Source: Fusobacterium mortiferum (lineage in GTDB: Bacteria; Fusobacteriota; Fusobacteriia; Fusobacteriales; Fusobacteriaceae). Taken from it: a stretch of DNA of 64,000 bases. Location of the stretch: the NCBI RefSeq assembly GCF_016900045.1, contig NZ_JACSNP010000002.1:62001-126000 (forward strand). Reading direction: 5' to 3'. Both the position numbers and the translations under genes were made by a program. This document shows positions 1-64,000 of this stretch, piece after piece (position 1 is the stretch's first letter; every line of letters starts with the position of its first letter). The notes under the pieces are model-generated. The model searched no databases. It saw nothing but the letters and a program-made list of their open reading frames with translations, and had not been told where the DNA came from.

Positions 1-428
1 AGTCATTAAAGATTACAGACAAGTTAATTGTAGCTGTAATGAATAATACAAATAAAAAATGTTGGTTTTCATTGGAAGAAAGAAAACAGATGATAGATAT
101 ATTGGTATCAGAATTTGGAGATAAAGTTGAAGTTAAAAGTTTTGATGGACTTTTAATAGAGTTTATGAAGAAAAATGGTGCTGAGATAATTATTAGAGGA
201 TTGAGAGCTGTATCTGATTTTGAATATGAGTTAGGTTATGCTTTTGTAAATCACGATCTATCTTATGGAGAGATAGAAACTATATTTGTACCTGCAGCTA
301 GAGAGTATATGTACTTAAGTTCAAGTTCTGTAAGAGAGGCAGCAACAGTAGGAGCTAGATTGGATATATTTGTGGATGAAAGAATTATAGATATAATTAA
401 GAAAAAGGCAGAGAGTCTAAAAGGATAG
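1..428 (+). CDS. coaD: phosphopantetheine adenylyltransferase, 5' truncated
   Basis: Transfers AMP from ATP to 4'-phosphopantetheine to give dephospho-CoA, the penultimate step of coenzyme A synthesis, in the cytoplasm. The frame is open from base 3 and gives 141 residues. The family usually has about 160, so roughly 20 N-terminal residues, including the TxGH nucleotide-binding motif, lie outside the window. Family motifs seen are RGLRAVSDFEYE in the middle and the SSSSVREAA segment near the end, which matches the ISSTxVRE signature. The stop is 7 bases before radA, so coaD, radA and disA are probably one operon. Identification is firm; the real start cannot be seen. Confidence 0.95.
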   Translation, partial: SLKITDKLIVAVMNNTNKKCWFSLEERKQMIDILVSEFGDKVEVKSFDGLLIEFMKKNGAEIIIRGLRAVSDFEYELGYAFVNHDLSYGEIETIFVPAAREYMYLSSSSVREAATVGARLDIFVDERIIDIIKKKAESLKG

Positions 429-435
429 GTTGTAG

Positions 436-1824
436 ATGGCAAAAACGAAGAGCTTTTATGTATGTAGTGAATGTGGATATAAGGCTAGTAAATGGGCTGG
501 AAAGTGTCCACAATGTGGTAGTTGGGGAAGTTTTGAAGAGGAGTTAGAAGTATCTTCTTCAGTGGGAGCTCCTATAGTATCATCAGTTACTTCTATAAGA
601 GAGACTTCAGAGAAAGTGTTTTCTTTTGATGAGGTAATAACAGAAGAGAGTGATAGATATAAGACTAGAATAGGAGAGTTTGATAGAGTATTAGGCGGAG
701 GATTACTATGTGGAGAAGTGGTACTAATAACTGGTAATCCTGGAATAGGGAAATCAACTTTACTGTTACAAGTAGCAAATGAGTATACTGCATATGGAGA
801 TGTAATCTATATATCAGGAGAGGAATCTCCAGCTCAAGTTAAAAACAGAGGAGAAAGATTAAAGATAAAGAGTAAAAATCTTTTTTTAATGTCGGAAACA
901 GATATCTCAAAAATTTATGAATATTTAATATCAAAAAAACCAAAAGTTGTTATTGTAGATTCTATACAAACATTGTATAATTCTATTGTGGATTCAATAC
1001 CAGGAACTCCGACTCAAATAAGAGAGTGTACATTAAAAATTATAGAATTAGCTAAAAAATATGGAATATCATTTTTTATAGTTGGACATATAACAAAAGA
1101 TGGAAAAGTGGCAGGACCAAAATTACTAGAACATATGGTAGATGCTGTATTTAACTTTGAAGGAGAAGAGGGACTCTTTTACAGAATTTTAAGAAGTACT
1201 AAAAATAGATTTGGATCAACTAATGAGTTAGCAGTGTTTAGCATGGAAGAGGATGGCATGAAAGAGATTAAAAACTCTTCAGAATATTTTTTAAGCGAAA
1301 GAGAAGAAAAAAATATAGGGAGCATGGTTGTTCCTGTTTTAGAAGGAACAAAAGTTTTTTTGCTAGAGATACAAACTCTTCTTACTGATGTAACAATAGG
1401 TATTCCTAAAAGAATTGTACAGGGATTTGATAGAAATAGAATTCAAATTCTTACGGCAATTGCTGAAAAAAAGATGTATATGAATTTAGCTATGAAAGAT
1501 CTTTTTGTAAATATTCCTGGAGGTCTTAATATAGAAGATCCAGCAGCTGATTTAGCTGTACTTATTTCAATGTTATCAATTTATAAAGGTGTTGAAATAA
1601 GCCAGAAAATTGCAGCTATTGGAGAATTGGGACTAAGAGGAGAGATTAGAAAGGTATTTTTCATTGATAAAAGACTTAGAGAATTGGAAAAATTAGGATT
1701 TAAGGGTGTTTATATTCCTGAGGCTAATAGAAAAGAGATAGAGAAAAATAGTTATAATTTAAAATTAATATATTTAAAAAATTTAGAAGAACTTTTGGAG
1801 AGGATGAATAAGGATGGACAGTAA
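436..1824 (+). CDS. radA: DNA repair protein RadA
   Basis: RadA (Sms) is a RecA-like ATPase that promotes branch migration during recombinational repair. The 462 residues match the family length. In order: a four-cysteine zinc finger (C10, C13, C24, C27), a RecA-like core with Walker A GNPGIGKS at about residue 100, the RadA-specific KNRFG motif at 256-260, and a C-terminal Lon-protease-like domain. The ATG at 436 lies just after the coaD stop. The 3' end overlaps disA by 11 bases, which suggests translational coupling. The radA-disA pairing is also common in Firmicutes, where DisA monitors DNA integrity. Confidence 0.97.
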   Translation: MAKTKSFYVCSECGYKASKWAGKCPQCGSWGSFEEELEVSSSVGAPIVSSVTSIRETSEKVFSFDEVITEESDRYKTRIGEFDRVLGGGLLCGEVVLITGNPGIGKSTLLLQVANEYTAYGDVIYISGEESPAQVKNRGERLKIKSKNLFLMSETDISKIYEYLISKKPKVVIVDSIQTLYNSIVDSIPGTPTQIRECTLKIIELAKKYGISFFIVGHITKDGKVAGPKLLEHMVDAVFNFEGEEGLFYRILRSTKNRFGSTNELAVFSMEEDGMKEIKNSSEYFLSEREEKNIGSMVVPVLEGTKVFLLEIQTLLTDVTIGIPKRIVQGFDRNRIQILTAIAEKKMYMNLAMKDLFVNIPGGLNIEDPAADLAVLISMLSIYKGVEISQKIAAIGELGLRGEIRKVFFIDKRLRELEKLGFKGVYIPEANRKEIEKNSYNLKLIYLKNLEELLERMNKDGQ

Positions 1825-2866
1825 AAAATTAGAGGAGATGCTGTCATTTGTAATACCTGGGACTGCTTTAAGAGAGGGATTGAATAATATACTTGAAGCT
1901 GGTCTGGGAGCTTTGATAGTAGTTGGTTATGATGAAAATGTAGAAAAAATATCAGATGGGGGATTTTATTTAGCATGTGATTTTACACCAGAAAGAGTGT
2001 ATGAATTAGCTAAGATGGATGGGGCTATTATTCTAGATGATGAATGTAAAAAAATAATGTATGCAAATGTACATTTACAACCAGATAGAAAATATACATC
2101 TACAGAGAGTGGAACAAGACATAGAACAGCTCAAAGAACAGGACAACAAACAGAGAAATTAGTAATAGCAGTTTCTGAGAGAAGAAATGTTATTACTTTG
2201 TATAAGGAAAATATAAGATATAGATTAAAAGATATAGGTTCAATAGGAAATGAAGCTTCTCAAGCTATAAAAACAATGGAGAGATATAAATCTGTATTAG
2301 ATAGAGCATTGGCAAATTTAACAATTTTGGAACTAGAAAATACAGTGACACTATATGATGTAGCTACAGCACTTCAAAGATTTGAAATGCTTAGAAGAAT
2401 TGGAGATGAAGTAAATAGTTGCGTAGTTGAATTAGGAGTAGAGGGAAGATTATTGAATCTTCAATTTCAAGATTTAAATCAAGATATAGAAGAAGATGAG
2501 TATGATTTAATAAGAGACTATATAGAAGATGGAATAGATTATAAAGAAGTAAGAGAAAGAATGAAAAGTTTAGATGATGAAGAGTTACTTCAATTGGAAA
2601 ATTTTTCACATGCTCTTGGCTATGGGAAAAGTTATAGTTTATTAGATAATGAAGTTAGTCCAAAAGGATATAGACTTTTAGGAAGAATAAGTAAACTTAC
2701 TAAAAAGGATATTGAAAAATTAATAGGAAAATATAATGGAATATCAAAACTTCAAGATGTTCCTGATGAAGAGCTTTCAGATATGAAGATTAGCAAAGTA
2801 AAAATAAAAGCTCTTAAAAGTGGGTTAAAAAGGTTAAAGTTAACAGTTGAATTAGAGAAAGTATAA
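1814..2866 (+). CDS. disA: DNA integrity scanning diadenylate cyclase DisA
   Basis: Condenses two ATP into cyclic di-AMP and, in characterised homologues, scans DNA for branched structures. The 350 residues carry the DAC domain first, with the catalytic DGA motif at 69-71 and the GTRHRTA motif at 100-106. A helical linker and a helix-hairpin-helix DNA-binding tail (LTKKDIEKLIGKYNGISKL region) follow. It overlaps radA by 11 bases and ends before a bidirectional terminator. Presence of both catalytic motifs implies an active cyclase, so the organism probably uses c-di-AMP. Confidence 0.97.
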   Translation: MDSKKLEEMLSFVIPGTALREGLNNILEAGLGALIVVGYDENVEKISDGGFYLACDFTPERVYELAKMDGAIILDDECKKIMYANVHLQPDRKYTSTESGTRHRTAQRTGQQTEKLVIAVSERRNVITLYKENIRYRLKDIGSIGNEASQAIKTMERYKSVLDRALANLTILELENTVTLYDVATALQRFEMLRRIGDEVNSCVVELGVEGRLLNLQFQDLNQDIEEDEYDLIRDYIEDGIDYKEVRERMKSLDDEELLQLENFSHALGYGKSYSLLDNEVSPKGYRLLGRISKLTKKDIEKLIGKYNGISKLQDVPDEELSDMKISKVKIKALKSGLKRLKLTVELEKV

Positions 2867-2884
2867 CTATAGAATAGTTACAAT

Positions 2885-2933
2885 AATAATAAAAGAGAGA
2901 CAATAATTAATTTTAGAGTCTCTCTTTATTATT
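2885..2933. terminator. bidirectional terminator between disA and deoC
   Basis: AATAATAAAAGAGAGAC at 2885-2901 pairs with GTCTCTCTTTATTATT at 2918-2933, with a one-base bulge. The stem is A-rich on the left and T-rich on the right, so it can end transcripts from either side. It sits between the convergent disA and deoC genes. Confidence 0.8.
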
Positions 2934-2968
2934 GTATAATTATTTTAATAATGAAACTAAGTTAAGAA

Positions 2969-3637
2969 TTAGTACATATTTTCAGCGTTTTCACCTTTTA
3001 TAATTTTAACTATTCTACTAGTTCCTAATCTATCAGCACCAAGTTCCATAAATTTAGCTGCATCTTCTAAAGATGATATTCCCCCAGCAGCTTTTATTTT
3101 TACATCTTTTCCAACATATTTTTTCATTAATGCTATATCATCAAAAGTAGCTCCACCAGTTGAAAATCCAGTAGAAGTTTTAATATATTCAGCACCAGAT
3201 TGAGTAACTATTTCACACATTTTAATTTTTTCCTCTTCAGTTAAAAGACAAGTTTCAATAATTACTTTCAATATCTTACCATTACAAGCCTTGTGAATAG
3301 CTTTTATCTCGTTTAGTATAGATTGGTAATCTCTATTTTTTACATCTCCAATATTGATAACCATATCTATTTCATCAGCACCATTTTTTATAGCATCTTC
3401 TGTTTCAAAAACTTTTACAGCAGTTGTAGAATACCCATTAGGAAATCCAATTACTGTACAGATAGCTAATTTACCATCTACATATTCTTTAGCTTTTTTT
3501 ACATATGAAGCAGGAATACAAGCAGAAGCCACTTCATATTTAATTCCATCATCAAGAATTTGCTTAATATCTTCCCAAGTAGCACTTTGAGTTAGTAATG
3601 TATGATCAACAGCATTTAATATTTTTTTTCTATCCAT
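2969..3637 (-). CDS. deoC: deoxyribose-phosphate aldolase
   Basis: Cleaves 2-deoxyribose 5-phosphate to acetaldehyde and glyceraldehyde 3-phosphate, the final step of deoxynucleoside breakdown. The 222-residue length is typical. Seen: the N-terminal DHTLL motif, [10 protein letters not shown], and the Schiff-base lysine in the [10 protein letters not shown] segment, with the [10 protein letters not shown] core strand. It is the last gene of the minus-strand nucleoside operon, 14 bases after deoB, and runs into the shared terminator with disA. Confidence 0.97.
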
Positions 3638-3651
3638 AACTACATCCTTTC

Positions 3652-4842
3652 TTAATTTAATTTATTTAATATTGAGTGTCCAATAGTATCTGTAGGCATA
3701 TTTAATTCAAAATTATCTACTATTGTAGCTCCAATTACTGCAAAAGTATCGAATTCTCCAAGATTTCCATTTTTATTAAAAGATGGAGAGTAAACTATGA
3801 ACGGAACTTTCTCTCTAGTATGGTCAGTTCCAATGTAAGTAGGGTCATTTCCATGATCAGCTGTTAGGATTAAAAGGTCGTCATCTTTTAATTTAGAAAG
3901 AAGAACTCCTAGATTTTTATCAAATTTTTCCAATTCCTCAGCATAACCTTGTGGATTTCTTCTATGTCCCCATAAGGCATCAAAATCTACTAAGTTTACA
4001 AAACAAAGACCTGTAAAATCTTTTTCAGCTAACTCAATAGTTTGTTCCATTCCATGTACAGAACTTTTAGACTTATGAGTTTCAGTGATACCCTCACCAT
4101 CAAATATATCATTAATTTTTCCTACTGAGATTACAGAGAAACCAGCTTCTTTTAAAGAATCAAGAGCTGTTTTACCAAAAGGTTTAAGAGCATAGTCGTG
4201 CCTGTTACTAGTTCTTTTAAATTCACCTTTTTTCTCTCCAACATATGGTCTAGCTATGATTCTTCCCACTTTCCATTCATCTTTCATAGTAAGTTCTCTA
4301 GCTATTTCACAATATTTATAAAGGTTATCAAGTCCCATATATTTTTCGTGTCCACAAATTTGTAAAACAGAATCAGCACTAGTATAGACTATCATATCAC
4401 CAGTAGCTATTTCATGTTCTCCATACTCATCTAGAATTTCAGTTCCACTAGCTGATTTATTTCCAACTACTTTACGACCACATCTTTTTTCCAATTCATC
4501 AATTAATTCTTTTGGAAATCCTGTATCTGTAAAAGTTTTAAAAGGAGTTTGGATATTTAATCCCATCATCTCCCAGTGTCCTGTCATAGTATCTTTTCCA
4601 ACACTAGTTTCATTTAGAGCAGCAAAATATCCTAAAGGATTAGATATAGAATCTACATTATCAATTGGATGTAAATTAGCAAGTCCTAATTTCTGAAGGT
4701 TTGGAATATGAAGAGTAGAAACAGACTTTGCTATGTTTCCAAGAGTATCAACCCCAACATCTCCAAATTTTTCAGAATCTTTCATAGCTCCAATCCCTAA
4801 AGAATCAAGTACTATTGTGAAAACTCTTTTATATCTTTTCAT
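3652..4842 (-). CDS. deoB: phosphopentomutase
   Basis: Interconverts (deoxy)ribose 1-phosphate and 5-phosphate, feeding the sugar released by the phosphorylases to DeoC or to the pentose phosphate pathway. The 396 residues match the alkaline-phosphatase-superfamily enzyme. Seen: the N-terminal metal-binding [10 protein letters not shown], the segment with the phospho-acceptor threonine ([10 protein letters not shown]), and the C-terminal metal ligands in TADHGNDPT and GTDHTRE. It lies 14 bases downstream of deoD and is preceded by an AGGAG-type ribosome-binding site. Confidence 0.97.
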
Positions 4843-4856
4843 AGAATTTCTCCTTA

Positions 4857-5567
4857 TTAGTCAACGAAAGTTTCTAAAGCTATCTCCATCATTTTAGTAA
4901 AGGCTGTTTGTCTCTCTTCTGGAGTAGTAACTTTATGTGAAGTAAAAGAGTCAGATATAGTTAAAAGACAAGCTGCTTTTTTACCTAAAACTTTTGCATT
5001 ATGGAATAATGCGAAGCTTTCCATCTCTACACAAGTACAACCATGTTTAGCAAAATGTTCTTTATATCCATCAACATTTGACTCAGCATAGAATACATCA
5101 CTTGAGTGAATTTTTTCTACATGTAAAGGGATTCCTAATCTTTTTGCAGTAGCTATAATTTTTTCATTTAACTCTTTATCAGGGTATACAGTGTCGCTTT
5201 CATAACCATTTTGAGTACGTGCAAATGTTGATTCACTCCATGCTGAATCAGCAAGAACAACATCATAAACATCTAATTTATCTACATAAGATCCAGAAGA
5301 TCCAACACGAACAATATTTTCAACTCCATATACATTGAACAGCTCATAAGAGTAGATTCCGATTGATGGCATTCCCATTCCAGAAGCCATTACTGTAATC
5401 TCTTTTCCTTTGTAAGTTCCTGTATAAGCAAGCATATTTCTTACAGAGTTAACTAACTTTATATTATCTAAAAATGTTTCAGCTATAAATTTAGCTCTTA
5501 AAGGGTCACCAGGCATTAAAACGTTTTTAGCAATCTCTCCTATTTTAGCATTATTGTGTGGTGTCAT
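4857..5567 (-). CDS. deoD: purine nucleoside phosphorylase, DeoD type
   Basis: Phosphorolyses purine (deoxy)nucleosides to free base and (deoxy)ribose 1-phosphate. At 236 residues it is the small hexameric bacterial class. Seen: the phosphate-binding [12 protein letters not shown] near the N terminus, [14 protein letters not shown], the RVGSSGSY segment, and the purine-site residues in VEMESFALF followed by LTISDSF. The ATG at 5567 is preceded by GGAGGA. It lies between cdd and deoB. Confidence 0.96.
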
Positions 5568-5582
5568 ATTATTTTCCTCCTA

Positions 5583-5999
5583 TTATTTTAAATCTTCACT
5601 TGTAAAAGAAAAAGGTAAAAGTTCAGCTATATTTGTAATCATAGCTTGAGAGCTAGTATTAGCAATTACTACCGGAGTATCATTTTTTAAAAGTTCTACC
5701 ATAACTTGTCTACAAGCTCCACAAGGGCTTCCAAGGGTATTTCCTCTAGTTACAACAGCCATAGATTCAATATCATCTTGTCTATATCCTAAAGAATATA
5801 CATGAAATAAAGCACTTCTCTCAGCACAGTTAGTAAGTCCATAGGAAGCATTTTCTATATTAGCCCCAACATGATACTTTCCATCAGTAGTTTTTATACA
5901 TGCTCCAACGTGATATTTAGAGTATGGTGCATAAGCTTTTTCCATAACTTCAAAAGCTTTATCTAAAATATCTTTATAATCTTCAAATATTTTTTGCAT
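5583..5999 (-). CDS. cdd: cytidine deaminase
   Basis: Deaminates cytidine and deoxycytidine to uridine and deoxyuridine, which Udp then splits. The zinc-dependent deaminase signatures are NCAERSALF (Cys ligand and catalytic Glu) and SPCGACRQVM (two Cys ligands). An ATG also exists in frame at 6014, but AGGAGG (complement of 6005-6010) lies between it and the ATG at 5999, so 5999 is the likely start. That gives 138 residues, normal for the homotetrameric class. It sits between nupC and deoD. Confidence 0.96.
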   Translation of the reverse strand: MQKIFEDYKDILDKAFEVMEKAYAPYSKYHVGACIKTTDGKYHVGANIENASYGLTNCAERSALFHVYSLGYRQDDIESMAVVTRGNTLGSPCGACRQVMVELLKNDTPVVIANTSSQAMITNIAELLPFSFTSEDLK

Positions 6000-6063
6000 A
6001 ATAACCTCCTTCAAGTACAGAAATTGAGGTTGAAAATCAACCTCAATATATTATAACATATTT

Positions 6064-7266
6064 TTAAATAATTGTAATAAATCCTACAACCATTGCACTT
6101 AAAATACTTACAGCAAAACCACCTATCATAGCTTTGAAAGCAAGTCTAGCAAGTACAGGTCTTTTTTCAGGACAAAGTATTGAGATACCAGAGATACAGA
6201 TTCCCATACTAGAGAAGTTAGCAAATCCAGCCATTGCAATACTTAACATAAGACCAGTTCTATAATCTAAAGAGGCTATATGTTGTCCTAAGTTTTGGAA
6301 GGCTACGAACTCATTTAATACTAATTTGAATCCTAGTAACTCTCCAGCATAGAATATATTTTCACCATCTAATCCCATGAAAAATCCAAATGGAGAGAAT
6401 ATATATGAAAAGATTCTTTCAAGACTCATTCCAAAAGTACCTAAAATACCATTTATTAGAGAAACGATAGATATGAAAGCTACAAGTGATGCAGCTATTG
6501 CAATAACAGCTTGAATACCATTCACAGCTCCTTCAGTAACAGCAGATATGATATTTTCGTGATGTCCTTTTCTATCCATACTTACATTTTCAACAACTTT
6601 AGCATGCTCAACTTCTGGTAATAAAACTTTTGATATAGCTATACTTCCAAATGGAACTAAGGCAGAAGCTGTAAGTAGATATTCCATTGGAATTCCTAGA
6701 GCAGTATATCCTCCAATAATTGTAGCAGACATACTTCCCATTCCTGAAACTAATACTACCATTATCTCACTTTGAGTCATATTTCCTAAGTACTTACTAA
6801 CAAGTATAGGACTTTCAGTTTGTCCTAAGAACATATTAGCAACAGCTACGAAACTTTCAACTTGTGTAGTCCCTAATATTTTACCAACTACTTTACCGAT
6901 AACTTTAACAATAGCTCCTAATATACCTAAGTAGAAAAGAGCAGCTACAAATGCTGAAAGAAATATGATGTTCCCAAGAGCACCGATTATGAATATAAAA
7001 CCAGTAGGTTGACTAGGGTCAGCTAAACTACCAAATACAAAAGATAATCCATTGAATCCATAACTAAGTATTTGAGTAACAACATCTGAAACTTTAGAAA
7101 CGACAGTTCTACCAAAAGGGAATTTAACTAAAAGTAGAGCTATAATAAATTGAGCTAAAATTCCCTTAATAACTATTGAAAATTTAATCTCCTTCTTATG
7201 TGATGAGATAAGATACAGTAGTCCAAATAATACAACTATACCAATTAAAATTATAATACCTTTCAT
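6064..7266 (-). CDS. nupC: concentrative nucleoside transporter (NupC family)
   Basis: An inner-membrane cation-coupled nucleoside symporter of the CNT family, 400 residues, with an N-terminal pore-type helix pair and repeated hydrophobic helices throughout. The family substrate-site motif GQTESPI is present in the middle, and a conserved Asn-Phe segment (GFANFSSMGI) lies near the end. It sits between udp and cdd, so it supplies the operon's substrates. The cation used and the purine/pyrimidine preference cannot be read from sequence alone. Confidence 0.95.
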   Translation of the reverse strand: MKGIIILIGIVVLFGLLYLISSHKKEIKFSIVIKGILAQFIIALLLVKFPFGRTVVSKVSDVVTQILSYGFNGLSFVFGSLADPSQPTGFIFIIGALGNIIFLSAFVAALFYLGILGAIVKVIGKVVGKILGTTQVESFVAVANMFLGQTESPILVSKYLGNMTQSEIMVVLVSGMGSMSATIIGGYTALGIPMEYLLTASALVPFGSIAISKVLLPEVEHAKVVENVSMDRKGHHENIISAVTEGAVNGIQAVIAIAASLVAFISIVSLINGILGTFGMSLERIFSYIFSPFGFFMGLDGENIFYAGELLGFKLVLNEFVAFQNLGQHIASLDYRTGLMLSIAMAGFANFSSMGICISGISILCPEKRPVLARLAFKAMIGGFAVSILSAMVVGFITII

Positions 7267-7290
7267 TGATCCTCCGTTTAATATAAATTA

Positions 7291-8073
7291 TTATAAAATA
7301 CCAGCTTCTTTATCTTGTTTAATTAGATTACGAATTGCTTGTACAGTGATCTCAATAGCTGATTCAGTATCGTGGATAACAGGATTTTCAAGACCTAATT
7401 TTTCTCTTTCTTGATTTGCTACAACTAAAAAAGATGAACCAACACGTACTTTTAAATAATCACCTACAACAAATAGAGCAGCAGATTCCATTTCTGATGC
7501 TTTGCATCCTAAACGTACCCAAGCATTCCATTTATTTATTAATTCATAATCAACAGGTTTTGTTTCAGGCTCATGTTGTCCATAAAAAGCATCCTTACAT
7601 TGAACAATACCTACATGGTACTTTTTATTTAATTCTTTAGCTGCTTGAACTAAAGCGTTAGTGATATCTAAATTTGCAACAGCAGGAAACTCTATAGGTG
7701 CATACTCCTTGCTAGTTCCCTCCATACGAATGGCTCCAGTAGCTATAACTAGATCTCCACCCATAATTTCAGGTTGCATTCCACCACAAGTACCAACTCT
7801 TAAGAATGTATCTGCTCCAACTCTTACAAGTTCTTCTAGAGCTATAGAAGCAGAAGGTCCTCCAATTCCAGTAGAAGTAACACTAACTTTAACTCCATCT
7901 AGATATCCAGTATAAGTAACATACTCTCTACTATCAGCAATAAGTTTAGCATTGTCAAAATGTTTTGCTATTTTTTCACAACGTTTAGGGTCACCAGGTA
8001 AAATTACATATTTACCAACATCACCCTTTCTTAACCCTATATGATATTGCATTCCTTCTTCAGCATATTTCAT
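7291..8073 (-). CDS. udp: uridine phosphorylase
   Basis: Phosphorolyses uridine (and often deoxyuridine or thymidine) to uracil and the sugar 1-phosphate. The 260 residues belong to the NP-I family: [14 protein letters not shown] phosphate loop, RVGTCGGMQ, and SEMESAALF in the sugar-binding region. The frame stays open to a TTG at 8079, but AGGAGG (complement of 8082-8087) is only 2 bases from it and 8 bases from the ATG at 8073, so 8073 is chosen. First gene of the nucleoside operon, directly behind the promoter at 8133-8161. Confidence 0.95.
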
Positions 8074-8116
8074 AATCAAAACCTCCTAAACAATTTAGAC
8101 GATGTCTATCAAGTTG

Positions 8117-8138
8117 TATATTTTATAAATAAAATATA
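8117..8138. promoter_or_regulatory. 9-bp inverted repeat over the udp -10 box, candidate operator
   Basis: TATATTTTA (8117-8125), TAAA, TAAAATATA (8130-8138) is a perfect inverted repeat covering the -10 box and the predicted start of the udp operon. A repressor bound there would block polymerase. The local AT-richness makes chance symmetry possible. Confidence 0.45.
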
Positions 8139-8161
8139 TCATATCTATATAGAGGTGTCAA
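8133..8161 (-). promoter_or_regulatory. promoter of the nucleoside operon
   Basis: On the minus strand there is a perfect -35 TTGACA (8161-8156), a 17-base spacer and a -10 TATATT (8138-8133). This predicts a start near 8126, about 50 bases before udp. Confidence 0.8.
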
Positions 8162-8261
8162 TTATTAATTGAATATTTTATGTTGTATATTTATAATTGA
8201 TGTGATTAAAATCTCGGAAAAGCACAAGAAATGCGAATTGTGACCAAAAGTATAGAGATAT

Positions 8262-8289
8262 TTGTTTTTTTTGGAAAATATGATAAAAT
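8262..8289 (+). promoter_or_regulatory. possible promoter of the outer-membrane protein gene
   Basis: TTGTTT (8262-8267), 16 bases, TAAAAT (8284-8289), about 60 bases before the ATG at 8352. Both boxes deviate from consensus. The rest of the 278-base gap 8074-8351 holds only the divergent udp promoter region. Confidence 0.4.
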
Positions 8290-8351
8290 ATAGATGTATG
8301 CTGGGGGATTTTTAGTTGAATTTAAAATAAAAAATATAGGAGGAGTTTTTC

Positions 8352-9104
8352 ATGAAAAGAAAAATAACTATTCTAGGAGCTTTATTTGTAATAGCTCAAA
8401 GTATAATGGCTGGAAGTATTGGAGTAGGATATGGAGTAACAACACCAATATATCATAATGATAAAAATGATTATATTTTACCAATAGTAGACGTAGAGTA
8501 TGATAAATTTTTTATAAAAGGTGGAAGTACATATGGTCTATCATTAGGATATAGGATACTAGAAGAGGACAACTATGTATTATCGTTATATGGTATGCCT
8601 TTTGGTGGTTATGAAGTAAAAAATAGTGATATGAAATATGGATATAAGGGTATAGAGGATAGAGATACTCATCTTATGGGGGGAATAGAATTAACTTACT
8701 ATCCAAATATATATAATTTACAAACAAAAGTAGCTGCAGAGTATGGAGAAGAGGGAGGGCATTTTAATTTTAGTATAAGTAGACCTTATCATATTACTTC
8801 AAATTTGACAGTAGTACCAGCTATTAATTATGTATTCTATGACTCTAACTTTGTAGATTACTATTTTGGAGTTAATCCAAATGAGGTAGGAAAACCTGGT
8901 GGAGAGAAAATTATAAATACTTTCAATGGAAAATCAGCTCATAGAATAGGAGTAGGAATATTGGGTAACTATAGAGTTAATGATAATATTTCTATAATGG
9001 GATTTACAGGAGTAACAAAGCTTTCAGGAGAGATATCAAATTCTCCAATAGTTGAAAATGATGTAATATATATACTAGGAACAGGATTAATTTATACATT
9101 CTAG
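8352..9104 (+). CDS. MipA/OmpV-like outer-membrane beta-barrel protein
   Basis: A 250-residue exported protein. It has a signal peptide of about 20 residues (basic MKRK, hydrophobic core, cleavage near AGS), alternating hydrophobic strands typical of a beta barrel, and a C-terminal phenylalanine (YTF), the outer-membrane insertion signal. Strand composition and the VVPAINYVFYDSNFVDYYFGV-like region resemble the MipA/OmpV (MltA-interacting) family; this is inference from pattern. The gene is monocistronic, with AGGAGG before the ATG and a terminator behind. Specific role unknown: perhaps a scaffold for murein enzymes or a small porin. Confidence 0.8.
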   Translation: MKRKITILGALFVIAQSIMAGSIGVGYGVTTPIYHNDKNDYILPIVDVEYDKFFIKGGSTYGLSLGYRILEEDNYVLSLYGMPFGGYEVKNSDMKYGYKGIEDRDTHLMGGIELTYYPNIYNLQTKVAAEYGEEGGHFNFSISRPYHITSNLTVVPAINYVFYDSNFVDYYFGVNPNEVGKPGGEKIINTFNGKSAHRIGVGILGNYRVNDNISIMGFTGVTKLSGEISNSPIVENDVIYILGTGLIYTF

Positions 9105-9131
9105 TACTTGATATTTTTTATTTAGATGGAG

Positions 9132-9175
9132 ATAGAGAGGTAATTTTTAATTGCAGAACTTTATCTCTATTTTTG
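9132..9175 (+). terminator. terminator after the OmpV-like gene
   Basis: ATAGAGA (9132-9138) pairs with TCTCTAT (9164-9170) across a 25-base loop, followed by a short T run. The long loop makes it a modest terminator. Confidence 0.5.
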
Positions 9176-9218
9176 TAGTGAGCATATAAAAAAATCTTTA
9201 TATAATAAAAAATTATGA

Positions 9219-9224
9219 TATAAT
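9219..9224 (+). promoter_or_regulatory. -10 box before the TPR gene
   Basis: Perfect TATAAT at 9219-9224, 37 bases before the chosen start at 9262. No convincing -35 box is seen. Confidence 0.45.
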
Positions 9225-9261
9225 ATGGTAGGGAACTCTTTTGGTAAGGAGGTTGAAATTA

Positions 9262-9837
9262 TTGGAGAAAAATATATTAAAAACAGAAATTTTTAATCAG
9301 CTTGATATAGAGAAGTTATTAAAAAGAGAGGAAGAGATAAGGATACTACTTTTAGGAAATCCTAATGATTTAAATCTGTTAAGAGAGCTAGCTATAATTT
9401 TATATCATAAGGGGGATTATTCAAAAGCGATTAAAGTTTATAAAAAAGTTATTGAGTATAATAATGATAAAGCAGAAGGCTTTGCTTTTTTAGGACATCT
9501 TTTTTATGAAAATGAAGAGTATTTAAAAGCTATAAAAGCCTTTGAAAAATCTTTAGATATAGATCCAGATGTAGCGTTTGTACATTTTTTATTAGGAAAT
9601 GCTTATTCTAGAGCTGGAAGAATAATGGAGGCAATAACAAGTTATGACTTCGCTATTTTTTTAGATTTTGATATATATAAAGCTCATATAGACTTTGCTG
9701 AAAAATATGAGAAAATGGGATTGTTGGAGAGAGCTTTAAGAGAGTATACAGTAGCTTATGAAATAGATCCAAGGGATAAAAAAATAGGGGAAAAGATGAA
9801 TACAATAAAAAAGAGTTTGGAAAAGAAGGTTATTTAA
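9262..9837 (+). CDS. tetratricopeptide repeat protein
   Basis: A 191-residue soluble protein without a signal peptide. After an N-terminal helical stretch come about four TPR units, for example the repeat with ALAIILYHKGDYSKAIKVYK and the next with AFLGHLFYENEEYLKAIKAFE. The repeats form a superhelix that binds peptides or partner proteins; no partner can be named. AAGGAGG lies at 9246-9252, so the in-frame TTG at 9241 is impossible and the TTG at 9262 (9 bases after the site) is the likely start. It may be co-transcribed with the J-domain gene 28 bases downstream. Confidence 0.85.
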   Translation: MEKNILKTEIFNQLDIEKLLKREEEIRILLLGNPNDLNLLRELAIILYHKGDYSKAIKVYKKVIEYNNDKAEGFAFLGHLFYENEEYLKAIKAFEKSLDIDPDVAFVHFLLGNAYSRAGRIMEAITSYDFAIFLDFDIYKAHIDFAEKYEKMGLLERALREYTVAYEIDPRDKKIGEKMNTIKKSLEKKVI

Positions 9838-9865
9838 CCCTTTAAATTTTATGTAAGGAGAATAG

Positions 9866-10414
9866 ATGATTTATAGTATTTCGTTGACTTTTATATTGAT
9901 ATTGTTTTTTGTTATAGGTATCTCTTTCGGTTTTAATAGAGCCATTGGAATGATACCTGTACTTTTTATAATATTTTTATTAGTAGCATTTTTAGGATGG
10001 TTTGCGGTTAATTTCTTTTGGTTAATTTTATTAATAATATTTATAAATTATCTAAGAAATAGAAATCAACCAAAAAGAACAAGAAGAACTTATTATTATA
10101 GATATGATGGAACTAATGCAAATAATTTTGAAGATTTTTTCCGTCAAGCTGGAGGAAGTTATAACGGGCAGAGTCAAGGTGGCTATGAGAACAACCCTTT
10201 TGGTTATGCTGAGGATAAAAGCAGATATTATGAAATTTTAGGAGTGAGTAAAACTGCTGGAAAAGATGAGATAAAAAGGGCTTATAGAGAGTTGGTAAAA
10301 CAACATCACCCTGATAAATTCAGCAATGCAAGTGACTCAGAAAAAGAGTACCATGAAAATAAATTAAAAGAGATAAATGAAGCTTACGAAAAACTTTCAA
10401 AAGATTTTTCTTAA
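9866..10414 (+). CDS. membrane-anchored J-domain protein
   Basis: 182 residues. The N-terminal part, about residues 1-60, is very hydrophobic and forms two predicted membrane helices. A basic, Tyr- and Gly/Asn-rich linker follows, then a C-terminal J domain with [11 protein letters not shown] and the HPD motif needed to stimulate DnaK ATPase. The order (membrane anchor first, J domain last) recalls DjlA-type proteins rather than DnaJ, and no zinc-finger or client-binding domains are present. It probably recruits DnaK to the membrane. The TPR gene just upstream may be functionally linked. Confidence 0.88.
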
Positions 10415-10416
10415 AC

Positions 10417-10445
10417 TTGAAATAGTTGAATAAGTATGGTATAAT
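10417..10445 (+). promoter_or_regulatory. promoter of glmU-prs
   Basis: TTGAAA (10417-10422), 17 bases, TATAAT (10440-10445) with TGG directly before it (extended -10). About 60 bases before the glmU ATG, which has an AAGGAG site. Confidence 0.8.
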
Positions 10446-10505
10446 TTAACACGTATGAAATGTTTTTTGTGAATGTACAGTATAACTTAAAGGAGTGTAG
10501 TTTTA

Positions 10506-11855
10506 ATGAAGCTAAAAACATTGATTCTAGCGGCTGGAAAAGGAACTAGAATGAAATCAGATATGCCTAAAGTAATTCATAAAGTAAATGGAGTTCCAAT
10601 GATAACTAAGATTATAGATACTTTATCAGGGTTAAATCCAGAAGAGAATATATTGATATTAGGGCATAAAAGAGAAGAAGTTTTAAAAGTTGTTGGGGAA
10701 AACTGTGACTATGTTTTACAGACAGAACAGTTAGGGACTGGTCATGCGGTAATTCAAGCTAAGGAAAAACTTGAAGGTTATGATGGAGATGTAATGATAC
10801 TTTGTGGAGATACTCCGTTACTTAGAGAGAGTACACTAAAATCATTATATGATTATCATAAAGAGAGTGGAGCTGTAACAACAATATTGACATCGATTTA
10901 TGAAAATCCATTTGGATATGGAAGAATAGTAAAAGAGGATGGACTAGTAAAGGCTATTGTAGAAGAGAAGGAAGCTAGTGAAGAGATCAAGAAAATAAAA
11001 GAGGTAAATGCAGGAGTGTATTGCTTTAATTCAAAGGAACTTTTTAAAGCTTTAGATAAAATAGATAATAACAATGAAAAAGGTGAGTACTATCTTACAG
11101 ATGTAATTGGTATTCAAGTTTCTGAAAATAAAAAAGTTCAAAGTTTTATACTAGAGGATAAAATGGAAATATTAGGGGTTAACTCGAAAGTAGAGCTTAC
11201 TCAAGCTGGAAAAGTATTGAGAGATAGAAAAAATAGAGAGCTGATGGAAGAGGGAGTTATACTAATTGATCCAGAAACTACGTATGTAGAGGAAAGTGTA
11301 AAGGTAGGAAGAGATACAGTACTATATCCAGGTGTAGTTTTACAAGGGAAAACAGTTATTGGGGAGAATTGTGAAATTATAGGAAATAGTAGAATAATAG
11401 ATAGTGTACTTGGGAATAATATCAGAGTAGAAAGCTCAGTAATAGAGGAGAGTATCTTAGAAGATGGAGTTACTATGGGGCCATTTGCACATATAAGACC
11501 AAAATCTCTTCTAAAAGAAAAGGTACACATTGGAAATTTCGTGGAAGTTAAAAAATCAACTCTTGAAAAAGGAGTAAAAGCTGGTCATCTTACATATTTA
11601 GGAGATGCACAAGTTGGTGAAAATACAAATATCGGAGCAGGGACAATAACTTGTAACTATGATGGTGTAAATAAGTTTAAAACTGTAATAGGTAAAGACG
11701 CTTTTATAGGAAGTGACAGTATGCTTGTAGCACCAGTAAATATAGGAGAAAAGGCACTTATAGGAGCAGGTTCTGTAATTACAAAAGATGTTCCTAGTAA
11801 CTCATTAGCAGTATCAAGAAGTAAACAAATTATTAAGACCGACTGGAGGAAATAA
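10506..11855 (+). CDS. glmU: bifunctional UDP-N-acetylglucosamine pyrophosphorylase / glucosamine-1-phosphate acetyltransferase
   Basis: Acetylates glucosamine 1-phosphate and then couples it to UTP, giving UDP-GlcNAc for peptidoglycan and lipopolysaccharide. 449 residues. The N-terminal uridyltransferase has LAAGKGTRM and a conserved Lys in PKVIHK; a helical linker follows. The C-terminal left-handed beta helix runs from about residue 250 with hexapeptide repeats ([22 protein letters not shown]), matching the acetyltransferase. It ends 3 bases before prs. Confidence 0.97.
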
Positions 11856-11858
11856 AAA

Positions 11859-12830
11859 ATGATAAATTCAGAAAATGTAAAAATTTTCGCTGGAACTTCA
11901 AACAAGGACTTAGCTAAAAAGATAGCTGAGAAATATGGACTACCTTTAGGAAAAGCAGAAGTAGTTAGATTTAAAGATGGAGAGGTATTCGTTAAGATTG
12001 ACGAAACAGTAAGAGGAAGAGATGTATTCGTAGTACAATCAACTTCTGAACCTGTAAACGAAAACTTAATGGAATTATTAATTTTCGTAGATGCATTAAA
12101 AAGAGCATCAGCAAAAAGTATCAATGTAATAATTCCTTACTATGGATATGCTAGACAAGATAGAAAATCTAACCCAAGAGAACCAATTACATCTAAATTA
12201 GTAGCTAACTTATTAACAAAATCAGGTGCTACTAGAATAATAGCTATGGATTTACATGCTGACCAAATCCAAGGATTCTTTGATATCCCTGTTGATCACA
12301 TGCAAGCATTACCTTTAATGGTAAGATACTTCATGAAAAAAGGATTATATGGAGATGATGTAGTAGTAGTTTCTCCAGATATCGGTGGAGTAAAGAGAGC
12401 TAGAAAATTAGCTGAGTGGCTAGATTGTAAAATAGCTATCATCGATAAGAGAAGACCAAAACCAAATATGTCAGAAGTAATGAACTTAATCGGAGAAGTT
12501 CAAGGAAAAACTGCTATATTTATAGATGATATGATAGATACAGCTGGAACAATAACAAATGGAGCAGCTGCTATCATTGAAAGAGGAGCAAAAGAGGCTT
12601 ATGCTTGTTGTACACACGCAGTATTCTCAGATCCAGCAATCGAAAGACTTGCTGCAGCTCCATTAAAAGAAGTTATTATAACTGACTCGATAGCTTTACC
12701 AGAAAGAAAGAAATTAGATAAAATAACTGTTTTATCTGTAGATGAAATTTTTGCTGAAGCTATCAGAAGAATTGTAAATAACCAATCAGTATCTGAGTTA
12801 TTTGAAAGAAAATTAATAATGGAAAATTAA
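11859..12830 (+). CDS. prs: ribose-phosphate pyrophosphokinase
   Basis: Makes phosphoribosyl pyrophosphate (PRPP) from ribose 5-phosphate and ATP, for nucleotide, His and Trp synthesis. 323 residues, class I. Seen: the ATP-site segment [11 protein letters not shown], the flexible-loop region after [14 protein letters not shown], and the PRPP-binding [11 protein letters not shown]. It shows visibly more C-ending codons than its neighbours, which suggests high expression. The glmU-prs order is a conserved Firmicutes-like pair. A strong terminator follows. Confidence 0.97.
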
Positions 12831-12840
12831 TTAAATTAGA

Positions 12841-12870
12841 AAAAAGCTAGTATTTTGCTAGCTTTTTTTA
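12841..12870 (+). terminator. terminator after prs
   Basis: AAAAAAGCTAG (12841-12851) and CTAGCTTTTTT (12859-12869) form an 11-bp stem with a 7-base loop ending in a T run. Confidence 0.88.
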
Positions 12871-12917
12871 ATTAGATGTGATAGAATTAGAAAGAGTTTA
12901 GAAATAAGGTGTAAAGT

Positions 12918-13547
12918 ATGAAAAAGATATATAATTTAGAAAATATAGATCTTTTAGCTATAAAAAAATCACTAAAAGATGGAAAATTGATAGTTTATCC
13001 AACAGATACTGTCTATGGAGTAGGTGGAGTAATATCTTCGGAAGAAACTATAAAAAATATATATAGAGCCAAGGAGAGAAGTTTTAAATCACCTCTTATT
13101 GTTCTTGTAAGTGATATAGATAAGATAGAGGAGATAGCTTATATAGAGGATAAAAATAGAGAGGCTATAGATAAATTGATAAAAAATTTCTGGCCAGGTG
13201 GACTTACAATTATACTAAAAAAGAGAGAATGGGTTCCAGATATTATGACAGCAGAAGGAGATACTGTTGGAGTGAGAATGCCAGATTTAGATATAGCTTT
13301 AAAAATAATTAGAGCTGCTGGGGGATTACTTCCTACAACAAGTGCAAATATTTCTGGAGAAAAAACTCCAAGAGCCTATGAGGAGTTGTCAGAAGTTTTT
13401 AAAAATAGAGTTGATCTATTGATAGATGGAGGAAGATCTCCATTGGGAACAGAGTCTACAATAATTGATATGAGTGATAAGCCAAAAATACTAAGGTTAG
13501 GAGCAATTTCAATTGAAGATATAGAAAAAGTAATTGGAAAGATATAG
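12918..13547 (+). CDS. tsaC: L-threonylcarbamoyladenylate synthase (TsaC/Sua5 family)
   Basis: Makes threonylcarbamoyl-AMP from threonine, bicarbonate and ATP, the activated donor for t6A at position 37 of ANN-decoding tRNAs. 209 residues: a single YrdC domain with the ligand-site motifs YPTDTVYGVGG near residue 30, KxR-type RAKERSF and the SANISGEKTP segment. No Sua5 C-terminal domain, so it is the short TsaC-like form. A small unknown gene follows 10 bases later in a likely operon. Confidence 0.93.
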   Translation: MKKIYNLENIDLLAIKKSLKDGKLIVYPTDTVYGVGGVISSEETIKNIYRAKERSFKSPLIVLVSDIDKIEEIAYIEDKNREAIDKLIKNFWPGGLTIILKKREWVPDIMTAEGDTVGVRMPDLDIALKIIRAAGGLLPTTSANISGEKTPRAYEELSEVFKNRVDLLIDGGRSPLGTESTIIDMSDKPKILRLGAISIEDIEKVIGKI

Positions 13548-13557
13548 GGAGGAATTT

Positions 13558-13995
13558 ATGAGAACACAAAGAGTAAATCCAAATGGAATGAATCCAATGC
13601 AGATGAACAACATGTCTAGCATGATGGGAATGATGAACAATATTCAAAGAATAGGAAAAGGAAAAAGAAAGATAACTGTTAATTTAGATAAAAATAATAA
13701 GAAATTCCTATCTAAATTTATAGAAGAGGTAAAGAAACAATTTGCAACTTCAGCTATGGGTGTACAAGCAAGTGGATTAGGAGAATTTTTTGATTACGTA
13801 AAATCTGTTGCTGATACAAAGGATCAAATGGAGTTAAAGTTAAGTTTTGAAGAGTATGAGTTTTTAAAAAGAATGATAGTAGACTCTATAAAAGGTATGG
13901 AGGGAATGACTTTCAAGTGGTATCAATTTGTAAAAAAGGCGATGTTGAAAGTTATGGTAAAACAATATAGAGAATTATTAACAAAGTTTAAATAG
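13558..13995 (+). CDS. small Met-rich N-terminus protein, unknown function
   Basis: I do not recognise this 145-residue protein. The first 27 residues hold eight Met plus many Asn and Pro and look disordered. A basic segment (RIGKGKRKITVN) follows, then mostly amphipathic helices to a basic C terminus. No signal peptide or membrane helix. An ATG-free extension upstream overlaps tsaC, but GGGAGG just before 13558 fixes the ATG there. Co-transcribed with tsaC and ended by a strong hairpin. Codon use is like its neighbours, so it is probably a real, lineage-specific gene. Confidence 0.75.
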   Translation: MRTQRVNPNGMNPMQMNNMSSMMGMMNNIQRIGKGKRKITVNLDKNNKKFLSKFIEEVKKQFATSAMGVQASGLGEFFDYVKSVADTKDQMELKLSFEEYEFLKRMIVDSIKGMEGMTFKWYQFVKKAMLKVMVKQYRELLTKFK

Positions 13996-13997
13996 TT

Positions 13998-14036
13998 AAA
14001 AAAAACATTTTTCTAAATTTAGAAAAATGTTTTTTT
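13998..14036. terminator. bidirectional terminator between the Met-rich gene and the RpiR-type gene
   Basis: A long stem of A-run, CATTTTTCTAA, pairs with TTAGAAAAATG followed by a T run. The outer arms are poly-A on one side and poly-T on the other, so it serves both convergent transcripts. Confidence 0.85.
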
Positions 14037-14072
14037 ATTGTTTGTATATATTGCATTTATATTAGATATCTG

Positions 14073-14705
14073 TTATATTTTAGATATAAGATGTTCAAAA
14101 GTAGATATAACATCAGCAAAAAATATTCCGTGATTTAAAACAAAAGAGTAATCTGACTTTTTTTCAACAGAAGAATCCTTCTTACCTATAAAACTGATTA
14201 TAGGGACATGATTTTTTTTAGCAATCTGTATCATATCAAGAAGGGATTCTGTTTCACCAGATTCGGATACAACAAATAAAATAGTGTTATTTGTTATATT
14301 TTCTAAAAGTTGGATATGACCGTTAGCTATGGAACGCTTTCCTAGAAGAGCCATTCTTTCATTCATGTAAGATGTTATATTATTAGCAATTCCAATAGAG
14401 CAAAACATAATTAAAGGATCATTATACTTTTTTATCAGCTCTAAAGGTATTAAGAGATTTATCTCGGTTTGAATATTTGGTTTTTTATTGGAGTTTTTAA
14501 TATAAAAAATCAGATCTGGGAAACTTTTAAAGCCAATTTTTTTAATACAGCTATAGATAACAGTAGTTGATGTATAGTTATCTTTAGCGGTTTCTCGAAT
14601 AGAGAGTTTCTGATTTTTATTTATTTTATTTTGAATGTAGAGAAGAATATTTTTTTCTAAATCATTTAATTTATGTTTTTTTACTATATAATTTATATCT
14701 AACAA
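14073..14705 (-). CDS. RpiR/MurR-family transcriptional regulator
   Basis: 210 residues: an N-terminal helix-turn-helix of the RpiR type (about residues 1-75, including SIRETAKDNYTSTTVIYSCIKKIGF) and a C-terminal SIS sugar-phosphate-binding domain (FVVSESGETESLLDMI, then VPIISFIGKKDSSVEKKSD). Such proteins sense phosphosugars. It is divergent from the RarA-C/PTS IIC pair 54 bases away and probably controls it. A TTG start is used: a stop lies three codons upstream and no suitable in-frame ATG exists, with GGTGA as a weak site. A TATAAT lies at 14728-14723 (minus strand). The SIS domain is slightly short. Confidence 0.85.
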   Translation of the reverse strand: MLDINYIVKKHKLNDLEKNILLYIQNKINKNQKLSIRETAKDNYTSTTVIYSCIKKIGFKSFPDLIFYIKNSNKKPNIQTEINLLIPLELIKKYNDPLIMFCSIGIANNITSYMNERMALLGKRSIANGHIQLLENITNNTILFVVSESGETESLLDMIQIAKKNHVPIISFIGKKDSSVEKKSDYSFVLNHGIFFADVISTFEHLISKI

Positions 14706-14759
14706 AGTACATCACCAATCATATTATACAATAAAAATTATAAAAAAAGGAGATATAAG

Positions 14760-15374
14760 ATGGGAAAAAAATTTATTACTGACCCTTGGGCAAGAACAAC
14801 TACAAGAAATGGATTAGCTGGAGATGAGGTTATATCAGCTCTTCAAAAATCAATAAGAAGAGGAAATGTAGAGGCAGCTTGTGAGTTTGCTTATGAAATG
14901 TATATTACTTCACCTCAAATGGAAGAAAAATTATGGAGAAGACTTACAGCTATATCTGTAGAAGATATAGGAATGGGAGATCCTATGGCAGCAGTACTTG
15001 TAAATAACTTAAGACAGATGAGAAAAGAGTATGCCTATGCTGATGGGGATAGACCAATATTCTTTATACATGCTATAAGATATCTTTGTAAATGTGAAAA
15101 AGATAGATCAAGTGATCTGTTAAAAAATATTGTAATAAAAAGTTTTGCAATGGGATATGTACCAGAAATTCCTGATTATGCATTAGATAAGCATACAGTA
15201 AGAGGAGCAGAGATGGGAAGAGACTCATTCCATTTCTTAAATGAAGCTAGTAAAGTTATTCCACAAAAAGAAGTAGATAATGATTATAAAGAGAGATATA
15301 ACAAGATATTAGAAAAGTATAATCCAGATGATGTAGTACCGTCAGCTTTTAAGTTTAATCCATGGCAAGAGTAA
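14760..15374 (+). CDS. free-standing RarA/MgsA C-terminal-domain protein
   Basis: 204 residues that resemble only the C-terminal part of the recombination factor RarA (MgsA, WRNIP1). Seen are the ALQKSIRRGNVEAAC segment, LWRRLTAISVEDIGMGDPMA, and the later MGRDSFHFLNEAS region, which aligns with the RarA tail. The AAA+ ATPase half (Walker A and B) is absent, and the ORF begins cleanly at an ATG with GGAG, so it is not an obvious truncation. It is followed 11 bases later by a PTS IIC gene and divergent from an RpiR regulator. Its function in such a locus is unknown; homology is by pattern, not search. Confidence 0.75.
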   Translation: MGKKFITDPWARTTTRNGLAGDEVISALQKSIRRGNVEAACEFAYEMYITSPQMEEKLWRRLTAISVEDIGMGDPMAAVLVNNLRQMRKEYAYADGDRPIFFIHAIRYLCKCEKDRSSDLLKNIVIKSFAMGYVPEIPDYALDKHTVRGAEMGRDSFHFLNEASKVIPQKEVDNDYKERYNKILEKYNPDDVVPSAFKFNPWQE

Positions 15375-15385
15375 TGGGAGGAGAT

Positions 15386-16675
15386 ATGGAAGGGAAATTT
15401 TTAGAAAGATTAGAAAAGGTATTATTACCAATAGGAAGTAAGTTAGGGAGTCAAAAACATCTTCAAGCTATATCAGTAGGAATGATGATGACACTTGCTC
15501 TTATAGTTGTAGGATCTTTATTCTTAATAGTGGCGAATCCACCGATAAATTTAGAATTAGTAGACCCAAATACAAGTAATATATTTTTACAATTTATGAT
15601 AGGTTGGAAAAAATTTGCTTTAGAGAATTATGATATAATAACAAAACCATTTAATTTTACAATGGGAGTAGTTGGACTTATGACAGCTTTTACTATAGCT
15701 TATTCCTTAGCTAATGAGTACAAGCTAAATAATTTAACATCTGGTTTAATCTCAATGACAACTTTCTTAATGATAGCAGCTCCAATTGAAGATGGTAAAA
15801 TTGTGATGCATTATCTAGGAGCAGATGGATTATTTATAGCTATCATTATTTCACTAGTAAGTGTTGAAATATCTATGTTGGTAGAGAGACTAGGATGGAA
15901 GTTTAAAAGTGAGCATATACCACCAGCTGTACTTTCATTTATGAATGCTTTAATACCATTACTTTTAAATATTATTATAATTTATGGTTTAAGTGTAATA
16001 ATTTTTGTAAAAACAGGAAAAACTATTCCAGATTTAATAATGGCTGTATTAACACCAGCTTTAAATATAGGAAATAACATTTGGGGATACTTAGCAATAT
16101 TAGTTTTTGGAAATATATTATGGTTATTTGGAATAAATGGAACATCAGTTATATTCCCAATAATATTTGCTATTGGAATTGCAAATACTGGAATTAATGC
16201 TGAACTTGTAAGACAGGGAAAAGAACCAGAGATGTTGATGAACCTTCAAATGTTCAGAGTTGCTATAATGGGAGGAGCTGGAAATACATTAGGGTTAATT
16301 ATTTTAATGCTAAGAAGTAAATCAGAGCAACTGAAAACACTGGGAAAATTAGCTTTTGTTCCAGGGATTTGTGGAATAAATGAGCCAGTGATATTTGGAA
16401 CTCCAATAATATTTAATCCGATATTGGGATTACCATTTTTACTTACTCCTATTGTAACAGTTTCAATGACATATATAGCTCAAAAAATAGGATTAATTTC
16501 TATGGGATATATTGTAGACCCATCATTTGCTCCATTTTTTATACAAGGATATTTATCATCACTAGATGTTAGAAACTTAATATTCTACTTCCTTTTAGTT
16601 GTAGTAAGTCTTATTATCTATTTCCCATTCTTTAAAGTGTATGAGAAAAATTTAATAGCTCAAGAGGAAGAGTAA
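15386..16675 (+). CDS. PTS EIIC component, lactose/cellobiose (CelB) family
   Basis: Membrane permease subunit of a sugar phosphotransferase system, 429 residues with about ten hydrophobic helices. The IIC signature region reads FVPGICGINEPVIFGTPI, with the conserved NEP motif that contacts sugar. An in-frame ATG exists at 15362 inside the upstream gene, but GGGAGGAG at 15376-15383 points to the ATG at 15386. No IIA or IIB gene and no phospho-glycosidase lies nearby, so partners must come from elsewhere. The substrate is probably a beta-diglucoside such as cellobiose or N,N'-diacetylchitobiose, by family. Confidence 0.92.
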   Translation: MEGKFLERLEKVLLPIGSKLGSQKHLQAISVGMMMTLALIVVGSLFLIVANPPINLELVDPNTSNIFLQFMIGWKKFALENYDIITKPFNFTMGVVGLMTAFTIAYSLANEYKLNNLTSGLISMTTFLMIAAPIEDGKIVMHYLGADGLFIAIIISLVSVEISMLVERLGWKFKSEHIPPAVLSFMNALIPLLLNIIIIYGLSVIIFVKTGKTIPDLIMAVLTPALNIGNNIWGYLAILVFGNILWLFGINGTSVIFPIIFAIGIANTGINAELVRQGKEPEMLMNLQMFRVAIMGGAGNTLGLIILMLRSKSEQLKTLGKLAFVPGICGINEPVIFGTPIIFNPILGLPFLLTPIVTVSMTYIAQKIGLISMGYIVDPSFAPFFIQGYLSSLDVRNLIFYFLLVVVSLIIYFPFFKVYEKNLIAQEEE

Positions 16676-16684
16676 TTATATAGG

Positions 16685-16749
16685 GAGAAAAATTTACTAT
16701 AATCAGATTGAGAAAAGTTGTGATTAAGAGTAAATTTTTCTCTTTTTTT
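16685..16749 (+). terminator. terminator after the PTS IIC gene
   Basis: A perfect 14-bp stem joins GAGAAAAATTTACT (16685-16698) and AGTAAATTTTTCTC (16729-16742), with an inner TAATCA/TGATTA stem, followed by seven T. Confidence 0.9.
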
Positions 16750-16773
16750 ATCAAAAAGGATATCGAATAAATG

Positions 16774-16802
16774 TTGAAAAAATTTAGAATATAGGGTAAA
16801 AT
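16774..16802 (+). promoter_or_regulatory. promoter of obgE
   Basis: TTGAAA (16774-16779), 17 bases, TAAAAT (16797-16802). The predicted start lies about 30 bases before the obgE ATG. Confidence 0.7.
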
Positions 16803-16838
16803 ATATTGATAAAATAACTGTTAATAGGAGAGTAATAG

Positions 16839-18125
16839 ATGTTTATAGATGAGGTAATAATTACGGTTAAAGCTGGTAATGGTGGAGATGGTTCAGCCGC
16901 TTTTAGAAGAGAGAAGTATGTACAATTTGGAGGTCCAGATGGTGGAGATGGAGGGAAAGGTGGAGATGTAATCTTTGTTGCTGACCCTAATATCAACACA
17001 CTTATAGATTTTAAATTTAAAAAATTATTTAAAGCTCAAAATGGAGAAAATGGGCAAAAAAAACAAATGTATGGAAAAACAGGAGAAGATTTAGTAATTA
17101 AAGTCCCTGTGGGAACACAAGTAAGAGATATTGAAACTGGAAAACTTTTACTTGACTTAAATGTAGCTGGAGAAGAGAGAGTTTTATTAAGAGGAGGAAA
17201 AGGAGGACTTGGAAACGTTCACTTTAAATCTTCCATTAGAAAGACTCCAAAAATAGCTGGAAAAGGTAGAGAAGGGGCTGAGTTAAAAGTAAAATTAGAA
17301 TTAAAACTTATAGCTGATGTTGCTCTTGTTGGATATCCATCAGTTGGAAAATCAAGTTTTATCAATAGAGTTTCAGCAGCAAATTCAAAAGTTGGAAGTT
17401 ACCACTTTACAACTCTTGAACCAAAACTTGGAGTAGTGAGATTAGAGGAAGGGAAATCTTTCGTAATAGCAGATATTCCTGGACTTATTGAGGGAGCTCA
17501 TGAAGGAGTAGGGCTTGGAGATAAATTCTTAAGACATATTGAAAGATGTAAGATGATATATCATTTAGTTGATGTGGCAGAGATAGAGGGAAGAGATGCT
17601 ATTGAAGACTATGAGAAGATAAATACTGAGCTTAGAAAATTTAGTGAAAAATTAGCAAAGAAAAAACAAATAGTTTTAGCTAATAAGATGGACTTATTAT
17701 GGGATATGGAAAAATATGAAAAATTCAAATCTTATGTAGAAGCTCAAGGAAATGAAGTGTACCCTGTATCTGTAATATTAAATGAAGGTATTAAAGAGGT
17801 ATTATATAGAAGCTGGAATATGTTAGAAGAGATAGAGAGAGAGCCATTAGAAGAGGAAACAAATGTAGATGAAGTTCTAAGAGAGATAAGAGGAGATAAG
17901 GAGGACTTCATTATCACTCAAGATGAAGATGGAACATATGTAATTGAAGGAAGAGTTCTAGATGGAGTACTTGCTAAGTATGTAATTACTATGGATGATG
18001 ATTCAATAGTAAACTTCTTACATATGATGAGATCTTTAGGAATGGAAGAGGCTATGAGAAAAGCTGGTATCCAAGATGGAGATAGTGTAAGAATAGCAGA
18101 TGTAGAATTTGAATATGTAGAGTAA
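16839..18125 (+). CDS. obgE: GTPase ObgE/CgtA
   Basis: Essential GTPase of 50S ribosome assembly and stress signalling. 428 residues in three domains: the glycine-rich Obg fold (1-158), the G domain with GYPSVGKSS, DIPGLIEGAHEGVG and NKMDL, and a C-terminal OCT domain (IITQDEDGTYVIEG to VEFEYVE). The presence of OCT matches Firmicutes-type Obg. It is followed by an unusual hairpin and then miaA. Confidence 0.97.
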   Translation: MFIDEVIITVKAGNGGDGSAAFRREKYVQFGGPDGGDGGKGGDVIFVADPNINTLIDFKFKKLFKAQNGENGQKKQMYGKTGEDLVIKVPVGTQVRDIETGKLLLDLNVAGEERVLLRGGKGGLGNVHFKSSIRKTPKIAGKGREGAELKVKLELKLIADVALVGYPSVGKSSFINRVSAANSKVGSYHFTTLEPKLGVVRLEEGKSFVIADIPGLIEGAHEGVGLGDKFLRHIERCKMIYHLVDVAEIEGRDAIEDYEKINTELRKFSEKLAKKKQIVLANKMDLLWDMEKYEKFKSYVEAQGNEVYPVSVILNEGIKEVLYRSWNMLEEIEREPLEEETNVDEVLREIRGDKEDFIITQDEDGTYVIEGRVLDGVLAKYVITMDDDSIVNFLHMMRSLGMEEAMRKAGIQDGDSVRIADVEFEYVE

Positions 18126-18158
18126 TAACTCTAGAATAAGTTAAATTTGAATTTTAAA

Positions 18159-18220
18159 GAGGAAATTATTATCTCAACTCTCAAACATTGGGTGGATAAG
18201 ATAATATTTTCCTCTTTTTT
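18159..18220 (+). terminator. long-loop terminator-like hairpin directly before miaA
   Basis: GAGGAAATTATTATCT (18159-18174) pairs with AGATAATATTTTCCTC (18199-18214), one mismatch in 16, across a 24-base loop, then six T. It ends 12 bases before the miaA ATG and 3 bases before its Shine-Dalgarno, so it may act as an attenuator. A related sequence lies at 56672-56737. Confidence 0.75.
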
Positions 18221-18232
18221 AATGGAGGAGAT

Positions 18233-19144
18233 ATGAAAAAAGGAATAGTTATAGCTGGACCTACAGGAGTGGGCAAAACAGCTTTATCAATAAAGTTAGC
18301 TAAGATATTAGATGCTGATATAATATCTGCTGATTCAGCTCAAGTATATAAGGGAATGGATATAGGAACAGCTAAGATAGGAGTAGAGGAGATGGAGGGA
18401 GTTCCTCACTATATGTTAGATATATTAGAGCCAATAAAAAAATATAGTGTTGGAGATTTCCAAAGAGATGTAGATAAAATACTAGAAGAGGAAGAGAAAA
18501 AAGATAAAACTGTTATCTTAACAGGGGGAACGGGACTTTATATTAACTCTATTACTGAAGGATTATCTGAACTACCAGCTTCAGATCCAAAAATGAGAGA
18601 GGAATTTATGAAGTTGAGCAGTGAAGAACTTTATGAGGAGCTGAAGAAAGTAGATCCAGAAGGAGCTTTAGAAATACATCCAAATAATAAAAAAAGAGTA
18701 GAGAGAGCTTTGGAGGTTTATAAGTTAACTGGAGAGAAATTTTCAACTCTATCTAAGAAAAATATAAAAAATAATAATTATAAATTTATAAAAGTAGCTC
18801 TTGAAAGAGGAAGAGAGAATCTTTATGAAAGAATAAATATGAGAGTAGATATAATGATAGAGCAAGGGCTAGAAAAAGAGGTAAGAGAGTTATATAGTAA
18901 ATATGGAGAGATTTTAAGAAAAATAAATATTATAGGTTATTCAGAATTTATAGATTATTTTAAAGGGGAGATAACCTATGAAGAAGCAGTTGAGAGAATA
19001 AAACAAAATTCAAGAAGATATGCAAAAAGACAGTTTACTTGGTTTAAAAATGACCACTCATACACATGGTATAACTTAGAAGAGTTATCTGAAAATGAGA
19101 TAATAGAGGATATTTTAAAAAAATTAAATGTGGAAATTGGATAA
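18233..19144 (+). CDS. miaA: tRNA dimethylallyltransferase
   Basis: Adds a dimethylallyl group to A37 of UNN-decoding tRNAs. 303 residues: P-loop GPTGVGKTA at the N terminus, the catalytic-Asp and substrate-site segment SADSAQVYKGMDIGTAK, and the TGGTGLYINS segment. Length is normal. GGAGGA at 18224-18229 supports the ATG. No promoter fits between the hairpin at 18159-18220 and the start, so transcription probably comes by read-through from obgE. Confidence 0.97.
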   Translation: MKKGIVIAGPTGVGKTALSIKLAKILDADIISADSAQVYKGMDIGTAKIGVEEMEGVPHYMLDILEPIKKYSVGDFQRDVDKILEEEEKKDKTVILTGGTGLYINSITEGLSELPASDPKMREEFMKLSSEELYEELKKVDPEGALEIHPNNKKRVERALEVYKLTGEKFSTLSKKNIKNNNYKFIKVALERGRENLYERINMRVDIMIEQGLEKEVRELYSKYGEILRKINIIGYSEFIDYFKGEITYEEAVERIKQNSRRYAKRQFTWFKNDHSYTWYNLEELSENEIIEDILKKLNVEIG

Positions 19145-19152
19145 TTAAATTC

Positions 19153-19181
19153 TTGATAAAAATATATGGATATGGTATTAT
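19153..19181 (+). promoter_or_regulatory. promoter before the lipoprotein gene
   Basis: TTGATA (19153-19158), 17 bases, TATTAT (19176-19181). The start would fall near 19188, leaving a very short leader before the lipoprotein gene. It probably serves the lipoprotein, RsbW/RsbV-like and rny genes. Confidence 0.65.
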
Positions 19182-19211
19182 TTATAGTGATAAGGAATGG
19201 TGTATATTATA

Positions 19212-19598
19212 ATGAAAAAACTTATTATTTTGGTAATCTTAATTAGTTTTTTTACAGGTTGTTCTAATCTTGTAGGGAGAGAAGAGATAACATTAAAGGA
19301 GAAAGAGAACTTAGTACTTTTAATAGAGAATATAAAGTATAGCCTTCAACAGGGAGACGTTACCCTTTTAGAAAAAACTTTAACTCCAAGTATAAAAAAT
19401 AACTTTGTAAAAAGTGAGATACAAAATATTGATTTTTCTAAAGTTAATATATTTAATTCAAAGCCTCAATTTTTTAGAGATACAGCTACTAATATGGTAG
19501 GTTTTAATATACAGGGAACTACACTATATTATGAGGTGGAGTATGAGCTAAAAGATGGAGAGTGGAAAATAATAAAGTTTAAAGAGAGAAGGGGATAA
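19212..19598 (+). CDS. small predicted lipoprotein, unknown function
   Basis: 128 residues from the ATG at 19212: lipoprotein signal MKKLIILVILISFFTGC with the lipobox Cys at residue 17, then a soluble domain of about 110 residues. Its C-terminal pattern (YYEVEYELKDGEWKIIKF) recalls NTF2-like or DUF4878 folds, but I do not assign one. An ATG at 19197 is also in frame; AAGGA at 19192-19196 abuts it, so that start is too close, while 19212 gives the standard signal peptide. The stop lies 2 bases before the RsbW-like gene, suggesting an operon. Confidence 0.78.
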   Translation: MKKLIILVILISFFTGCSNLVGREEITLKEKENLVLLIENIKYSLQQGDVTLLEKTLTPSIKNNFVKSEIQNIDFSKVNIFNSKPQFFRDTATNMVGFNIQGTTLYYEVEYELKDGEWKIIKFKERRG

Positions 19599-19600
19599 AT

Positions 19601-19996
19601 ATGAAGCCAAATGAGGTCAAGATAACGGTACCTTCTTCTTTAGAAAATTTATCTTTAATAAGAGCCATGGTAAAAACTTATCTTGAGTTACATCAAGTAA
19701 GTCAAAGAGATGTATTTCAACTTTTATCAGTGGTAGATGAACTTTCAACAAATGTTGTTGAGCATGGGTATGAGTACAAGCCTGGAGATATCATTTTGGA
19801 AATTCAAAAATCTAATGATATTATACGTCTAGTAGTAGAGGATAATGGAGTTGGATTTGATGAAGAGAAATTGAGTAAAGAAGAGGGTGGAATGGGACTT
19901 TTTATAGCAAGAACCATTGCCGATGATTTTAAGATTGAAAAGAAGCTAAATGGAACATTGTTCAGGGTAGAAAAGAAAGTTAAGGAGGCAGAATAA
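19601..19996 (+). CDS. RsbW/SpoIIAB-like anti-sigma/serine-protein kinase
   Basis: A 131-residue GHKL ATPase of the kind that phosphorylates an anti-anti-sigma factor and binds a sigma factor. N box ELSTNVVEHG, G1 box EDNGVGFD and G2 box GGMGLFIA are intact, so ATP binding is expected. It is followed 3 bases later by a STAS partner, the usual pairing. No sigma factor or PP2C phosphatase gene is in the window, and the target is unknown. It could instead regulate a non-sigma partner, such as a protein in the rny pathway. Confidence 0.9.
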   Translation: MKPNEVKITVPSSLENLSLIRAMVKTYLELHQVSQRDVFQLLSVVDELSTNVVEHGYEYKPGDIILEIQKSNDIIRLVVEDNGVGFDEEKLSKEEGGMGLFIARTIADDFKIEKKLNGTLFRVEKKVKEAE

Positions 19997-19999
19997 GAA

Positions 20000-20347
20000 A
20001 TGGTAAACAATTTCGAAATACTTGAGAAGAACGTAGGAGATATTAAAGAGTTAAAAGTAGTAGGGGAATTAGATGCTCTAGTAGCTCCAAAATTAAAAGA
20101 GAGAATTACAAAGTTGGTAGAGGGAGATTCTACAAAATTTATAATTGATTTTGAAGAAGTTACTCATATTAACAGTTTAGCAATGGGAATCTTAAGAGGA
20201 AAATTAAAAATTGTTAAGGAAATGGGTGGAGATATAAAGTTAATAAAATTAAATGAGCATATCAAAACAATATTTGAAATGATAGGATTAGATGAGATAT
20301 TTGAAATCTATGAAACAGAAGATGAAGCAGTAGCTAATTTTAAATAA
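20000..20347 (+). CDS. STAS-domain anti-anti-sigma-factor-like protein
   Basis: 115 residues, a single STAS domain. The phosphorylation-site segment reads HINSLAMGIL, so Ser59 lies where SpoIIAA has its phosphorylated Ser (DSSGLG in that family), preceded by Asn instead of Asp. The natural partner is the GHKL kinase directly upstream: dephosphorylated, it would bind the kinase and release its target. It lies 20 bases before rny. Confidence 0.88.
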   Translation: MVNNFEILEKNVGDIKELKVVGELDALVAPKLKERITKLVEGDSTKFIIDFEEVTHINSLAMGILRGKLKIVKEMGGDIKLIKLNEHIKTIFEMIGLDEIFEIYETEDEAVANFK

Positions 20348-20367
20348 AATGTTGAAAGGAAATAATT

Positions 20368-21933
20368 ATGAGCACAGTGTTAGGTATAGGTTTGATAATA
20401 ATCGGACTAGGTATAGTATTTGCTGTACTATATAAAAAGTCTGTTATAGATAAAAAAATAAATGAGTTAAACGATTTAGAAGATGAAGTAGCTAAATCTA
20501 AGATAAAAGCTAAAGAGATAATAGAGAATGCAGAAAAAAATGCACATGCAAGAGGAAAAGAGTTAGAGTTAAAAGCTAAAGAACATGCATACGCTATTAA
20601 AGAGGAAGCTGAAAAAGAGATAAAAAATGCTAAAAATGAGCTTTTACAAAAGGAAGCAAGACTTACTAAAAAAGAGGAAACTCTTGATAATAAGATAGAA
20701 AAGTTAGAGTTAAAAAGTCAAGAGTTAGAAAGAACAACTGAAGAGTTAGAAAGTAAGAAAGAGGAGATTGAAGCTATAAAATTAAAGCAAGAGGGTGAGC
20801 TTGAAAGAATTTCAGGATTATCAAAAACAGAAGCAAAAGAGATTTTAATAGCTAAATTAAGAGATGATTTAACTCATGAAACAGCAGTTGCAATAAGAGA
20901 ATTTGAGAATAAATTAGAGGATGAAAAGGATAGAATTTCAAGAAGAATACTATCAACAGCAATAGGAAAGGCATCAGCTGAATATGTTGTAGATGCTACT
21001 GTTTCTGTTGTAAATCTACCAAATGATGAAATGAAGGGTAGAATAATAGGAAGAGAAGGAAGAAATATAAGAGCCATTGAAGCTTTAACAGGTGTAGATA
21101 TAATAATAGATGATACTCCAGAAGCAGTAGTTCTTTCAAGTTTTGATGGAGTAAAGAGAGAAGTAGCTAGACTTGCTATTGAGAAATTAATAACTGATGG
21201 AAGAATTCATCCAGGTAAGATAGAGGAAGTAGTAAATAAAGCTAGAAAAGAGATAGATAAAGAGATAGTAGATGCAGGAGAGGGAGCTTTAATTGAATTA
21301 GGAATTCCTGGAATGCATCCAGAGATTATAAAGACTTTAGGAAGATTAAAGTTTAGAACAAGTTATGGTCAGAATGTATTAACTCACTCAATAGAGGTAG
21401 CTAAATTAGCAGCAAACTTAGCAGCTGAGATAGGAGCAGATACAGAACTTGCTAAGAGAGCTGGACTTTTACATGATGTTGGTAAGGTATTAGATAGTGA
21501 TGTAGAAGCTTCTCATGCACTTATTGGAGGAGAGTTCTTAAAGAAATTTGGAGAGAAACCAGAAGTTTTAAATGCTGTAATGGCACATCATAATGAGGTA
21601 GAATTTGAAACTGTAGAGGCTATAATAGTTCAAGCTGCAGATGCTGTTTCAGCTTCAAGACCAGGAGCAAGAAGAGAAACTTTAACAGCTTATCTAAAGA
21701 GATTAGAAAGCTTAGAGGAGATAGCAAACTCATTCTCTGGAGTGGAATCGTCATTTGCTATTCAAGCAGGAAGAGAGCTTAGAATAATAGTAAATCCAGA
21801 AGCTATGACAGATGATGAGGCTACTAAGATGGCAAGAGATGTTGCTAAGAAGATAGAGGATTCTATGCAATATCCTGGACAGATAAAAGTTACAATAGTT
21901 AGAGAGACAAGAGCTGTAGATTACGCTAAATAG
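20368..21933 (+). CDS. rny: ribonuclease Y
   Basis: Membrane-anchored endoribonuclease that starts decay of many mRNAs. 521 residues: an N-terminal membrane helix ([18 protein letters not shown]), a long Lys/Glu-rich coiled coil to about residue 200, a KH domain with [13 protein letters not shown], and an HD domain with the metal-binding HDVGK plus MAHHNEVE. The architecture is complete and the length usual. Followed by a strong terminator. In Firmicutes rny is commonly next to ymdB, as here. Confidence 0.97.
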
Positions 21934-21984
21934 TTAGAAAATCTATTGTAATTTTGAAGTAAAAAATGAAGATGATTTAATTGG

Positions 21985-22017
21985 AAAGGAAGAAGAGTTT
22001 CTTCCTTTTCTTTTTTT
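21985..22017 (+). terminator. terminator after rny
   Basis: AAAGGAAGAA (21985-21994) and TTCTTCCTTT (21999-22008) form a 10-bp stem with a 4-base loop, followed by a T-rich tail. Confidence 0.88.
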
Positions 22018-22088
22018 CAAAATTGGATGAAAGAGTTGATTTTAAATTGAAAACTATTAATTTCTTTAAATAAAATTTAAAGAAATTT

Positions 22089-22118
22089 TGGACAAAATTA
22101 ATAATTGTATGATATAAT
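22089..22118 (+). promoter_or_regulatory. promoter of the ymdB operon
   Basis: TGGACA (22089-22094), 18 bases, TATAAT (22113-22118). About 38 bases before the ymdB ATG. Confidence 0.7.
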
Positions 22119-22155
22119 TTAATGTAAAAACCTATTGATAGAAAGAGGGAAATTG

Positions 22156-22950
22156 ATGAGAATTTTAGTAGTAGGAGATATAGTTGGAAGCCCGGGAAGA
22201 GAGACTTTAAAAACTTTTTTAGATAAGAGAGGAAAAGATTATGACTTCATCATTGTAAATGGAGAGAATGCAGCTGCTGGATTTGGACTTACAGCAAAGT
22301 TAGCTGATCAATTACAAGAGTGGGGATGTAATGTAATAACAAGTGGAAATCATATCTGGGATAAAAAAGAGCTATATGAATACTTAGATAGAAGTGATAG
22401 AGTATTGAGACCAGCTAACTATCCAGATGAGGATACACCAGGAAAGGGGTATACAATAGTAAAGGATAGAAAAGGAAATAAAATAGGAGTAGTATCTATT
22501 CAAGGAAGAGTATTTATGGCACCTATTGATTGTCCTTTTAAAAAGGCTAAGGAGATAATAAAAGAGATAAGAAAAGAGACAAAGTTTATAATAGTTGATT
22601 TTCATGCAGAGGCAACATCAGAAAAGATAGCTATGGGATGGCACTTAGATGGATATGCTTCAGTGGTATATGGGACTCATACGCATATACAGACAGCAGA
22701 TGAGAAGATTTTACCAGAGGGAACAGGATATATTACAGATGTTGGAATGACTGGATCAGAAAATGGAGTAATAGGAATGAAGGTCCAATCGGTGTTACCT
22801 AAATTTTTAAACTCTCTTCCTCAAAGATTTGAGATAGCTGAGGGAAATGAAAGACTTTGTGGACTTGATATAGAGCTAGATGAGGAAACTGGAGAGTGTA
22901 AAAAAATAGAAAGAATTAGTAAAACACTTATGGAGATATCATATTTATAG
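22156..22950 (+). CDS. ymdB: YmdB-type metallophosphoesterase
   Basis: 264 residues. YmdB of Bacillus hydrolyses 2',3'-cyclic nucleotides and other phosphodiesters. Seen: the di-metal site motifs VVGDIVGSPG near the N terminus, VNGENAAAG, SGNHIWDKKE and the late GTHTHIQTAD. An in-frame TTG at 22135 lies upstream, but AGAGGGA at 22144-22150 fixes the ATG at 22156. The first gene of a run through purA, separated from rny by a terminator and its own promoter. Confidence 0.93.
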   Translation: MRILVVGDIVGSPGRETLKTFLDKRGKDYDFIIVNGENAAAGFGLTAKLADQLQEWGCNVITSGNHIWDKKELYEYLDRSDRVLRPANYPDEDTPGKGYTIVKDRKGNKIGVVSIQGRVFMAPIDCPFKKAKEIIKEIRKETKFIIVDFHAEATSEKIAMGWHLDGYASVVYGTHTHIQTADEKILPEGTGYITDVGMTGSENGVIGMKVQSVLPKFLNSLPQRFEIAEGNERLCGLDIELDEETGECKKIERISKTLMEISYL

Positions 22951-22960
22951 GGAGTGAGTA

Positions 22961-23890
22961 ATGAAAGTAGTAGAAATAAAAGTAATATATGAGAGTGATG
23001 ATATAGAGAGAGCTACTAAAGAGATTTCAGATATATTTTATGGATTTGGAGTAACAGGATTAAAGATAGAAGAGCCAATGAAAAGTAAAAATCCGTTAGA
23101 TTTTTATAAGAATGAGAAGGAATTTTTAATGGTAGATCATGCTATCTCTGCTTACTTTCCATTAAATCCTTATGCTGAAAAGAGAAAGGCAGCGATACTT
23201 TCTACTTTTGAAGAGAAGTTTGCTGAAAGAGAAGATATAATTTATACTATAGATTTTTATGAGTATGATGAGGAAGATTACCAAAATAGCTGGAAAAAAT
23301 ATCTATTTCCTGAGAAGGTAAGTGAAAAGTTTGTAGTGAAACCAACATGGAGAGAGTACACTCCAGAAGCTGATGAACTTATAATAGAGTTAGATCCAGG
23401 AAGAGCTTTTGGAACAGGATCACATCCAACAACATCTCTATGCTTAAAGCTGATGGAAGAAAATATCTCTGAGGGAGATAGTGTAATAGATGTTGGAACA
23501 GGGTCAGGAATACTTATGATTGCAGCAGATAGACTTGGAGCTAGTGAGATATATGGAACTGATATAGATGAATTAGCAGTTGAATCAGCTAAAGAAAATT
23601 TAGAATTAAATAATATTAGTGAAGATAAAGCTAAGGTTTATAAAGGAGATCTGATCTCAGTTGTTGAAAATAAGAAATTTGATGTAGTTGTAGCCAATAT
23701 CTTAGCTGATGTATTACTTATACTTTTACATGATATTTCAAAAGTTGTAAAACCAAATGGAAAGATTATTTTCTCTGGAATTATTGAGGATAAATGTGAA
23801 CTACTAAGAAGAGAGGTAGAGAGCTTAGGGTTTACAGTAGAGGAGATAAAAGCAGATAAAGAGTGGAGAGCTATGCTTATAAAAGCATAA
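22961..23890 (+). CDS. prmA: ribosomal protein L11 methyltransferase
   Basis: SAM-dependent trimethylation of ribosomal protein L11. 309 residues: an N-terminal recognition domain and a class I methyltransferase with DVGTGSGILMIAADRLGA, the FGTGSHPTT segment, and a NILADVLL motif. The last bases overlap an earlier in-frame possibility of cmk, but the actual cmk ATG is 11 bases after the prmA stop. Length and motifs leave little doubt. Confidence 0.95.
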   Translation: MKVVEIKVIYESDDIERATKEISDIFYGFGVTGLKIEEPMKSKNPLDFYKNEKEFLMVDHAISAYFPLNPYAEKRKAAILSTFEEKFAEREDIIYTIDFYEYDEEDYQNSWKKYLFPEKVSEKFVVKPTWREYTPEADELIIELDPGRAFGTGSHPTTSLCLKLMEENISEGDSVIDVGTGSGILMIAADRLGASEIYGTDIDELAVESAKENLELNNISEDKAKVYKGDLISVVENKKFDVVVANILADVLLILLHDISKVVKPNGKIIFSGIIEDKCELLRREVESLGFTVEEIKADKEWRAMLIKA

Positions 23891-23901
23891 TAGGAGGGAA
23901 A

Positions 23902-24564
23902 ATGAGAGAATTTATAGTTACAGTAGATGGACCTGCTGGAAGTGGAAAGAGTACAATAGCTAAGATAATAGCTAAAAAGTATGGATTTACATACCTAGAT
24001 ACTGGAGCTATGTATAGAATGATAGCCCTTTATGCTTTAGAGAATAGTATTAGTTTAGATGATACTGAAGCTGTAGAAGATATGCTTAAAAATACAAAAT
24101 TAGATATAATAGGAAATCAATTTTTTTTAAATGGGAAAGATGTTTCAGAGGAGATAAGAACTCCTAGGGTGAGTGCTATAGTATCACCAGTATCTGCTAT
24201 AAAAGAAGTTAGAGTAAAACTTGTGGATCTACAAAGAGAGATTAGCAAGGGAAAGAGTGTTATATTAGATGGTAGAGATATAGGGACAGTGGTATTTCCA
24301 AATGGTGATGTAAAGATATTTTTAGTAGCTTCACCAGAAGAGAGAGCAAAAAGAAGATTAAAAGAGTATGAGGAGAAGGGAGTAGAAGCTGATTATGAAT
24401 CGGTACTTGCTTCCATAAAAGAGAGAGATTATCTAGATTCAACAAGAAAGGAAAGTCCTTTAAAGAAAGCTGAGGATGCTCATGAGATAGATAGTAGCAC
24501 TATGAGTATTGATGAAGTAGTAGAGGCTATATCTAAATATATTGATGAAAAAATAGGAGCTTAG
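23902..24564 (+). CDS. cmk: cytidylate kinase
   Basis: Phosphorylates CMP and dCMP. 220 residues: P-loop DGPAGSGKST, the CMP-site LDTGAMYRM, and LDGRDIGTVVFP, with an acceptor LID region rich in Arg. The frame is open back to 23863, but AGGAGG (23892-23897) fixes the ATG at 23902. It overlaps nothing and ends one base before waaA. Confidence 0.96.
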   Translation: MREFIVTVDGPAGSGKSTIAKIIAKKYGFTYLDTGAMYRMIALYALENSISLDDTEAVEDMLKNTKLDIIGNQFFLNGKDVSEEIRTPRVSAIVSPVSAIKEVRVKLVDLQREISKGKSVILDGRDIGTVVFPNGDVKIFLVASPEERAKRRLKEYEEKGVEADYESVLASIKERDYLDSTRKESPLKKAEDAHEIDSSTMSIDEVVEAISKYIDEKIGA

Positions 24565-24565
24565 A

Positions 24566-25792
24566 ATGTTTTATCAGATAATAAGATTGATATTATACCC
24601 CTTCATTTCTATACTGATGATGATTGGAGGAAAAAGAGGGGATTTTTTAAAGAGAAGATTAAAGCAAGATTTTTCATCATTAAAGTCTGAAGAGTATATC
24701 TGGGTACACTGTTCGTCTGTAGGGGAGATAAATCTTTCAGAAACCCTTATAAGAAAACTTTTAAAAAGTAGAGAAGAGAGAATACTTTTGACAATGTTTA
24801 CTGACACTGGAATAGGAGTTGCTAGAGATAAGTTTGGAAAAGATGAGAGAGTAGATATTTTTTATTTCCCATTAGATGAGAAGAAAAGTATTTTAACTAT
24901 TTTAGAAAGAATAAAATTAAATTTACTTATTTTAGTAGAAACTGAGATTTGGCCAAATTTAATAACTGAGGTTGGAAAAAGAGCCAAAGTTATTATAGTA
25001 AATGGAAGAATTTCAGATAGAAGTTTAAAAAGATATAAAAAACTATCTGGATACTTAAGAAAAGTATTTTTAAGTATAGACAAATTCTATATGCAATCTG
25101 ATGAGGATAGTAGAAGAATTATTGAGATAGGTGCTCAACCTGAGAGAGTAGAAACACTTGGAAACCTAAAATTTGATATATCTTTCCAAAGATATGATGA
25201 TGAGGAGAAAAGAGAATTAAGAGAATTATTCAATGTAGAGGGAAGAAAGGTTTTTACTGCTGGAAGTAGTAGAAGTGGAGAGTATGAGATACTTTTAGAA
25301 ACATTTAAACAATTAAAAGATACGATATTAATTTTAGTTCCTAGACACATAGAGAGAACACCTCAAATAGAGGAGATTATAAAACACTATGGCTTTACAT
25401 ATAAAAAATATAGTGAGTTAGAAGATAGAAGAGAGAGAACAGATATAATTATTGTAGATAAAATAGGAGTATTAAGGAAGATATACTCAATTACAGACAT
25501 TGCCTTTGTAGGTGGAACTTTGGTTAATATAGGGGGACATAGTTTATTAGAACCTCTATTTTATGGAAAAACTCCAATATTTGGACCATATTTACAAAAT
25601 GTAAAGGAGATATCAAAAGAGATACTTCATTTAGGATTGGGATACAAGGTAACCAATGTAGATGAATTTTTAAAAAGTATTACTGAGATAGAGAAGAAAC
25701 AAGAGGGCTCAGTAGAAAAAATAAGAGAGCTTTTTGAAAAAAATAGTAAAACAGCAGACAAAATTATAGAGAGATTAAAAAATTTAAAATAG
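24566..25792 (+). CDS. waaA: 3-deoxy-D-manno-octulosonic acid transferase
   Basis: Adds Kdo to lipid A precursor at the cytoplasmic face of the inner membrane, evidence for a Gram-negative envelope. 408 residues: an N-terminal hydrophobic anchor, the catalytic-Glu segment CSSVGEINLSETL, VETEIWPN in the middle, and the GT-B donor-site GGTLVNIGGHSLLEPLFYGK. The kdsA and kdsD genes that make Kdo lie at 54530-56341, in a separate operon of this window. Confidence 0.95.
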   Translation: MFYQIIRLILYPFISILMMIGGKRGDFLKRRLKQDFSSLKSEEYIWVHCSSVGEINLSETLIRKLLKSREERILLTMFTDTGIGVARDKFGKDERVDIFYFPLDEKKSILTILERIKLNLLILVETEIWPNLITEVGKRAKVIIVNGRISDRSLKRYKKLSGYLRKVFLSIDKFYMQSDEDSRRIIEIGAQPERVETLGNLKFDISFQRYDDEEKRELRELFNVEGRKVFTAGSSRSGEYEILLETFKQLKDTILILVPRHIERTPQIEEIIKHYGFTYKKYSELEDRRERTDIIIVDKIGVLRKIYSITDIAFVGGTLVNIGGHSLLEPLFYGKTPIFGPYLQNVKEISKEILHLGLGYKVTNVDEFLKSITEIEKKQEGSVEKIRELFEKNSKTADKIIERLKNLK

Positions 25793-25803
25793 ATGGAGGA
25801 AAA

Positions 25804-26499
25804 ATGGAAGATTTAAGAGAGAATCTATGGAGCCACTTTTTCAAGAGTCCAAGAAAAAACTATAATCCATATATGTATAAACTTTTGGAATATCCAGAGT
25901 ATATTATATATGATAAGAAAATAATGGATTCTTACAAGGGAAAATGGCATGAGTTTTTTGGAAATAATAACCCTATATATTTAGAGATTGGTTCAGGTAG
26001 TGGAAACTTTGCACAGGGTATGGCAAAGAGATATCCTGAGAGAAACCATATGGGATTAGAGCTTAGATTTAAAAGATTGGTATTATCAGCTAATAAGGTA
26101 AAAAGAGATGGCTCTACAAATGCTCTTTTCTTAAGAAGAAGAGGGGAAGAGATACTTGAATTTGTAGCTGAAAATGAGGTTGATGGTATCTATGTAAATT
26201 TCCCAGATCCTTGGGAAGAGAATGAAAAAAATAGAGTGGTACAGGAGAGTTTTTTCAAAACTTTAGATGTAATTTTAAAAAAAGGTGGAATGTTTTTCTT
26301 TAAAACTGACCATGATAAATATTACCAAGATGTAATTGATTTAGTAGAGAGCTTAGATGGATATAGAGTAGTTTATCATACACCAGATCTACATAGTAGT
26401 GAAAAGGCTGTAGATAATATAAAAACAGAGTTTGAACAACTATTTTTATGTAAACACAATAAAAATATTAACTATATTGAAATTGAAAAAATAAAGTAG
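25804..26499 (+). CDS. trmB: tRNA (guanine-N7-)-methyltransferase
   Basis: Methylates G46 of tRNA. 231 residues, SAM-binding YLEIGSGSGNFA and the family NFPDPWEE segment with the surrounding conserved Lys/Arg (here EKNR). The N-terminal stretch of about 45 residues before the Rossmann fold is a little longer than usual, a variant often seen in this group. GGAGGA just upstream of 25804 supports the start. Between waaA and purA. Confidence 0.94.
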   Translation: MEDLRENLWSHFFKSPRKNYNPYMYKLLEYPEYIIYDKKIMDSYKGKWHEFFGNNNPIYLEIGSGSGNFAQGMAKRYPERNHMGLELRFKRLVLSANKVKRDGSTNALFLRRRGEEILEFVAENEVDGIYVNFPDPWEENEKNRVVQESFFKTLDVILKKGGMFFFKTDHDKYYQDVIDLVESLDGYRVVYHTPDLHSSEKAVDNIKTEFEQLFLCKHNKNINYIEIEKIK

Positions 26500-26507
26500 G
26501 CTAGTAG

Positions 26508-27794
<1,287 letters not shown>

Positions 27795-27811
27795 TAGAGT
27801 AAAATTTTATT

Positions 27812-27838
27812 GAGAGGAAAAACTTTCCTCTCTTTTTT
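27812..27838 (+). terminator. terminator after purA
   Basis: GAGAGGAAA (27812-27820) and TTTCCTCTC (27824-27832) form a 9-bp stem with a 3-base loop, followed by six T. Confidence 0.92.
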
Positions 27839-27843
27839 CTTTT

Positions 27844-27857
27844 GTAACATATGTTAC
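27844..27857. promoter_or_regulatory. perfect 14-bp palindrome, candidate operator
   Basis: GTAACATATGTTAC reads the same on both strands. It ends 22 bases before the -10 box of the SBP-like/GTPase/ABC operon, so it covers or abuts its -35 region. I do not recognise the site as that of a specific regulator. Confidence 0.55.
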
Positions 27858-27879
27858 TGTCTTTTTGTAAATTATATAG

Positions 27880-27885
27880 TATAAT
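27880..27885 (+). promoter_or_regulatory. -10 box of the SBP-like/GTPase/ABC operon
   Basis: Perfect TATAAT at 27880-27885, about 35 bases before the chosen start. There is no good -35 box at the expected place, which fits a promoter that needs an activator or is controlled at the nearby palindrome. Confidence 0.6.
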
Positions 27886-27920
27886 GTATACGAAAATAGA
27901 AGAGATTTATGGAGGAGATT

Positions 27921-29138
27921 ATGAGATATATAGATGAAAATATGACAATTTTAGAGATATGTGAGAAATATCCTGAAAGTATAGAGTTTTTAGAATCAAA
28001 GGGATTTAAAAATTTGAATAGTGAAAGTGTAAAGAGTATATTAGGAAAATTAAGTCTAAAAAATGCCCTATTAACAAAAAAAATAAATGTAGAAACTTTT
28101 GTAGAGATGTTAAATGAATTTATTAATCAAAATAGAGATAGTGCAGATATCACAATGAAAAAAAATAATGTAGAAGATGAAGAAATAACAGTTATGGGAC
28201 TTCTTCCTTGTCCAATTAGAATACCGTTATTAGAAGGATTTACAAAATTTTTAGAAGAAAATCCAGAGATAAAGGTAAAATATGAGTTAAAAGCTGCATC
28301 GGCTGGATTAGATTGGTTAAAAGATGATGTGATAAAAGCTAATCATCCTGAGAAGTTAGCAGATATATTTATATCAGCAGGTTTTGATCTATTTTTTGAA
28401 GAGAAACTTATGGGTAAATTTAAAAAGGAGCATATATTTAAAGATATCACAGGTATAGAGAGATATAATAAGGATTTCCAAAATGAAGAGATATCTTTAA
28501 AGGATCCAGATGGAGATTACTCTATGCTAGGAGTAGTACCAGCTGTATTTTTAGTAAATAAGAATATGTTAGGGGATAGAGAGATACCAACATCTTGGGC
28601 AGACCTATTAAAACCAGAGTTTAGAAAATCTGTAAGTTTACCAATATCAGACTTTGACTTATTTAACTCTATTTTGATAAATATAAATAAAAACTATGGA
28701 GAAGAGGGAGTAGCAAATTTAGGAAGGGCACTATTAGAGAATCTACATCCATCTCAAATGGTAAAATCAGATAAGATGAAAACAAACACTCCAACAGTTA
28801 CTATTATGCCATACTTCTTTACAAAGATGATAAAAGCTGATGGACCAATGGTACCAGTATGGCCAAGTGATGGAGCTGCAATTTCTCCAATATTTATGCT
28901 TACAAAAAAGGATAAAGCTAAAAAAATTCAAAAACTTGTAGATTATTTAGCAGGAGAAGAGGTAGGAGCAGTATTTTCACATCAAGGGTTGTTTCCAACT
29001 GTAAATCCAAATGTAGATAATAGAATAGAAGGAAAGAAATTTATGTGGTGTGGTTGGGAGTATATCCACAACAACAATATAGGTGAAATATTGGAAAAAA
29101 CAAAGGAGATATTCTTTAGAGCGAGTGAGGAGGAGTAA
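27921..29138 (+). CDS. cytosolic solute-binding-protein-like protein with N-terminal DUF1858-like module
   Basis: 405 residues without a signal peptide, so cytoplasmic. Residues 1-70 form a DUF1858-like module (MTILEICEKYPESIEFL, ending VEMLNEFINQ) that lacks the usual CxxC. From about residue 90 the sequence matches a type 2 periplasmic-binding-protein fold as found in iron-type ABC binding proteins: TSWADLLKPEFRKSVSL and, near the end, VWPSDGAAISPIFMLTK. An ATG at 27909 overlaps the ribosome-binding GGAGGA (27911-27916), so 27921 is chosen. It starts a coupled three-gene cassette with a GTPase and an ABC ATPase but no permease. Function unknown; ligand sensing or metallocofactor handling are possible. 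Confidence 0.8.
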   Translation: MRYIDENMTILEICEKYPESIEFLESKGFKNLNSESVKSILGKLSLKNALLTKKINVETFVEMLNEFINQNRDSADITMKKNNVEDEEITVMGLLPCPIRIPLLEGFTKFLEENPEIKVKYELKAASAGLDWLKDDVIKANHPEKLADIFISAGFDLFFEEKLMGKFKKEHIFKDITGIERYNKDFQNEEISLKDPDGDYSMLGVVPAVFLVNKNMLGDREIPTSWADLLKPEFRKSVSLPISDFDLFNSILININKNYGEEGVANLGRALLENLHPSQMVKSDKMKTNTPTVTIMPYFFTKMIKADGPMVPVWPSDGAAISPIFMLTKKDKAKKIQKLVDYLAGEEVGAVFSHQGLFPTVNPNVDNRIEGKKFMWCGWEYIHNNNIGEILEKTKEIFFRASEEE

Positions 29139-29139
29139 G

Positions 29140-29862
29140 ATGAACTTAATAACAATATCAGGACCACCATCATCAGGGAAAACATCTTTAATAATTAAAA
29201 CAATAGAGAGTTTTAAACAAAGAGGAATAAGAGTAGGAGTAGTAAAGTTTGATTGTTTGTATACAGATGATGATAAACTTTACGAGAAAATAGGAGTTCC
29301 GGTTAGAAAAGGCTTATCAGGTTCTCTATGTCCAGATCACTATTTTGTAAGTAATATTGAAGAGGTTGTAAAATGGGGAGTAGAGGAAAAATTAGATATC
29401 CTTATTACAGAGAGTGCTGGATTATGTAATAGATGTTCGCCGTATATAAAGGATATAAAGGCTGTATGTGTAATAGATAATTTAAGTGGTGTAAATACTC
29501 CTAAAAAAATAGGACCAATGTTAAAGAGTGCCGATATAGTAGTGATAACAAAGGGGGATATAGTGTCTCAAGCAGAGAGAGAGGTTTTTGCCTCAAGAGT
29601 TATGTCTGTTAATCCTAAGGCTACTATTATGCATGTAAATGGACTTAATGGACAGGGAGCTTATGAATTTGGAACTCTTATCTATGATGAAGATGAAAAA
29701 TTAGAAAGCTTAAAGGGTAAAAGTTTGAGATTCTCTATGCCATCGGCTCTATGTTCTTACTGTTTAGGAGAGACTAGAATTGGAGAGGAGCATCAGATGG
29801 GAAATGTTAGAAAGATAGATCTAAGCTCTTCTTGTAAAGGAGGAAGTTGTTGTGGTAAGTAG
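29140..29862 (+). CDS. cysteine-rich P-loop GTPase (HypB/UreG/CobW-like)
   Basis: 240 residues. Walker A GPPSSGKTS at 8-16, a Walker-B-like DILITESAG, and TKGD as the guanine-specificity motif place it in the SIMIBI class with the metallochaperone GTPases HypB, UreG and CobW. Cysteines cluster as CPDH (C64), CNRC (C96, C99), CSYC (C205, C208) and a C-terminal SCKGGSCC tail, which looks like metal or Fe-S binding. The start at 29140 follows GAGGAGGAG and lies one base after the upstream stop; it overlaps the ABC gene by 11 bases. The exact subfamily and the metal are not determined. Confidence 0.85.
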   Translation: MNLITISGPPSSGKTSLIIKTIESFKQRGIRVGVVKFDCLYTDDDKLYEKIGVPVRKGLSGSLCPDHYFVSNIEEVVKWGVEEKLDILITESAGLCNRCSPYIKDIKAVCVIDNLSGVNTPKKIGPMLKSADIVVITKGDIVSQAEREVFASRVMSVNPKATIMHVNGLNGQGAYEFGTLIYDEDEKLESLKGKSLRFSMPSALCSYCLGETRIGEEHQMGNVRKIDLSSSCKGGSCCGK

Positions 29863-30871
29863 AAAATTTTTATTAGAGAATAAGTTAAAAGTAATTATAG
29901 AAAAATATCCTTTTGTAGAGGAGTTCTTAAAGGATAATCAGATAGATATAGAGTTGGAGTTGAATATATCAGAGATTTTAAATGGTTATGATGAGACTAC
30001 TTTAGAGGAAAAATCATTAGATAGAGAGAAATTTGTAGAAAATTTAGTTGAATTTGTCAATCGAATGGTAGAGATACTAGGGATAGAAGATAATAGTATA
30101 GAGGAGATGACAATTTTAGCTGGAATAAATAAGTTTGGAGAAAAAGAGGAGTTTGGAGAGTTTACTATTCGTAAGGGTGAGATAATCTCAATAGTTGGCC
30201 CAACAGGAAGTGGGAAAAGTAGATTGTTAGCAGATATAGAGTGGGGAGCTCAAGGAGATACTCCAACTAAAAGAACTATATTAGTGAATGGGAAACCTTT
30301 AGATAAGAAGAGTAGATTTTCATCAAGTAATAAGTTAGTAGCTCAACTTTCTCAAAATATGAACTTTGTAATGGACTTGACTGTTTATGAATTTTTAGAA
30401 CTTCATGCTAAGAGTAGAATGGTTGAGAACGAAGAGAGTGTTATAGAGAGAATTTTTGAAAAAGCTAATGAGTTAGCTGGAGAAAAATTCAAAATAGATG
30501 CCCCAATTACAAGTTTAAGTGGAGGACAATCAAGGGCACTGATGATAGCGGACACAGCTATATTGAGTACATCTCCAATAGTGCTTATAGATGAGATAGA
30601 GAATGCTGGTATAGATAGAAAAAAAGCTTTAGATCTACTTGTAGGGGAAGAAAAAATAGTATTGATGGCTACTCACGATCCTTTGCTTGCTCTTATGGGG
30701 GATAAGAGAATAGTTATAAATAATGGAGGTATCCATAAAATTATGAATATAACAGAAGATGAGAGAGGAATATTAGAAGATCTAACTAAGCTTGATAATA
30801 TTATTCAAGGAATGAGAAATAAGTTAAGATATGGAGAGAAATTAGAATTAAAAATTAATCAAAATTTTTAG
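29852..30871 (+). CDS. ABC-type ATPase with N-terminal DUF1858-like module
   Basis: 339 residues without membrane helices. Residues 5-75 resemble the DUF1858-like module of the first gene in the cassette: both have EKYP..xEFL and FVExLxEFxN. The ATPase then has Walker A GPTGSGKS (116-123), signature LSGGQ (222-226), Walker B LIDE with D247-E248, and an H-loop His275. The D-loop region is atypical (IENAGID). GTG start at 29852, after AAAGGAGG in the end of the GTPase gene. No permease accompanies it, so it may be a soluble ABC enzyme like the activators of metalloenzymes or a component of an unknown complex. Confidence 0.83.
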   Translation: MVSRKFLLENKLKVIIEKYPFVEEFLKDNQIDIELELNISEILNGYDETTLEEKSLDREKFVENLVEFVNRMVEILGIEDNSIEEMTILAGINKFGEKEEFGEFTIRKGEIISIVGPTGSGKSRLLADIEWGAQGDTPTKRTILVNGKPLDKKSRFSSSNKLVAQLSQNMNFVMDLTVYEFLELHAKSRMVENEESVIERIFEKANELAGEKFKIDAPITSLSGGQSRALMIADTAILSTSPIVLIDEIENAGIDRKKALDLLVGEEKIVLMATHDPLLALMGDKRIVINNGGIHKIMNITEDERGILEDLTKLDNIIQGMRNKLRYGEKLELKINQNF

Positions 30872-30939
30872 AATAAAAAACTAAAAAAGTATGTATTTTT
30901 TATAAATAAAATCCGAATAAATAAACAGAAATCAAACAG

Positions 30940-30985
30940 TATATAACTGTAAAGTTATATATTGTTTTTTTTTTTTTTTTTTTTT
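30940..30985 (+). terminator. terminator with a 21-base T tract after the ABC gene
   Basis: TATATAACT (30940-30948), GTAA, AGTTATATA (30953-30961) form a 9-bp stem, followed by TTG and 21 consecutive T (30965-30985). The T run is far longer than at other terminators here and is also slippage-prone. Confidence 0.85.
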
Positions 30986-31000
30986 GAATAAAATAGTATA

Positions 31001-31204
31001 ATGAGGCTTATAAAGAGGTATATTAGTGATACTTTAACTGTGGAGCTAATAGAAGAGGTATTTGGAGTGAAGTGTTATATTGGAAAAAATCCACTAAATA
31101 ATAAGTTACATATCTCTTATATGCCTACTCATTACCATATAGATGGGGTGGGAAGTGACCATTTTCATGAGAATGGTTTTACAGGAGAGCATACTCATAA
31201 TTAA
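31001..31204 (+). CDS. small His-rich protein, uncertain
   Basis: An open frame of 67 codons. The last 30 residues hold eight His (THYHID, DHFHEN, GEHTHN), which could bind metal. A TATAAT (30997-31002) overlaps the ATG and no Shine-Dalgarno precedes it, so the 31001 start is doubtful; AGAGG at 31014-31018 suggests a later non-ATG start. I do not recognise the family. It lies between the ABC operon's terminator and the ylxM promoter. It could be a real small gene or a decayed fragment. Confidence 0.4.
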   Translation: MRLIKRYISDTLTVELIEEVFGVKCYIGKNPLNNKLHISYMPTHYHIDGVGSDHFHENGFTGEHTHN

Positions 31205-31229
31205 TTATCAAATTGTAAAGAAAAAACAC

Positions 31230-31258
31230 TTGACAGTTTTAGTATAATCTTATATAAT
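31230..31258 (+). promoter_or_regulatory. consensus promoter of ylxM-ffh
   Basis: TTGACA (31230-31235), 17 bases, TATAAT (31253-31258): both boxes and the spacing are perfect. The predicted start near 31265 leaves a very short leader before the ATG at 31273. Confidence 0.88.
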
Positions 31259-31272
31259 ATGCTGGTGATATA

Positions 31273-31584
31273 ATGGAATTAGATGAATTTTTAGAAGTAT
31301 CTACTCTGTTGGATTATTATAGAAACTTGTTGAGTGATAAGCAAAAGGAATACTTAATAAATCACTTTGAAGAGGATTTATCTCTATCGGAGATAGCCAA
31401 AAATAATGGTGTAAGTAGACAGGCTGTATATGATAATATCAAAAGAGGGATAAAACAACTGAGAGAATATGAAGAAAAACTAGGGTTTCACAAAAGAGAA
31501 AAAAAATTATACAGTGAACTTTTAGAGTTAAAAGATAATTTTAAAATTGAAAAACTAGATGAGATAATAGAAAAGCTATTTTAG
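31273..31584 (+). CDS. ylxM: YlxM/p13-family helix-turn-helix protein
   Basis: 103 residues. The N-terminal half has a sigma-70 region 4-like helix-turn-helix (LSLSEIAKNNGVSRQAVYDN), the rest is charged helix. In Firmicutes, ylxM precedes ffh and the product is a component linked to the signal-recognition particle. The order and the short spacing to ffh (11 bases) are the same here. GGTGAT before the ATG is the weak ribosome-binding site, close to the 5' end of the transcript. Confidence 0.88.
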   Translation: MELDEFLEVSTLLDYYRNLLSDKQKEYLINHFEEDLSLSEIAKNNGVSRQAVYDNIKRGIKQLREYEEKLGFHKREKKLYSELLELKDNFKIEKLDEIIEKLF

Positions 31585-31595
31585 TTGAGGTGAAT

Positions 31596-32927
31596 ATGTT
31601 AGATAATTTAGGTTCTAGATTTCAGGAGATATTTAAAAAAGTTAGAGGACATGGAAAACTAAGTGAAAGTAATATAAAAGAAGCTCTTAGAGAGGTTAAA
31701 ATGTCTCTTCTAGAAGCTGATGTTAACTACAAAGTTGTAAAAGATTTCACTGCAAAAATTCAAGAGAAAGCTATTGGAACAGATGTCCTAAAGGGAATAA
31801 ATCCAAGTCAACAGTTTATAAAAATAGTAAATGATGAGCTAGTAGAGCTTTTAGGCGGAACAAATGCTAGACTTACAAAGGGAGTTAGAAATCCCACTGT
31901 ATTAATGTTAGCAGGATTACAGGGGGCAGGAAAAACAACTTTTGCAGCAAAGCTAGGAAATTACCTAAAAAAACAGGGTGAAAAGGTTTTAATGGTAGGA
32001 GCTGACGTATATAGACCAGCAGCTATTAAACAGTTACAAGTCTTAGGAGAGCAAACAGGAATAGAGGTTTACTCTGAAGAAAATCACCAAGATGCTGTAG
32101 GAATTTGTGAAAGAGGACTTGCAAAAGCTAAAGAATTAGGTTCTACTTATATGATAATAGATACTGCTGGTAGATTACATATAGATGAAAAGCTTATGGA
32201 AGAGTTAAAGGAGATAAAGAGATTAACAAGACCACAAGAGATTTTACTAGTAGTAGATGCTATGATCGGACAAGATGCTGTAAACTTAGCAGAGTCATTT
32301 AATAATGTTCTTAATATAGATGGTGTAGTACTAACAAAACTAGATGGAGACACTAGAGGAGGAGCTGCTCTTTCAATAAAAGCAGTTGTAGGAAAACCTA
32401 TAAAATTTGTAGGAGTTGGGGAGAAAATTGATGATATAGAACTTTTCCATCCAGAAAGACTTGTTTCAAGAATTTTAGGAATGGGAGATGTTGTATCACT
32501 GGTTGAGAAGGCTCAAAGTGCTATAAATGAAGAGGACGCTAAATCATTAGAAGAAAAGATAAGAACTCAAAAATTTGATTTAGACGATTTCTTAAAGCAA
32601 TTACAAAATATTAAAAAACTAGGTTCATTAGGAAGTATCTTAAAAATGATACCTGGAATGGGACAGATTGGAGATCTAGCTCCTGCTGAAAAAGAGATGA
32701 AAAAGGTAGAGGCAATAATTCAATCGATGACAAAAGAGGAAAGAAAGAAACCAGAAATTCTTAAGGCAAGTAGAAAGCAGAGAATTGCTAAGGGAAGTGG
32801 AACAGAAGTAGCTGATGTAAATAGACTTCTAAAGCAATTTGAGCAAATGAAAGCTATGATGAAAATGTTTAGTGGTGGAAAAATGCCATCATTCGGAGGA
32901 TTTAAAGGTGGAAAATTTCCATTCTAA
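31596..32927 (+). CDS. ffh: signal recognition particle protein Ffh
   Basis: GTPase of the signal recognition particle that targets inner-membrane proteins with 4.5S RNA. 443 residues: N domain, G domain with GLQGAGKTTFA, DTAGRL and TKLDGDTRGGAAL, and a C-terminal M domain with a short Met/Gly-rich tail (MKMFSGGKM). A GTG at 31590 lies within the TGAGGTGA ribosome-binding site, so the ATG at 31596 is chosen. Followed by rpsP, a frequent neighbour. Confidence 0.97.
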   Translation: MLDNLGSRFQEIFKKVRGHGKLSESNIKEALREVKMSLLEADVNYKVVKDFTAKIQEKAIGTDVLKGINPSQQFIKIVNDELVELLGGTNARLTKGVRNPTVLMLAGLQGAGKTTFAAKLGNYLKKQGEKVLMVGADVYRPAAIKQLQVLGEQTGIEVYSEENHQDAVGICERGLAKAKELGSTYMIIDTAGRLHIDEKLMEELKEIKRLTRPQEILLVVDAMIGQDAVNLAESFNNVLNIDGVVLTKLDGDTRGGAALSIKAVVGKPIKFVGVGEKIDDIELFHPERLVSRILGMGDVVSLVEKAQSAINEEDAKSLEEKIRTQKFDLDDFLKQLQNIKKLGSLGSILKMIPGMGQIGDLAPAEKEMKKVEAIIQSMTKEERKKPEILKASRKQRIAKGSGTEVADVNRLLKQFEQMKAMMKMFSGGKMPSFGGFKGGKFPF

Positions 32928-32984
32928 AAAGTAAATAAACAAAAGATTAAAATATAAATAATAATAAAAGGAGACGTGAAATTT

Positions 32985-33248
32985 ATGTTAAAATTAAGAT
33001 TAACTAGATTAGGAGACAAAAAAAGACCTTCTTATAGAATCGCAGCTATGGAAGCATTATCAAAAAGAGATGGTAAAGCAGTTGCTTACTTAGGAAACTA
33101 CTTCCCATTAGAAGATTCTAGAGTAGTATTAAAAGAGGAAGAAATAGTAAAATTCTTATTAAATGGAGCTCAACCAACTAGAACTGTAAAATCAATATTA
33201 GTTAAAGCTGGAGTATGGGCAAAATTCGAAGAAGCTAAAAAAAGATAA
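32985..33248 (+). CDS. rpsP: 30S ribosomal protein S16
   Basis: 87 residues with the family start MLKLRLTRLGDKKRPSYRI and AYLGNYFP. The frame runs back to a GTG at 32976, but AAAGGAG (32967-32973) is only 2 bases from it and 11 from the ATG at 32985, and 32985 gives the normal N terminus. The usual downstream rimM-trmD-rplS genes are not here; a terminator follows at once. Confidence 0.95.
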   Translation: MLKLRLTRLGDKKRPSYRIAAMEALSKRDGKAVAYLGNYFPLEDSRVVLKEEEIVKFLLNGAQPTRTVKSILVKAGVWAKFEEAKKR

Positions 33249-33266
33249 TTGATTTAGGTGCTTAGA

Positions 33267-33296
33267 AGACTGTTACAGAGGTAGCAGTCTTTTTTT
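33267..33296 (+). terminator. terminator after rpsP
   Basis: AGACTGTTAC (33267-33276) pairs with GTAGCAGTCT (33281-33290) with one G-T pair, followed by a run of T. Confidence 0.88.
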
Positions 33297-33385
33297 CTTT
33301 GGAATGAAAATAAAAAAAGATGATAAATTTATGTTTAAGATATAAAAATAAAAAAATATTGCCTAAATATAAAACTCTTTTTTGT

Positions 33386-33414
33386 TAGACAAGCTAGTAA
33401 AGTTTTGGTATAAT
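33386..33414 (+). promoter_or_regulatory. promoter of tex
   Basis: TAGACA (33386-33391), 17 bases, TATAAT (33409-33414) with TGG directly upstream (extended -10). About 45 bases before the tex ATG. Confidence 0.8.
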
Positions 33415-33458
33415 ATAAAGAAGTTCAGAAAATATTAAAAGAAAAATAAAGGTGAAAT

Positions 33459-35624
33459 ATGGAAAAGATATTTGAACAAGTAGCTAAAGAATTGGGATTA
33501 TCTCTAGTTCAAGTAACAAATACTATGCAACTTTTAGATGAAGGGGCTACAGTGCCTTTTATAGCAAGATATAGAAAGGAAGTTACTAATAATCTAGATG
33601 AGATAGAGATAGGAAAGATATTAGAAACAGTTACATATCAAAGAAACTTAGAAAAGAGAAAAGAGGAAGTAATAAGACTTATTGAAGAGCAAGGGAAACT
33701 GACTGATGAAATAGTCAAAGCGGTTGCTCTAGCTACAAAACTTCAAGAGGTAGAAGATATATATTTCCCATATAGAAAAAAGAGAAAAACGAAGGCTGAC
33801 ATAGCAAAAGAAAGAGGATTGGAGCCTTTAGCTAACTATATATTAGAGGCAACTTCAGAGGAAGCTATAATTAAAAAAGCTGAGGAGTTTTTTAATGAAG
33901 AGGTAACAACTTCAGAGGAAGCAGTGGAAGGAGCTATGCTTATACTAGCTCAAAATATCTCTGAAACTCCGATATATAGAGAAAAAATCAGAGAGATAAT
34001 GTTGACTAAGGGAGTTATTACAACAAAGGAGACTAAAAAAGCAAGAGAGCTAGATGCAAAGAAGGTTTATTCAGATTATTATCAATATAGTGAGCCAATT
34101 TCAAAGATGCCATCTCATAGAATCTTAGCTGTAAATAGAGGAGAGAATGAGGAGATATTATCTGTATCTATCGGATTTGAAGATGATGTAAGAGCAAGAG
34201 TTGAAGGGATTATTTTAAAGGATTTTAAAAATAAAAACTTACAAGAAACTTATAAAAAGATAGTAGTTGATGCTTTAGATAGATTAATTCTTCCGTCTAT
34301 TGAAAGAGAGGTAAGAAATATTCTGACAGATAAGGCAGAAGAGGAAGCTATTAGAGTATTTAAGGAAAACTTAAAAAATCTATTGATGCAAGCTCCATTA
34401 AAAGAGAAAAATATTTTAGCTTTAGACCCAGGATATAGAACTGGTTGTAAAGTTGCTGTTATAGATAAAAATGGTTTTTATAGAGAAAATGATGTATTTT
34501 TCTTAGTTGCTGATATGCATACTCCAAAACAGTTAGAGACAGCTGAAAAGAAGATTATAGATTATGTGAAAAAATATAATATAGATATAATTGTAATAGG
34601 AAATGGAACAGCCTCAAGAGAAACGGAGAGTTTTGTGGCAGGAGTTATAAGAAAAAACAATCTAAATACAAAGTATCTTATTGCAAATGAAGCGGGAGCT
34701 TCAATTTACTCTGCTTCAAAAATAGCAGCTGAAGAGTTTCCAGATCTTGATGTAACAGTTAGAGGAGCTATATCAATAGGAAGAAGAGTACAAGATCCAC
34801 TAGCTGAATTAGTGAAGATAGATCCTAAATCAATAGGTGTAGGAATGTATCAACATGATGTAAATCAAGGTAAATTAGATGAGTCTTTAGATGCTGTTAT
34901 TACACATGTTGTAAATAGTGTTGGAGCTAATCTAAATACTGCCTCTTGGGCACTACTTTCACATATCTCTGGTATAAAGAAAAATATAGCTAAAAATATA
35001 GTTGATTATAGAAAAGAGAATGGAAACTTTAAAAATAGAAAAGAGCTTTTAAAGGTGAAAGGAATAGGAGCAAAGGCTTATGAACAGATGGCTGGATTCC
35101 TAGTAATTGTAGATGGAGAAAATGTATTAGATAATACAATTATTCACCCAGAATCATATCATATAGCAAAAGAGTTACTTCAAAAGGCTGGATTAAGTGT
35201 TGAAGAGTATGGAAAGGACTTAAATGCTGCTAGAGAGAGATTAAAGGATTTTAATTATAGTAATTTTGCTAAGGAAAATGGTTATGGAGAAGAGACAGTA
35301 AAGGATATTTATGAGGCTTTAATAAGAGATAGAAGAGATCCGAGAGACAACTTTGAAAAACCTCTTCTAAAATCAGATATTTTAAATATAGAGAATTTAC
35401 AACCAGGAATGGAGATAGAAGGAACAGTTAGAAATGTTGTAAAATTTGGAGCTTTTATAGATATAGGATTAAAAAATGATGCTCTTTTACATATTTCTGA
35501 AATATCAGATAAATTTATAGATGATCCAAGTAAGGTATTATCTGTAGGACAAATTGTTAAAGTTAGAATTAAGGATATAGATAAGGAAAGAGAGAGAGTA
35601 GGATTAACTAAAAAGGAGAAATAG
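33459..35624 (+). CDS. tex: Tex-family RNA-binding protein
   Basis: 721 residues: the Tex N-terminal helical region, a YqgF-like RNase H fold (NILALDPGYRTGCKVAVIDK), a helix-hairpin-helix (VKGIGAKAYEQMAGF), and a C-terminal S1 domain (EGTVRNVVKFGAFIDIGLKN). Tex proteins bind nucleic acid and influence transcription or RNA decay; the exact role is not settled. It has its own promoter. The next gene begins 5 bases after the stop. Confidence 0.95.
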   Translation: MEKIFEQVAKELGLSLVQVTNTMQLLDEGATVPFIARYRKEVTNNLDEIEIGKILETVTYQRNLEKRKEEVIRLIEEQGKLTDEIVKAVALATKLQEVEDIYFPYRKKRKTKADIAKERGLEPLANYILEATSEEAIIKKAEEFFNEEVTTSEEAVEGAMLILAQNISETPIYREKIREIMLTKGVITTKETKKARELDAKKVYSDYYQYSEPISKMPSHRILAVNRGENEEILSVSIGFEDDVRARVEGIILKDFKNKNLQETYKKIVVDALDRLILPSIEREVRNILTDKAEEEAIRVFKENLKNLLMQAPLKEKNILALDPGYRTGCKVAVIDKNGFYRENDVFFLVADMHTPKQLETAEKKIIDYVKKYNIDIIVIGNGTASRETESFVAGVIRKNNLNTKYLIANEAGASIYSASKIAAEEFPDLDVTVRGAISIGRRVQDPLAELVKIDPKSIGVGMYQHDVNQGKLDESLDAVITHVVNSVGANLNTASWALLSHISGIKKNIAKNIVDYRKENGNFKNRKELLKVKGIGAKAYEQMAGFLVIVDGENVLDNTIIHPESYHIAKELLQKAGLSVEEYGKDLNAARERLKDFNYSNFAKENGYGEETVKDIYEALIRDRRDPRDNFEKPLLKSDILNIENLQPGMEIEGTVRNVVKFGAFIDIGLKNDALLHISEISDKFIDDPSKVLSVGQIVKVRIKDIDKERERVGLTKKEK

Positions 35625-35629
35625 TCAGA

Positions 35630-38038
35630 ATGAGAGTAAATAAAAATTCTCTTTTAGTCAGAATGATATTTTATAACGATATTGCTATAATAGTGGCTTC
35701 TACTACAATAGCTCTTTTTTTGACATTCATAGCTTTTCAAAACCTAGAATCTAGAGTTATAGACTCGGCAAGAGATAAAATTGTTTTAATGAATAGAGCA
35801 TATAATGGAGAGATTTTAAGAGCGAAGGATGATTTAAATCAAACTTTAAGAAATATCTCTACATTAAGTAATAGAAGTTTAAAAAATATAGCTAGCTATA
35901 ATGAAAAAGTAGCTATAATAAGAAATCAACTGACTAGAAGGAATTATGAGCTTTACTCTGACTCTATCTTATCAATAGTAGATGAAAATGGTTTTATTTT
36001 AGGTGAAACCAAGAGAAAGGGAATTCCAAATAAAATAGATAGAGAGACTTTTAAGGCTAATGTATCTAATGCAGATAATGATATAAAAACAAGCTACTTC
36101 TCAAAAATAGATGATAGAATTTATAATAAAATAATTGTGAGATATAATGATGAGAGTAATAGAAAGTTATACTTAGTTTTAACCTTTCCAATTACTGAAA
36201 AAACTATTAAAAATTTAGCAAGTCTATCAAGCTTAGGAGAAGATGATAAAATTTTCTTAATAGTGGATGAAAAATACAAGATGGGTAATTTTAGTTTAGA
36301 AAAAAACACTCAATTTTTGAGCAAAAGAGATGTCAATAGAATGGCTAATAAAGGTTATAATTATATCTATAGAAGAAAAAATATTGATAATGAAGCTTAT
36401 TATATAGCTCTATCAGATATATATGATTACCAAAATAGGTATATTGGAAGTTTTGGAGTAGCAATATACTATGAGAATATAGAGAGATTAAAATTAGTTA
36501 TCTCTCTTTCGGTAATAGTAATTGTATTAGTTTTTATTGCAATAAGTACAACTATATCCTCTAGAATGTTTAGTAAACTTTTAGAACCATTAGGGAGAAT
36601 AATGGAAGCGGCGGAAGAGGTAAGTAAGGGAAATTATAGAATTTTTGTAAAGCCAGAGGGTGTAGATGAGATGAGAACTCTCTCTAGAACCTTTAATAAA
36701 ATGGCAGAGGATATCAGAGCCAATGAGGAGCAAGCTAAGAGTAAAAATAGAAAATTAGTGAGTACCTTAAAGAGAATAGATGCAGTAGAAAAAATTCTAA
36801 TGAATATTCAGATAGAGAATGATATGAATATAACAGTGAAAGAGATTATGTCGGCACTAACCTCAGAGATGGGATTAGGGTTTAGTAGAGCAATGTATTT
36901 TAGATATAGTAGAGAAATTGATACTATGGTTGGAGAGTTTGCTGTTATAAATAATAAGATAAAAAGAGATATATCAAATGTGATAGAGAATGGTAGAGGT
37001 TTTAAGTTTCAGATAGAGGAGCTAAATAAACTTATAAAACTCATTAAGATACCATTTAAAAATAGTAATCTCATAGCCAAATCATTACTTGAAAAGAGAA
37101 TTATCTTTCAAAATGATAAAGGATATAAACATGAATTGGGAAACGAGCTATTTAAAAGTTTGGGAATAAATAATTTCTTAATAATGCCAATATATACAGA
37201 GAAGAGAAATTATGGGTGTATAGTAGTTGATTATTTTGGAAAAAATAATTTGGTAACACAGGAAGAGGTTGAGTTACTCACACTTCTTTTCCTAAATATT
37301 TCAATTAGGATAAAGAATAGAAATCTAGAAGAGGAGAAGATAGATTTAGAGAGAACTGCAACAATAGGAAAGTTAGTAGATAGATTTTTTAAAAGTCGTG
37401 AAACTTCCTTTGAAAAAATGCTTGAGTTTACAGAAAAGATGCATGCCTATGATTCAAATAATACTCTATTTAAAATTCAGATTCAAGAGATAAAAGAGGA
37501 GATAAATAAGCTTAGAAGAGAGAGAGAGATTTTAAATGAGTATGTAGATATTAAGAAAAATAATCCTCTTGAAATTATAGAGATAGAGACAATTTTAGCA
37601 GAAATAATATCAGAAGTTGAGCCAAAATTGGAAAAATTAGGGATTAATATCTCAGTTTTTATAAACTATAATGGCAAAGTTTTAGGAAATAGAGCTAGGC
37701 TTAAAAGAGCTTTTTATGAGATAATAAAGAATGCTAAGGAATCTTTTGAAAAAAAGAATGATGATAATAAAAAAATAAATGTAATAGTGACAAAGGAAAA
37801 AAATGTCGATAAAATAAGAGTAAATATAATTGATAATGGAATTGGAATGACACAGGAGCAGTTGGAAAATATATTTGAACCTTTTGTAGGATATAATGAG
37901 AATGCTCCAGGACTAGGACTTTCAATAGTATCAAGAATAATAAAGGATCACCATGGGGTGATTAAATACTCATCTCAATTAGGTGAGGGAACAGAGGTAA
38001 AAATAACTTTAAATATATATAAGGAGGAGATTTTATAA
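35630..38038 (+). CDS. histidine-kinase-like membrane sensor lacking the phospho-acceptor His
   Basis: 802 residues: membrane helix 1 (about 13-35), an extracytoplasmic sensor of about 250 residues, membrane helix 2 (about 287-307), HAMP, a GAF-like region (about 390-560), a coiled-coil dimerisation part and a HATPase_c domain. N box EIIKNAKE (697-704), G1 DNGIGM (735-740) and G2 GLGLSI are intact. In the H box, where HEIRNP is normal, the sequence is [11 protein letters not shown]: Lys588 takes the His position. No response regulator is adjacent. It overlaps ileS by one base and follows tex by 5. It may be a degenerate kinase or an ATP-driven sensor. Confidence 0.88.
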
Positions 38039-40839
38039 TGAGTGAAAAGGATTACGGAGCTACACTAAACCTTCCGAAGACAAGTTTTCAAATGAAAGCA
38101 AATCTTCCAAATAAGGAACCTAAAATCATTCAAAAATGGGAAGAAGATAAGATTTATGAGAAAGGATTAACAAAGGGAACAAAGTCATTTATATTACATG
38201 ATGGACCACCTTATGCAAATGGAGATATCCATATAGGACATGCTTTAAATAAAATTTTAAAAGATATAATTTTAAAATATAAAAGACTTAGAGGATATAA
38301 TGCACCATATGTTCCTGGATGGGATACACACGGTCTACCAATAGAGTTAAAAGTAACAGAGCAACTAGGAGAGAAGGCAAAGGATATGTCTCCATTAGAG
38401 ATAAGAAAACTTTGTACAGAGTATGCTCTAAAATGGGTAGATATCCAAAGAGAAGGATTTAAGAGATTAGGAGTTTTAGGAGATTGGGAAAATCCTTATC
38501 TAACTTTAAAACCTGAGTATGAGGCAAAACAATTAGAGGTATTTGGAGAGTTATATGAAAATGGATATATTTTCAAAGGACTAAAACCAATTTACTGGTC
38601 ACCAGTTACAGAAACAGCTCTAGCAGAAGCAGAGATAGAGTATAAAAATGTAACATCTCCATCTATCTATGTAAAAATGGAAGCTAATGCTGATTTATTA
38701 GAGAGACTTGGATTTACAGAGCAAGCTTGGGTAGTAATTTGGACAACTACTCCATGGACATTACCAGCAAATATGGCTATATCATTAAATCCTAACTTTG
38801 AGTATGGAGTATATAGAACTGAAAAAGGAAATTTAATCCTAGCTAAAGAGTTAGCTGAAAAAGCTTTTGCTGAGATGGAAATAGCTGAATATGAACTAGT
38901 AAAAGAGTTTGTAGGAAGTGAGTTAGAGAGAGCAACTTATAAGCACCCATTCTTAGATAGAACTGGTATGATAATTCTAGGAACACATGTAACTGCTGAT
39001 GCAGGAACAGGATGTGTACACACAGCTCCAGGACATGGGCAAGACGACTATGTTGTTGGAACAAGATATGGAATAGAGGTAGTTTCTCCTATCAATAATA
39101 AAGGGGTATTAACAGAGGAAGCAGGACAATTTGCCGGACTATTCTACTTAAAAGCAAATAAAGAGATAGTTGCTTTCTTAACAGAGACAGGGCACCTATT
39201 AAAACTAAAAAATATAGAACACTCATATCCACACGATTGGAGATCAAAAACTCCAGTAATATTCAGAGCTACAGAGCAATGGTTCGTAAAAGCTGAAGGT
39301 TCAGACTTAAGAGAGAAAGCATTAAAAGCTCTTGATAATGTAGAGTTTGTACCAGCATGGGGAAGAAATAGAATAGGTTCTATGCTAGAAACAAGACCTG
39401 ACTGGTGTATCTCTAGACAAAGAGTATGGGGAGTACCAATTCCTGTATTCTATAACGAAGAAACTGGAAAAGAGATCTATAATAAAGAGATCTTAGCAAG
39501 AGTAATAGAGATAGTTAAAAAAGAGGGAACAGCTGCATGGCTAACTTATACAGCTGAAGAGTTAATAGGAGAAGAGTTATTAGAGAAATATAACTTAAAA
39601 GGAGTAACTCTAAGAAAAGAAACAAATATTATGGACGTTTGGTTTGACTCAGGAGTATCTCATAGATCAGTTTTAGAAACTAGAGGAGAGTTACTACATA
39701 GACCAGCTGATATGTACTTAGAGGGATCTGACCAACATAGAGGATGGTTCCAAACATCACTTCTTACTTCAATAGGTTCTACACATGATGCTCCATACAA
39801 AAAAATCTTAACTCACGGATTTGTAAATGATGGAGAAGGTAAGAAAATGTCTAAGTCAGTAGGAAACGTAGTGGTTCCAGCTGATGTTATAAAAGTATAT
39901 GGAGCAGATATTTTAAGACTTTGGTGTGCTTCAGTAGATTACAGAGAGGATGTAAAAATCTCTGATAATATCTTAAAACAAATGGCAGAGGCTTACAGAA
40001 GAGTAAGAAATACAGCTAGATATATTTTAGGAAACAGCAATGATTTCAATCCAGCAACTGATAAAGTAGCTTATAAAGATTTAATGGAAATCGATAAATG
40101 GGCATTAAATAAATTAGAGATATTAAAGAGAAAAGTTACAGAAAACTATGAAAAATATGAGTTCTATAACCTATTCCAAGATATTCACTATTTTGCTGGT
40201 GTAGATATGTCTGCTTTCTATCTAGATATTATAAAAGATAGATTATATACAGAAGGAACAGATTCATTAGATAGAAGATCAGCTCAAACTGTAATGACAG
40301 AGATACTATTAACTTTAACTAAGATGATAGCTCCAATCCTTTCATTCACAGCTGAGGAGATTTGGGATACACTTCCAGAAGCTTTAAAAGATGAGGAATC
40401 AGTACTATTAACTTCTTGGTATGAAGAAAATGATGAGTACTTAAACTCAGAAGTAGAAGCTAAATGGGCAGATATAGTAAAAATCAGAAAAGAAGCTAAT
40501 AAATCATTAGAAAAAGCAAGACAAGGAGAGAATAGAATAATTGGAAACTCTCTTGATGCTAAAGTTATGTTATGCTCTAAAAATGCTGAGATGCAAAAAT
40601 TCTTAGTAGAGAATAGAGATAGATTAGAGTTAGCTCTAATTGTTTCAAATGTTGAAATTGTAGATAATTGTGATGAGACATTTGTAGAGGGTGAAGAGTT
40701 AAAAGAGCTTTACATAAAAGTTGTACATGCAGAGGGAGAAAAGTGTGAAAGATGTTGGAAATATTCAACTGAGGTTGGACAAGATGCTGAACACCCTACA
40801 CTTTGCCCAAGATGTGCTTCTGTATTAAAAAATAATTAG
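38038..40839 (+). CDS. ileS: isoleucyl-tRNA synthetase
   Basis: Charges tRNA-Ile. 933 residues: class I motifs [15 protein letters not shown] and KKMSKSVGN, the CP1 editing domain ([13 protein letters not shown]), anticodon-binding domain and a C-terminal zinc finger (CERCWKY and CPRC). It starts at the last base of the sensor gene's stop (TAATG). Codons include more C-ending forms than its neighbours. No T-box leader is present. Confidence 0.97.
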
Positions 40840-40847
40840 GAGATATT

Positions 40848-41315
40848 ATGATATATATAGTTTTAATCTTGATACTTGTTGGTGCTGACCAACTTTCAAA
40901 ATACCTCATAGATAGTCATATGTTGGAGGGAGAGACAATACCTTTAATAAGTAATTTTTTTCACATTACTTATGTAAAAAATAGGGGTATTGCCTTTGGA
41001 ATGTTTCAAGGAAAACTAGATATAATAAGTATAGCTACAATTATAGCAATTGTAGCTATTGCTTATTACCTGTATAGAGAGAGAAATAAACTATCTGTAG
41101 TAGAGAAGATGGGATTTATCTATATCTTAGCAGGAGCTATTGGAAATATGATAGACAGAGCTTTTAGAGGATATGTAGTAGATATGGTAGACTTTAGAGG
41201 TATCTGGAGTTATGTATTTAATCTAGCAGATGTCTGGATAAATATGGGAGTAGTATTTGTACTATTAGATCAATTAATTCTTAGAAAGAAGAGAGAAACC
41301 GAGGAGGATAAATAA
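40848..41315 (+). CDS. lspA: lipoprotein signal peptidase (signal peptidase II)
   Basis: Cleaves the signal peptide of diacylated prolipoproteins. 155 residues with four membrane helices. The two catalytic Asp motifs are [12 protein letters not shown] and [11 protein letters not shown]. It follows ileS by 8 bases, as in many bacteria, and overlaps glyQ by one base. Lipoprotein substrates in this window include the 19212 gene. Confidence 0.96.
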
Positions 41316-42184
41316 TGACATTTCAAGAGATAATTTTTGCTCTTCAAAAATACTGGAGTTCAAAAGGGTGTGTACTAGGAAACCCTTATGATATTGAGAA
41401 GGGAGCTGGAACATTTAACCCAAATACATTCCTTATGTCATTGGGACCAGAGCCATGGAGTGTGGCATATGTTGAGCCATCAAGAAGACCAAAAGATGGA
41501 AGATATGGAGAGAATCCAAATAGAGTTTATCAACATCACCAATTCCAAGTTATAATGAAACCATCTCCATTAAATATTCAAGAACTATACTTAGAAAGTT
41601 TAAGAGTATTAGGAATAGAGCCAGAAAAGCATGATATTCGTTTTGTAGAAGATGACTGGGAATCACCAACATTAGGAGCTTGGGGACTTGGTTGGGAAGT
41701 ATGGTTAGATGGAATGGAGGTAACTCAATTCACGTATTTCCAACAAGTAGGAGGACTTGAATTAGATCCTATTCCTGTTGAGATAACTTATGGACTTGAA
41801 AGAATAGCTCTATATATTCAAAATAAAGAAAATATCTATGATTTAGAGTGGGCTCCAGGAGTAAAATATGGAGATATGAGATTCCAATTTGAATATGAAA
41901 ACTCAAAATACTCTTTTGAATTAGCTGATTTAGATAAACATTTCAAATGGTTTGATGAATTTGAGAAGGAAGCTAGCAGAATACTAGATGAAGGTTTAGT
42001 ATTACCAGCTTATGACTACGTTTTAAAATGTTCTCATGTATTCAATGTATTAGACTCAAGAGGTGCTATATCTACAACTGAGAGAATGGCATACATATTA
42101 AGAGTAAGAAACTTAGCAAGAAGATGTGCTGAAGTTTACGTTCAAAACAGAAAAGATTTAGGATATCCACTACTAAAGAAGTAA
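41315..42184 (+). CDS. glyQ: glycyl-tRNA synthetase alpha subunit
   Basis: Catalytic alpha subunit of the tetrameric glycyl-tRNA synthetase. 289 residues; the N-terminal [19 protein letters not shown] is nearly the family consensus and class II motifs follow ([17 protein letters not shown]). glyS lies downstream, separated by 121 bases with a weak hairpin but no terminator. The ATG overlaps the lspA stop. Confidence 0.97.
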
Positions 42185-42305
42185 TTTAAAGGATGAGAGG
42201 AAAACTTAAAGAACTGTAGTATTTATAAAGAGAAGTTAATCAACTTCTTGGAGTTAAAAATAATTTTAGGTTTTCTTATTGGATAATAATAGAGGAGGAA
42301 GAACA

Positions 42306-44372
42306 TTGAGATTACTATTTGAAATAGGAATGGAAGAGTTGCCAGCAAGATTTCTTAATCAGGCACTAAGTGATTTAAAATCTAATTTAGAAACAAAATT
42401 AAACAATGAAAGAATAAAATTTGATGAGATAAAAACTTATGGAACACCAAGAAGACTTGTACTTGATGTACAAAACTTAGCTGAAAATCAAGAGGATTTA
42501 GACCTAGTAAATATGGGACCAGCTAAGAGTGTTGCCTATGTAAACGGAGAGATTTCAAGAGCAGGTCTTGGATTTGCAAAATCTCAAGGAATAGAGCCAG
42601 AACAATTAGAGATTATATCAACTCCAAAGGGAGAATATATAGCAGCTAGAAAGTTTATGAAAGGAAGAGCTACAAAGGAGCTTTTACCAGAGATATTAAA
42701 ATCATTAGTATTAGAGTTAAACTTCCCTAAATCTATGAGATGGGCAGATAAAAAATTAAGATTTGCAAGACCAGTACAATGGTTCTTAGCTCTATGTGAT
42801 TCAGAGGTAGTACCATTTGAAATAGAGGGAATAGTAAGTGGAAATAGATCAAGAGGTCACAGATTCTTTGGAAAAGAGTTTGAGGCATCAAATGCACAAG
42901 ATTACTTTACAAAATTAAGAGAAAATAATGTAATAGTAGATATAGCTGAGAGAAGAGAGTTAGTAAAAGAGTTAGTAGCTAAATGTGCAGAAGCAGGAGA
43001 GCAAGTGCACATAGAAGATGAGTTACTAGATGAGGTAACTAACCTAATAGAGTATCCATGCCCAATAGTTGGAAGCTTCAATGCTGACTTCTTAGAAGTA
43101 CCACAAGATGTATTAATAATCTCTATGCAAGTTCACCAAAGATATTTCCCTATTCTAGATACAAATGGAAAACTATTACCTAAGTTTGTAGTTGTAAGAA
43201 ATGGAGTAGAAACATCAGATTTCGTAAGAAAAGGAAATGAAAAAGTTCTATCAGCTAGACTAGCAGATGCTAGATTTTTCTATCAAGAGGATTTAAAACA
43301 TCCACTAGTTGATAATGTAGAAAAGTTAAAAACTGTTGTATTCCAAAAAGATTTAGGAACTATCTACCAAAAAATAGAAAGAAGTAAAGAGTTAGCTAGT
43401 TATTTAATAGATGTATTAGGATGTACAGATAGAAGAGATGATGTTTTAAGAACTGTATATTTAGCTAAAGCTGACTTAGTATCAAATATGATAGGGGAGA
43501 AGGAGTTTACAAAACTTCAAGGGTTCATGGGAGCAGACTACGCTCTAAAATCTGGAGAAAATGAGAGAGTTTCTCTAGGAATAAAAGAACACTACTATCC
43601 AAGATTCCAAGGAGATTTACTACCAACAGAGATGGAAGGTATAATTGCTGGTATTGCTGATAGAGTAGATACATTAGTAGGATGCTTTGGAGTAGGAGTT
43701 ATCCCTAGTGGTTCAAAAGATCCATTCGCTTTAAGAAGAGCAGCATTAGGAATAGCAAATATAATAGTTAATTCTAAATTAAATATATCATTAAAAGCTC
43801 TAGTTAATAAATCACTGGATACATTAGTAGCTGATGGAGTATTAAAAAGAGATAGAGCTACTGTAGAAGCAGAGGTATTAGAGTTCTTTAAACAAAGAGC
43901 TATAAATATTTTTGGGGATATGGGATATAGTAGAGATGTTATTGGAGCTGTATTAGATAAAGATTGTGACAACTTAGTAGAAGCATTAGAAAGAGTAAAA
44001 ACATTAGAAGCTTTTGCAAAAGAGGAAGAGTTTGGAAAACTATTACCAGTATTAAAAAGAGTTGGAAATATCTCTAAAGATCATACAGATACAAAAGTTA
44101 ATCCAGAGTTATTCAAAGAAGAGATTGAAAAAGAGTTATATCAATTCTCTACTGAATTAAATAGTAAAGTAAATGTAGCTATTGAGCAAAGAGATTATGC
44201 TAAATATCTACAAGAGATAACAGCTGGAAAAGATATAATCAACAACTATTTTGATAAAGTAATAGTAATGGATAAAGATGAGGCTGTTAAAAATAATAGA
44301 TTATCTCAAATGAGATTTTTAACTGATATCTTTACTAAGATGGCAGATTTAAATCAAATAGAAGAAAGATAA
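42306..44372 (+). CDS. glyS: glycyl-tRNA synthetase beta subunit
   Basis: Large beta subunit of glycyl-tRNA synthetase (tRNA binding and part of the active enzyme). 688 residues from the TTG at 42306. The N-terminal sequence [17 protein letters not shown] fits the family. The frame is open back to 42279, but AGGAGG at 42293-42298 lies 7 bases before 42306 and inside the longer form, so TTG at 42306 is chosen. The family core RPVQWFLAL and SVRHHRFFG-like segments ([12 protein letters not shown]) are present. Confidence 0.96.
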
Positions 44373-44433
44373 TAGTTGAATTATTATAATAAAGGGTAAA
44401 ACTTTAATAACTTAATGGATATTTTTATTTAAG

Positions 44434-44534
44434 AATAAAGAGCAAGTCTGGCTTAGCTCACTAAAAACACAAAAGATGCTTTCGCTTAAAAAAGTTGTGT
44501 TTTTTAGCGGTTGTCTTTGCTGACTTGCTTTATT
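44434..44534. repeat. nested inverted-repeat element
   Basis: Outer arms AATAAAGAGCAAGTC (44434-44448) and GACTTGCTTTATT (44522-44534), with a two-base bulge, enclose a second hairpin, CTAAAAACACAA (44461-44472) and TTGTGTTTTTTAG (44495-44507). It ends the glyS transcript at least in part, since the inner right arm has a T run, but the outer layer is more than a terminator needs. The 223-base gap has no gene. Confidence 0.6.
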
Positions 44535-44595
44535 TATTATTTCTGATATTTAATATTATATAAATATTTTGTATGTGTAAAATGAGGAGAGATAA

Positions 44596-45618
44596 ATGGG
44601 AGAGTTTTTAAAAAGAAAAGGTGTGGAATTATCTGTAAAAAGATACTTAGTAGATGCATCTAGTTATATGGCATTGGGACTTTTTTCTACGTTACTGATA
44701 GGAACGATACTTAACACTATTGGAGAAAAATTGGGAATAGCTTTTCTAACTGATGTGGTATGGAAGGTAGCTAGGGATATGACAGGACCAGGAATAGGAT
44801 TAGCTGTAGCCTATGGACTTAAGGCACCTCACCTAGTACTTTTTTCTTCAACTATAACAGGAGCGATAGGAGCTATGTATGGAGGACCTGTAGGTTCTTT
44901 TATAGGAGCAGTAGTGGGAGCAGAGTTTGGAAAAATAGTATCTAAGGAAACAAAGGTAGATATAATAGTAGCTCCAGCTACAACTATAATAACAGGGTCT
45001 ATAGTAGTTTATTTAGTAGGACCATTTGTTGCTAAAGTTATGCAAACTTTTGGAGCTATGGTAGTTTATGCTACAGAATTACAACCTTTTGCTATGGGTA
45101 TTCTTGTTTCAACTATAGTAGGAATAGCACTAACTCTTCCAATTAGTAGTGCGGTTCTATGTATGATGATAGGGCTAGGTGGACTAGCAGGAGGAGCTGC
45201 AACAGTAGGGTGTTCAGCTCAGATGGTAGGTTTTGCTGTAATGAGTTTTAAAGAGAATGGTTGGGGAGGATTAGTAGCTCAAGGTGTTGGAACATCTATG
45301 CTTCAAATAGGAAATATAGTTAAGAATTGGAAGATATGGATACCACCAACAGTTGCTGGAGCTATTTTAGGTCCTGTTTCAACAATGGTTTTCAAATTTC
45401 AAAATATCCCAATAGCTTCAGGAATGGGGACAAGTGGATTTGTAGGACAATTTGGAACAATCACAGCTATGAATAGCATAGGTGTTAATGGAATAAAACT
45501 TTATTTGGGAATATTTTTACTACATTTTTTACTACCAGCTATAATTACATTAATAGTAGCAAAAATTATGAGAAAATATGGTTGGATAAAAGATGGAGAT
45601 TTAAAATTAGATTTATAG
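44596..45618 (+). CDS. PTS_EIIC_2 / PfoR-like membrane protein
   Basis: 340 residues, eight to ten hydrophobic helices, rich in Gly and Ala. The pattern (AMYGGPVGSFIGAVVGAEFG, and GLGGLAGGAATVGCSAQMVG) fits the PTS_EIIC_2 family, to which the C. perfringens regulator PfoR belongs. Members lack the classical PTS IIC sugar motif, and no PTS partner is near. Function unknown: transport or membrane sensing. It lies directly before the folate cluster; the next gene starts 26 bases after the stop. Confidence 0.78.
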   Translation: MGEFLKRKGVELSVKRYLVDASSYMALGLFSTLLIGTILNTIGEKLGIAFLTDVVWKVARDMTGPGIGLAVAYGLKAPHLVLFSSTITGAIGAMYGGPVGSFIGAVVGAEFGKIVSKETKVDIIVAPATTIITGSIVVYLVGPFVAKVMQTFGAMVVYATELQPFAMGILVSTIVGIALTLPISSAVLCMMIGLGGLAGGAATVGCSAQMVGFAVMSFKENGWGGLVAQGVGTSMLQIGNIVKNWKIWIPPTVAGAILGPVSTMVFKFQNIPIASGMGTSGFVGQFGTITAMNSIGVNGIKLYLGIFLLHFLLPAIITLIVAKIMRKYGWIKDGDLKLDL

Positions 45619-45644
45619 TAAATATATAGAAAGAGGAAAAGAAA

Positions 45645-46196
45645 ATGGAGTTAAAAAAGATAGAAGAAGCTTTTGAAAAGATATTAGAAGGTATTGGAGA
45701 GGATAGAGATAGAGAGGGATTAATAGATACACCTAAAAGAGTAGCTCAAAGTTATCAGGAGCTTTTTTCAGGGGTAGGAAAGGACCCAAAAGAACCATTG
45801 CTTCGTCACTTTACAGTGGATAGAGACGACCTGATAATAGAAAAGGGAATAGACTTTTATTCTATGTGTGAACACCATTTTCTACCTTTTTTCGGAACTA
45901 TAGATGTAGCATATATTCCAAATGGAAGAATAGTAGGCTTTGGAGATATAATAAAAAGTATAGAGATACTTGCAAAAAGACCTCAAATTCAGGAAAGATT
46001 AGGTAGTGAATTAGCAGATGCAATATATGAGGCTCTTGATTGTCAAGGGGTGATGGTAATAATAAAGGCAAAACATCTGTGTATGACAATGAGAGGAGCT
46101 AAAAAAGAGAATACTCAAATAGTAACTACAGCTTATAGAGGTATTTTGGAGAAAGATACAGCTAAGAGAGTTGAAATACTAACTTTGTTAAAATAA
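45645..46196 (+). CDS. folE: GTP cyclohydrolase I
   Basis: First committed enzyme of folate synthesis, GTP to 7,8-dihydroneopterin triphosphate. 183 residues with the zinc-site motifs SMCEHHFLPFFG and AKHLCMTMRGAKK. Normal length. First gene of a folate cluster with folB-folK and folP. Confidence 0.97.
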   Translation: MELKKIEEAFEKILEGIGEDRDREGLIDTPKRVAQSYQELFSGVGKDPKEPLLRHFTVDRDDLIIEKGIDFYSMCEHHFLPFFGTIDVAYIPNGRIVGFGDIIKSIEILAKRPQIQERLGSELADAIYEALDCQGVMVIIKAKHLCMTMRGAKKENTQIVTTAYRGILEKDTAKRVEILTLLK

Positions 46197-46206
46197 TGGT
46201 GATAGA

Positions 46207-47043
46207 ATGGATAAAATATATATAAATAATTTAGAGTTTATAGGATTTCATGGAGTATTTCCTGAGGAGAAAAAATTAGGGCAAAAATTTTTGGTATCTT
46301 TAGAGCTTATTGTAGATACAAAAGAGGCTGGGAAAACAGGTGATTTAACAAAATCAGTTCACTATGGACTGGTAGCTCAAGATGTGGAGAGAGTATTCTT
46401 AGAGAAGAGTATAGATTTAATAGAGACATGTGCTGAAAATATAGCAGAGATGGTATTAAAGAAATATGAGCTAGTGAAGGAGGTTAAGGTTACAGTAAAA
46501 AAACCTTGGGCTCCTCTACAGATGCATTTTGAAAATGTAGCTGTAGAGATTAGTAGAAAATGGCATAAAGTTTATCTATCTCTTGGAAGCAATATGGGAG
46601 ATAAGAGAGAAAATCTTCTAGAAGCTATAAAAAGAGTTGGAGAGCTAGAGAATACAGAGGTAGTAAAGAGTAGTACAATATTAGAAACAGAGCCATTTGG
46701 ATATATAGAACAGGATAATTTTTTAAATGCATGTCTAGAGGTAAAAACGCTACTGACACCTCAAGAGTTTCTTAGCTCTATATTAAAAATAGAGCTAGAT
46801 ATGGGAAGAGTAAGAGAGATAAAATGGGGACCTAGAGTAATAGATATAGATATACTTTTCTATGATGCTGAGATAATTCAAGAGGATAATTTAGCTGTTC
46901 CTCATCCTTGGATATGTGAAAGAGAATTTGTCTTAGAACCATTATCTGAAATAGCACCTAACTATGTACATCCATTAGAGAGAAAAACTATAATGATGTT
47001 AGCTAGAAAATTGAAAGAGAGTGGTAAAGGGAATGGAGATTAA
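46207..47043 (+). CDS. FolB-FolK fusion: dihydroneopterin aldolase / HPPK
   Basis: 278 residues with two enzymes in one chain. Residues 1-117 are dihydroneopterin aldolase (NNLEFIGFHGVFPEEKKLGQ, then VTVKKPWAP). Residues 121-275 are 6-hydroxymethyl-7,8-dihydropterin pyrophosphokinase (YLSLGSNMGDKRENL, GPRVIDIDILFYD). Together they make the pterin pyrophosphate that FolP joins to p-aminobenzoate. The fusion occurs in other bacteria. It overlaps the next gene by 11 bases. Confidence 0.95.
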   Translation: MDKIYINNLEFIGFHGVFPEEKKLGQKFLVSLELIVDTKEAGKTGDLTKSVHYGLVAQDVERVFLEKSIDLIETCAENIAEMVLKKYELVKEVKVTVKKPWAPLQMHFENVAVEISRKWHKVYLSLGSNMGDKRENLLEAIKRVGELENTEVVKSSTILETEPFGYIEQDNFLNACLEVKTLLTPQEFLSSILKIELDMGRVREIKWGPRVIDIDILFYDAEIIQEDNLAVPHPWICEREFVLEPLSEIAPNYVHPLERKTIMMLARKLKESGKGNGD

Positions 47044-48292
47044 AAAATTAGAGAAGAATGAGATAAATAAAGCTTTAAAATTAGTATGGGATGTTTTTTC
47101 TGAAAGTGAGGCCTTTAACTACAATAGAAAAGGAGTAGAGGAGTTTAGAAAATTTTTAGATTATAGAGATTTGATAAATACTTTTGATATCTATGGAACT
47201 TATGATAAAAAGGAGTTAATTGGAGTAATTGCCCTTCAAGATGGGCAACATATCTGTTTTTTCTTTGTAAAAAACTCCTATCAAAAACGTGGACTAGGAA
47301 GAAAACTGTTTGAAAAAGTTTTAAAAATTACCAAGGAAAAAGAGATTACTGTAAGTGCTCCACCTTGCTCTGTAGAGGTTATGAAAAATCTAGGTTTTGT
47401 TCCAACTGATAGTGAGCAAAATATAAATGGAATAGTTATTATTCCTATGGTATATGAAAGAGATAAGAAAGAGGTACAGATTTTAAAATGTAGAGATAAA
47501 GAGTTAGAGTTAGGAAAGAGAACTCTGATAATGGGAATACTCAATGTAACTCCAGACTCTTTTTCAGACGGTGGAGAGCACAATGGTTTGGAAGAAGCTA
47601 TAAAACATGCTCAAAAAATGATAGATGAGGGAGCAGATATCATAGATATTGGTGGAGAATCAACAAGACCTGGACATACTCAGATAAGTGATGATGAGGA
47701 GATAGCTAGAGTTGTTCCTGTTATAAAAAAAGTTGTTGAATTGGGAGCTATTGTTTCTGTTGATACATATAAATACAGGGTGGCTGAAGCAGCTTTTGAG
47801 GCTGGGGCTCATATTTTAAATGATATATGGGGGCTACAATATGATAATGGAGAGATGGCTAAAGTTGTAAAAAAGTATAATGTGCCTGTAATAGCTATGC
47901 ATAACCAAGTGGAAAAAGAGTATGAGAAAGATATAATATTTTCTATAAAAGAATTTTTTAAAAAAACCTATGAAATTGCTCATAAAAATGGTATCCTAAA
48001 AGAAAGTGTGATACTGGATCCAGGAATAGGATTTGGAAAGGGAATAGATGAGAACTTGGAGGTTCTTTCTAGATTAGAGGAATTAAGAGAGGAAGGAAGA
48101 ATCCTTTTAGGAGCTTCAAGAAAGAGATTTATAGGAACTATTTTAAATGACTTACCACCTCAAGAGAGAGTGGAGGGAACTATAGCTACAACTGTGATAG
48201 GTATAGAAAAAGGTGTAGATATAGTAAGAGTTCATGATGTACTTACTAATAAAAGAGCAGCTATGGTAGCTGACAGAATAGTGAGAAAATAA
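47033..48292 (+). CDS. folP: GNAT acetyltransferase-dihydropteroate synthase fusion
   Basis: 419 residues. The C-terminal part, from about residue 158, is dihydropteroate synthase: MGILNVTPDSFSDGG, DIIDIGGESTRPG, LDPGIGFGK and LLGASRKRF. The N-terminal part, residues 1-145, looks like a GNAT N-acetyltransferase, with the acetyl-CoA-site segment FFVKNSYQKRGLGRKLFEKV. I know no standard reason for this fusion. The ATG at 47033 is chosen over a GTG at 47021; neither has an ideal ribosome-binding site. The gene overlaps folB-folK by 11 bases. Confidence 0.9.
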   Translation: MEIKKLEKNEINKALKLVWDVFSESEAFNYNRKGVEEFRKFLDYRDLINTFDIYGTYDKKELIGVIALQDGQHICFFFVKNSYQKRGLGRKLFEKVLKITKEKEITVSAPPCSVEVMKNLGFVPTDSEQNINGIVIIPMVYERDKKEVQILKCRDKELELGKRTLIMGILNVTPDSFSDGGEHNGLEEAIKHAQKMIDEGADIIDIGGESTRPGHTQISDDEEIARVVPVIKKVVELGAIVSVDTYKYRVAEAAFEAGAHILNDIWGLQYDNGEMAKVVKKYNVPVIAMHNQVEKEYEKDIIFSIKEFFKKTYEIAHKNGILKESVILDPGIGFGKGIDENLEVLSRLEELREEGRILLGASRKRFIGTILNDLPPQERVEGTIATTVIGIEKGVDIVRVHDVLTNKRAAMVADRIVRK

Positions 48293-48318
48293 AGTTGAGT
48301 AAAAAGATAAAGAAAATG

Positions 48319-48347
48319 TAGACAAAATAGAAAAAATAGTATATAAT
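48319..48347 (+). promoter_or_regulatory. promoter of trxA
   Basis: TAGACA (48319-48324), 17 bases, TATAAT (48342-48347). About 50 bases before trxA, which has AGAGGAGG before the ATG. Confidence 0.78.
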
Positions 48348-48396
48348 TGAAGTATAAATTTGAAAGAATATCAATTCCATAAGAGGAGGAAGAAAC

Positions 48397-48711
48397 ATGG
48401 CAATTTTACATATAACAAAAGAAAATTTTGAAAAAGAGGTATTACAATCTAAAGAGCCTGTAGTTGTAGATTTCTGGGCAGCATGGTGTGGACCTTGTAA
48501 AGCTTTAGCACCTATATTAGAAGAGGTAGATGCTGAATTAGCTGGAACAGTAAAAGTAGCAAAAATCAATATCGATGAAGAGGAAGAGTTAGCAGCTCAA
48601 TTCAGAGTAATGAGTATTCCTACACTTTTACTATTCAAAGATGGAGAGGTAGTAAATAAAACTGTAGGACTTGCTCCAAAAGAAGAAGTAATTGCTTTTG
48701 CAAAATATTAA
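48397..48711 (+). CDS. trxA: thioredoxin
   Basis: 104-residue thioredoxin with the active site WAAWCGPCKAL and the cis-Pro segment MSIPTLLLFKDGE. Reduces disulfides of enzymes such as ribonucleotide reductase, in the cytoplasm. Own promoter and terminator, so monocistronic. Confidence 0.97.
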   Translation: MAILHITKENFEKEVLQSKEPVVVDFWAAWCGPCKALAPILEEVDAELAGTVKVAKINIDEEEELAAQFRVMSIPTLLLFKDGEVVNKTVGLAPKEEVIAFAKY

Positions 48712-48736
48712 TTAAAAAACATATTAAATTTAGGAG

Positions 48737-48785
48737 AATCAAGAGATTGTTGTAATTGAGAGTTACAATAGTCTCTTGATTTTTT
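48737..48785 (+). terminator. terminator after trxA
   Basis: A 19-base arm (48737-48755) pairs fully with 48763-48781, with two G-T pairs, across a 7-base loop, and a T run follows. Confidence 0.93.
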
Positions 48786-48852
48786 GTATAAAAAATTTTA
48801 TGAAATAGGTATTAAAGATAAAATTGTAATATATAAAAGAGGATTTTTGTGG

Positions 48853-48858
48853 TATAAT
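48853..48858 (+). promoter_or_regulatory. extended -10 promoter before the TruA-like/KH gene
   Basis: TGG-TATAAT at 48850-48858 gives an extended -10; no -35 box is evident. About 36 bases before the ATG at 48894. Confidence 0.55.
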
Positions 48859-48893
48859 CTAAAAAGTATAGTTATTAGATATAAGGAGATAAG

Positions 48894-49748
48894 ATGGATA
48901 TAAGAACCATAGAGAGAAATGATAAATGGGGATATATGTTCTATATAAAATATGATGGAACTAAATTTCACTCTTTTGATGAGATGAGTGGAAAAAGAAG
49001 TGTTAAAGGAAGATTTAAAGAGATTATGAATGAATTAGGTTTCACTTGGGCAAAGGGAATACAGCAAGGTGGAAGAACAGATGCCAAGGTTAGTGCCACA
49101 GAGAATATTTTATATGTAAGTAGCAAATTTGATGGAGATAGAAAAAAGTTACAGGAGAGATTTAACTTTTTATCTGATGATAGTTTGAAGATAACAATGA
49201 TAAAGAAAACTATTCCAAATTTAGTATTTCCTGAAATGATAGCAAGAAGAGAGTATATATATGAATATCCTAAAAAAAGAGTAAAGAATAGTTTAGAAGA
49301 GATTGAAAAATATTGTAAAGAGCTTTCAGGAAAGTATGATGTAAGTGAGTTTACTGATAAAAAAGGTTTAGAATTAAAAGAGCATATAAGAGAGGTAGAG
49401 ATAAACTTCCAAAATGGAAAATTATTTTTTTTAGGAAACTCTTTTATGCCAAAACAAGTGAGAATAATGTCTGGATATATTCTTACTGGAAAAAAGGAAG
49501 CTTTAGAGGGAAAATATCTGACTTTATCTAAAATTGTTTTAAGTGAAGAGTTAAAAGCTAGTATATTTGAACAGATTGATGATATCAAAGTTGAGGGAGT
49601 AGAGAGAGTAGAGGCTAATCCCGAGAGAACTTTATACATATTCTATACTTCTAAAGATAAAAAAGGTGAATTGATAGGAAAGAATGGTAAAAATATAAAA
49701 GCCTTAAAGAAAATTTATGGGGATATAGTGGTAAAAGAGATATGTTAG
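48894..49748 (+). CDS. TruA-like pseudouridine synthase fused to a KH domain
   Basis: 284 residues. The N-terminal 230 or so follow TruA (tRNA pseudouridine 38-40 synthase): GGRTDAKVSATEN with the catalytic Asp at residue 63, and IARREYIYEYP. The C-terminal 30 residues carry a KH-like GxxG loop (ELIGKNGKNIKALKKIYG). TruA proper does not have a KH tail, and this frame diverges from TruA in the middle, so it may modify a different RNA. It overlaps the next gene by 7 bases. Confidence 0.75.
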   Translation: MDIRTIERNDKWGYMFYIKYDGTKFHSFDEMSGKRSVKGRFKEIMNELGFTWAKGIQQGGRTDAKVSATENILYVSSKFDGDRKKLQERFNFLSDDSLKITMIKKTIPNLVFPEMIARREYIYEYPKKRVKNSLEEIEKYCKELSGKYDVSEFTDKKGLELKEHIREVEINFQNGKLFFLGNSFMPKQVRIMSGYILTGKKEALEGKYLTLSKIVLSEELKASIFEQIDDIKVEGVERVEANPERTLYIFYTSKDKKGELIGKNGKNIKALKKIYGDIVVKEIC

Positions 49749-50161
49749 CTAGAATAAGACAGGGGCTCACTTTTCTTTTTGGAAGATATAAAGAGGAGTG
49801 GAATAAAGAGATTAAGCAAGTTTTAGATGAGAGAGAGTTTGCTGTATTTAATGAGATGAGTGAGTATGATAGGATACACTCATATAGATTGTATAAACTT
49901 GTATTAGAAGATGAGCTTTTAGGAAAAGAGGAGATATACAAAAAATTAGCTCTATTACATGATTGTGGAAAGTACCATGCATCTCTATATAGAAGGGTAA
50001 AAAAAGTTTTAATAGGAGAGAAAACTTTAAATAATCATAGTGAAATCTCATACAATAAATTAAAGGATATCAATTTGGATTTGGCTAGGCTAGCAGGAGA
50101 GCACCACTTCTATTCAGATGATATTTATATGCAGAGATTTCAAGAATTAGACGATAAATAA
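49742..50161 (+). CDS. HD-domain protein
   Basis: 139 residues with an HD phosphohydrolase pattern: an early His in DRIHSYR, LALLHDCGK, then NNHSE and GEHH. Metal-dependent phosphohydrolase activity on nucleotides or another substrate is likely, but the substrate is not defined. Overlaps the TruA-like/KH gene by 7 bases and precedes the radical SAM gene by 23, suggesting a small operon. Confidence 0.83.
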   Translation: MLARIRQGLTFLFGRYKEEWNKEIKQVLDEREFAVFNEMSEYDRIHSYRLYKLVLEDELLGKEEIYKKLALLHDCGKYHASLYRRVKKVLIGEKTLNNHSEISYNKLKDINLDLARLAGEHHFYSDDIYMQRFQELDDK

Positions 50162-50184
50162 ATTTAAGATAGAAAGAGGAGAAA

Positions 50185-51942
50185 ATGAGAGTAAATTTAG
50201 ATAAGTATTTATTAAAAGTAGAAAAGCCAGCACAATATTTAGGAAATGAGATAAATAGTATTCATAAAGATGAGTATAAAGCTAGAATGTGTCTATTTTT
50301 CCCAGATATCTATGAAGTAGGAATGTCTAACTTAGGAATTAGAATATTGTATAGCCTTATGAATAGAGTAGAAGGGTTTTCTTTGGAGAGAGGATTTGCT
50401 CCAATGGAGGACATGGAAAAATTGATGAGAGAGAATGGGATACCAATGTTTTCACTAGAGAGTAAAACACCACTTAAAGAGTTTGATGTAGTAGGATTTT
50501 CTCTTTCTTATGAGATGTGTTATCCAAATGTTTTAAATGCTCTTGACCTTGCTGAGATACCAGTGAGAAGAGAGGATAGAGGAGAGGAGTATCCTCTTGT
50601 AATGGCAGGGGGAACATGTATGATGAACCCAACACCTATGGAAAGATTTTTAGATTTTATTGTTATCGGTGATGGAGAAGAGGTAATGGTAGAGATTGCC
50701 AAAATCTTAGTAGCTCATAAAGATAAGAGTAAAATGGAAAAATTACAATTAATAGAGAGCCTAGATGGTGTTTATGTTCCTGCACTTCATAAAGGAAAAA
50801 AGAGAGTTAGAAGAGCTATTGTTTCTGACTTAAATAATACAGAGTATTATGAAAACCAAATAGTACCATATATAAATATAGTTCATGATAGAGCAACGGT
50901 TGAGATTCAAAGAGGATGTTCAAGAGGTTGTAGATTCTGTCAAGCTGGAATAGTGTATAGACCAGTTAGAGAGAGAAGTTTAGAAAAGAATCTTGAGTTA
51001 ATAGAGAAGATGATAAAAAATACAGGATATGGAGAGGTATCTCTATCATCATTAAGTAGTAGTGATTACAGCAAGATAGATGAACTTATAAAAGGGGTAA
51101 AAAGTAAAGATTTCCATAGAAATTTAGGAGTGTCACTTCCATCATTAAGAATGAATACTCACTCTGTTGAAGTAGCTGAGGATATAAGTGGAGGAAAGAG
51201 AACAGGGTTTACATTTGCTCCAGAGGCTGGTTCTCAAAGAATGAGAGATATAATTAATAAGGGAGTAAATGAAGAGGATGTATTAGAAACAGCAGAAGCA
51301 GCTGTAAAAGGTGGATGGGAAACATTGAAATTCTACTTTATGATAGGACTTCCTTTTGAAACAGATGAAGATGTAAAAGGAATATATGATCTAGCTAAAA
51401 AAGTTGTGGATAGATGTAGACCAATAAATAAGAGACTTAATGTAACTGTCAGTGTATCAAACTTTGTTCCAAAACCTCATACTCCTTTCCAATGGGCAGA
51501 GCAGATGGATTTTGCAGAAATGAAAAGAAAACATGCCCTATTGAGAGATCTATTTAAGGGGCAAAAAAATTGTAACCTAAAAATTCATGATATGAAAAAA
51601 TCTTATTTAGAAGGATTTATATCAAGAGGAGATGAAAAAACTGGAGAACTTATAGAGTTAGCTTGGAAAGGTGGAGCAAAACTAGATGACTATAAGGATA
51701 ACTTCAATATTTGGAAAAGAGCTATGGAAGAGGTAGGAATGGGAGAAAATGAGTACCTAAGAGCTAGAGAACTAGATGAAGAACTATCTTGGGATATGGT
51801 GGATATAAGTGTTGACAAAGATTTCTTAAAGAGAGAGTTGAAGCAAGCTGAAAATGTAGCTCTTACACCAGAGTGTAGAACTAAGTGTTCAAACTGTGGT
51901 ATAAGAAAGAGATTCCCTAATTGTATGGTAATTGCAAAATAG
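50185..51942 (+). CDS. radical SAM protein, TIGR03960-like
   Basis: 585 residues. A B12-binding-like Rossmann N-terminal part (IYEVGMSNLGIRILYSL), then the radical SAM cluster motif CSRGCRFCQAG, the SLSSLSSSDYSKID segment and a Cys-rich C terminus (CRTKCSNCGIRKRFPNC). In other bacteria TIGR03960 proteins are linked to the TIGR03936 (DUF2344) partner; here that partner is not visible beside it. Substrate unknown. AGAGGAG precedes the ATG. Confidence 0.85.
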   Translation: MRVNLDKYLLKVEKPAQYLGNEINSIHKDEYKARMCLFFPDIYEVGMSNLGIRILYSLMNRVEGFSLERGFAPMEDMEKLMRENGIPMFSLESKTPLKEFDVVGFSLSYEMCYPNVLNALDLAEIPVRREDRGEEYPLVMAGGTCMMNPTPMERFLDFIVIGDGEEVMVEIAKILVAHKDKSKMEKLQLIESLDGVYVPALHKGKKRVRRAIVSDLNNTEYYENQIVPYINIVHDRATVEIQRGCSRGCRFCQAGIVYRPVRERSLEKNLELIEKMIKNTGYGEVSLSSLSSSDYSKIDELIKGVKSKDFHRNLGVSLPSLRMNTHSVEVAEDISGGKRTGFTFAPEAGSQRMRDIINKGVNEEDVLETAEAAVKGGWETLKFYFMIGLPFETDEDVKGIYDLAKKVVDRCRPINKRLNVTVSVSNFVPKPHTPFQWAEQMDFAEMKRKHALLRDLFKGQKNCNLKIHDMKKSYLEGFISRGDEKTGELIELAWKGGAKLDDYKDNFNIWKRAMEEVGMGENEYLRARELDEELSWDMVDISVDKDFLKRELKQAENVALTPECRTKCSNCGIRKRFPNCMVIAK

Positions 51943-51954
51943 GAGGAAAAAGCA

Positions 51955-52629
51955 ATGGTGAATTTGGGAAATGATTGGGATGAGATACTAAAGGGAGAAT
52001 TTGATAAGGAGTATTATCAAAGTTTAAGAAAGTTTTTAATAAGTGAGTATAGAACAAGAGTTATTTATCCTAAAATGGAGAATATTTTCTCAGCATTAAA
52101 GCTTACAAGTTATAAAGATACTAAGGTATTAATTCTAGGGCAGGATCCATACCATGGACCAAATCAGGCTCATGGTCTTGCCTTTTCTGTAAATCCAGGG
52201 GTAAAGACACCACCTTCCCTTCTCAATATGTATAAGGAGTTAAGAGATGAATTGGGACTATATATTCCTAATAATGGATATTTAATACCCTGGGCAGAGC
52301 AAGGGGTACTTCTTTTAAATACGGCTTTAACAGTAAGAGCTGGAGAAGCGAACTCTCATTCAGGAATGGGATGGGAGATATTTACAGATAATATCATCAA
52401 ACATTTAAATGATAGAGAAGACCCAGTTATATTTGTATTGTGGGGAAATAATGCTAGGAAAAAGAAAGCTTTTATTAATAATAGTCAACATTTTGTGTTA
52501 GAAGGACCACATCCAAGTCCACTCTCTGCAAGTAGAGGTTTTTTTGGTTGTGGACATTTTAAAAAAATAAATGAAATTTTAAAAAATATTGGGAAAGTAG
52601 AGATAAATTGGCAAATAAAAAATCTATAA
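51955..52629 (+). CDS. ung: uracil-DNA glycosylase
   Basis: Removes uracil from DNA in base-excision repair. 224 residues with the family 1 active-site motif [18 protein letters not shown] (catalytic Asp) and the [10 protein letters not shown] motif. AGGAGGAAAAAGC precedes the ATG. Confidence 0.96.
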
Positions 52630-52645
52630 ATTTTCTCTATAGGAT

Positions 52646-52664
52646 ATGCCACAAAGATGCCACA
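52646..52664 (+). promoter_or_regulatory. direct repeat upstream of the Spy-like gene
   Basis: ATGCCACA occurs at 52646-52653 and 52657-52664, 11 bases apart (one DNA turn), 10 bases before the TATAAT at 52674-52679. The geometry recalls sites of OmpR/PhoB-type regulators, and no -35 box is seen. Confidence 0.45.
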
Positions 52665-52712
52665 CTATTTTAATATAATAATGTTAAAAATAGAGTAAAG
52701 TGGAGGCTTGCT

Positions 52713-53063
52713 ATGAAATATTTAGGTATGTGTACAATGTTTTTCATATCTACACTAAATATTTTTGGGGGAAAAGATACAAGTAAAAATGATGAAGTTG
52801 TTTTTATTCAATGTTTGACTTTTGAGCAACAGGAAGAGGTTGTGAAGATGAGAACGGAGTTTTTAGAGTGTTTCAGTGAGATGAAGAATAAGCTTGTATC
52901 AATAAAGATAGAAACTCAGAATGAGATGAGAAAAGAAAATCCAGATTGGAATGAGATTAAAAAATTAAATAAAGAGTATTCTACAATTCAAAATGTATTG
53001 AATAAGGGAATGTCTGATTATAAAGAGAAAGTTCAAAATATACATGTAGAGATTGTAAATTAG
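52713..53063 (+). CDS. small secreted helical protein, Spy/CpxP-like
   Basis: 116 residues: an N-terminal signal (MKYLGMCTMFFISTLNIFGG), then a helical stretch with LTFEQQEEVVKMRTEFL that resembles the LTxxQ motif of the Spy/CpxP periplasmic chaperones, followed by basic and acidic helices. No cysteines past the signal except C34 and C53. Assigned by pattern only. A -10 box and an 11-bp-phased direct repeat lie upstream. Possible envelope-stress chaperone or metal sensor. Confidence 0.6.
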   Translation: MKYLGMCTMFFISTLNIFGGKDTSKNDEVVFIQCLTFEQQEEVVKMRTEFLECFSEMKNKLVSIKIETQNEMRKENPDWNEIKKLNKEYSTIQNVLNKGMSDYKEKVQNIHVEIVN

Positions 53064-53074
53064 AGAGGAGAAAG

Positions 53075-54520
53075 ATGGAAGAATTACTGCTTGGATTAGA
53101 GTATGAGGTGTTACAAAAAGGAAGTTGCAAGGTAGATTATAGTGGAATGGAGTATGACTCTAGAAAAGTAACAGAGGGAGATATTTTTGTTGCTTTAGAG
53201 GGAGCTGTATCTGATGGACATGATTATATAAACCAAGCAATAGCAAGAGGAGCAAAGGGAGTATTAGTTTCTAAAAAAGTTCAAACAGATTTTCCTTGTG
53301 AATGCATTTTAGTAAAAGATTTAAGAAAAAATCTAGGAAAGATAGCTTCAAATTTTTATAATTATCCCCAAAGGAAATTAAAGATTATAGGAATAACAGG
53401 GACAAACGGAAAAACAACATCTACTTATCTTTTAGAATCTATTTTAGGAGCAGAGAGGGTTGCTAGAATTGGAACAGTTGAATATAAGATAGGAGATGAG
53501 ATAATAGAAGCTCCAAACACAACTCCAGAATCTCTAGATGTAGTTAAGCTTTGTAAAAAAGCTGTAGATAAAGGATTAGAATATTTAGTTATAGAAGTAA
53601 GTTCACATGCACTATCTTTAGGAAGAGTTGATATGTTGGAGTTTGATGTAGCTTCATTTACAAACCTTACTTTAGACCATTTAGATTATCATAAAAATAT
53701 GGATAACTACTTTGAAGCTAAGAGAAAACTTTTTACAATGTTAAAAAAGAGTGGAAGTGACTCTATAAATATAGATGATCAGTATGGAGATAAGCTTTAT
53801 AAAGAGTTTGGAGGATATTCATACTCATTGACTAAGCCAGCAGACTTAACGGGAGAGATACTAGAGTTTCATAGTGATGGCCAATTAGTAAGATTGAATT
53901 TATTAGGAGATATATTTGAAGAGAAACTATCTATATTAGGAAGATACAATCTGTACAATGTATTGGGAGTAATAGGAATAGCTCTTCAATTAGGAATAGA
54001 GAAAGAGAGAATTTTAGAAAGAATAAGAGATACAAAGGGAGCTCCTGGAAGATTTGAGTTAGTAAACTGTGGGCAGGATTTTATTGTAGTAGTTGATTAT
54101 GCTCATACTGGAGATGCCTTAGAGAATATTTTAAATAGCATAAATGAATTAAAAAAAGGAAGAGTTATAACTGTTTTTGGTTGTGGTGGAGATAGAGATG
54201 CTACTAAAAGACCAATTATGGGAGGAATAGCTCAAAGATTGAGTGATATAGCTATACTTACATCAGATAATCCAAGAACTGAAGATCCGCACTCAATAAT
54301 AGAAGATGTAAAGAAGGGTATGAGTGGAGATAATTATTTAGTAGAAGAGGATAGAGAGAAAGCTATAATGAAAGCTATTGAGATAGCACAAAAGAATGAT
54401 ATAATTTTAATTGCTGGTAAGGGGCATGAGACTTACCAGATACTTGGAAGAAATAAGATTCACTTTGATGATAGAGAGATAGCAAAAAGAGAGATAGTAA
54501 GAAGAAAGATGAGAGGATAA
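53075..54520 (+). CDS. murE: UDP-N-acetylmuramoyl-tripeptide synthetase
   Basis: Adds the third amino acid to UDP-MurNAc-L-Ala-D-Glu. 481 residues: N-terminal MurNAc-binding domain, ATP site GITGTNGKTTSTYLLE, HLDYH motif, and the specificity motif SDNPRTEDP. DNPR is the signature of the diaminopimelate-type enzymes; in some fusobacteria the same enzyme class uses lanthionine, so the diamino acid is not settled. Upstream of kdsA. Confidence 0.95.
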   Translation: MEELLLGLEYEVLQKGSCKVDYSGMEYDSRKVTEGDIFVALEGAVSDGHDYINQAIARGAKGVLVSKKVQTDFPCECILVKDLRKNLGKIASNFYNYPQRKLKIIGITGTNGKTTSTYLLESILGAERVARIGTVEYKIGDEIIEAPNTTPESLDVVKLCKKAVDKGLEYLVIEVSSHALSLGRVDMLEFDVASFTNLTLDHLDYHKNMDNYFEAKRKLFTMLKKSGSDSINIDDQYGDKLYKEFGGYSYSLTKPADLTGEILEFHSDGQLVRLNLLGDIFEEKLSILGRYNLYNVLGVIGIALQLGIEKERILERIRDTKGAPGRFELVNCGQDFIVVVDYAHTGDALENILNSINELKKGRVITVFGCGGDRDATKRPIMGGIAQRLSDIAILTSDNPRTEDPHSIIEDVKKGMSGDNYLVEEDREKAIMKAIEIAQKNDIILIAGKGHETYQILGRNKIHFDDREIAKREIVRRKMRG

Positions 54521-54529
54521 GGGGGAAAA

Positions 54530-55366
54530 ATGATAGATAAGGTAAAAGTAGTTAAAGTAGGAGATAAGGTAGAGATTGGAGGAAATAAAAGATTTGCTCT
54601 AATAGCTGGACCATGTGTAATAGAATCAGAAGAGTTAGTGATGGAGATAGCTGGAAAAATTAAAGATATATGTGATAGACTAGGAATACAATATATTTTT
54701 AAAGCTTCATTTGATAAGGCTAATAGATCATCAATCCACTCTTTTAGAGGACCTGGATTAGAAAAGGGATTAGAAATATTAAAGAAGGTAAAAGAGAGAT
54801 ACAATCTACCTGTAATAACAGATGTACATGAAACTTGGCAGTGTAAAAAAGTAGCTGAGGTAGTGGATATATTACAGATACCAGCTTTCTTATGCAGACA
54901 AACAGATTTACTTTTAGCAGCAGCAGAAACAGGATTACCAGTAAATATTAAAAAGGGACAATTTTTAGCTCCATGGGATATGAAAAATGTTGTAACAAAG
55001 ATGGAAGAGAGCAATAATCCAAATATATTACTATGTGAGAGAGGAAGTACTTTTGGATATAACAACATGGTAGTAGATATGAGAAGTTTTATGGAAATGA
55101 GAAAATTTGGATACCCTGTGGTATTTGATGTAACACATGCAGTACAAAGACCAGGAGGTCTAGGAACAGCAACTTCTGGAGATAGAGAGTATGTATTCCC
55201 ACTTATGAGAGCTGGACTTGCAATAGGAGTAGATGCAATATTTGCAGAGGTACACCCTAATCCAAATGAAGCTAAATCAGATGGACCAAATATGCTATTC
55301 TTAGATGACTTAGAAGAGATATTAAAGGTAGCTATTAAGATAGATGATTTAGTAAAGGGAAGATAG
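54530..55366 (+). CDS. kdsA: 3-deoxy-8-phosphooctulonate synthase
   Basis: Makes Kdo 8-phosphate from arabinose 5-phosphate and PEP. 278 residues with ALIAGPCVIESEEL, FKASFDKANRSS, VPVITDVHE-like segment (LPVITDVHE) and FDVTHAVQRPGG. Normal length. It precedes kdsD, which supplies arabinose 5-phosphate, by 9 bases. Confidence 0.96.
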   Translation: MIDKVKVVKVGDKVEIGGNKRFALIAGPCVIESEELVMEIAGKIKDICDRLGIQYIFKASFDKANRSSIHSFRGPGLEKGLEILKKVKERYNLPVITDVHETWQCKKVAEVVDILQIPAFLCRQTDLLLAAAETGLPVNIKKGQFLAPWDMKNVVTKMEESNNPNILLCERGSTFGYNNMVVDMRSFMEMRKFGYPVVFDVTHAVQRPGGLGTATSGDREYVFPLMRAGLAIGVDAIFAEVHPNPNEAKSDGPNMLFLDDLEEILKVAIKIDDLVKGR

Positions 55367-55375
55367 GGGATAATT

Positions 55376-56341
55376 ATGGAATTTAATGAAGTAGATTATG
55401 CAAGAAGTGTATTTGATGCAGAGATAGAGGAGTTACAAAGAGTAAAAAACTCTTTAGATGGAGATATTAAAAAAGTTGTAAACTTAATACTAGAATCTAA
55501 GGGTAAAGTAGTAGTTACAGGAATAGGTAAATCTGGATTGATAGGTAAAAAGATAGCGGCTACACTAGCTTCAACAGGAACAACAGCTATATTTATGAAT
55601 TCAGCTGAGGGACTTCATGGGGATTTGGGAATGATAGCTTCTGATGATGTGGTACTAGCTATATCAAATAGTGGGAATAGTGATGAGATAGCCTCTCTTC
55701 TTCCATCTATCCAAAAGATAGGAGCAAAACTAGTAGCTATGACAGGAAATAGAAATTCGAAATTAGGAAGAGCAGCAGATTATGTATTAAATATAGGGGT
55801 TAGTAGAGAAGGATGTCCTTTAAATCTAGCTCCAATGTCATCAGCAACAGCTACTTTAGTTATGGGAGATGCTTTAGCAGCTATACTTATAAAGAGAAGA
55901 GATTTCAAACCAGAAAACTTTGCTGTATATCATCCAGGAGGAAGTTTAGGAAGAAGACTTCTTATGAGAGTTAGAGATATAATGAAAAAAGGTGAAGAGA
56001 TACCAGTATGTGATAAGGAGACTCCAATAAAAAATGTAATACTTACAATGACAGATAAGAGTTTAGGAGCTGTATGTGTTATGAATGGAGATTTGATGGT
56101 AGGAATTATCACCGAAGGAGATATAAGAAGAGCCTTAACAAAAGAGGGAGAGTTTTTTACTTTTAAAGCAAAGGATATAATGACGAGAAACTTTACAAAG
56201 ACAGATTCAGAGAGCATGGCAATAGATGCTTTAGAACTTATGGAGAACAGACCAAGTCAGATAACAGTACTTCCAGTTATAGATGATAATAAATTAGTAG
56301 GTATTGTAAGAGTGCATGACCTATTGAATGTAGTAGGATAA
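55376..56341 (+). CDS. kdsD: arabinose-5-phosphate isomerase (KdsD/KpsF)
   Basis: Converts ribulose 5-phosphate to arabinose 5-phosphate for Kdo. 321 residues: SIS domain (VVTGIGKSGLIGKKIAATLAS, AISNSGNSDE) and two CBS domains (about 205-321). With kdsA and waaA it completes a Kdo route in this window. Adjacent to the DUF1858 gene's promoter. Confidence 0.94.
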   Translation: MEFNEVDYARSVFDAEIEELQRVKNSLDGDIKKVVNLILESKGKVVVTGIGKSGLIGKKIAATLASTGTTAIFMNSAEGLHGDLGMIASDDVVLAISNSGNSDEIASLLPSIQKIGAKLVAMTGNRNSKLGRAADYVLNIGVSREGCPLNLAPMSSATATLVMGDALAAILIKRRDFKPENFAVYHPGGSLGRRLLMRVRDIMKKGEEIPVCDKETPIKNVILTMTDKSLGAVCVMNGDLMVGIITEGDIRRALTKEGEFFTFKAKDIMTRNFTKTDSESMAIDALELMENRPSQITVLPVIDDNKLVGIVRVHDLLNVVG

Positions 56342-56369
56342 TCTACAAAAATAATTCTAAGAATAAAAG

Positions 56370-56398
56370 TTGACATAATAAGTAAATTTTATTATAAT
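56370..56398 (+). promoter_or_regulatory. consensus promoter of the DUF1858 gene
   Basis: TTGACA (56370-56375), 17 bases, TATAAT (56393-56398), perfect at both boxes and spacing. About 40 bases before the ATG. Confidence 0.88.
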
Positions 56399-56437
56399 AT
56401 TAGTGTAAATATTAAAAAATTGTAGGAGTGATAAGAT

Positions 56438-56638
56438 ATGGTAACAAGAGATACAAATATTTTAGTAGCAGTTCAAAACTATCCAGTAATAAGAGAAGTA
56501 TTTGCAAAATATGGACTTGGATGTGTAGGATGTATGATCGCAGCTGGAGAGACTTTAGGAGAAGGAATATCAGCTCACGGTTTAGATGCTGATGCAGTAA
56601 TAGCTGAAATCAATAAAGTAATAGCTGAGAAAAAATAG
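56438..56638 (+). CDS. free-standing DUF1858-domain protein
   Basis: 66 residues, one DUF1858 (hybrid-cluster-associated) domain: TNILVAVQNYPVIREVFAKYG, then the CVGC cysteine pair, then GDxxIxEIN-like tail. The intact CxxC could bind metal or do redox chemistry. A perfect consensus promoter, a good Shine-Dalgarno and a terminator-like structure behind suggest a highly expressed single gene. Related, Cys-free modules are fused to the proteins at 27921 and 29852. Confidence 0.88.
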   Translation: MVTRDTNILVAVQNYPVIREVFAKYGLGCVGCMIAAGETLGEGISAHGLDADAVIAEINKVIAEKK

Positions 56639-56671
56639 TTTTGATTTACTAAAATTAAATAGATATTGAAA

Positions 56672-56737
56672 GAGGAAAAATTATTATCTTAACTCTATAC
56701 TTTGCGATATTAGTTGGATATTTTTCCTCTTTTTTTA
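56672..56737 (+). terminator. long-loop terminator-like hairpin after the DUF1858 gene
   Basis: GAGGAAAAAT (56672-56681) pairs with ATTTTTCCTC (56720-56729) across a 38-base loop, then eight T. Its outer arm and the adjoining TTATTATCT(T)AACTCT resemble the hairpin before miaA (18159-18220). Confidence 0.8.
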
Positions 56738-56792
56738 TTAAAAATATTGCTTAGAAAAAAGTTAGTTTAGAATAGATTAGGGGATAATATAA

Positions 56793-56821
56793 TTGAAAAA
56801 ATCCCGTTTTTATGATAAAAT
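56793..56821 (+). promoter_or_regulatory. promoter of the DUF445 gene
   Basis: TTGAAA (56793-56798), 17 bases, TAAAAT (56816-56821). The same box pair precedes obgE. The remainder of the 249-base gap holds the terminator at 56672. Confidence 0.65.
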
Positions 56822-56887
56822 AGTTTACTGTAATGGTAAAAAAATAGAAGAAAATCAAGAGCTAAAAATGAAGAGAAGGAGTAAAAA

Positions 56888-57502
56888 TTGAATATAGATA
56901 TATTGATTAAATTGGTATTGATAGTTGGTATTGGAGCTGGAATTGGTTGGATAACAAACTATGTTGCAATAAAGATGCTATTTAGACCATATAAAGAGAT
57001 AAATTTTGGATTATTCAAGATACAGGGGTTACTGCCTAAGAGAAAGCATGAGATAGGAGAGAGTATAGCGGAGATAATTCAAAGTGAACTAGTGTCTTTA
57101 AAGGATATAGTTTCTTCAATGGATAAAGACAAACTTGAAGAGAAGATGAGTGAAGCTATAGATAAAATCTTAGAAGAGAAGCTTCAAAGAGAGATAACTA
57201 AAAACTTTCCAATGATAGCTATGTTTTTAAGTAGTGATATGTTAGATAAGATAAAAGTGATAATAAAAAATTCAATTCTTGAGAATAAAGATAAAATAAT
57301 CTCAATGTTTTCAGATTACTTAGAGGAGAATGTAGATTTTAAAGGTATCATAGTTAGAAATGTAGATGCTTTTTCCTTGGAGAAACTAGAGGAGATAACA
57401 TATAGCTTAGCTAAGAAAGAGTTTAAACACATAGAGGTAGTTGGAGCTGTGTTAGGAGCAATAATAGGATTTGCACAGTTTATTATTGGAATGATTATGT
57501 AA
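56888..57502 (+). CDS. DUF445-family membrane protein
   Basis: 204 residues with a membrane helix at each end (about 5-25 and 180-203) and a charged helical middle, as in the YheB-like DUF445 family. The IGWITNYVAIKMLFRPY segment is the family hallmark. Function unknown. TTG start at 56888 is fixed by AAGGAG at 56877-56882. Followed by ruvB 10 bases later. Confidence 0.85.
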   Translation: MNIDILIKLVLIVGIGAGIGWITNYVAIKMLFRPYKEINFGLFKIQGLLPKRKHEIGESIAEIIQSELVSLKDIVSSMDKDKLEEKMSEAIDKILEEKLQREITKNFPMIAMFLSSDMLDKIKVIIKNSILENKDKIISMFSDYLEENVDFKGIIVRNVDAFSLEKLEEITYSLAKKEFKHIEVVGAVLGAIIGFAQFIIGMIM

Positions 57503-57512
57503 GGAGAGTTAA

Positions 57513-58514
57513 GTGGATAGAGTAATTACTAATCAAGAGTTTGAAAATGAGGTAGAGGTACAAAAAAGCTTAAGACCTAAGAGCTTTAAGGAGTATATAG
57601 GGCAGGAATCATTAAAGGGTAAGATGTCAATATATATAGAAGCTGCTAAAAGAAGAGGTGGATCTGTAGATCATATACTATTATATGGACCTCCAGGGTT
57701 GGGAAAAACGACTTTAGCTGGAGTAATAGCCACAGAGATGGGAGCAAACTTAAAAATTACTTCTGGCCCTGTTCTTGAAAGAGCTGGGGATTTAGCTGCT
57801 ATTCTTACCTCTTTAGAGGAGAATGATATACTTTTTATAGATGAGATACATAGGCTGAATAATACTGTTGAGGAGATACTTTATCCAGCAATGGAAGATG
57901 GAGAACTAGATATTATAATAGGAAAGGGACCATCAGCTCGTTCTATAAGAATAGAGTTACCTAATTTCACATTGATAGGGGCAACTACAAGGGCTGGACT
58001 TTTGAGCTCACCACTTAGAGACAGGTTTGGTGTAACTCATAGGATGGAGTATTATACAGATGAGGAGTTAGCTCAGATAATTCTTAGAGGGGGACAGATA
58101 TTAGGAGTTGGAGTAGAAAAAGATGGAGCTTTAGAACTTGCTAGTAGAAGTCGTGGAACACCAAGAATAGCAAATCGTCTTTTAAAAAGAGTGAGAGATT
58201 ATTGTGAGATAAGAGGGAATGGAGTAATTACTAAGGAGATCTCTATGAAAGCTTTGGATATACTAGGGATAGATTCTGTAGGTCTAGATGATTTAGATAG
58301 GGATATCATAAATGCAATAATTGATAATTATGGAGGAGGACCTGTAGGAATAGAGACTCTATCTCTTTTATTAGGAGAGGATAGAAGAACTTTAGAGGAG
58401 GTCTATGAACCGTTTTTAGTAAAAATTGGATATATCAAAAGAACTAATAGAGGAAGAGTCGTTACAGATAAAGCCTATGAACATTTTAAGATAGTGAAGG
58501 AGCAAGATAAGTAA
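57513..58514 (+). CDS. ruvB: Holliday junction branch-migration helicase RuvB
   Basis: AAA+ motor of the RuvAB complex. 333 residues: Walker [15 protein letters not shown], Walker B FIDEIHR, sensor TTRAG, and a C-terminal winged-helix DNA-binding domain. GTG start at 57513, after AAGGAG (57501-57506). No ruvA is visible. It overlaps the Rrf2 gene by one base. Confidence 0.97.
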
Positions 58515-58936
58515 TGAAGATAAGTACAAGAGTTAGATATGGACTAAAGGCATTAGCATATATAGCTGATAAAAGTAGTGAAAATAAATTAGTTAGAATA
58601 AAAGAGATATCTGATGAGCAAGGAGTATCAGTTCAATATTTAGAGCAAATTCTTTTTAAATTGAAAAATGAAAATATAATAGAGGGAAAAAGAGGTCCAA
58701 ATGGTGGATATAGATTAGCAAAGGAGCCAAAGGATATAACACTTCATCAACTTTATAAAATATTAGATGAAGAGGAAAAGGTAATAGACTGTAACGAGAG
58801 TGAAGAGCATAAAGCAGTGTGTAGTGATGGTACTTGTTCTGGAAAATGTATCTGGGGAAAATTGGATAATGCAATGACTAAGATACTTGAGGAAACAACT
58901 TTAGATGAATTTATAAAAAATAAAGATATGATATAG
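58514..58936 (+). CDS. Rrf2-family transcriptional regulator
   Basis: 140 residues: an N-terminal winged helix (ISDEQGVSVQYLEQIL recognition region, KRGPNGGYRLAK wing) and a C-terminal Cys cluster (DCNESEEHKAVCSDGTCSGKC) placed as in Fe-S-binding members such as IscR and NsrR. It probably senses iron-sulfur status or redox. No isc genes are nearby, so its targets are elsewhere. ATG overlaps the ruvB stop. Confidence 0.88.
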   Translation: MKISTRVRYGLKALAYIADKSSENKLVRIKEISDEQGVSVQYLEQILFKLKNENIIEGKRGPNGGYRLAKEPKDITLHQLYKILDEEEKVIDCNESEEHKAVCSDGTCSGKCIWGKLDNAMTKILEETTLDEFIKNKDMI

Positions 58937-58945
58937 GAGAATTCT

Positions 58946-59659
58946 GTGATAAGTGTTATAATATCAGAAGAGAATATTCAAGATAATAAAATTATAATAG
59001 ATGATAAGGGCGATGTAAATCATCTAAAAAATGTTTTTAGAGTAAAAATAGATGAAAAAATAAGAGCTGTAGATGGTGAAAGAGAGTATATTTGCAGAGT
59101 TATAGAGTTGGAAAAAAAGAGTGTGACTCTTATTATTGATAAAATTTTTGAGGATAGATTTTCTACAAAGGTAAGAATAGATGCAGCCGTTGGAATTTTA
59201 AAAAATGATAAAATGGATCTGACTATTCAAAAACTTACTGAGATAGGGATAAATAGAATAATACCTTTGAATACAAAAAGAGGGGTAGCAAAGGTAAATG
59301 AAAAAAAGGATAAATGGGATTTAATTGTAAAAGAGGCTTTGAAACAGTGTCAAGGGGTAAAGCCTTTAATTATCGAAGAGGTAACAAAAATTGAGAAATT
59401 GAAGCTGGAAGATTATGACTTAGTAATTGTTCCTTATGAGTGTGAAGAGGAGTATACATTAAAAAATCTCTTAAAAAAACAGACTAAAGAGATAGAAAAA
59501 GTTTTGTATATAATAGGACCAGAGGGTGGTTTTGATATAGAGGAGATAGAGTATCTAAAACAAAATGGTGCTAATATAGTTACACTGGGTAAAAGGATTC
59601 TAAGGGCAGAAACAGCTTCTATTGTAGTAGGAGGAGTTTTAATCAATGAATTTCAATAA
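58946..59659 (+). CDS. rsmE: 16S rRNA m3U1498 methyltransferase RsmE
   Basis: SPOUT-family methyltransferase for U1498 of 16S rRNA. 237 residues with an N-terminal PUA-like domain and the knotted core IIGPEGGFDIEEIEYL and LGKRILRAETASIVVGG. GTG start at 58946 with TAGGAGA upstream. It overlaps mtaB by 14 bases. Confidence 0.93.
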   Translation: MISVIISEENIQDNKIIIDDKGDVNHLKNVFRVKIDEKIRAVDGEREYICRVIELEKKSVTLIIDKIFEDRFSTKVRIDAAVGILKNDKMDLTIQKLTEIGINRIIPLNTKRGVAKVNEKKDKWDLIVKEALKQCQGVKPLIIEEVTKIEKLKLEDYDLVIVPYECEEEYTLKNLLKKQTKEIEKVLYIIGPEGGFDIEEIEYLKQNGANIVTLGKRILRAETASIVVGGVLINEFQ

Positions 59660-60944
59660 AAGAGTAGCCTTTTATACTTTAGGATGTAAAGTAAATCAAT
59701 ATGAGACAGAGAGCATAAAGAATCAACTTATTCAGAAGGGATATACAGAGAAAGATTTTGAAGAGGAAGCAGATATTTATATTGTAAACTCATGTACTGT
59801 AACAAGTGTAGCAGATAGAAAAACAAGAAATATGTTGAGAAGAGCTAAGAAGGTAAATCCTCATAGTAAAGTTATAGTTACAGGGTGTTATGCTCAAACA
59901 AATAGTAAAGAACTATTAGAGATGGAAGATATAGACTATGTAATTGGGAATAAGTATAAAAAAGGGATTGTTAATTTCATAGAGGATATTGAAAATAGAA
60001 CTTTAGATAGATTAAAAAATGATAATATATTTGATGAGTATGAGTATACTGAATATGAGTTTGCTACTTTGAGAGAGATGTCAAGAGCTTATGTAAAGAT
60101 ACAAGATGGATGTAATAACTTCTGTTCATATTGTAAAATTCCATTTGCAAGAGGAAGAAGCAGATCAAGAAAGAGAGAGAATATCTTAAAAGAGATTGAG
60201 AAACTTGTAAGTGAAGGATTTAAAGAAATAATCCTAATAGGAATAAATTTAGGAGCTTATGGTGAAGATTTAGAAGAGGATATAGACTTTGAAGATTTAT
60301 TAGAGGAGATTTTACAAGTAAAAGGTTTAGAAAGAGTAAGAATAGGTTCTGTATATCCAGATAAGATATCAGACAGATTTATAGAACTATTTAAATATAA
60401 AAATCTTATGCCACATCTTCATATCTCTCTTCAATCATGTGATGATACAGTTTTAAAAATGATGAAGAGAAAATACGGAAGTGATTTAATAGAGGAGAGA
60501 CTTCTGAAGTTAAAAAATAGTGTAAAAGGAATGGAGTACACAGCTGATATAATTGTTGGTTTCCCTGGAGAAACTGAAGAGATGTTCCAAAATTCTTATA
60601 ATCTGATAGGAAAAATAGGATTCTCAGGGCTTCATATTTTCCAATACTCTGATAGAGAAAATACTATTGCAAGTAGATTAGAGAATAAGATTGATGCAAA
60701 AGTAAAGAAAGAGAGAGCAGATAGATTAGAGGAGCTAAAAAAAGAGATGTCTACTAAGGCGAGGGAGAATTATATAGGTAAAGAGCTAAAGGTTTTAGTA
60801 GAGGAAGAGATAGATGGGTATCTGTATGGATATAGTGAGAACTACTTAAGGGTAAAAATAAAAGGGGATAAAAAATTAGTTAATGAGATAATAACAGTAA
60901 AAATTACCTCATTGGAGAAGGAGTTGTTGATAGCAGATGAATAG
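59646..60944 (+). CDS. mtaB: tRNA t6A37 methylthiotransferase MtaB
   Basis: Converts t6A37 to ms2t6A37 in tRNA, complementing TsaC of this window. 432 residues: UPF0004 domain (FYTLGCKVNQYETES), radical SAM cluster motif CNNFCSYCKIPFARG, and a C-terminal TRAM-like domain. Overlaps rsmE by 14 bases and the LytR_C gene by 8. Confidence 0.95.
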   Translation: MNFNKRVAFYTLGCKVNQYETESIKNQLIQKGYTEKDFEEEADIYIVNSCTVTSVADRKTRNMLRRAKKVNPHSKVIVTGCYAQTNSKELLEMEDIDYVIGNKYKKGIVNFIEDIENRTLDRLKNDNIFDEYEYTEYEFATLREMSRAYVKIQDGCNNFCSYCKIPFARGRSRSRKRENILKEIEKLVSEGFKEIILIGINLGAYGEDLEEDIDFEDLLEEILQVKGLERVRIGSVYPDKISDRFIELFKYKNLMPHLHISLQSCDDTVLKMMKRKYGSDLIEERLLKLKNSVKGMEYTADIIVGFPGETEEMFQNSYNLIGKIGFSGLHIFQYSDRENTIASRLENKIDAKVKKERADRLEELKKEMSTKARENYIGKELKVLVEEEIDGYLYGYSENYLRVKIKGDKKLVNEIITVKITSLEKELLIADE

Positions 60945-61905
60945 AAGGGTAAGAGCAATATTTACAGTTATTTTTGTAATAGTTGTATTAGGCGGATTTC
61001 TTTTTATAAATTCTATGAGAAAGAATCCTGAATTAGATAAAAATAGCAGTTACTTGATAATAGGAAAAGAGAATCTAATAGCTGTATATCAAGATAAGTT
61101 AGCAGTAAGAATACCTTATGGAATCAATATAGATAAGGATAAAACATTTAAAGATTTAGTAGATAATAAAAATGAGGAGGAGATTTTAAAAACTGTAAAT
61201 AAACTTCTTCCAGTTCCATTAAATAACTATATGAGAGTTAAGTTCGGACAAGTTCAATTAAATGTTAAAAATGCTAAAAATATTCCAGAAACTACTGTTG
61301 ATAATAAGAGATATATAGTAACTTCTAGTTTACACTCAATGTATGAAACTTTATATAATGAGCAAAAGAATAAAAATGAGTTAAATGAGAATATAATAGT
61401 AGATGTATTAAATGCTAACGGTATAAATGGATATGCTAGAAGAACTGGAGAAAACATAAAAAATAAGTTAGGAATGAAATATAATGCAGCTAACTATGAG
61501 AAAAATTTAGAGGAAAGTTATATCATATTAAATGATATCTCAAATGAAAAAGCTGAAGAGATAGTTATGCAACTTAATGAGAAATATTTTAAAATTCAAC
61601 AGGTTCCAACAATTCCAACTTTAGCTAATGTAGTAGTAATTTTAGGACAGGAGAAAAATATAGATTTTACGATAGAGGTTCTTGGAGAGAATAGCACAAC
61701 TATTCAAAATATAAGTGATGAATTAAAAAGAGAAGGGTATAAAAAGGTTGAAATAGAAAAAGATAAGGTAAAGGCAGATAATGCTTTTGTGGAATATGCT
61801 TCAGAAGATTATTTTATAGCTTATAAAATAGCTAAAAAATTGAATATAAGTAATTTTATAGAGAATAATAACCTAAAAAATAAAATAAGAGTAATAACAA
61901 AGTAG
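60937..61905 (+). CDS. membrane protein with LytR_C domains
   Basis: 322 residues: one N-terminal membrane helix (about 5-24), then an extracytoplasmic part. LytR_C domains appear at about 150-220 (VDVLNANGINGYARRTGENI region) and possibly again at 240-310 (FTIEVLGENSTTIQNIS region). LytR_C proteins are linked to cell-wall assembly. Its position, between mtaB and an MreD-like/PBP2 pair, fits an elongation-complex-associated role, perhaps in the place usually held by MreC. Confidence 0.8.
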   Translation: MNRRVRAIFTVIFVIVVLGGFLFINSMRKNPELDKNSSYLIIGKENLIAVYQDKLAVRIPYGINIDKDKTFKDLVDNKNEEEILKTVNKLLPVPLNNYMRVKFGQVQLNVKNAKNIPETTVDNKRYIVTSSLHSMYETLYNEQKNKNELNENIIVDVLNANGINGYARRTGENIKNKLGMKYNAANYEKNLEESYIILNDISNEKAEEIVMQLNEKYFKIQQVPTIPTLANVVVILGQEKNIDFTIEVLGENSTTIQNISDELKREGYKKVEIEKDKVKADNAFVEYASEDYFIAYKIAKKLNISNFIENNNLKNKIRVITK

Positions 61906-61913
61906 TGAGAAAA

Positions 61914-62327
61914 ATGTTATATATAATCTCTTTTTTTATGGTTATAATTGAGGTAAGTTTACCCCTTGCTGGAAATATGTACGGGGTAACACTACCATTT
62001 TTAACTTATCTAGTGAGTATGAAAAAAGAGAGAGAGGTATTCTTAGTGATAGTATTAGCATTGTTACATTCTCTACAGACTAATAGTTTCTTTGAAATAC
62101 TGATTATACTACTGGTAAGTTATTATATATTTTATTATATATTTACACATCTAACATACGGAAAGACTAGTATAATTTTGATAACTTTTTTACAAGGAAT
62201 CATTTATTATGTACTCTCAATCAATAATTTTCGAAAAGAATATTTTGTTGTAAATATTTGTATTTTTATTATTTTAAATTATGTTTATATGAGAATTTCA
62301 AGAAAAAAGGATAGTATAAAAGGATAA
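61914..62327 (+). CDS. MreD-like membrane protein
   Basis: 137 residues, very hydrophobic, four to five membrane helices. No cytosolic domain. The size and position before PBP2 suit MreD, part of the rod-shape complex, but similarity is weak and based on context. A GTG at 61905 overlapping the upstream stop is the alternative start; neither has a strong Shine-Dalgarno. Confidence 0.65.
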   Translation: MLYIISFFMVIIEVSLPLAGNMYGVTLPFLTYLVSMKKEREVFLVIVLALLHSLQTNSFFEILIILLVSYYIFYYIFTHLTYGKTSIILITFLQGIIYYVLSINNFRKEYFVVNICIFIILNYVYMRISRKKDSIKG

Positions 62328-62329
62328 GT

Positions 62330-64000
62330 ATGAAGAAATTGAAGAGAAGGAATATTAACATAAAACTTGGAGAAGAGAATAGTACTAGAGATATAATATT
62401 AAAAGCTTTTATTTTGATAGTTTTTTTATTAGTAGGGTTGAGAATGTTTTATCTACAAGTTTTAATGGGAGATAAATATTCCTATCTCTCTCAAAGAAAT
62501 AGAATAAAATTAAAAGAGATAGAGGCACCGAGAGGGAAGATCTTTGATAGTAAGGGTAGACTTGTAGTAACAAATGGTTCAGGTTATAGATTGGTCTATC
62601 TTCAAGAGAGAAAACAAACCCCAGAGATATTGAAGGAGATTAGTGAAGTTACTGGGTATACAGAGGATTATATTGCTAAAAAAATAAAATATGGAGAGAT
62701 ATTTCCATATACAAGAGAAAATGTTATAATAGATGATTTAAAACCAGAGATAGCTCATAAGTTGATGGAGCAATTAATAGATTATCCATATCTTCAAGTA
62801 CAAACGTATTCTAAGAGAAGATATCTTTATGATAACGTAGCTGCACATAGTATAGGATATGTAAAAAAGATATCGGAAAAAGAGTATGAAAGGTTGAAAG
62901 ATACTGGATATGGACCTAGAGATATTATTGGAAAAGATGGACTTGAAAGTGAATATGATAAGGAACTTCAAGGGGAAGATGGGTATGAGTATATTGAAGT
63001 AAATGCCCTAAATAAGTTACAAAGAAAGATAGAGGAAAAAAAGAATCCAGTTCCAGGAAAAGATATGTACATGACACTGGATATGGAGCTTCAAGAATAT
63101 ATGGAGAAACAATTTGAAGAAGATGGAAGAGCAGGGGCATTTATTGCCTTAAACCCTAAAAATGGAGAGATTCTAACAATGGTAAGCTATCCAACTTATT
63201 CATTGAATATGTTTAGTTCACAAATATCCTATGACGAATGGGATAAGATAATAAATGATCCTAGAAAGCCACTTGCTAATAAGGCTATAGCTGGAGAGTA
63301 CCCACCTGGTTCAGTATTTAAGGTGGTTTCTGCTATTGCTTTTTTAGAAAATGGTGTAGATCCTAAAGAGCAGTACTATGACAAAACTGGATACTATCAG
63401 ATAGGAAAATGGAAGTGGAGAGCTTGGAAAGCTGGAGGACATGGATATACTGATATGAAGAAATCTATTGTTGAATCTGCTAACCCATATTACTATAGAT
63501 ATTCAGATAAAATTGGTCATAAGCCAATTATAGATGTAGCAGCTTCTTTTGGACTAGGTGAAAAAACTGGAATAGATATTCCAGGTGAAAAAAAAGGTTT
63601 ACTTCCTGATACAGTATGGAAAAAGAAAGTAATAGGAAGTGGTTGGTTTAAGGGAGATACTATATTGTTATCAATAGGACAGGGGTATCTTTTAGTAACA
63701 CCATTACAGATAGCAAATTTATATGCAGTGATAGCCAATAGAGGAGAGGTAGTATATACACCTCATCTAGTTAAGGAATTTCATGACTCAGATGGGAATA
63801 TCTTTCCAACAAAGTTGCATGAAAAGGAGATTGGAAAATATCCAAAATCATACTACAATATTTTAAACGATGCATTAGTAGCAACTGTATCACAAGATAA
63901 TGGAACTACTAAAGTGTTGAGGACAAATGGGATAAAGGTCGCAGCTAAAAGTGGTTCGGCACAGAATGCACACTCAAAGATAACACATGCATGGGTTGCT
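62330..64000 (+). CDS. mrdA: penicillin-binding protein 2 (peptidoglycan transpeptidase), 3' truncated
   Basis: Class B penicillin-binding protein of the elongasome. The frame is open from the ATG at 62330 to the window end, 557 codons, so the C terminus is missing. Seen: membrane anchor (about 22-41), a dimerisation domain (IEAPRGKIFDSKG), and transpeptidase motifs PPGSVFK (catalytic Ser), SAN and KSGSA. The start is 2 bases after the MreD-like stop. KSGSA replaces the more common KTGTA. Confidence 0.95.
   Translation, partial: MKKLKRRNINIKLGEENSTRDIILKAFILIVFLLVGLRMFYLQVLMGDKYSYLSQRNRIKLKEIEAPRGKIFDSKGRLVVTNGSGYRLVYLQERKQTPEILKEISEVTGYTEDYIAKKIKYGEIFPYTRENVIIDDLKPEIAHKLMEQLIDYPYLQVQTYSKRRYLYDNVAAHSIGYVKKISEKEYERLKDTGYGPRDIIGKDGLESEYDKELQGEDGYEYIEVNALNKLQRKIEEKKNPVPGKDMYMTLDMELQEYMEKQFEEDGRAGAFIALNPKNGEILTMVSYPTYSLNMFSSQISYDEWDKIINDPRKPLANKAIAGEYPPGSVFKVVSAIAFLENGVDPKEQYYDKTGYYQIGKWKWRAWKAGGHGYTDMKKSIVESANPYYYRYSDKIGHKPIIDVAASFGLGEKTGIDIPGEKKGLLPDTVWKKKVIGSGWFKGDTILLSIGQGYLLVTPLQIANLYAVIANRGEVVYTPHLVKEFHDSDGNIFPTKLHEKEIGKYPKSYYNILNDALVATVSQDNGTTKVLRTNGIKVAAKSGSAQNAHSKITHAWVA

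Follow-up and report, generated by a model that had tools for sequence, protein, structure and literature searches.

Results

The RARC locus in Fusobacterium mortiferum

The window, a stretch of 64,000 nucleotides of Fusobacterium mortiferum DNA, contains an intact open reading frame of the plus strand whose 204-aa product, here referred to as RARC, is a stand-alone RarA C-terminal (MgsA_C) domain protein. It is flanked by a divergent regulator gene and a gene for a PTS IIC component. The features of the locus are:

14073..14705, minus strand: RpiR/MurR-type regulator (HTH_6 and SIS domains), short (210 aa), divergent; PF01418 1.2e-7, PF01380 5.5e-10
14706..14759, no strand: divergent intergenic region of 54 bp with the ribosome-binding site of RARC (GGAG, 14749-14752) ahead of its ATG
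14760..15374, plus strand: RARC, stand-alone RarA C-terminal (MgsA_C) domain protein, 204 aa; open reading frame, Pfam, PDB matches, AlphaFold2, Foldseek
15174..15236, plus strand: diagnostic motif D-x3-D-K-H-T-x-R-G-x3-G-R-x-S-x-H-F, RARC codons 139-159; alignment, codons checked
15386..16675, plus strand: lactose/cellobiose (lac/cel)-family PTS EIIC; PF02378 3.9e-42, TIGR00410, 3qnq 1.5e-53
16136..16138, plus strand: Asn codon in G-I-N-G of the IIC, aligned with H250 of bcChbC (3qnq)
16382..16384, plus strand: Glu codon in N-E-P of the IIC, aligned with E334 of bcChbC

The first-pass annotation had described a complete gene with its own ribosome-binding site, directly before a lone PTS IIC gene and opposite an RpiR regulator, and all of this agrees with the present results. 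The regulator is real, if short, and the IIC passes the TIGR00410 cut-off of 236 with 287.8 bits. No IIA or IIB is found among the open reading frames adjoining the IIC gene, and the locus is not a complete PTS; two lac/cel EIIA genes are located elsewhere in the genome. An alternative in-frame start of the IIC at 15362 overlaps RARC by 13 nt, but the start at 15386, just past the RARC stop codon, is the likely one, since homologues align from there and an AGGAG lies ahead of it. A conserved palindromic operator for RpiR common to the upstream regions compared was not found.

RARC has the predicted fold of the RarA C-terminal domain but forms a family of its own

The sole Pfam match of RARC is PF12002 (MgsA_C; 1.5e-8), and with 35.2 bits against a curated cut-off of 27 the protein falls within the MgsA_C superfamily. 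All matches to PDB sequences with E<0.01 are C-terminal regions of the RarA family (2r9g, E 1.2e-10), the alignment to RarA beginning at residue 11-38 of 204. Neither Pfam nor PDB matches reveal an AAA+ ATPase domain, so that the description as an orphan RarA C-terminal-domain gene is borne out. An AlphaFold2 model computed with 56 homologues is nearly all helix (mean pLDDT 93.6), and its 20 best Foldseek hits in the PDB are RarA C-terminal domains (including 2r9g, 3pvs, 3bge and 3ctd); further down follow clamp-loader subunits (RFC, T4) with insignificant E-values. The BFVD matches include proteins of giant viruses (among them pitho-, pandora- and cedratviruses) with RarA-CTD-like folds, some of which carry an annotation as glycosyltransferase or as DUF4326 protein. 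RARC was also considered as a defence gene, a reading which was rejected as it matches no anti-phage defence model in PADLOC.

The phylogeny and the genome search proposed in the first-pass annotation both separate RARC from RarA. In a tree of 96 rows, a long branch with 100/100 support parts nine RarAs from all 87 stand-alone proteins, among which the phage and plasmid proteins are long-branched and of unsure placement. Judged from these sequences, RARC is a distinct family apart from the RarA domains sampled. It may derive from RarA, or both may derive from a common domain; the tree is compatible with either order. The attribute "DNA-repair-derived", given to the domain in the earlier reading, is therefore unsupported: the tree is silent on which came first, and no recurring repair gene was seen beside RARC.

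If RARC were the functionless leftover of a rarA gene that had been broken or truncated, this would explain why it aligns with the C-terminal half of RarA, but such an origin is almost certainly wrong. The idea is already refuted by the conservation of RARC, which keeps 68-90% identity across phyla together with an invariant motif. Furthermore, the second MgsA_C gene of the genome, located on another contig, is a full-length rarA whose open frame spans 414 aa, which shows that RARC is not a damaged rarA; the ribosome-binding site of RARC and its separate clade point the same way.

A conserved motif distinguishes RARC from RarA

The residues D143, H145, T146 and G149 are invariant across 83 core and wider RARCs, and G153 and R154 are nearly so. 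The four invariant residues are also kept in relatives from phages, haloarchaeal plasmids and Bradyrhizobium. Several RarAs have D-x-H-Y at this position, whereas the Thr (T146) occurs in none of the RarAs aligned. RARC and RarA C-terminal domains have S26, K30, R33, R61, E68, D69 and K114 in common. Together with K114, R116, D119, E46 and W59, the motif makes up a conserved set such as would be expected at a ligand-binding or active site.

Linkage of RARC to PTS genes

The linkage to PTS genes, for which the first-pass annotation had suggested a neighbourhood survey, recurs in relatives. Among 70 gene instances at the fetched loci (not de-duplicated, and with four GC-rich Coriobacterial loci lost in gene calling), a IIC gene follows RARC directly on the same strand in 57 and a divergent RpiR gene precedes it in 53. 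In 98 Fusobacteriota genomes, RARC and its cognate IIC (at least 55% identity) occur in the same 10, adjacent each time and never apart; the remaining lac/cel IICs listed in these genomes are at most 40% identical to the cognate IIC.

The RARC-linked lac/cel IICs mostly carry Asn (G-I/V-N-G) at the position of bcChbC H250. This form need not mean a loss of phosphorylation, since it is found with a complete IIA/IIB set at two loci (L018, L044). Ordinary G-L-H-G IICs are also paired with RARC (L021, L034, L036, L040, L047, L048). One further IIC encoded in the genome of the window (L114) has GINS.

Distribution and mobility of the family

A scan of GTDB species genomes and the 98 Fusobacteriota genomes revealed RARC in Fusobacteriaceae, Clostridia, Enterococcus, Vagococcus, Lactobacillus, Trichococcus, Erysipelotrichaceae-like genomes and Coriobacteria. 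The relatives are mostly 68-90% identical along some 200 aa, which is far above chance level for proteins from Fusobacteriota, Clostridia, Bacilli and Coriobacteria. Alignment searches detected RARC in 19 of 298 genomes from the class Anaerolineae, in 8 of 199 from the order to which a Collinsella belongs and in 4 of 392 from the order that includes Faecalimonas, for which the name Lachnospirales is used here. Cetobacterium and Enterococcus plasmids also carry the gene, and its patchy occurrence together with these plasmid copies would fit horizontal transfer. On the conjugative plasmid 3 of E. faecium DO (L102), an IS110-family transposase gene lies between RARC and its IIC.

In a sister genome that lacks RARC (G020), the gene corresponding to 13534-13995 of the window, upstream of rpiR, and obgE adjoin directly, 226 bp apart. 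Thus, RpiR-RARC-IIC behaves as a cassette that some genomes have and others lack between two conserved genes. The gene at 13534-13995, which marks the insertion site, encodes a 153-aa protein without Pfam or NCBIfam match and occurs in 12 of 12 genomes of the genus.

With respect to viruses, PHROG 16866 and 33349 match RARC. Two genes of Microbacterium and Arthrobacter phages (L105, 3983-4603; L147, 5938-6657) are named "AAA-ATPase"; their products of about 200-240 aa align over the RarA C-terminal domain and contain the RARC motif. Because of this length and an alignment confined to the C-terminal domain, the name is probably misleading. As to a phage origin of RARC, a scan of viral contigs yielded no confirmed relative, and a motif-pattern scan likewise none, but that pattern also missed a phage locus whose protein has the very motif, which makes the pattern scan uninformative. 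No paper on the stand-alone family was found in the open-licence literature.

Nucleoside and sugar ABC contexts of RARC in relatives

The placement of RARC in a sugar-uptake PTS locus, as first proposed, is confirmed as far as PTS linkage is concerned but does not tell the whole story, since nucleoside/sugar ABC and nucleoside-catabolic contexts occur as well. In the Anaerolineae, RARC genes adjoin genes for a Bmp/PnrA binding protein, a double ABC ATPase and BPD_transp_2 permeases, and the loci also contain a nucleoside hydrolase, an SsnA-like deaminase and at times an M20 hydrolase. Bmp/PnrA proteins are binders of purine nucleosides (PMC7093131). A comparison of 18 RARC windows with 20 control windows from other parts of four of these contigs gave SsnA-like genes in 9 versus 0, nucleoside hydrolase in 8 versus 0 and Bmp in 8 versus 0. 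At least one of the three was present in 11/18 versus 0/20 (Fisher P=2.6e-5, a value that overstates independence because the three references were picked from RARC neighbourhoods and the 18 windows are interrelated, some of them short).

A similar arrangement is found in one Lachnospirales genome (L172), with LacI, a YjjI-like glycyl radical enzyme, an SsnA-like deaminase, ABC genes, RARC and Bmp. The gene run that holds RARC there also encodes, at 1559-3875, a radical-SAM protein next to this glycyl radical enzyme gene. Sugar-type ABC operons with RARC occur on a plasmid (L106) and on a faecal "phage" contig (L148). No PTS gene was seen at the ABC-linked loci L106, L148, L172 and those of the Anaerolineae. 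Within the stand-alone clade, the Anaerolineae split off first, followed by L172 and by L106/L148, all of them outside the PTS clade to which the RARC of the window belongs. The PTS context thus looks derived from the ABC context, with a root that rests on RarA.

Nucleoside genes are also found within the PTS clade. The locus L170 comprises a guanine-deaminase-like gene, IIC, LicR, a gene of 100 aa (unlabelled, at the place where IIB usually stands), IIA, RARC, GH4, a YczE-like membrane gene, DeoD and DeoB, and L066 comprises LicR, IIA, IIB, IIC, GH4, RARC, a nucleoside hydrolase and a ribokinase. At L047 and L048 a DeoD-type phosphorylase gene overlaps RARC, and four Coriobacteria have the order RARC-IIC-guanine-deaminase-like. 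DeoD and DeoB of L170 exceed their NCBIfam cut-offs, whereas the guanine deaminases fall below theirs. In total, 18 of 75 loci match the nucleoside gene set, some weakly or several kb off, which for the Firmicutes stands as a raw count, the control windows covering the Anaerolineae only. Most Firmicutes loci are a bare RpiR-RARC-IIC without a nucleoside gene within about 6 kb. A close DeoD is absent from the RARC-bearing Cetobacterium-type genomes, and the haloarchaeal-plasmid and phage relatives have the motif but no nucleoside genes nearby.

Other neighbours were seen at individual loci. An apiosidase-like gene directly follows RARC at L173 (3677-6037, with sugar ABC genes) and L174 (6821-9008, with LacI); apiose in glycosides is a furanose, as is ribose in nucleosides. 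A cytochrome P450 gene lies beside or near RARC in two Anaerolineae (L178, 7363-9145; L184, 9014-11486).

The window itself harbors a complete-looking nucleoside catabolism operon on the minus strand (2969-8079; udp, nupC-like, cdd, deoD, deoB, deoC), about 6 kb from RARC; deoD and deoB were assigned by homology search and the others were read by eye. It was dropped as support for a nucleoside role, being on the opposite strand, 6 kb away and present in the absence of RARC. The operon is found at the same site in sister genomes with and without RARC, and is hence independent of it. In the window, RARC's own transcription unit contains no nucleoside-specific enzyme or importer gene, and the linked parts are only RpiR and IIC; genes of this kind accompany RARC in the Anaerolineae, L172, L170, L066, L047, L048 and the Coriobacteria.

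Discussion

A proposed role in nutrient uptake and its alternatives

Our leading explanation, to which we assign an even chance, is that RARC represents a soluble family with the RarA collar fold that acts in nutrient-uptake modules and not at replication forks, where it would serve the uptake and catabolism of nucleoside- or furanoside-like compounds. The substrate class is suggested by the relatives that have ABC importers of nucleosides or of sugars, or enzymes of nucleoside catabolism, as partners; what the domain tracks thus seems to be the substrate and not the PTS. RARC and the lac/cel EIIC would form a two-gene transcription unit with the divergent RpiR gene adjoining. RpiR might sense a phosphorylated intermediate and control this unit, while EIIC would take up a glycoside-like substrate, served in trans by EIIA, and probably by EIIB, from elsewhere in the genome. 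In the cytoplasm, RARC would process or bind the nucleoside or furanoside part of the substrate. It is probably an enzyme or a ligand-binding protein built around D-x-H-T-x2-G-x3-G-R, with a putative site of D139-D143-H145-T146-R148-G149-R154-H158 plus K114, R116, D119, R61, E68 and D69. Evidence against this reading comes from the bare RpiR-RARC-IIC loci that prevail in Firmicutes, the Cetobacterium-type genomes lacking a close DeoD, the relatives accompanied by an apiosidase and a sugar ABC importer or by P450, and the haloarchaeal-plasmid relatives, where nucleoside genes were not seen.

A bolder version, which we put forward tentatively as somewhat improbable, holds that RARC is an undescribed enzyme family in which the collar fold has, or has retained, a catalytic function on nucleosides or nucleoside glycosides with D-x-H-T-x2-G-x3-G-R as its site, and that the paired lac/cel IICs import nucleoside-like compounds. 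To our knowledge, this substrate class has not been known for the lac/cel PTS family. The conserved D-x-H-Y loop of some RarAs would then either be left over from a ligand site in RarA itself or hint at one.

That RARC nearly always adjoins IIC in the PTS clade, and that the two are strictly co-present in Fusobacteriota, could also be expected of an EIIC-specific PTS accessory (an assembly factor or a coupling or regulatory subunit) without any link to nucleosides, whose nucleoside neighbours would reflect what some PTS operons import, and the Asn at the H250 position of most linked IICs could call for such a helper. We consider this unlikely, as relatives stand in ABC operons where no PTS gene was seen, RARC pairs with ordinary G-L-H-G IICs too, and the Asn form occurs with complete IIA/IIB sets and in the additional IIC with GINS. 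A non-catalytic ligand-sensing partner of the local regulator (RpiR, LicR or LacI) appears distinctly less probable. A regulator is usually near RARC in the PTS clade, in most instances the divergent RpiR, but these regulators belong to unrelated families (RpiR, LicR/PRD, LacI, two-component) with RARC as the constant, and its roughly 20 invariant polar residues would seem to exceed the needs of a simple adaptor. Very improbable, in our estimation, is that RARC regulates RarA, and thereby replication or repair, by forming mixed collars through the tetramerisation domain and tuning RarA to the sugar state. This would agree with the common fold, the residues held in common with RarA and the co-occurrence of an intact RarA in several genomes. 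Against it stand the long separating branch, the lack of T146 in the aligned RarAs and a linkage to transport and catabolism genes in which no recurring DNA-repair gene was seen.

The role in nutrient use proposed here gives a testable function to a family that is present in gut Firmicutes, Fusobacteria, Coriobacteria, Chloroflexi, phages and archaeal plasmids and is deposited as "hypothetical protein" or "AAA-ATPase". If it is true, a domain known solely as an oligomerisation module of DNA repair would have a second, metabolic life. RARC would also provide a route to the substrates of many lone PTS IIC genes, and its motif directs attention to the function of the corresponding loop in RarA.

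Comparison with known systems

Stand-alone MgsA_C proteins are also encoded by phages of Microbacterium and Arthrobacter and by plasmids of haloarchaea and Bradyrhizobium; these proteins resemble RARC in size (184-262 aa) and in the motif D-x-H-T-x2-G-x3-G. They are only 28-35% identical to it, and unlike RARC they have no PTS or nucleoside importer nearby. The PnrA/Bmp operons for purine nucleosides are the setting in which the RARCs of the Anaerolineae and L172 are found; these operons encode an ABC importer, whereas the window and most Firmicutes loci have a PTS IIC. RARC is not known as a part of the PnrA operons described so far. Among the lac/cel/chitobiose EIICs (TIGR00410; bcChbC, 3qnq), the IIC of the window is a full-length member that keeps the position of E334, but it has Asn where bcChbC has H250, is paired with RARC and lacks adjacent IIA and IIB genes. 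The closest known system is the C-terminal domain (PF12002) of RarA/MgsA of the WRNIP1/Mgs1 family, which has the same predicted fold and whose Pfam cut-off RARC exceeds. RarA/MgsA possesses AAA+ and lid domains, both missing in RARC, and carries D-x-H-Y or nothing at the place of D-x-H-T-x2-G-x3-G-R; RARC further differs from it by its metabolic gene context and its fully supported separate clade.
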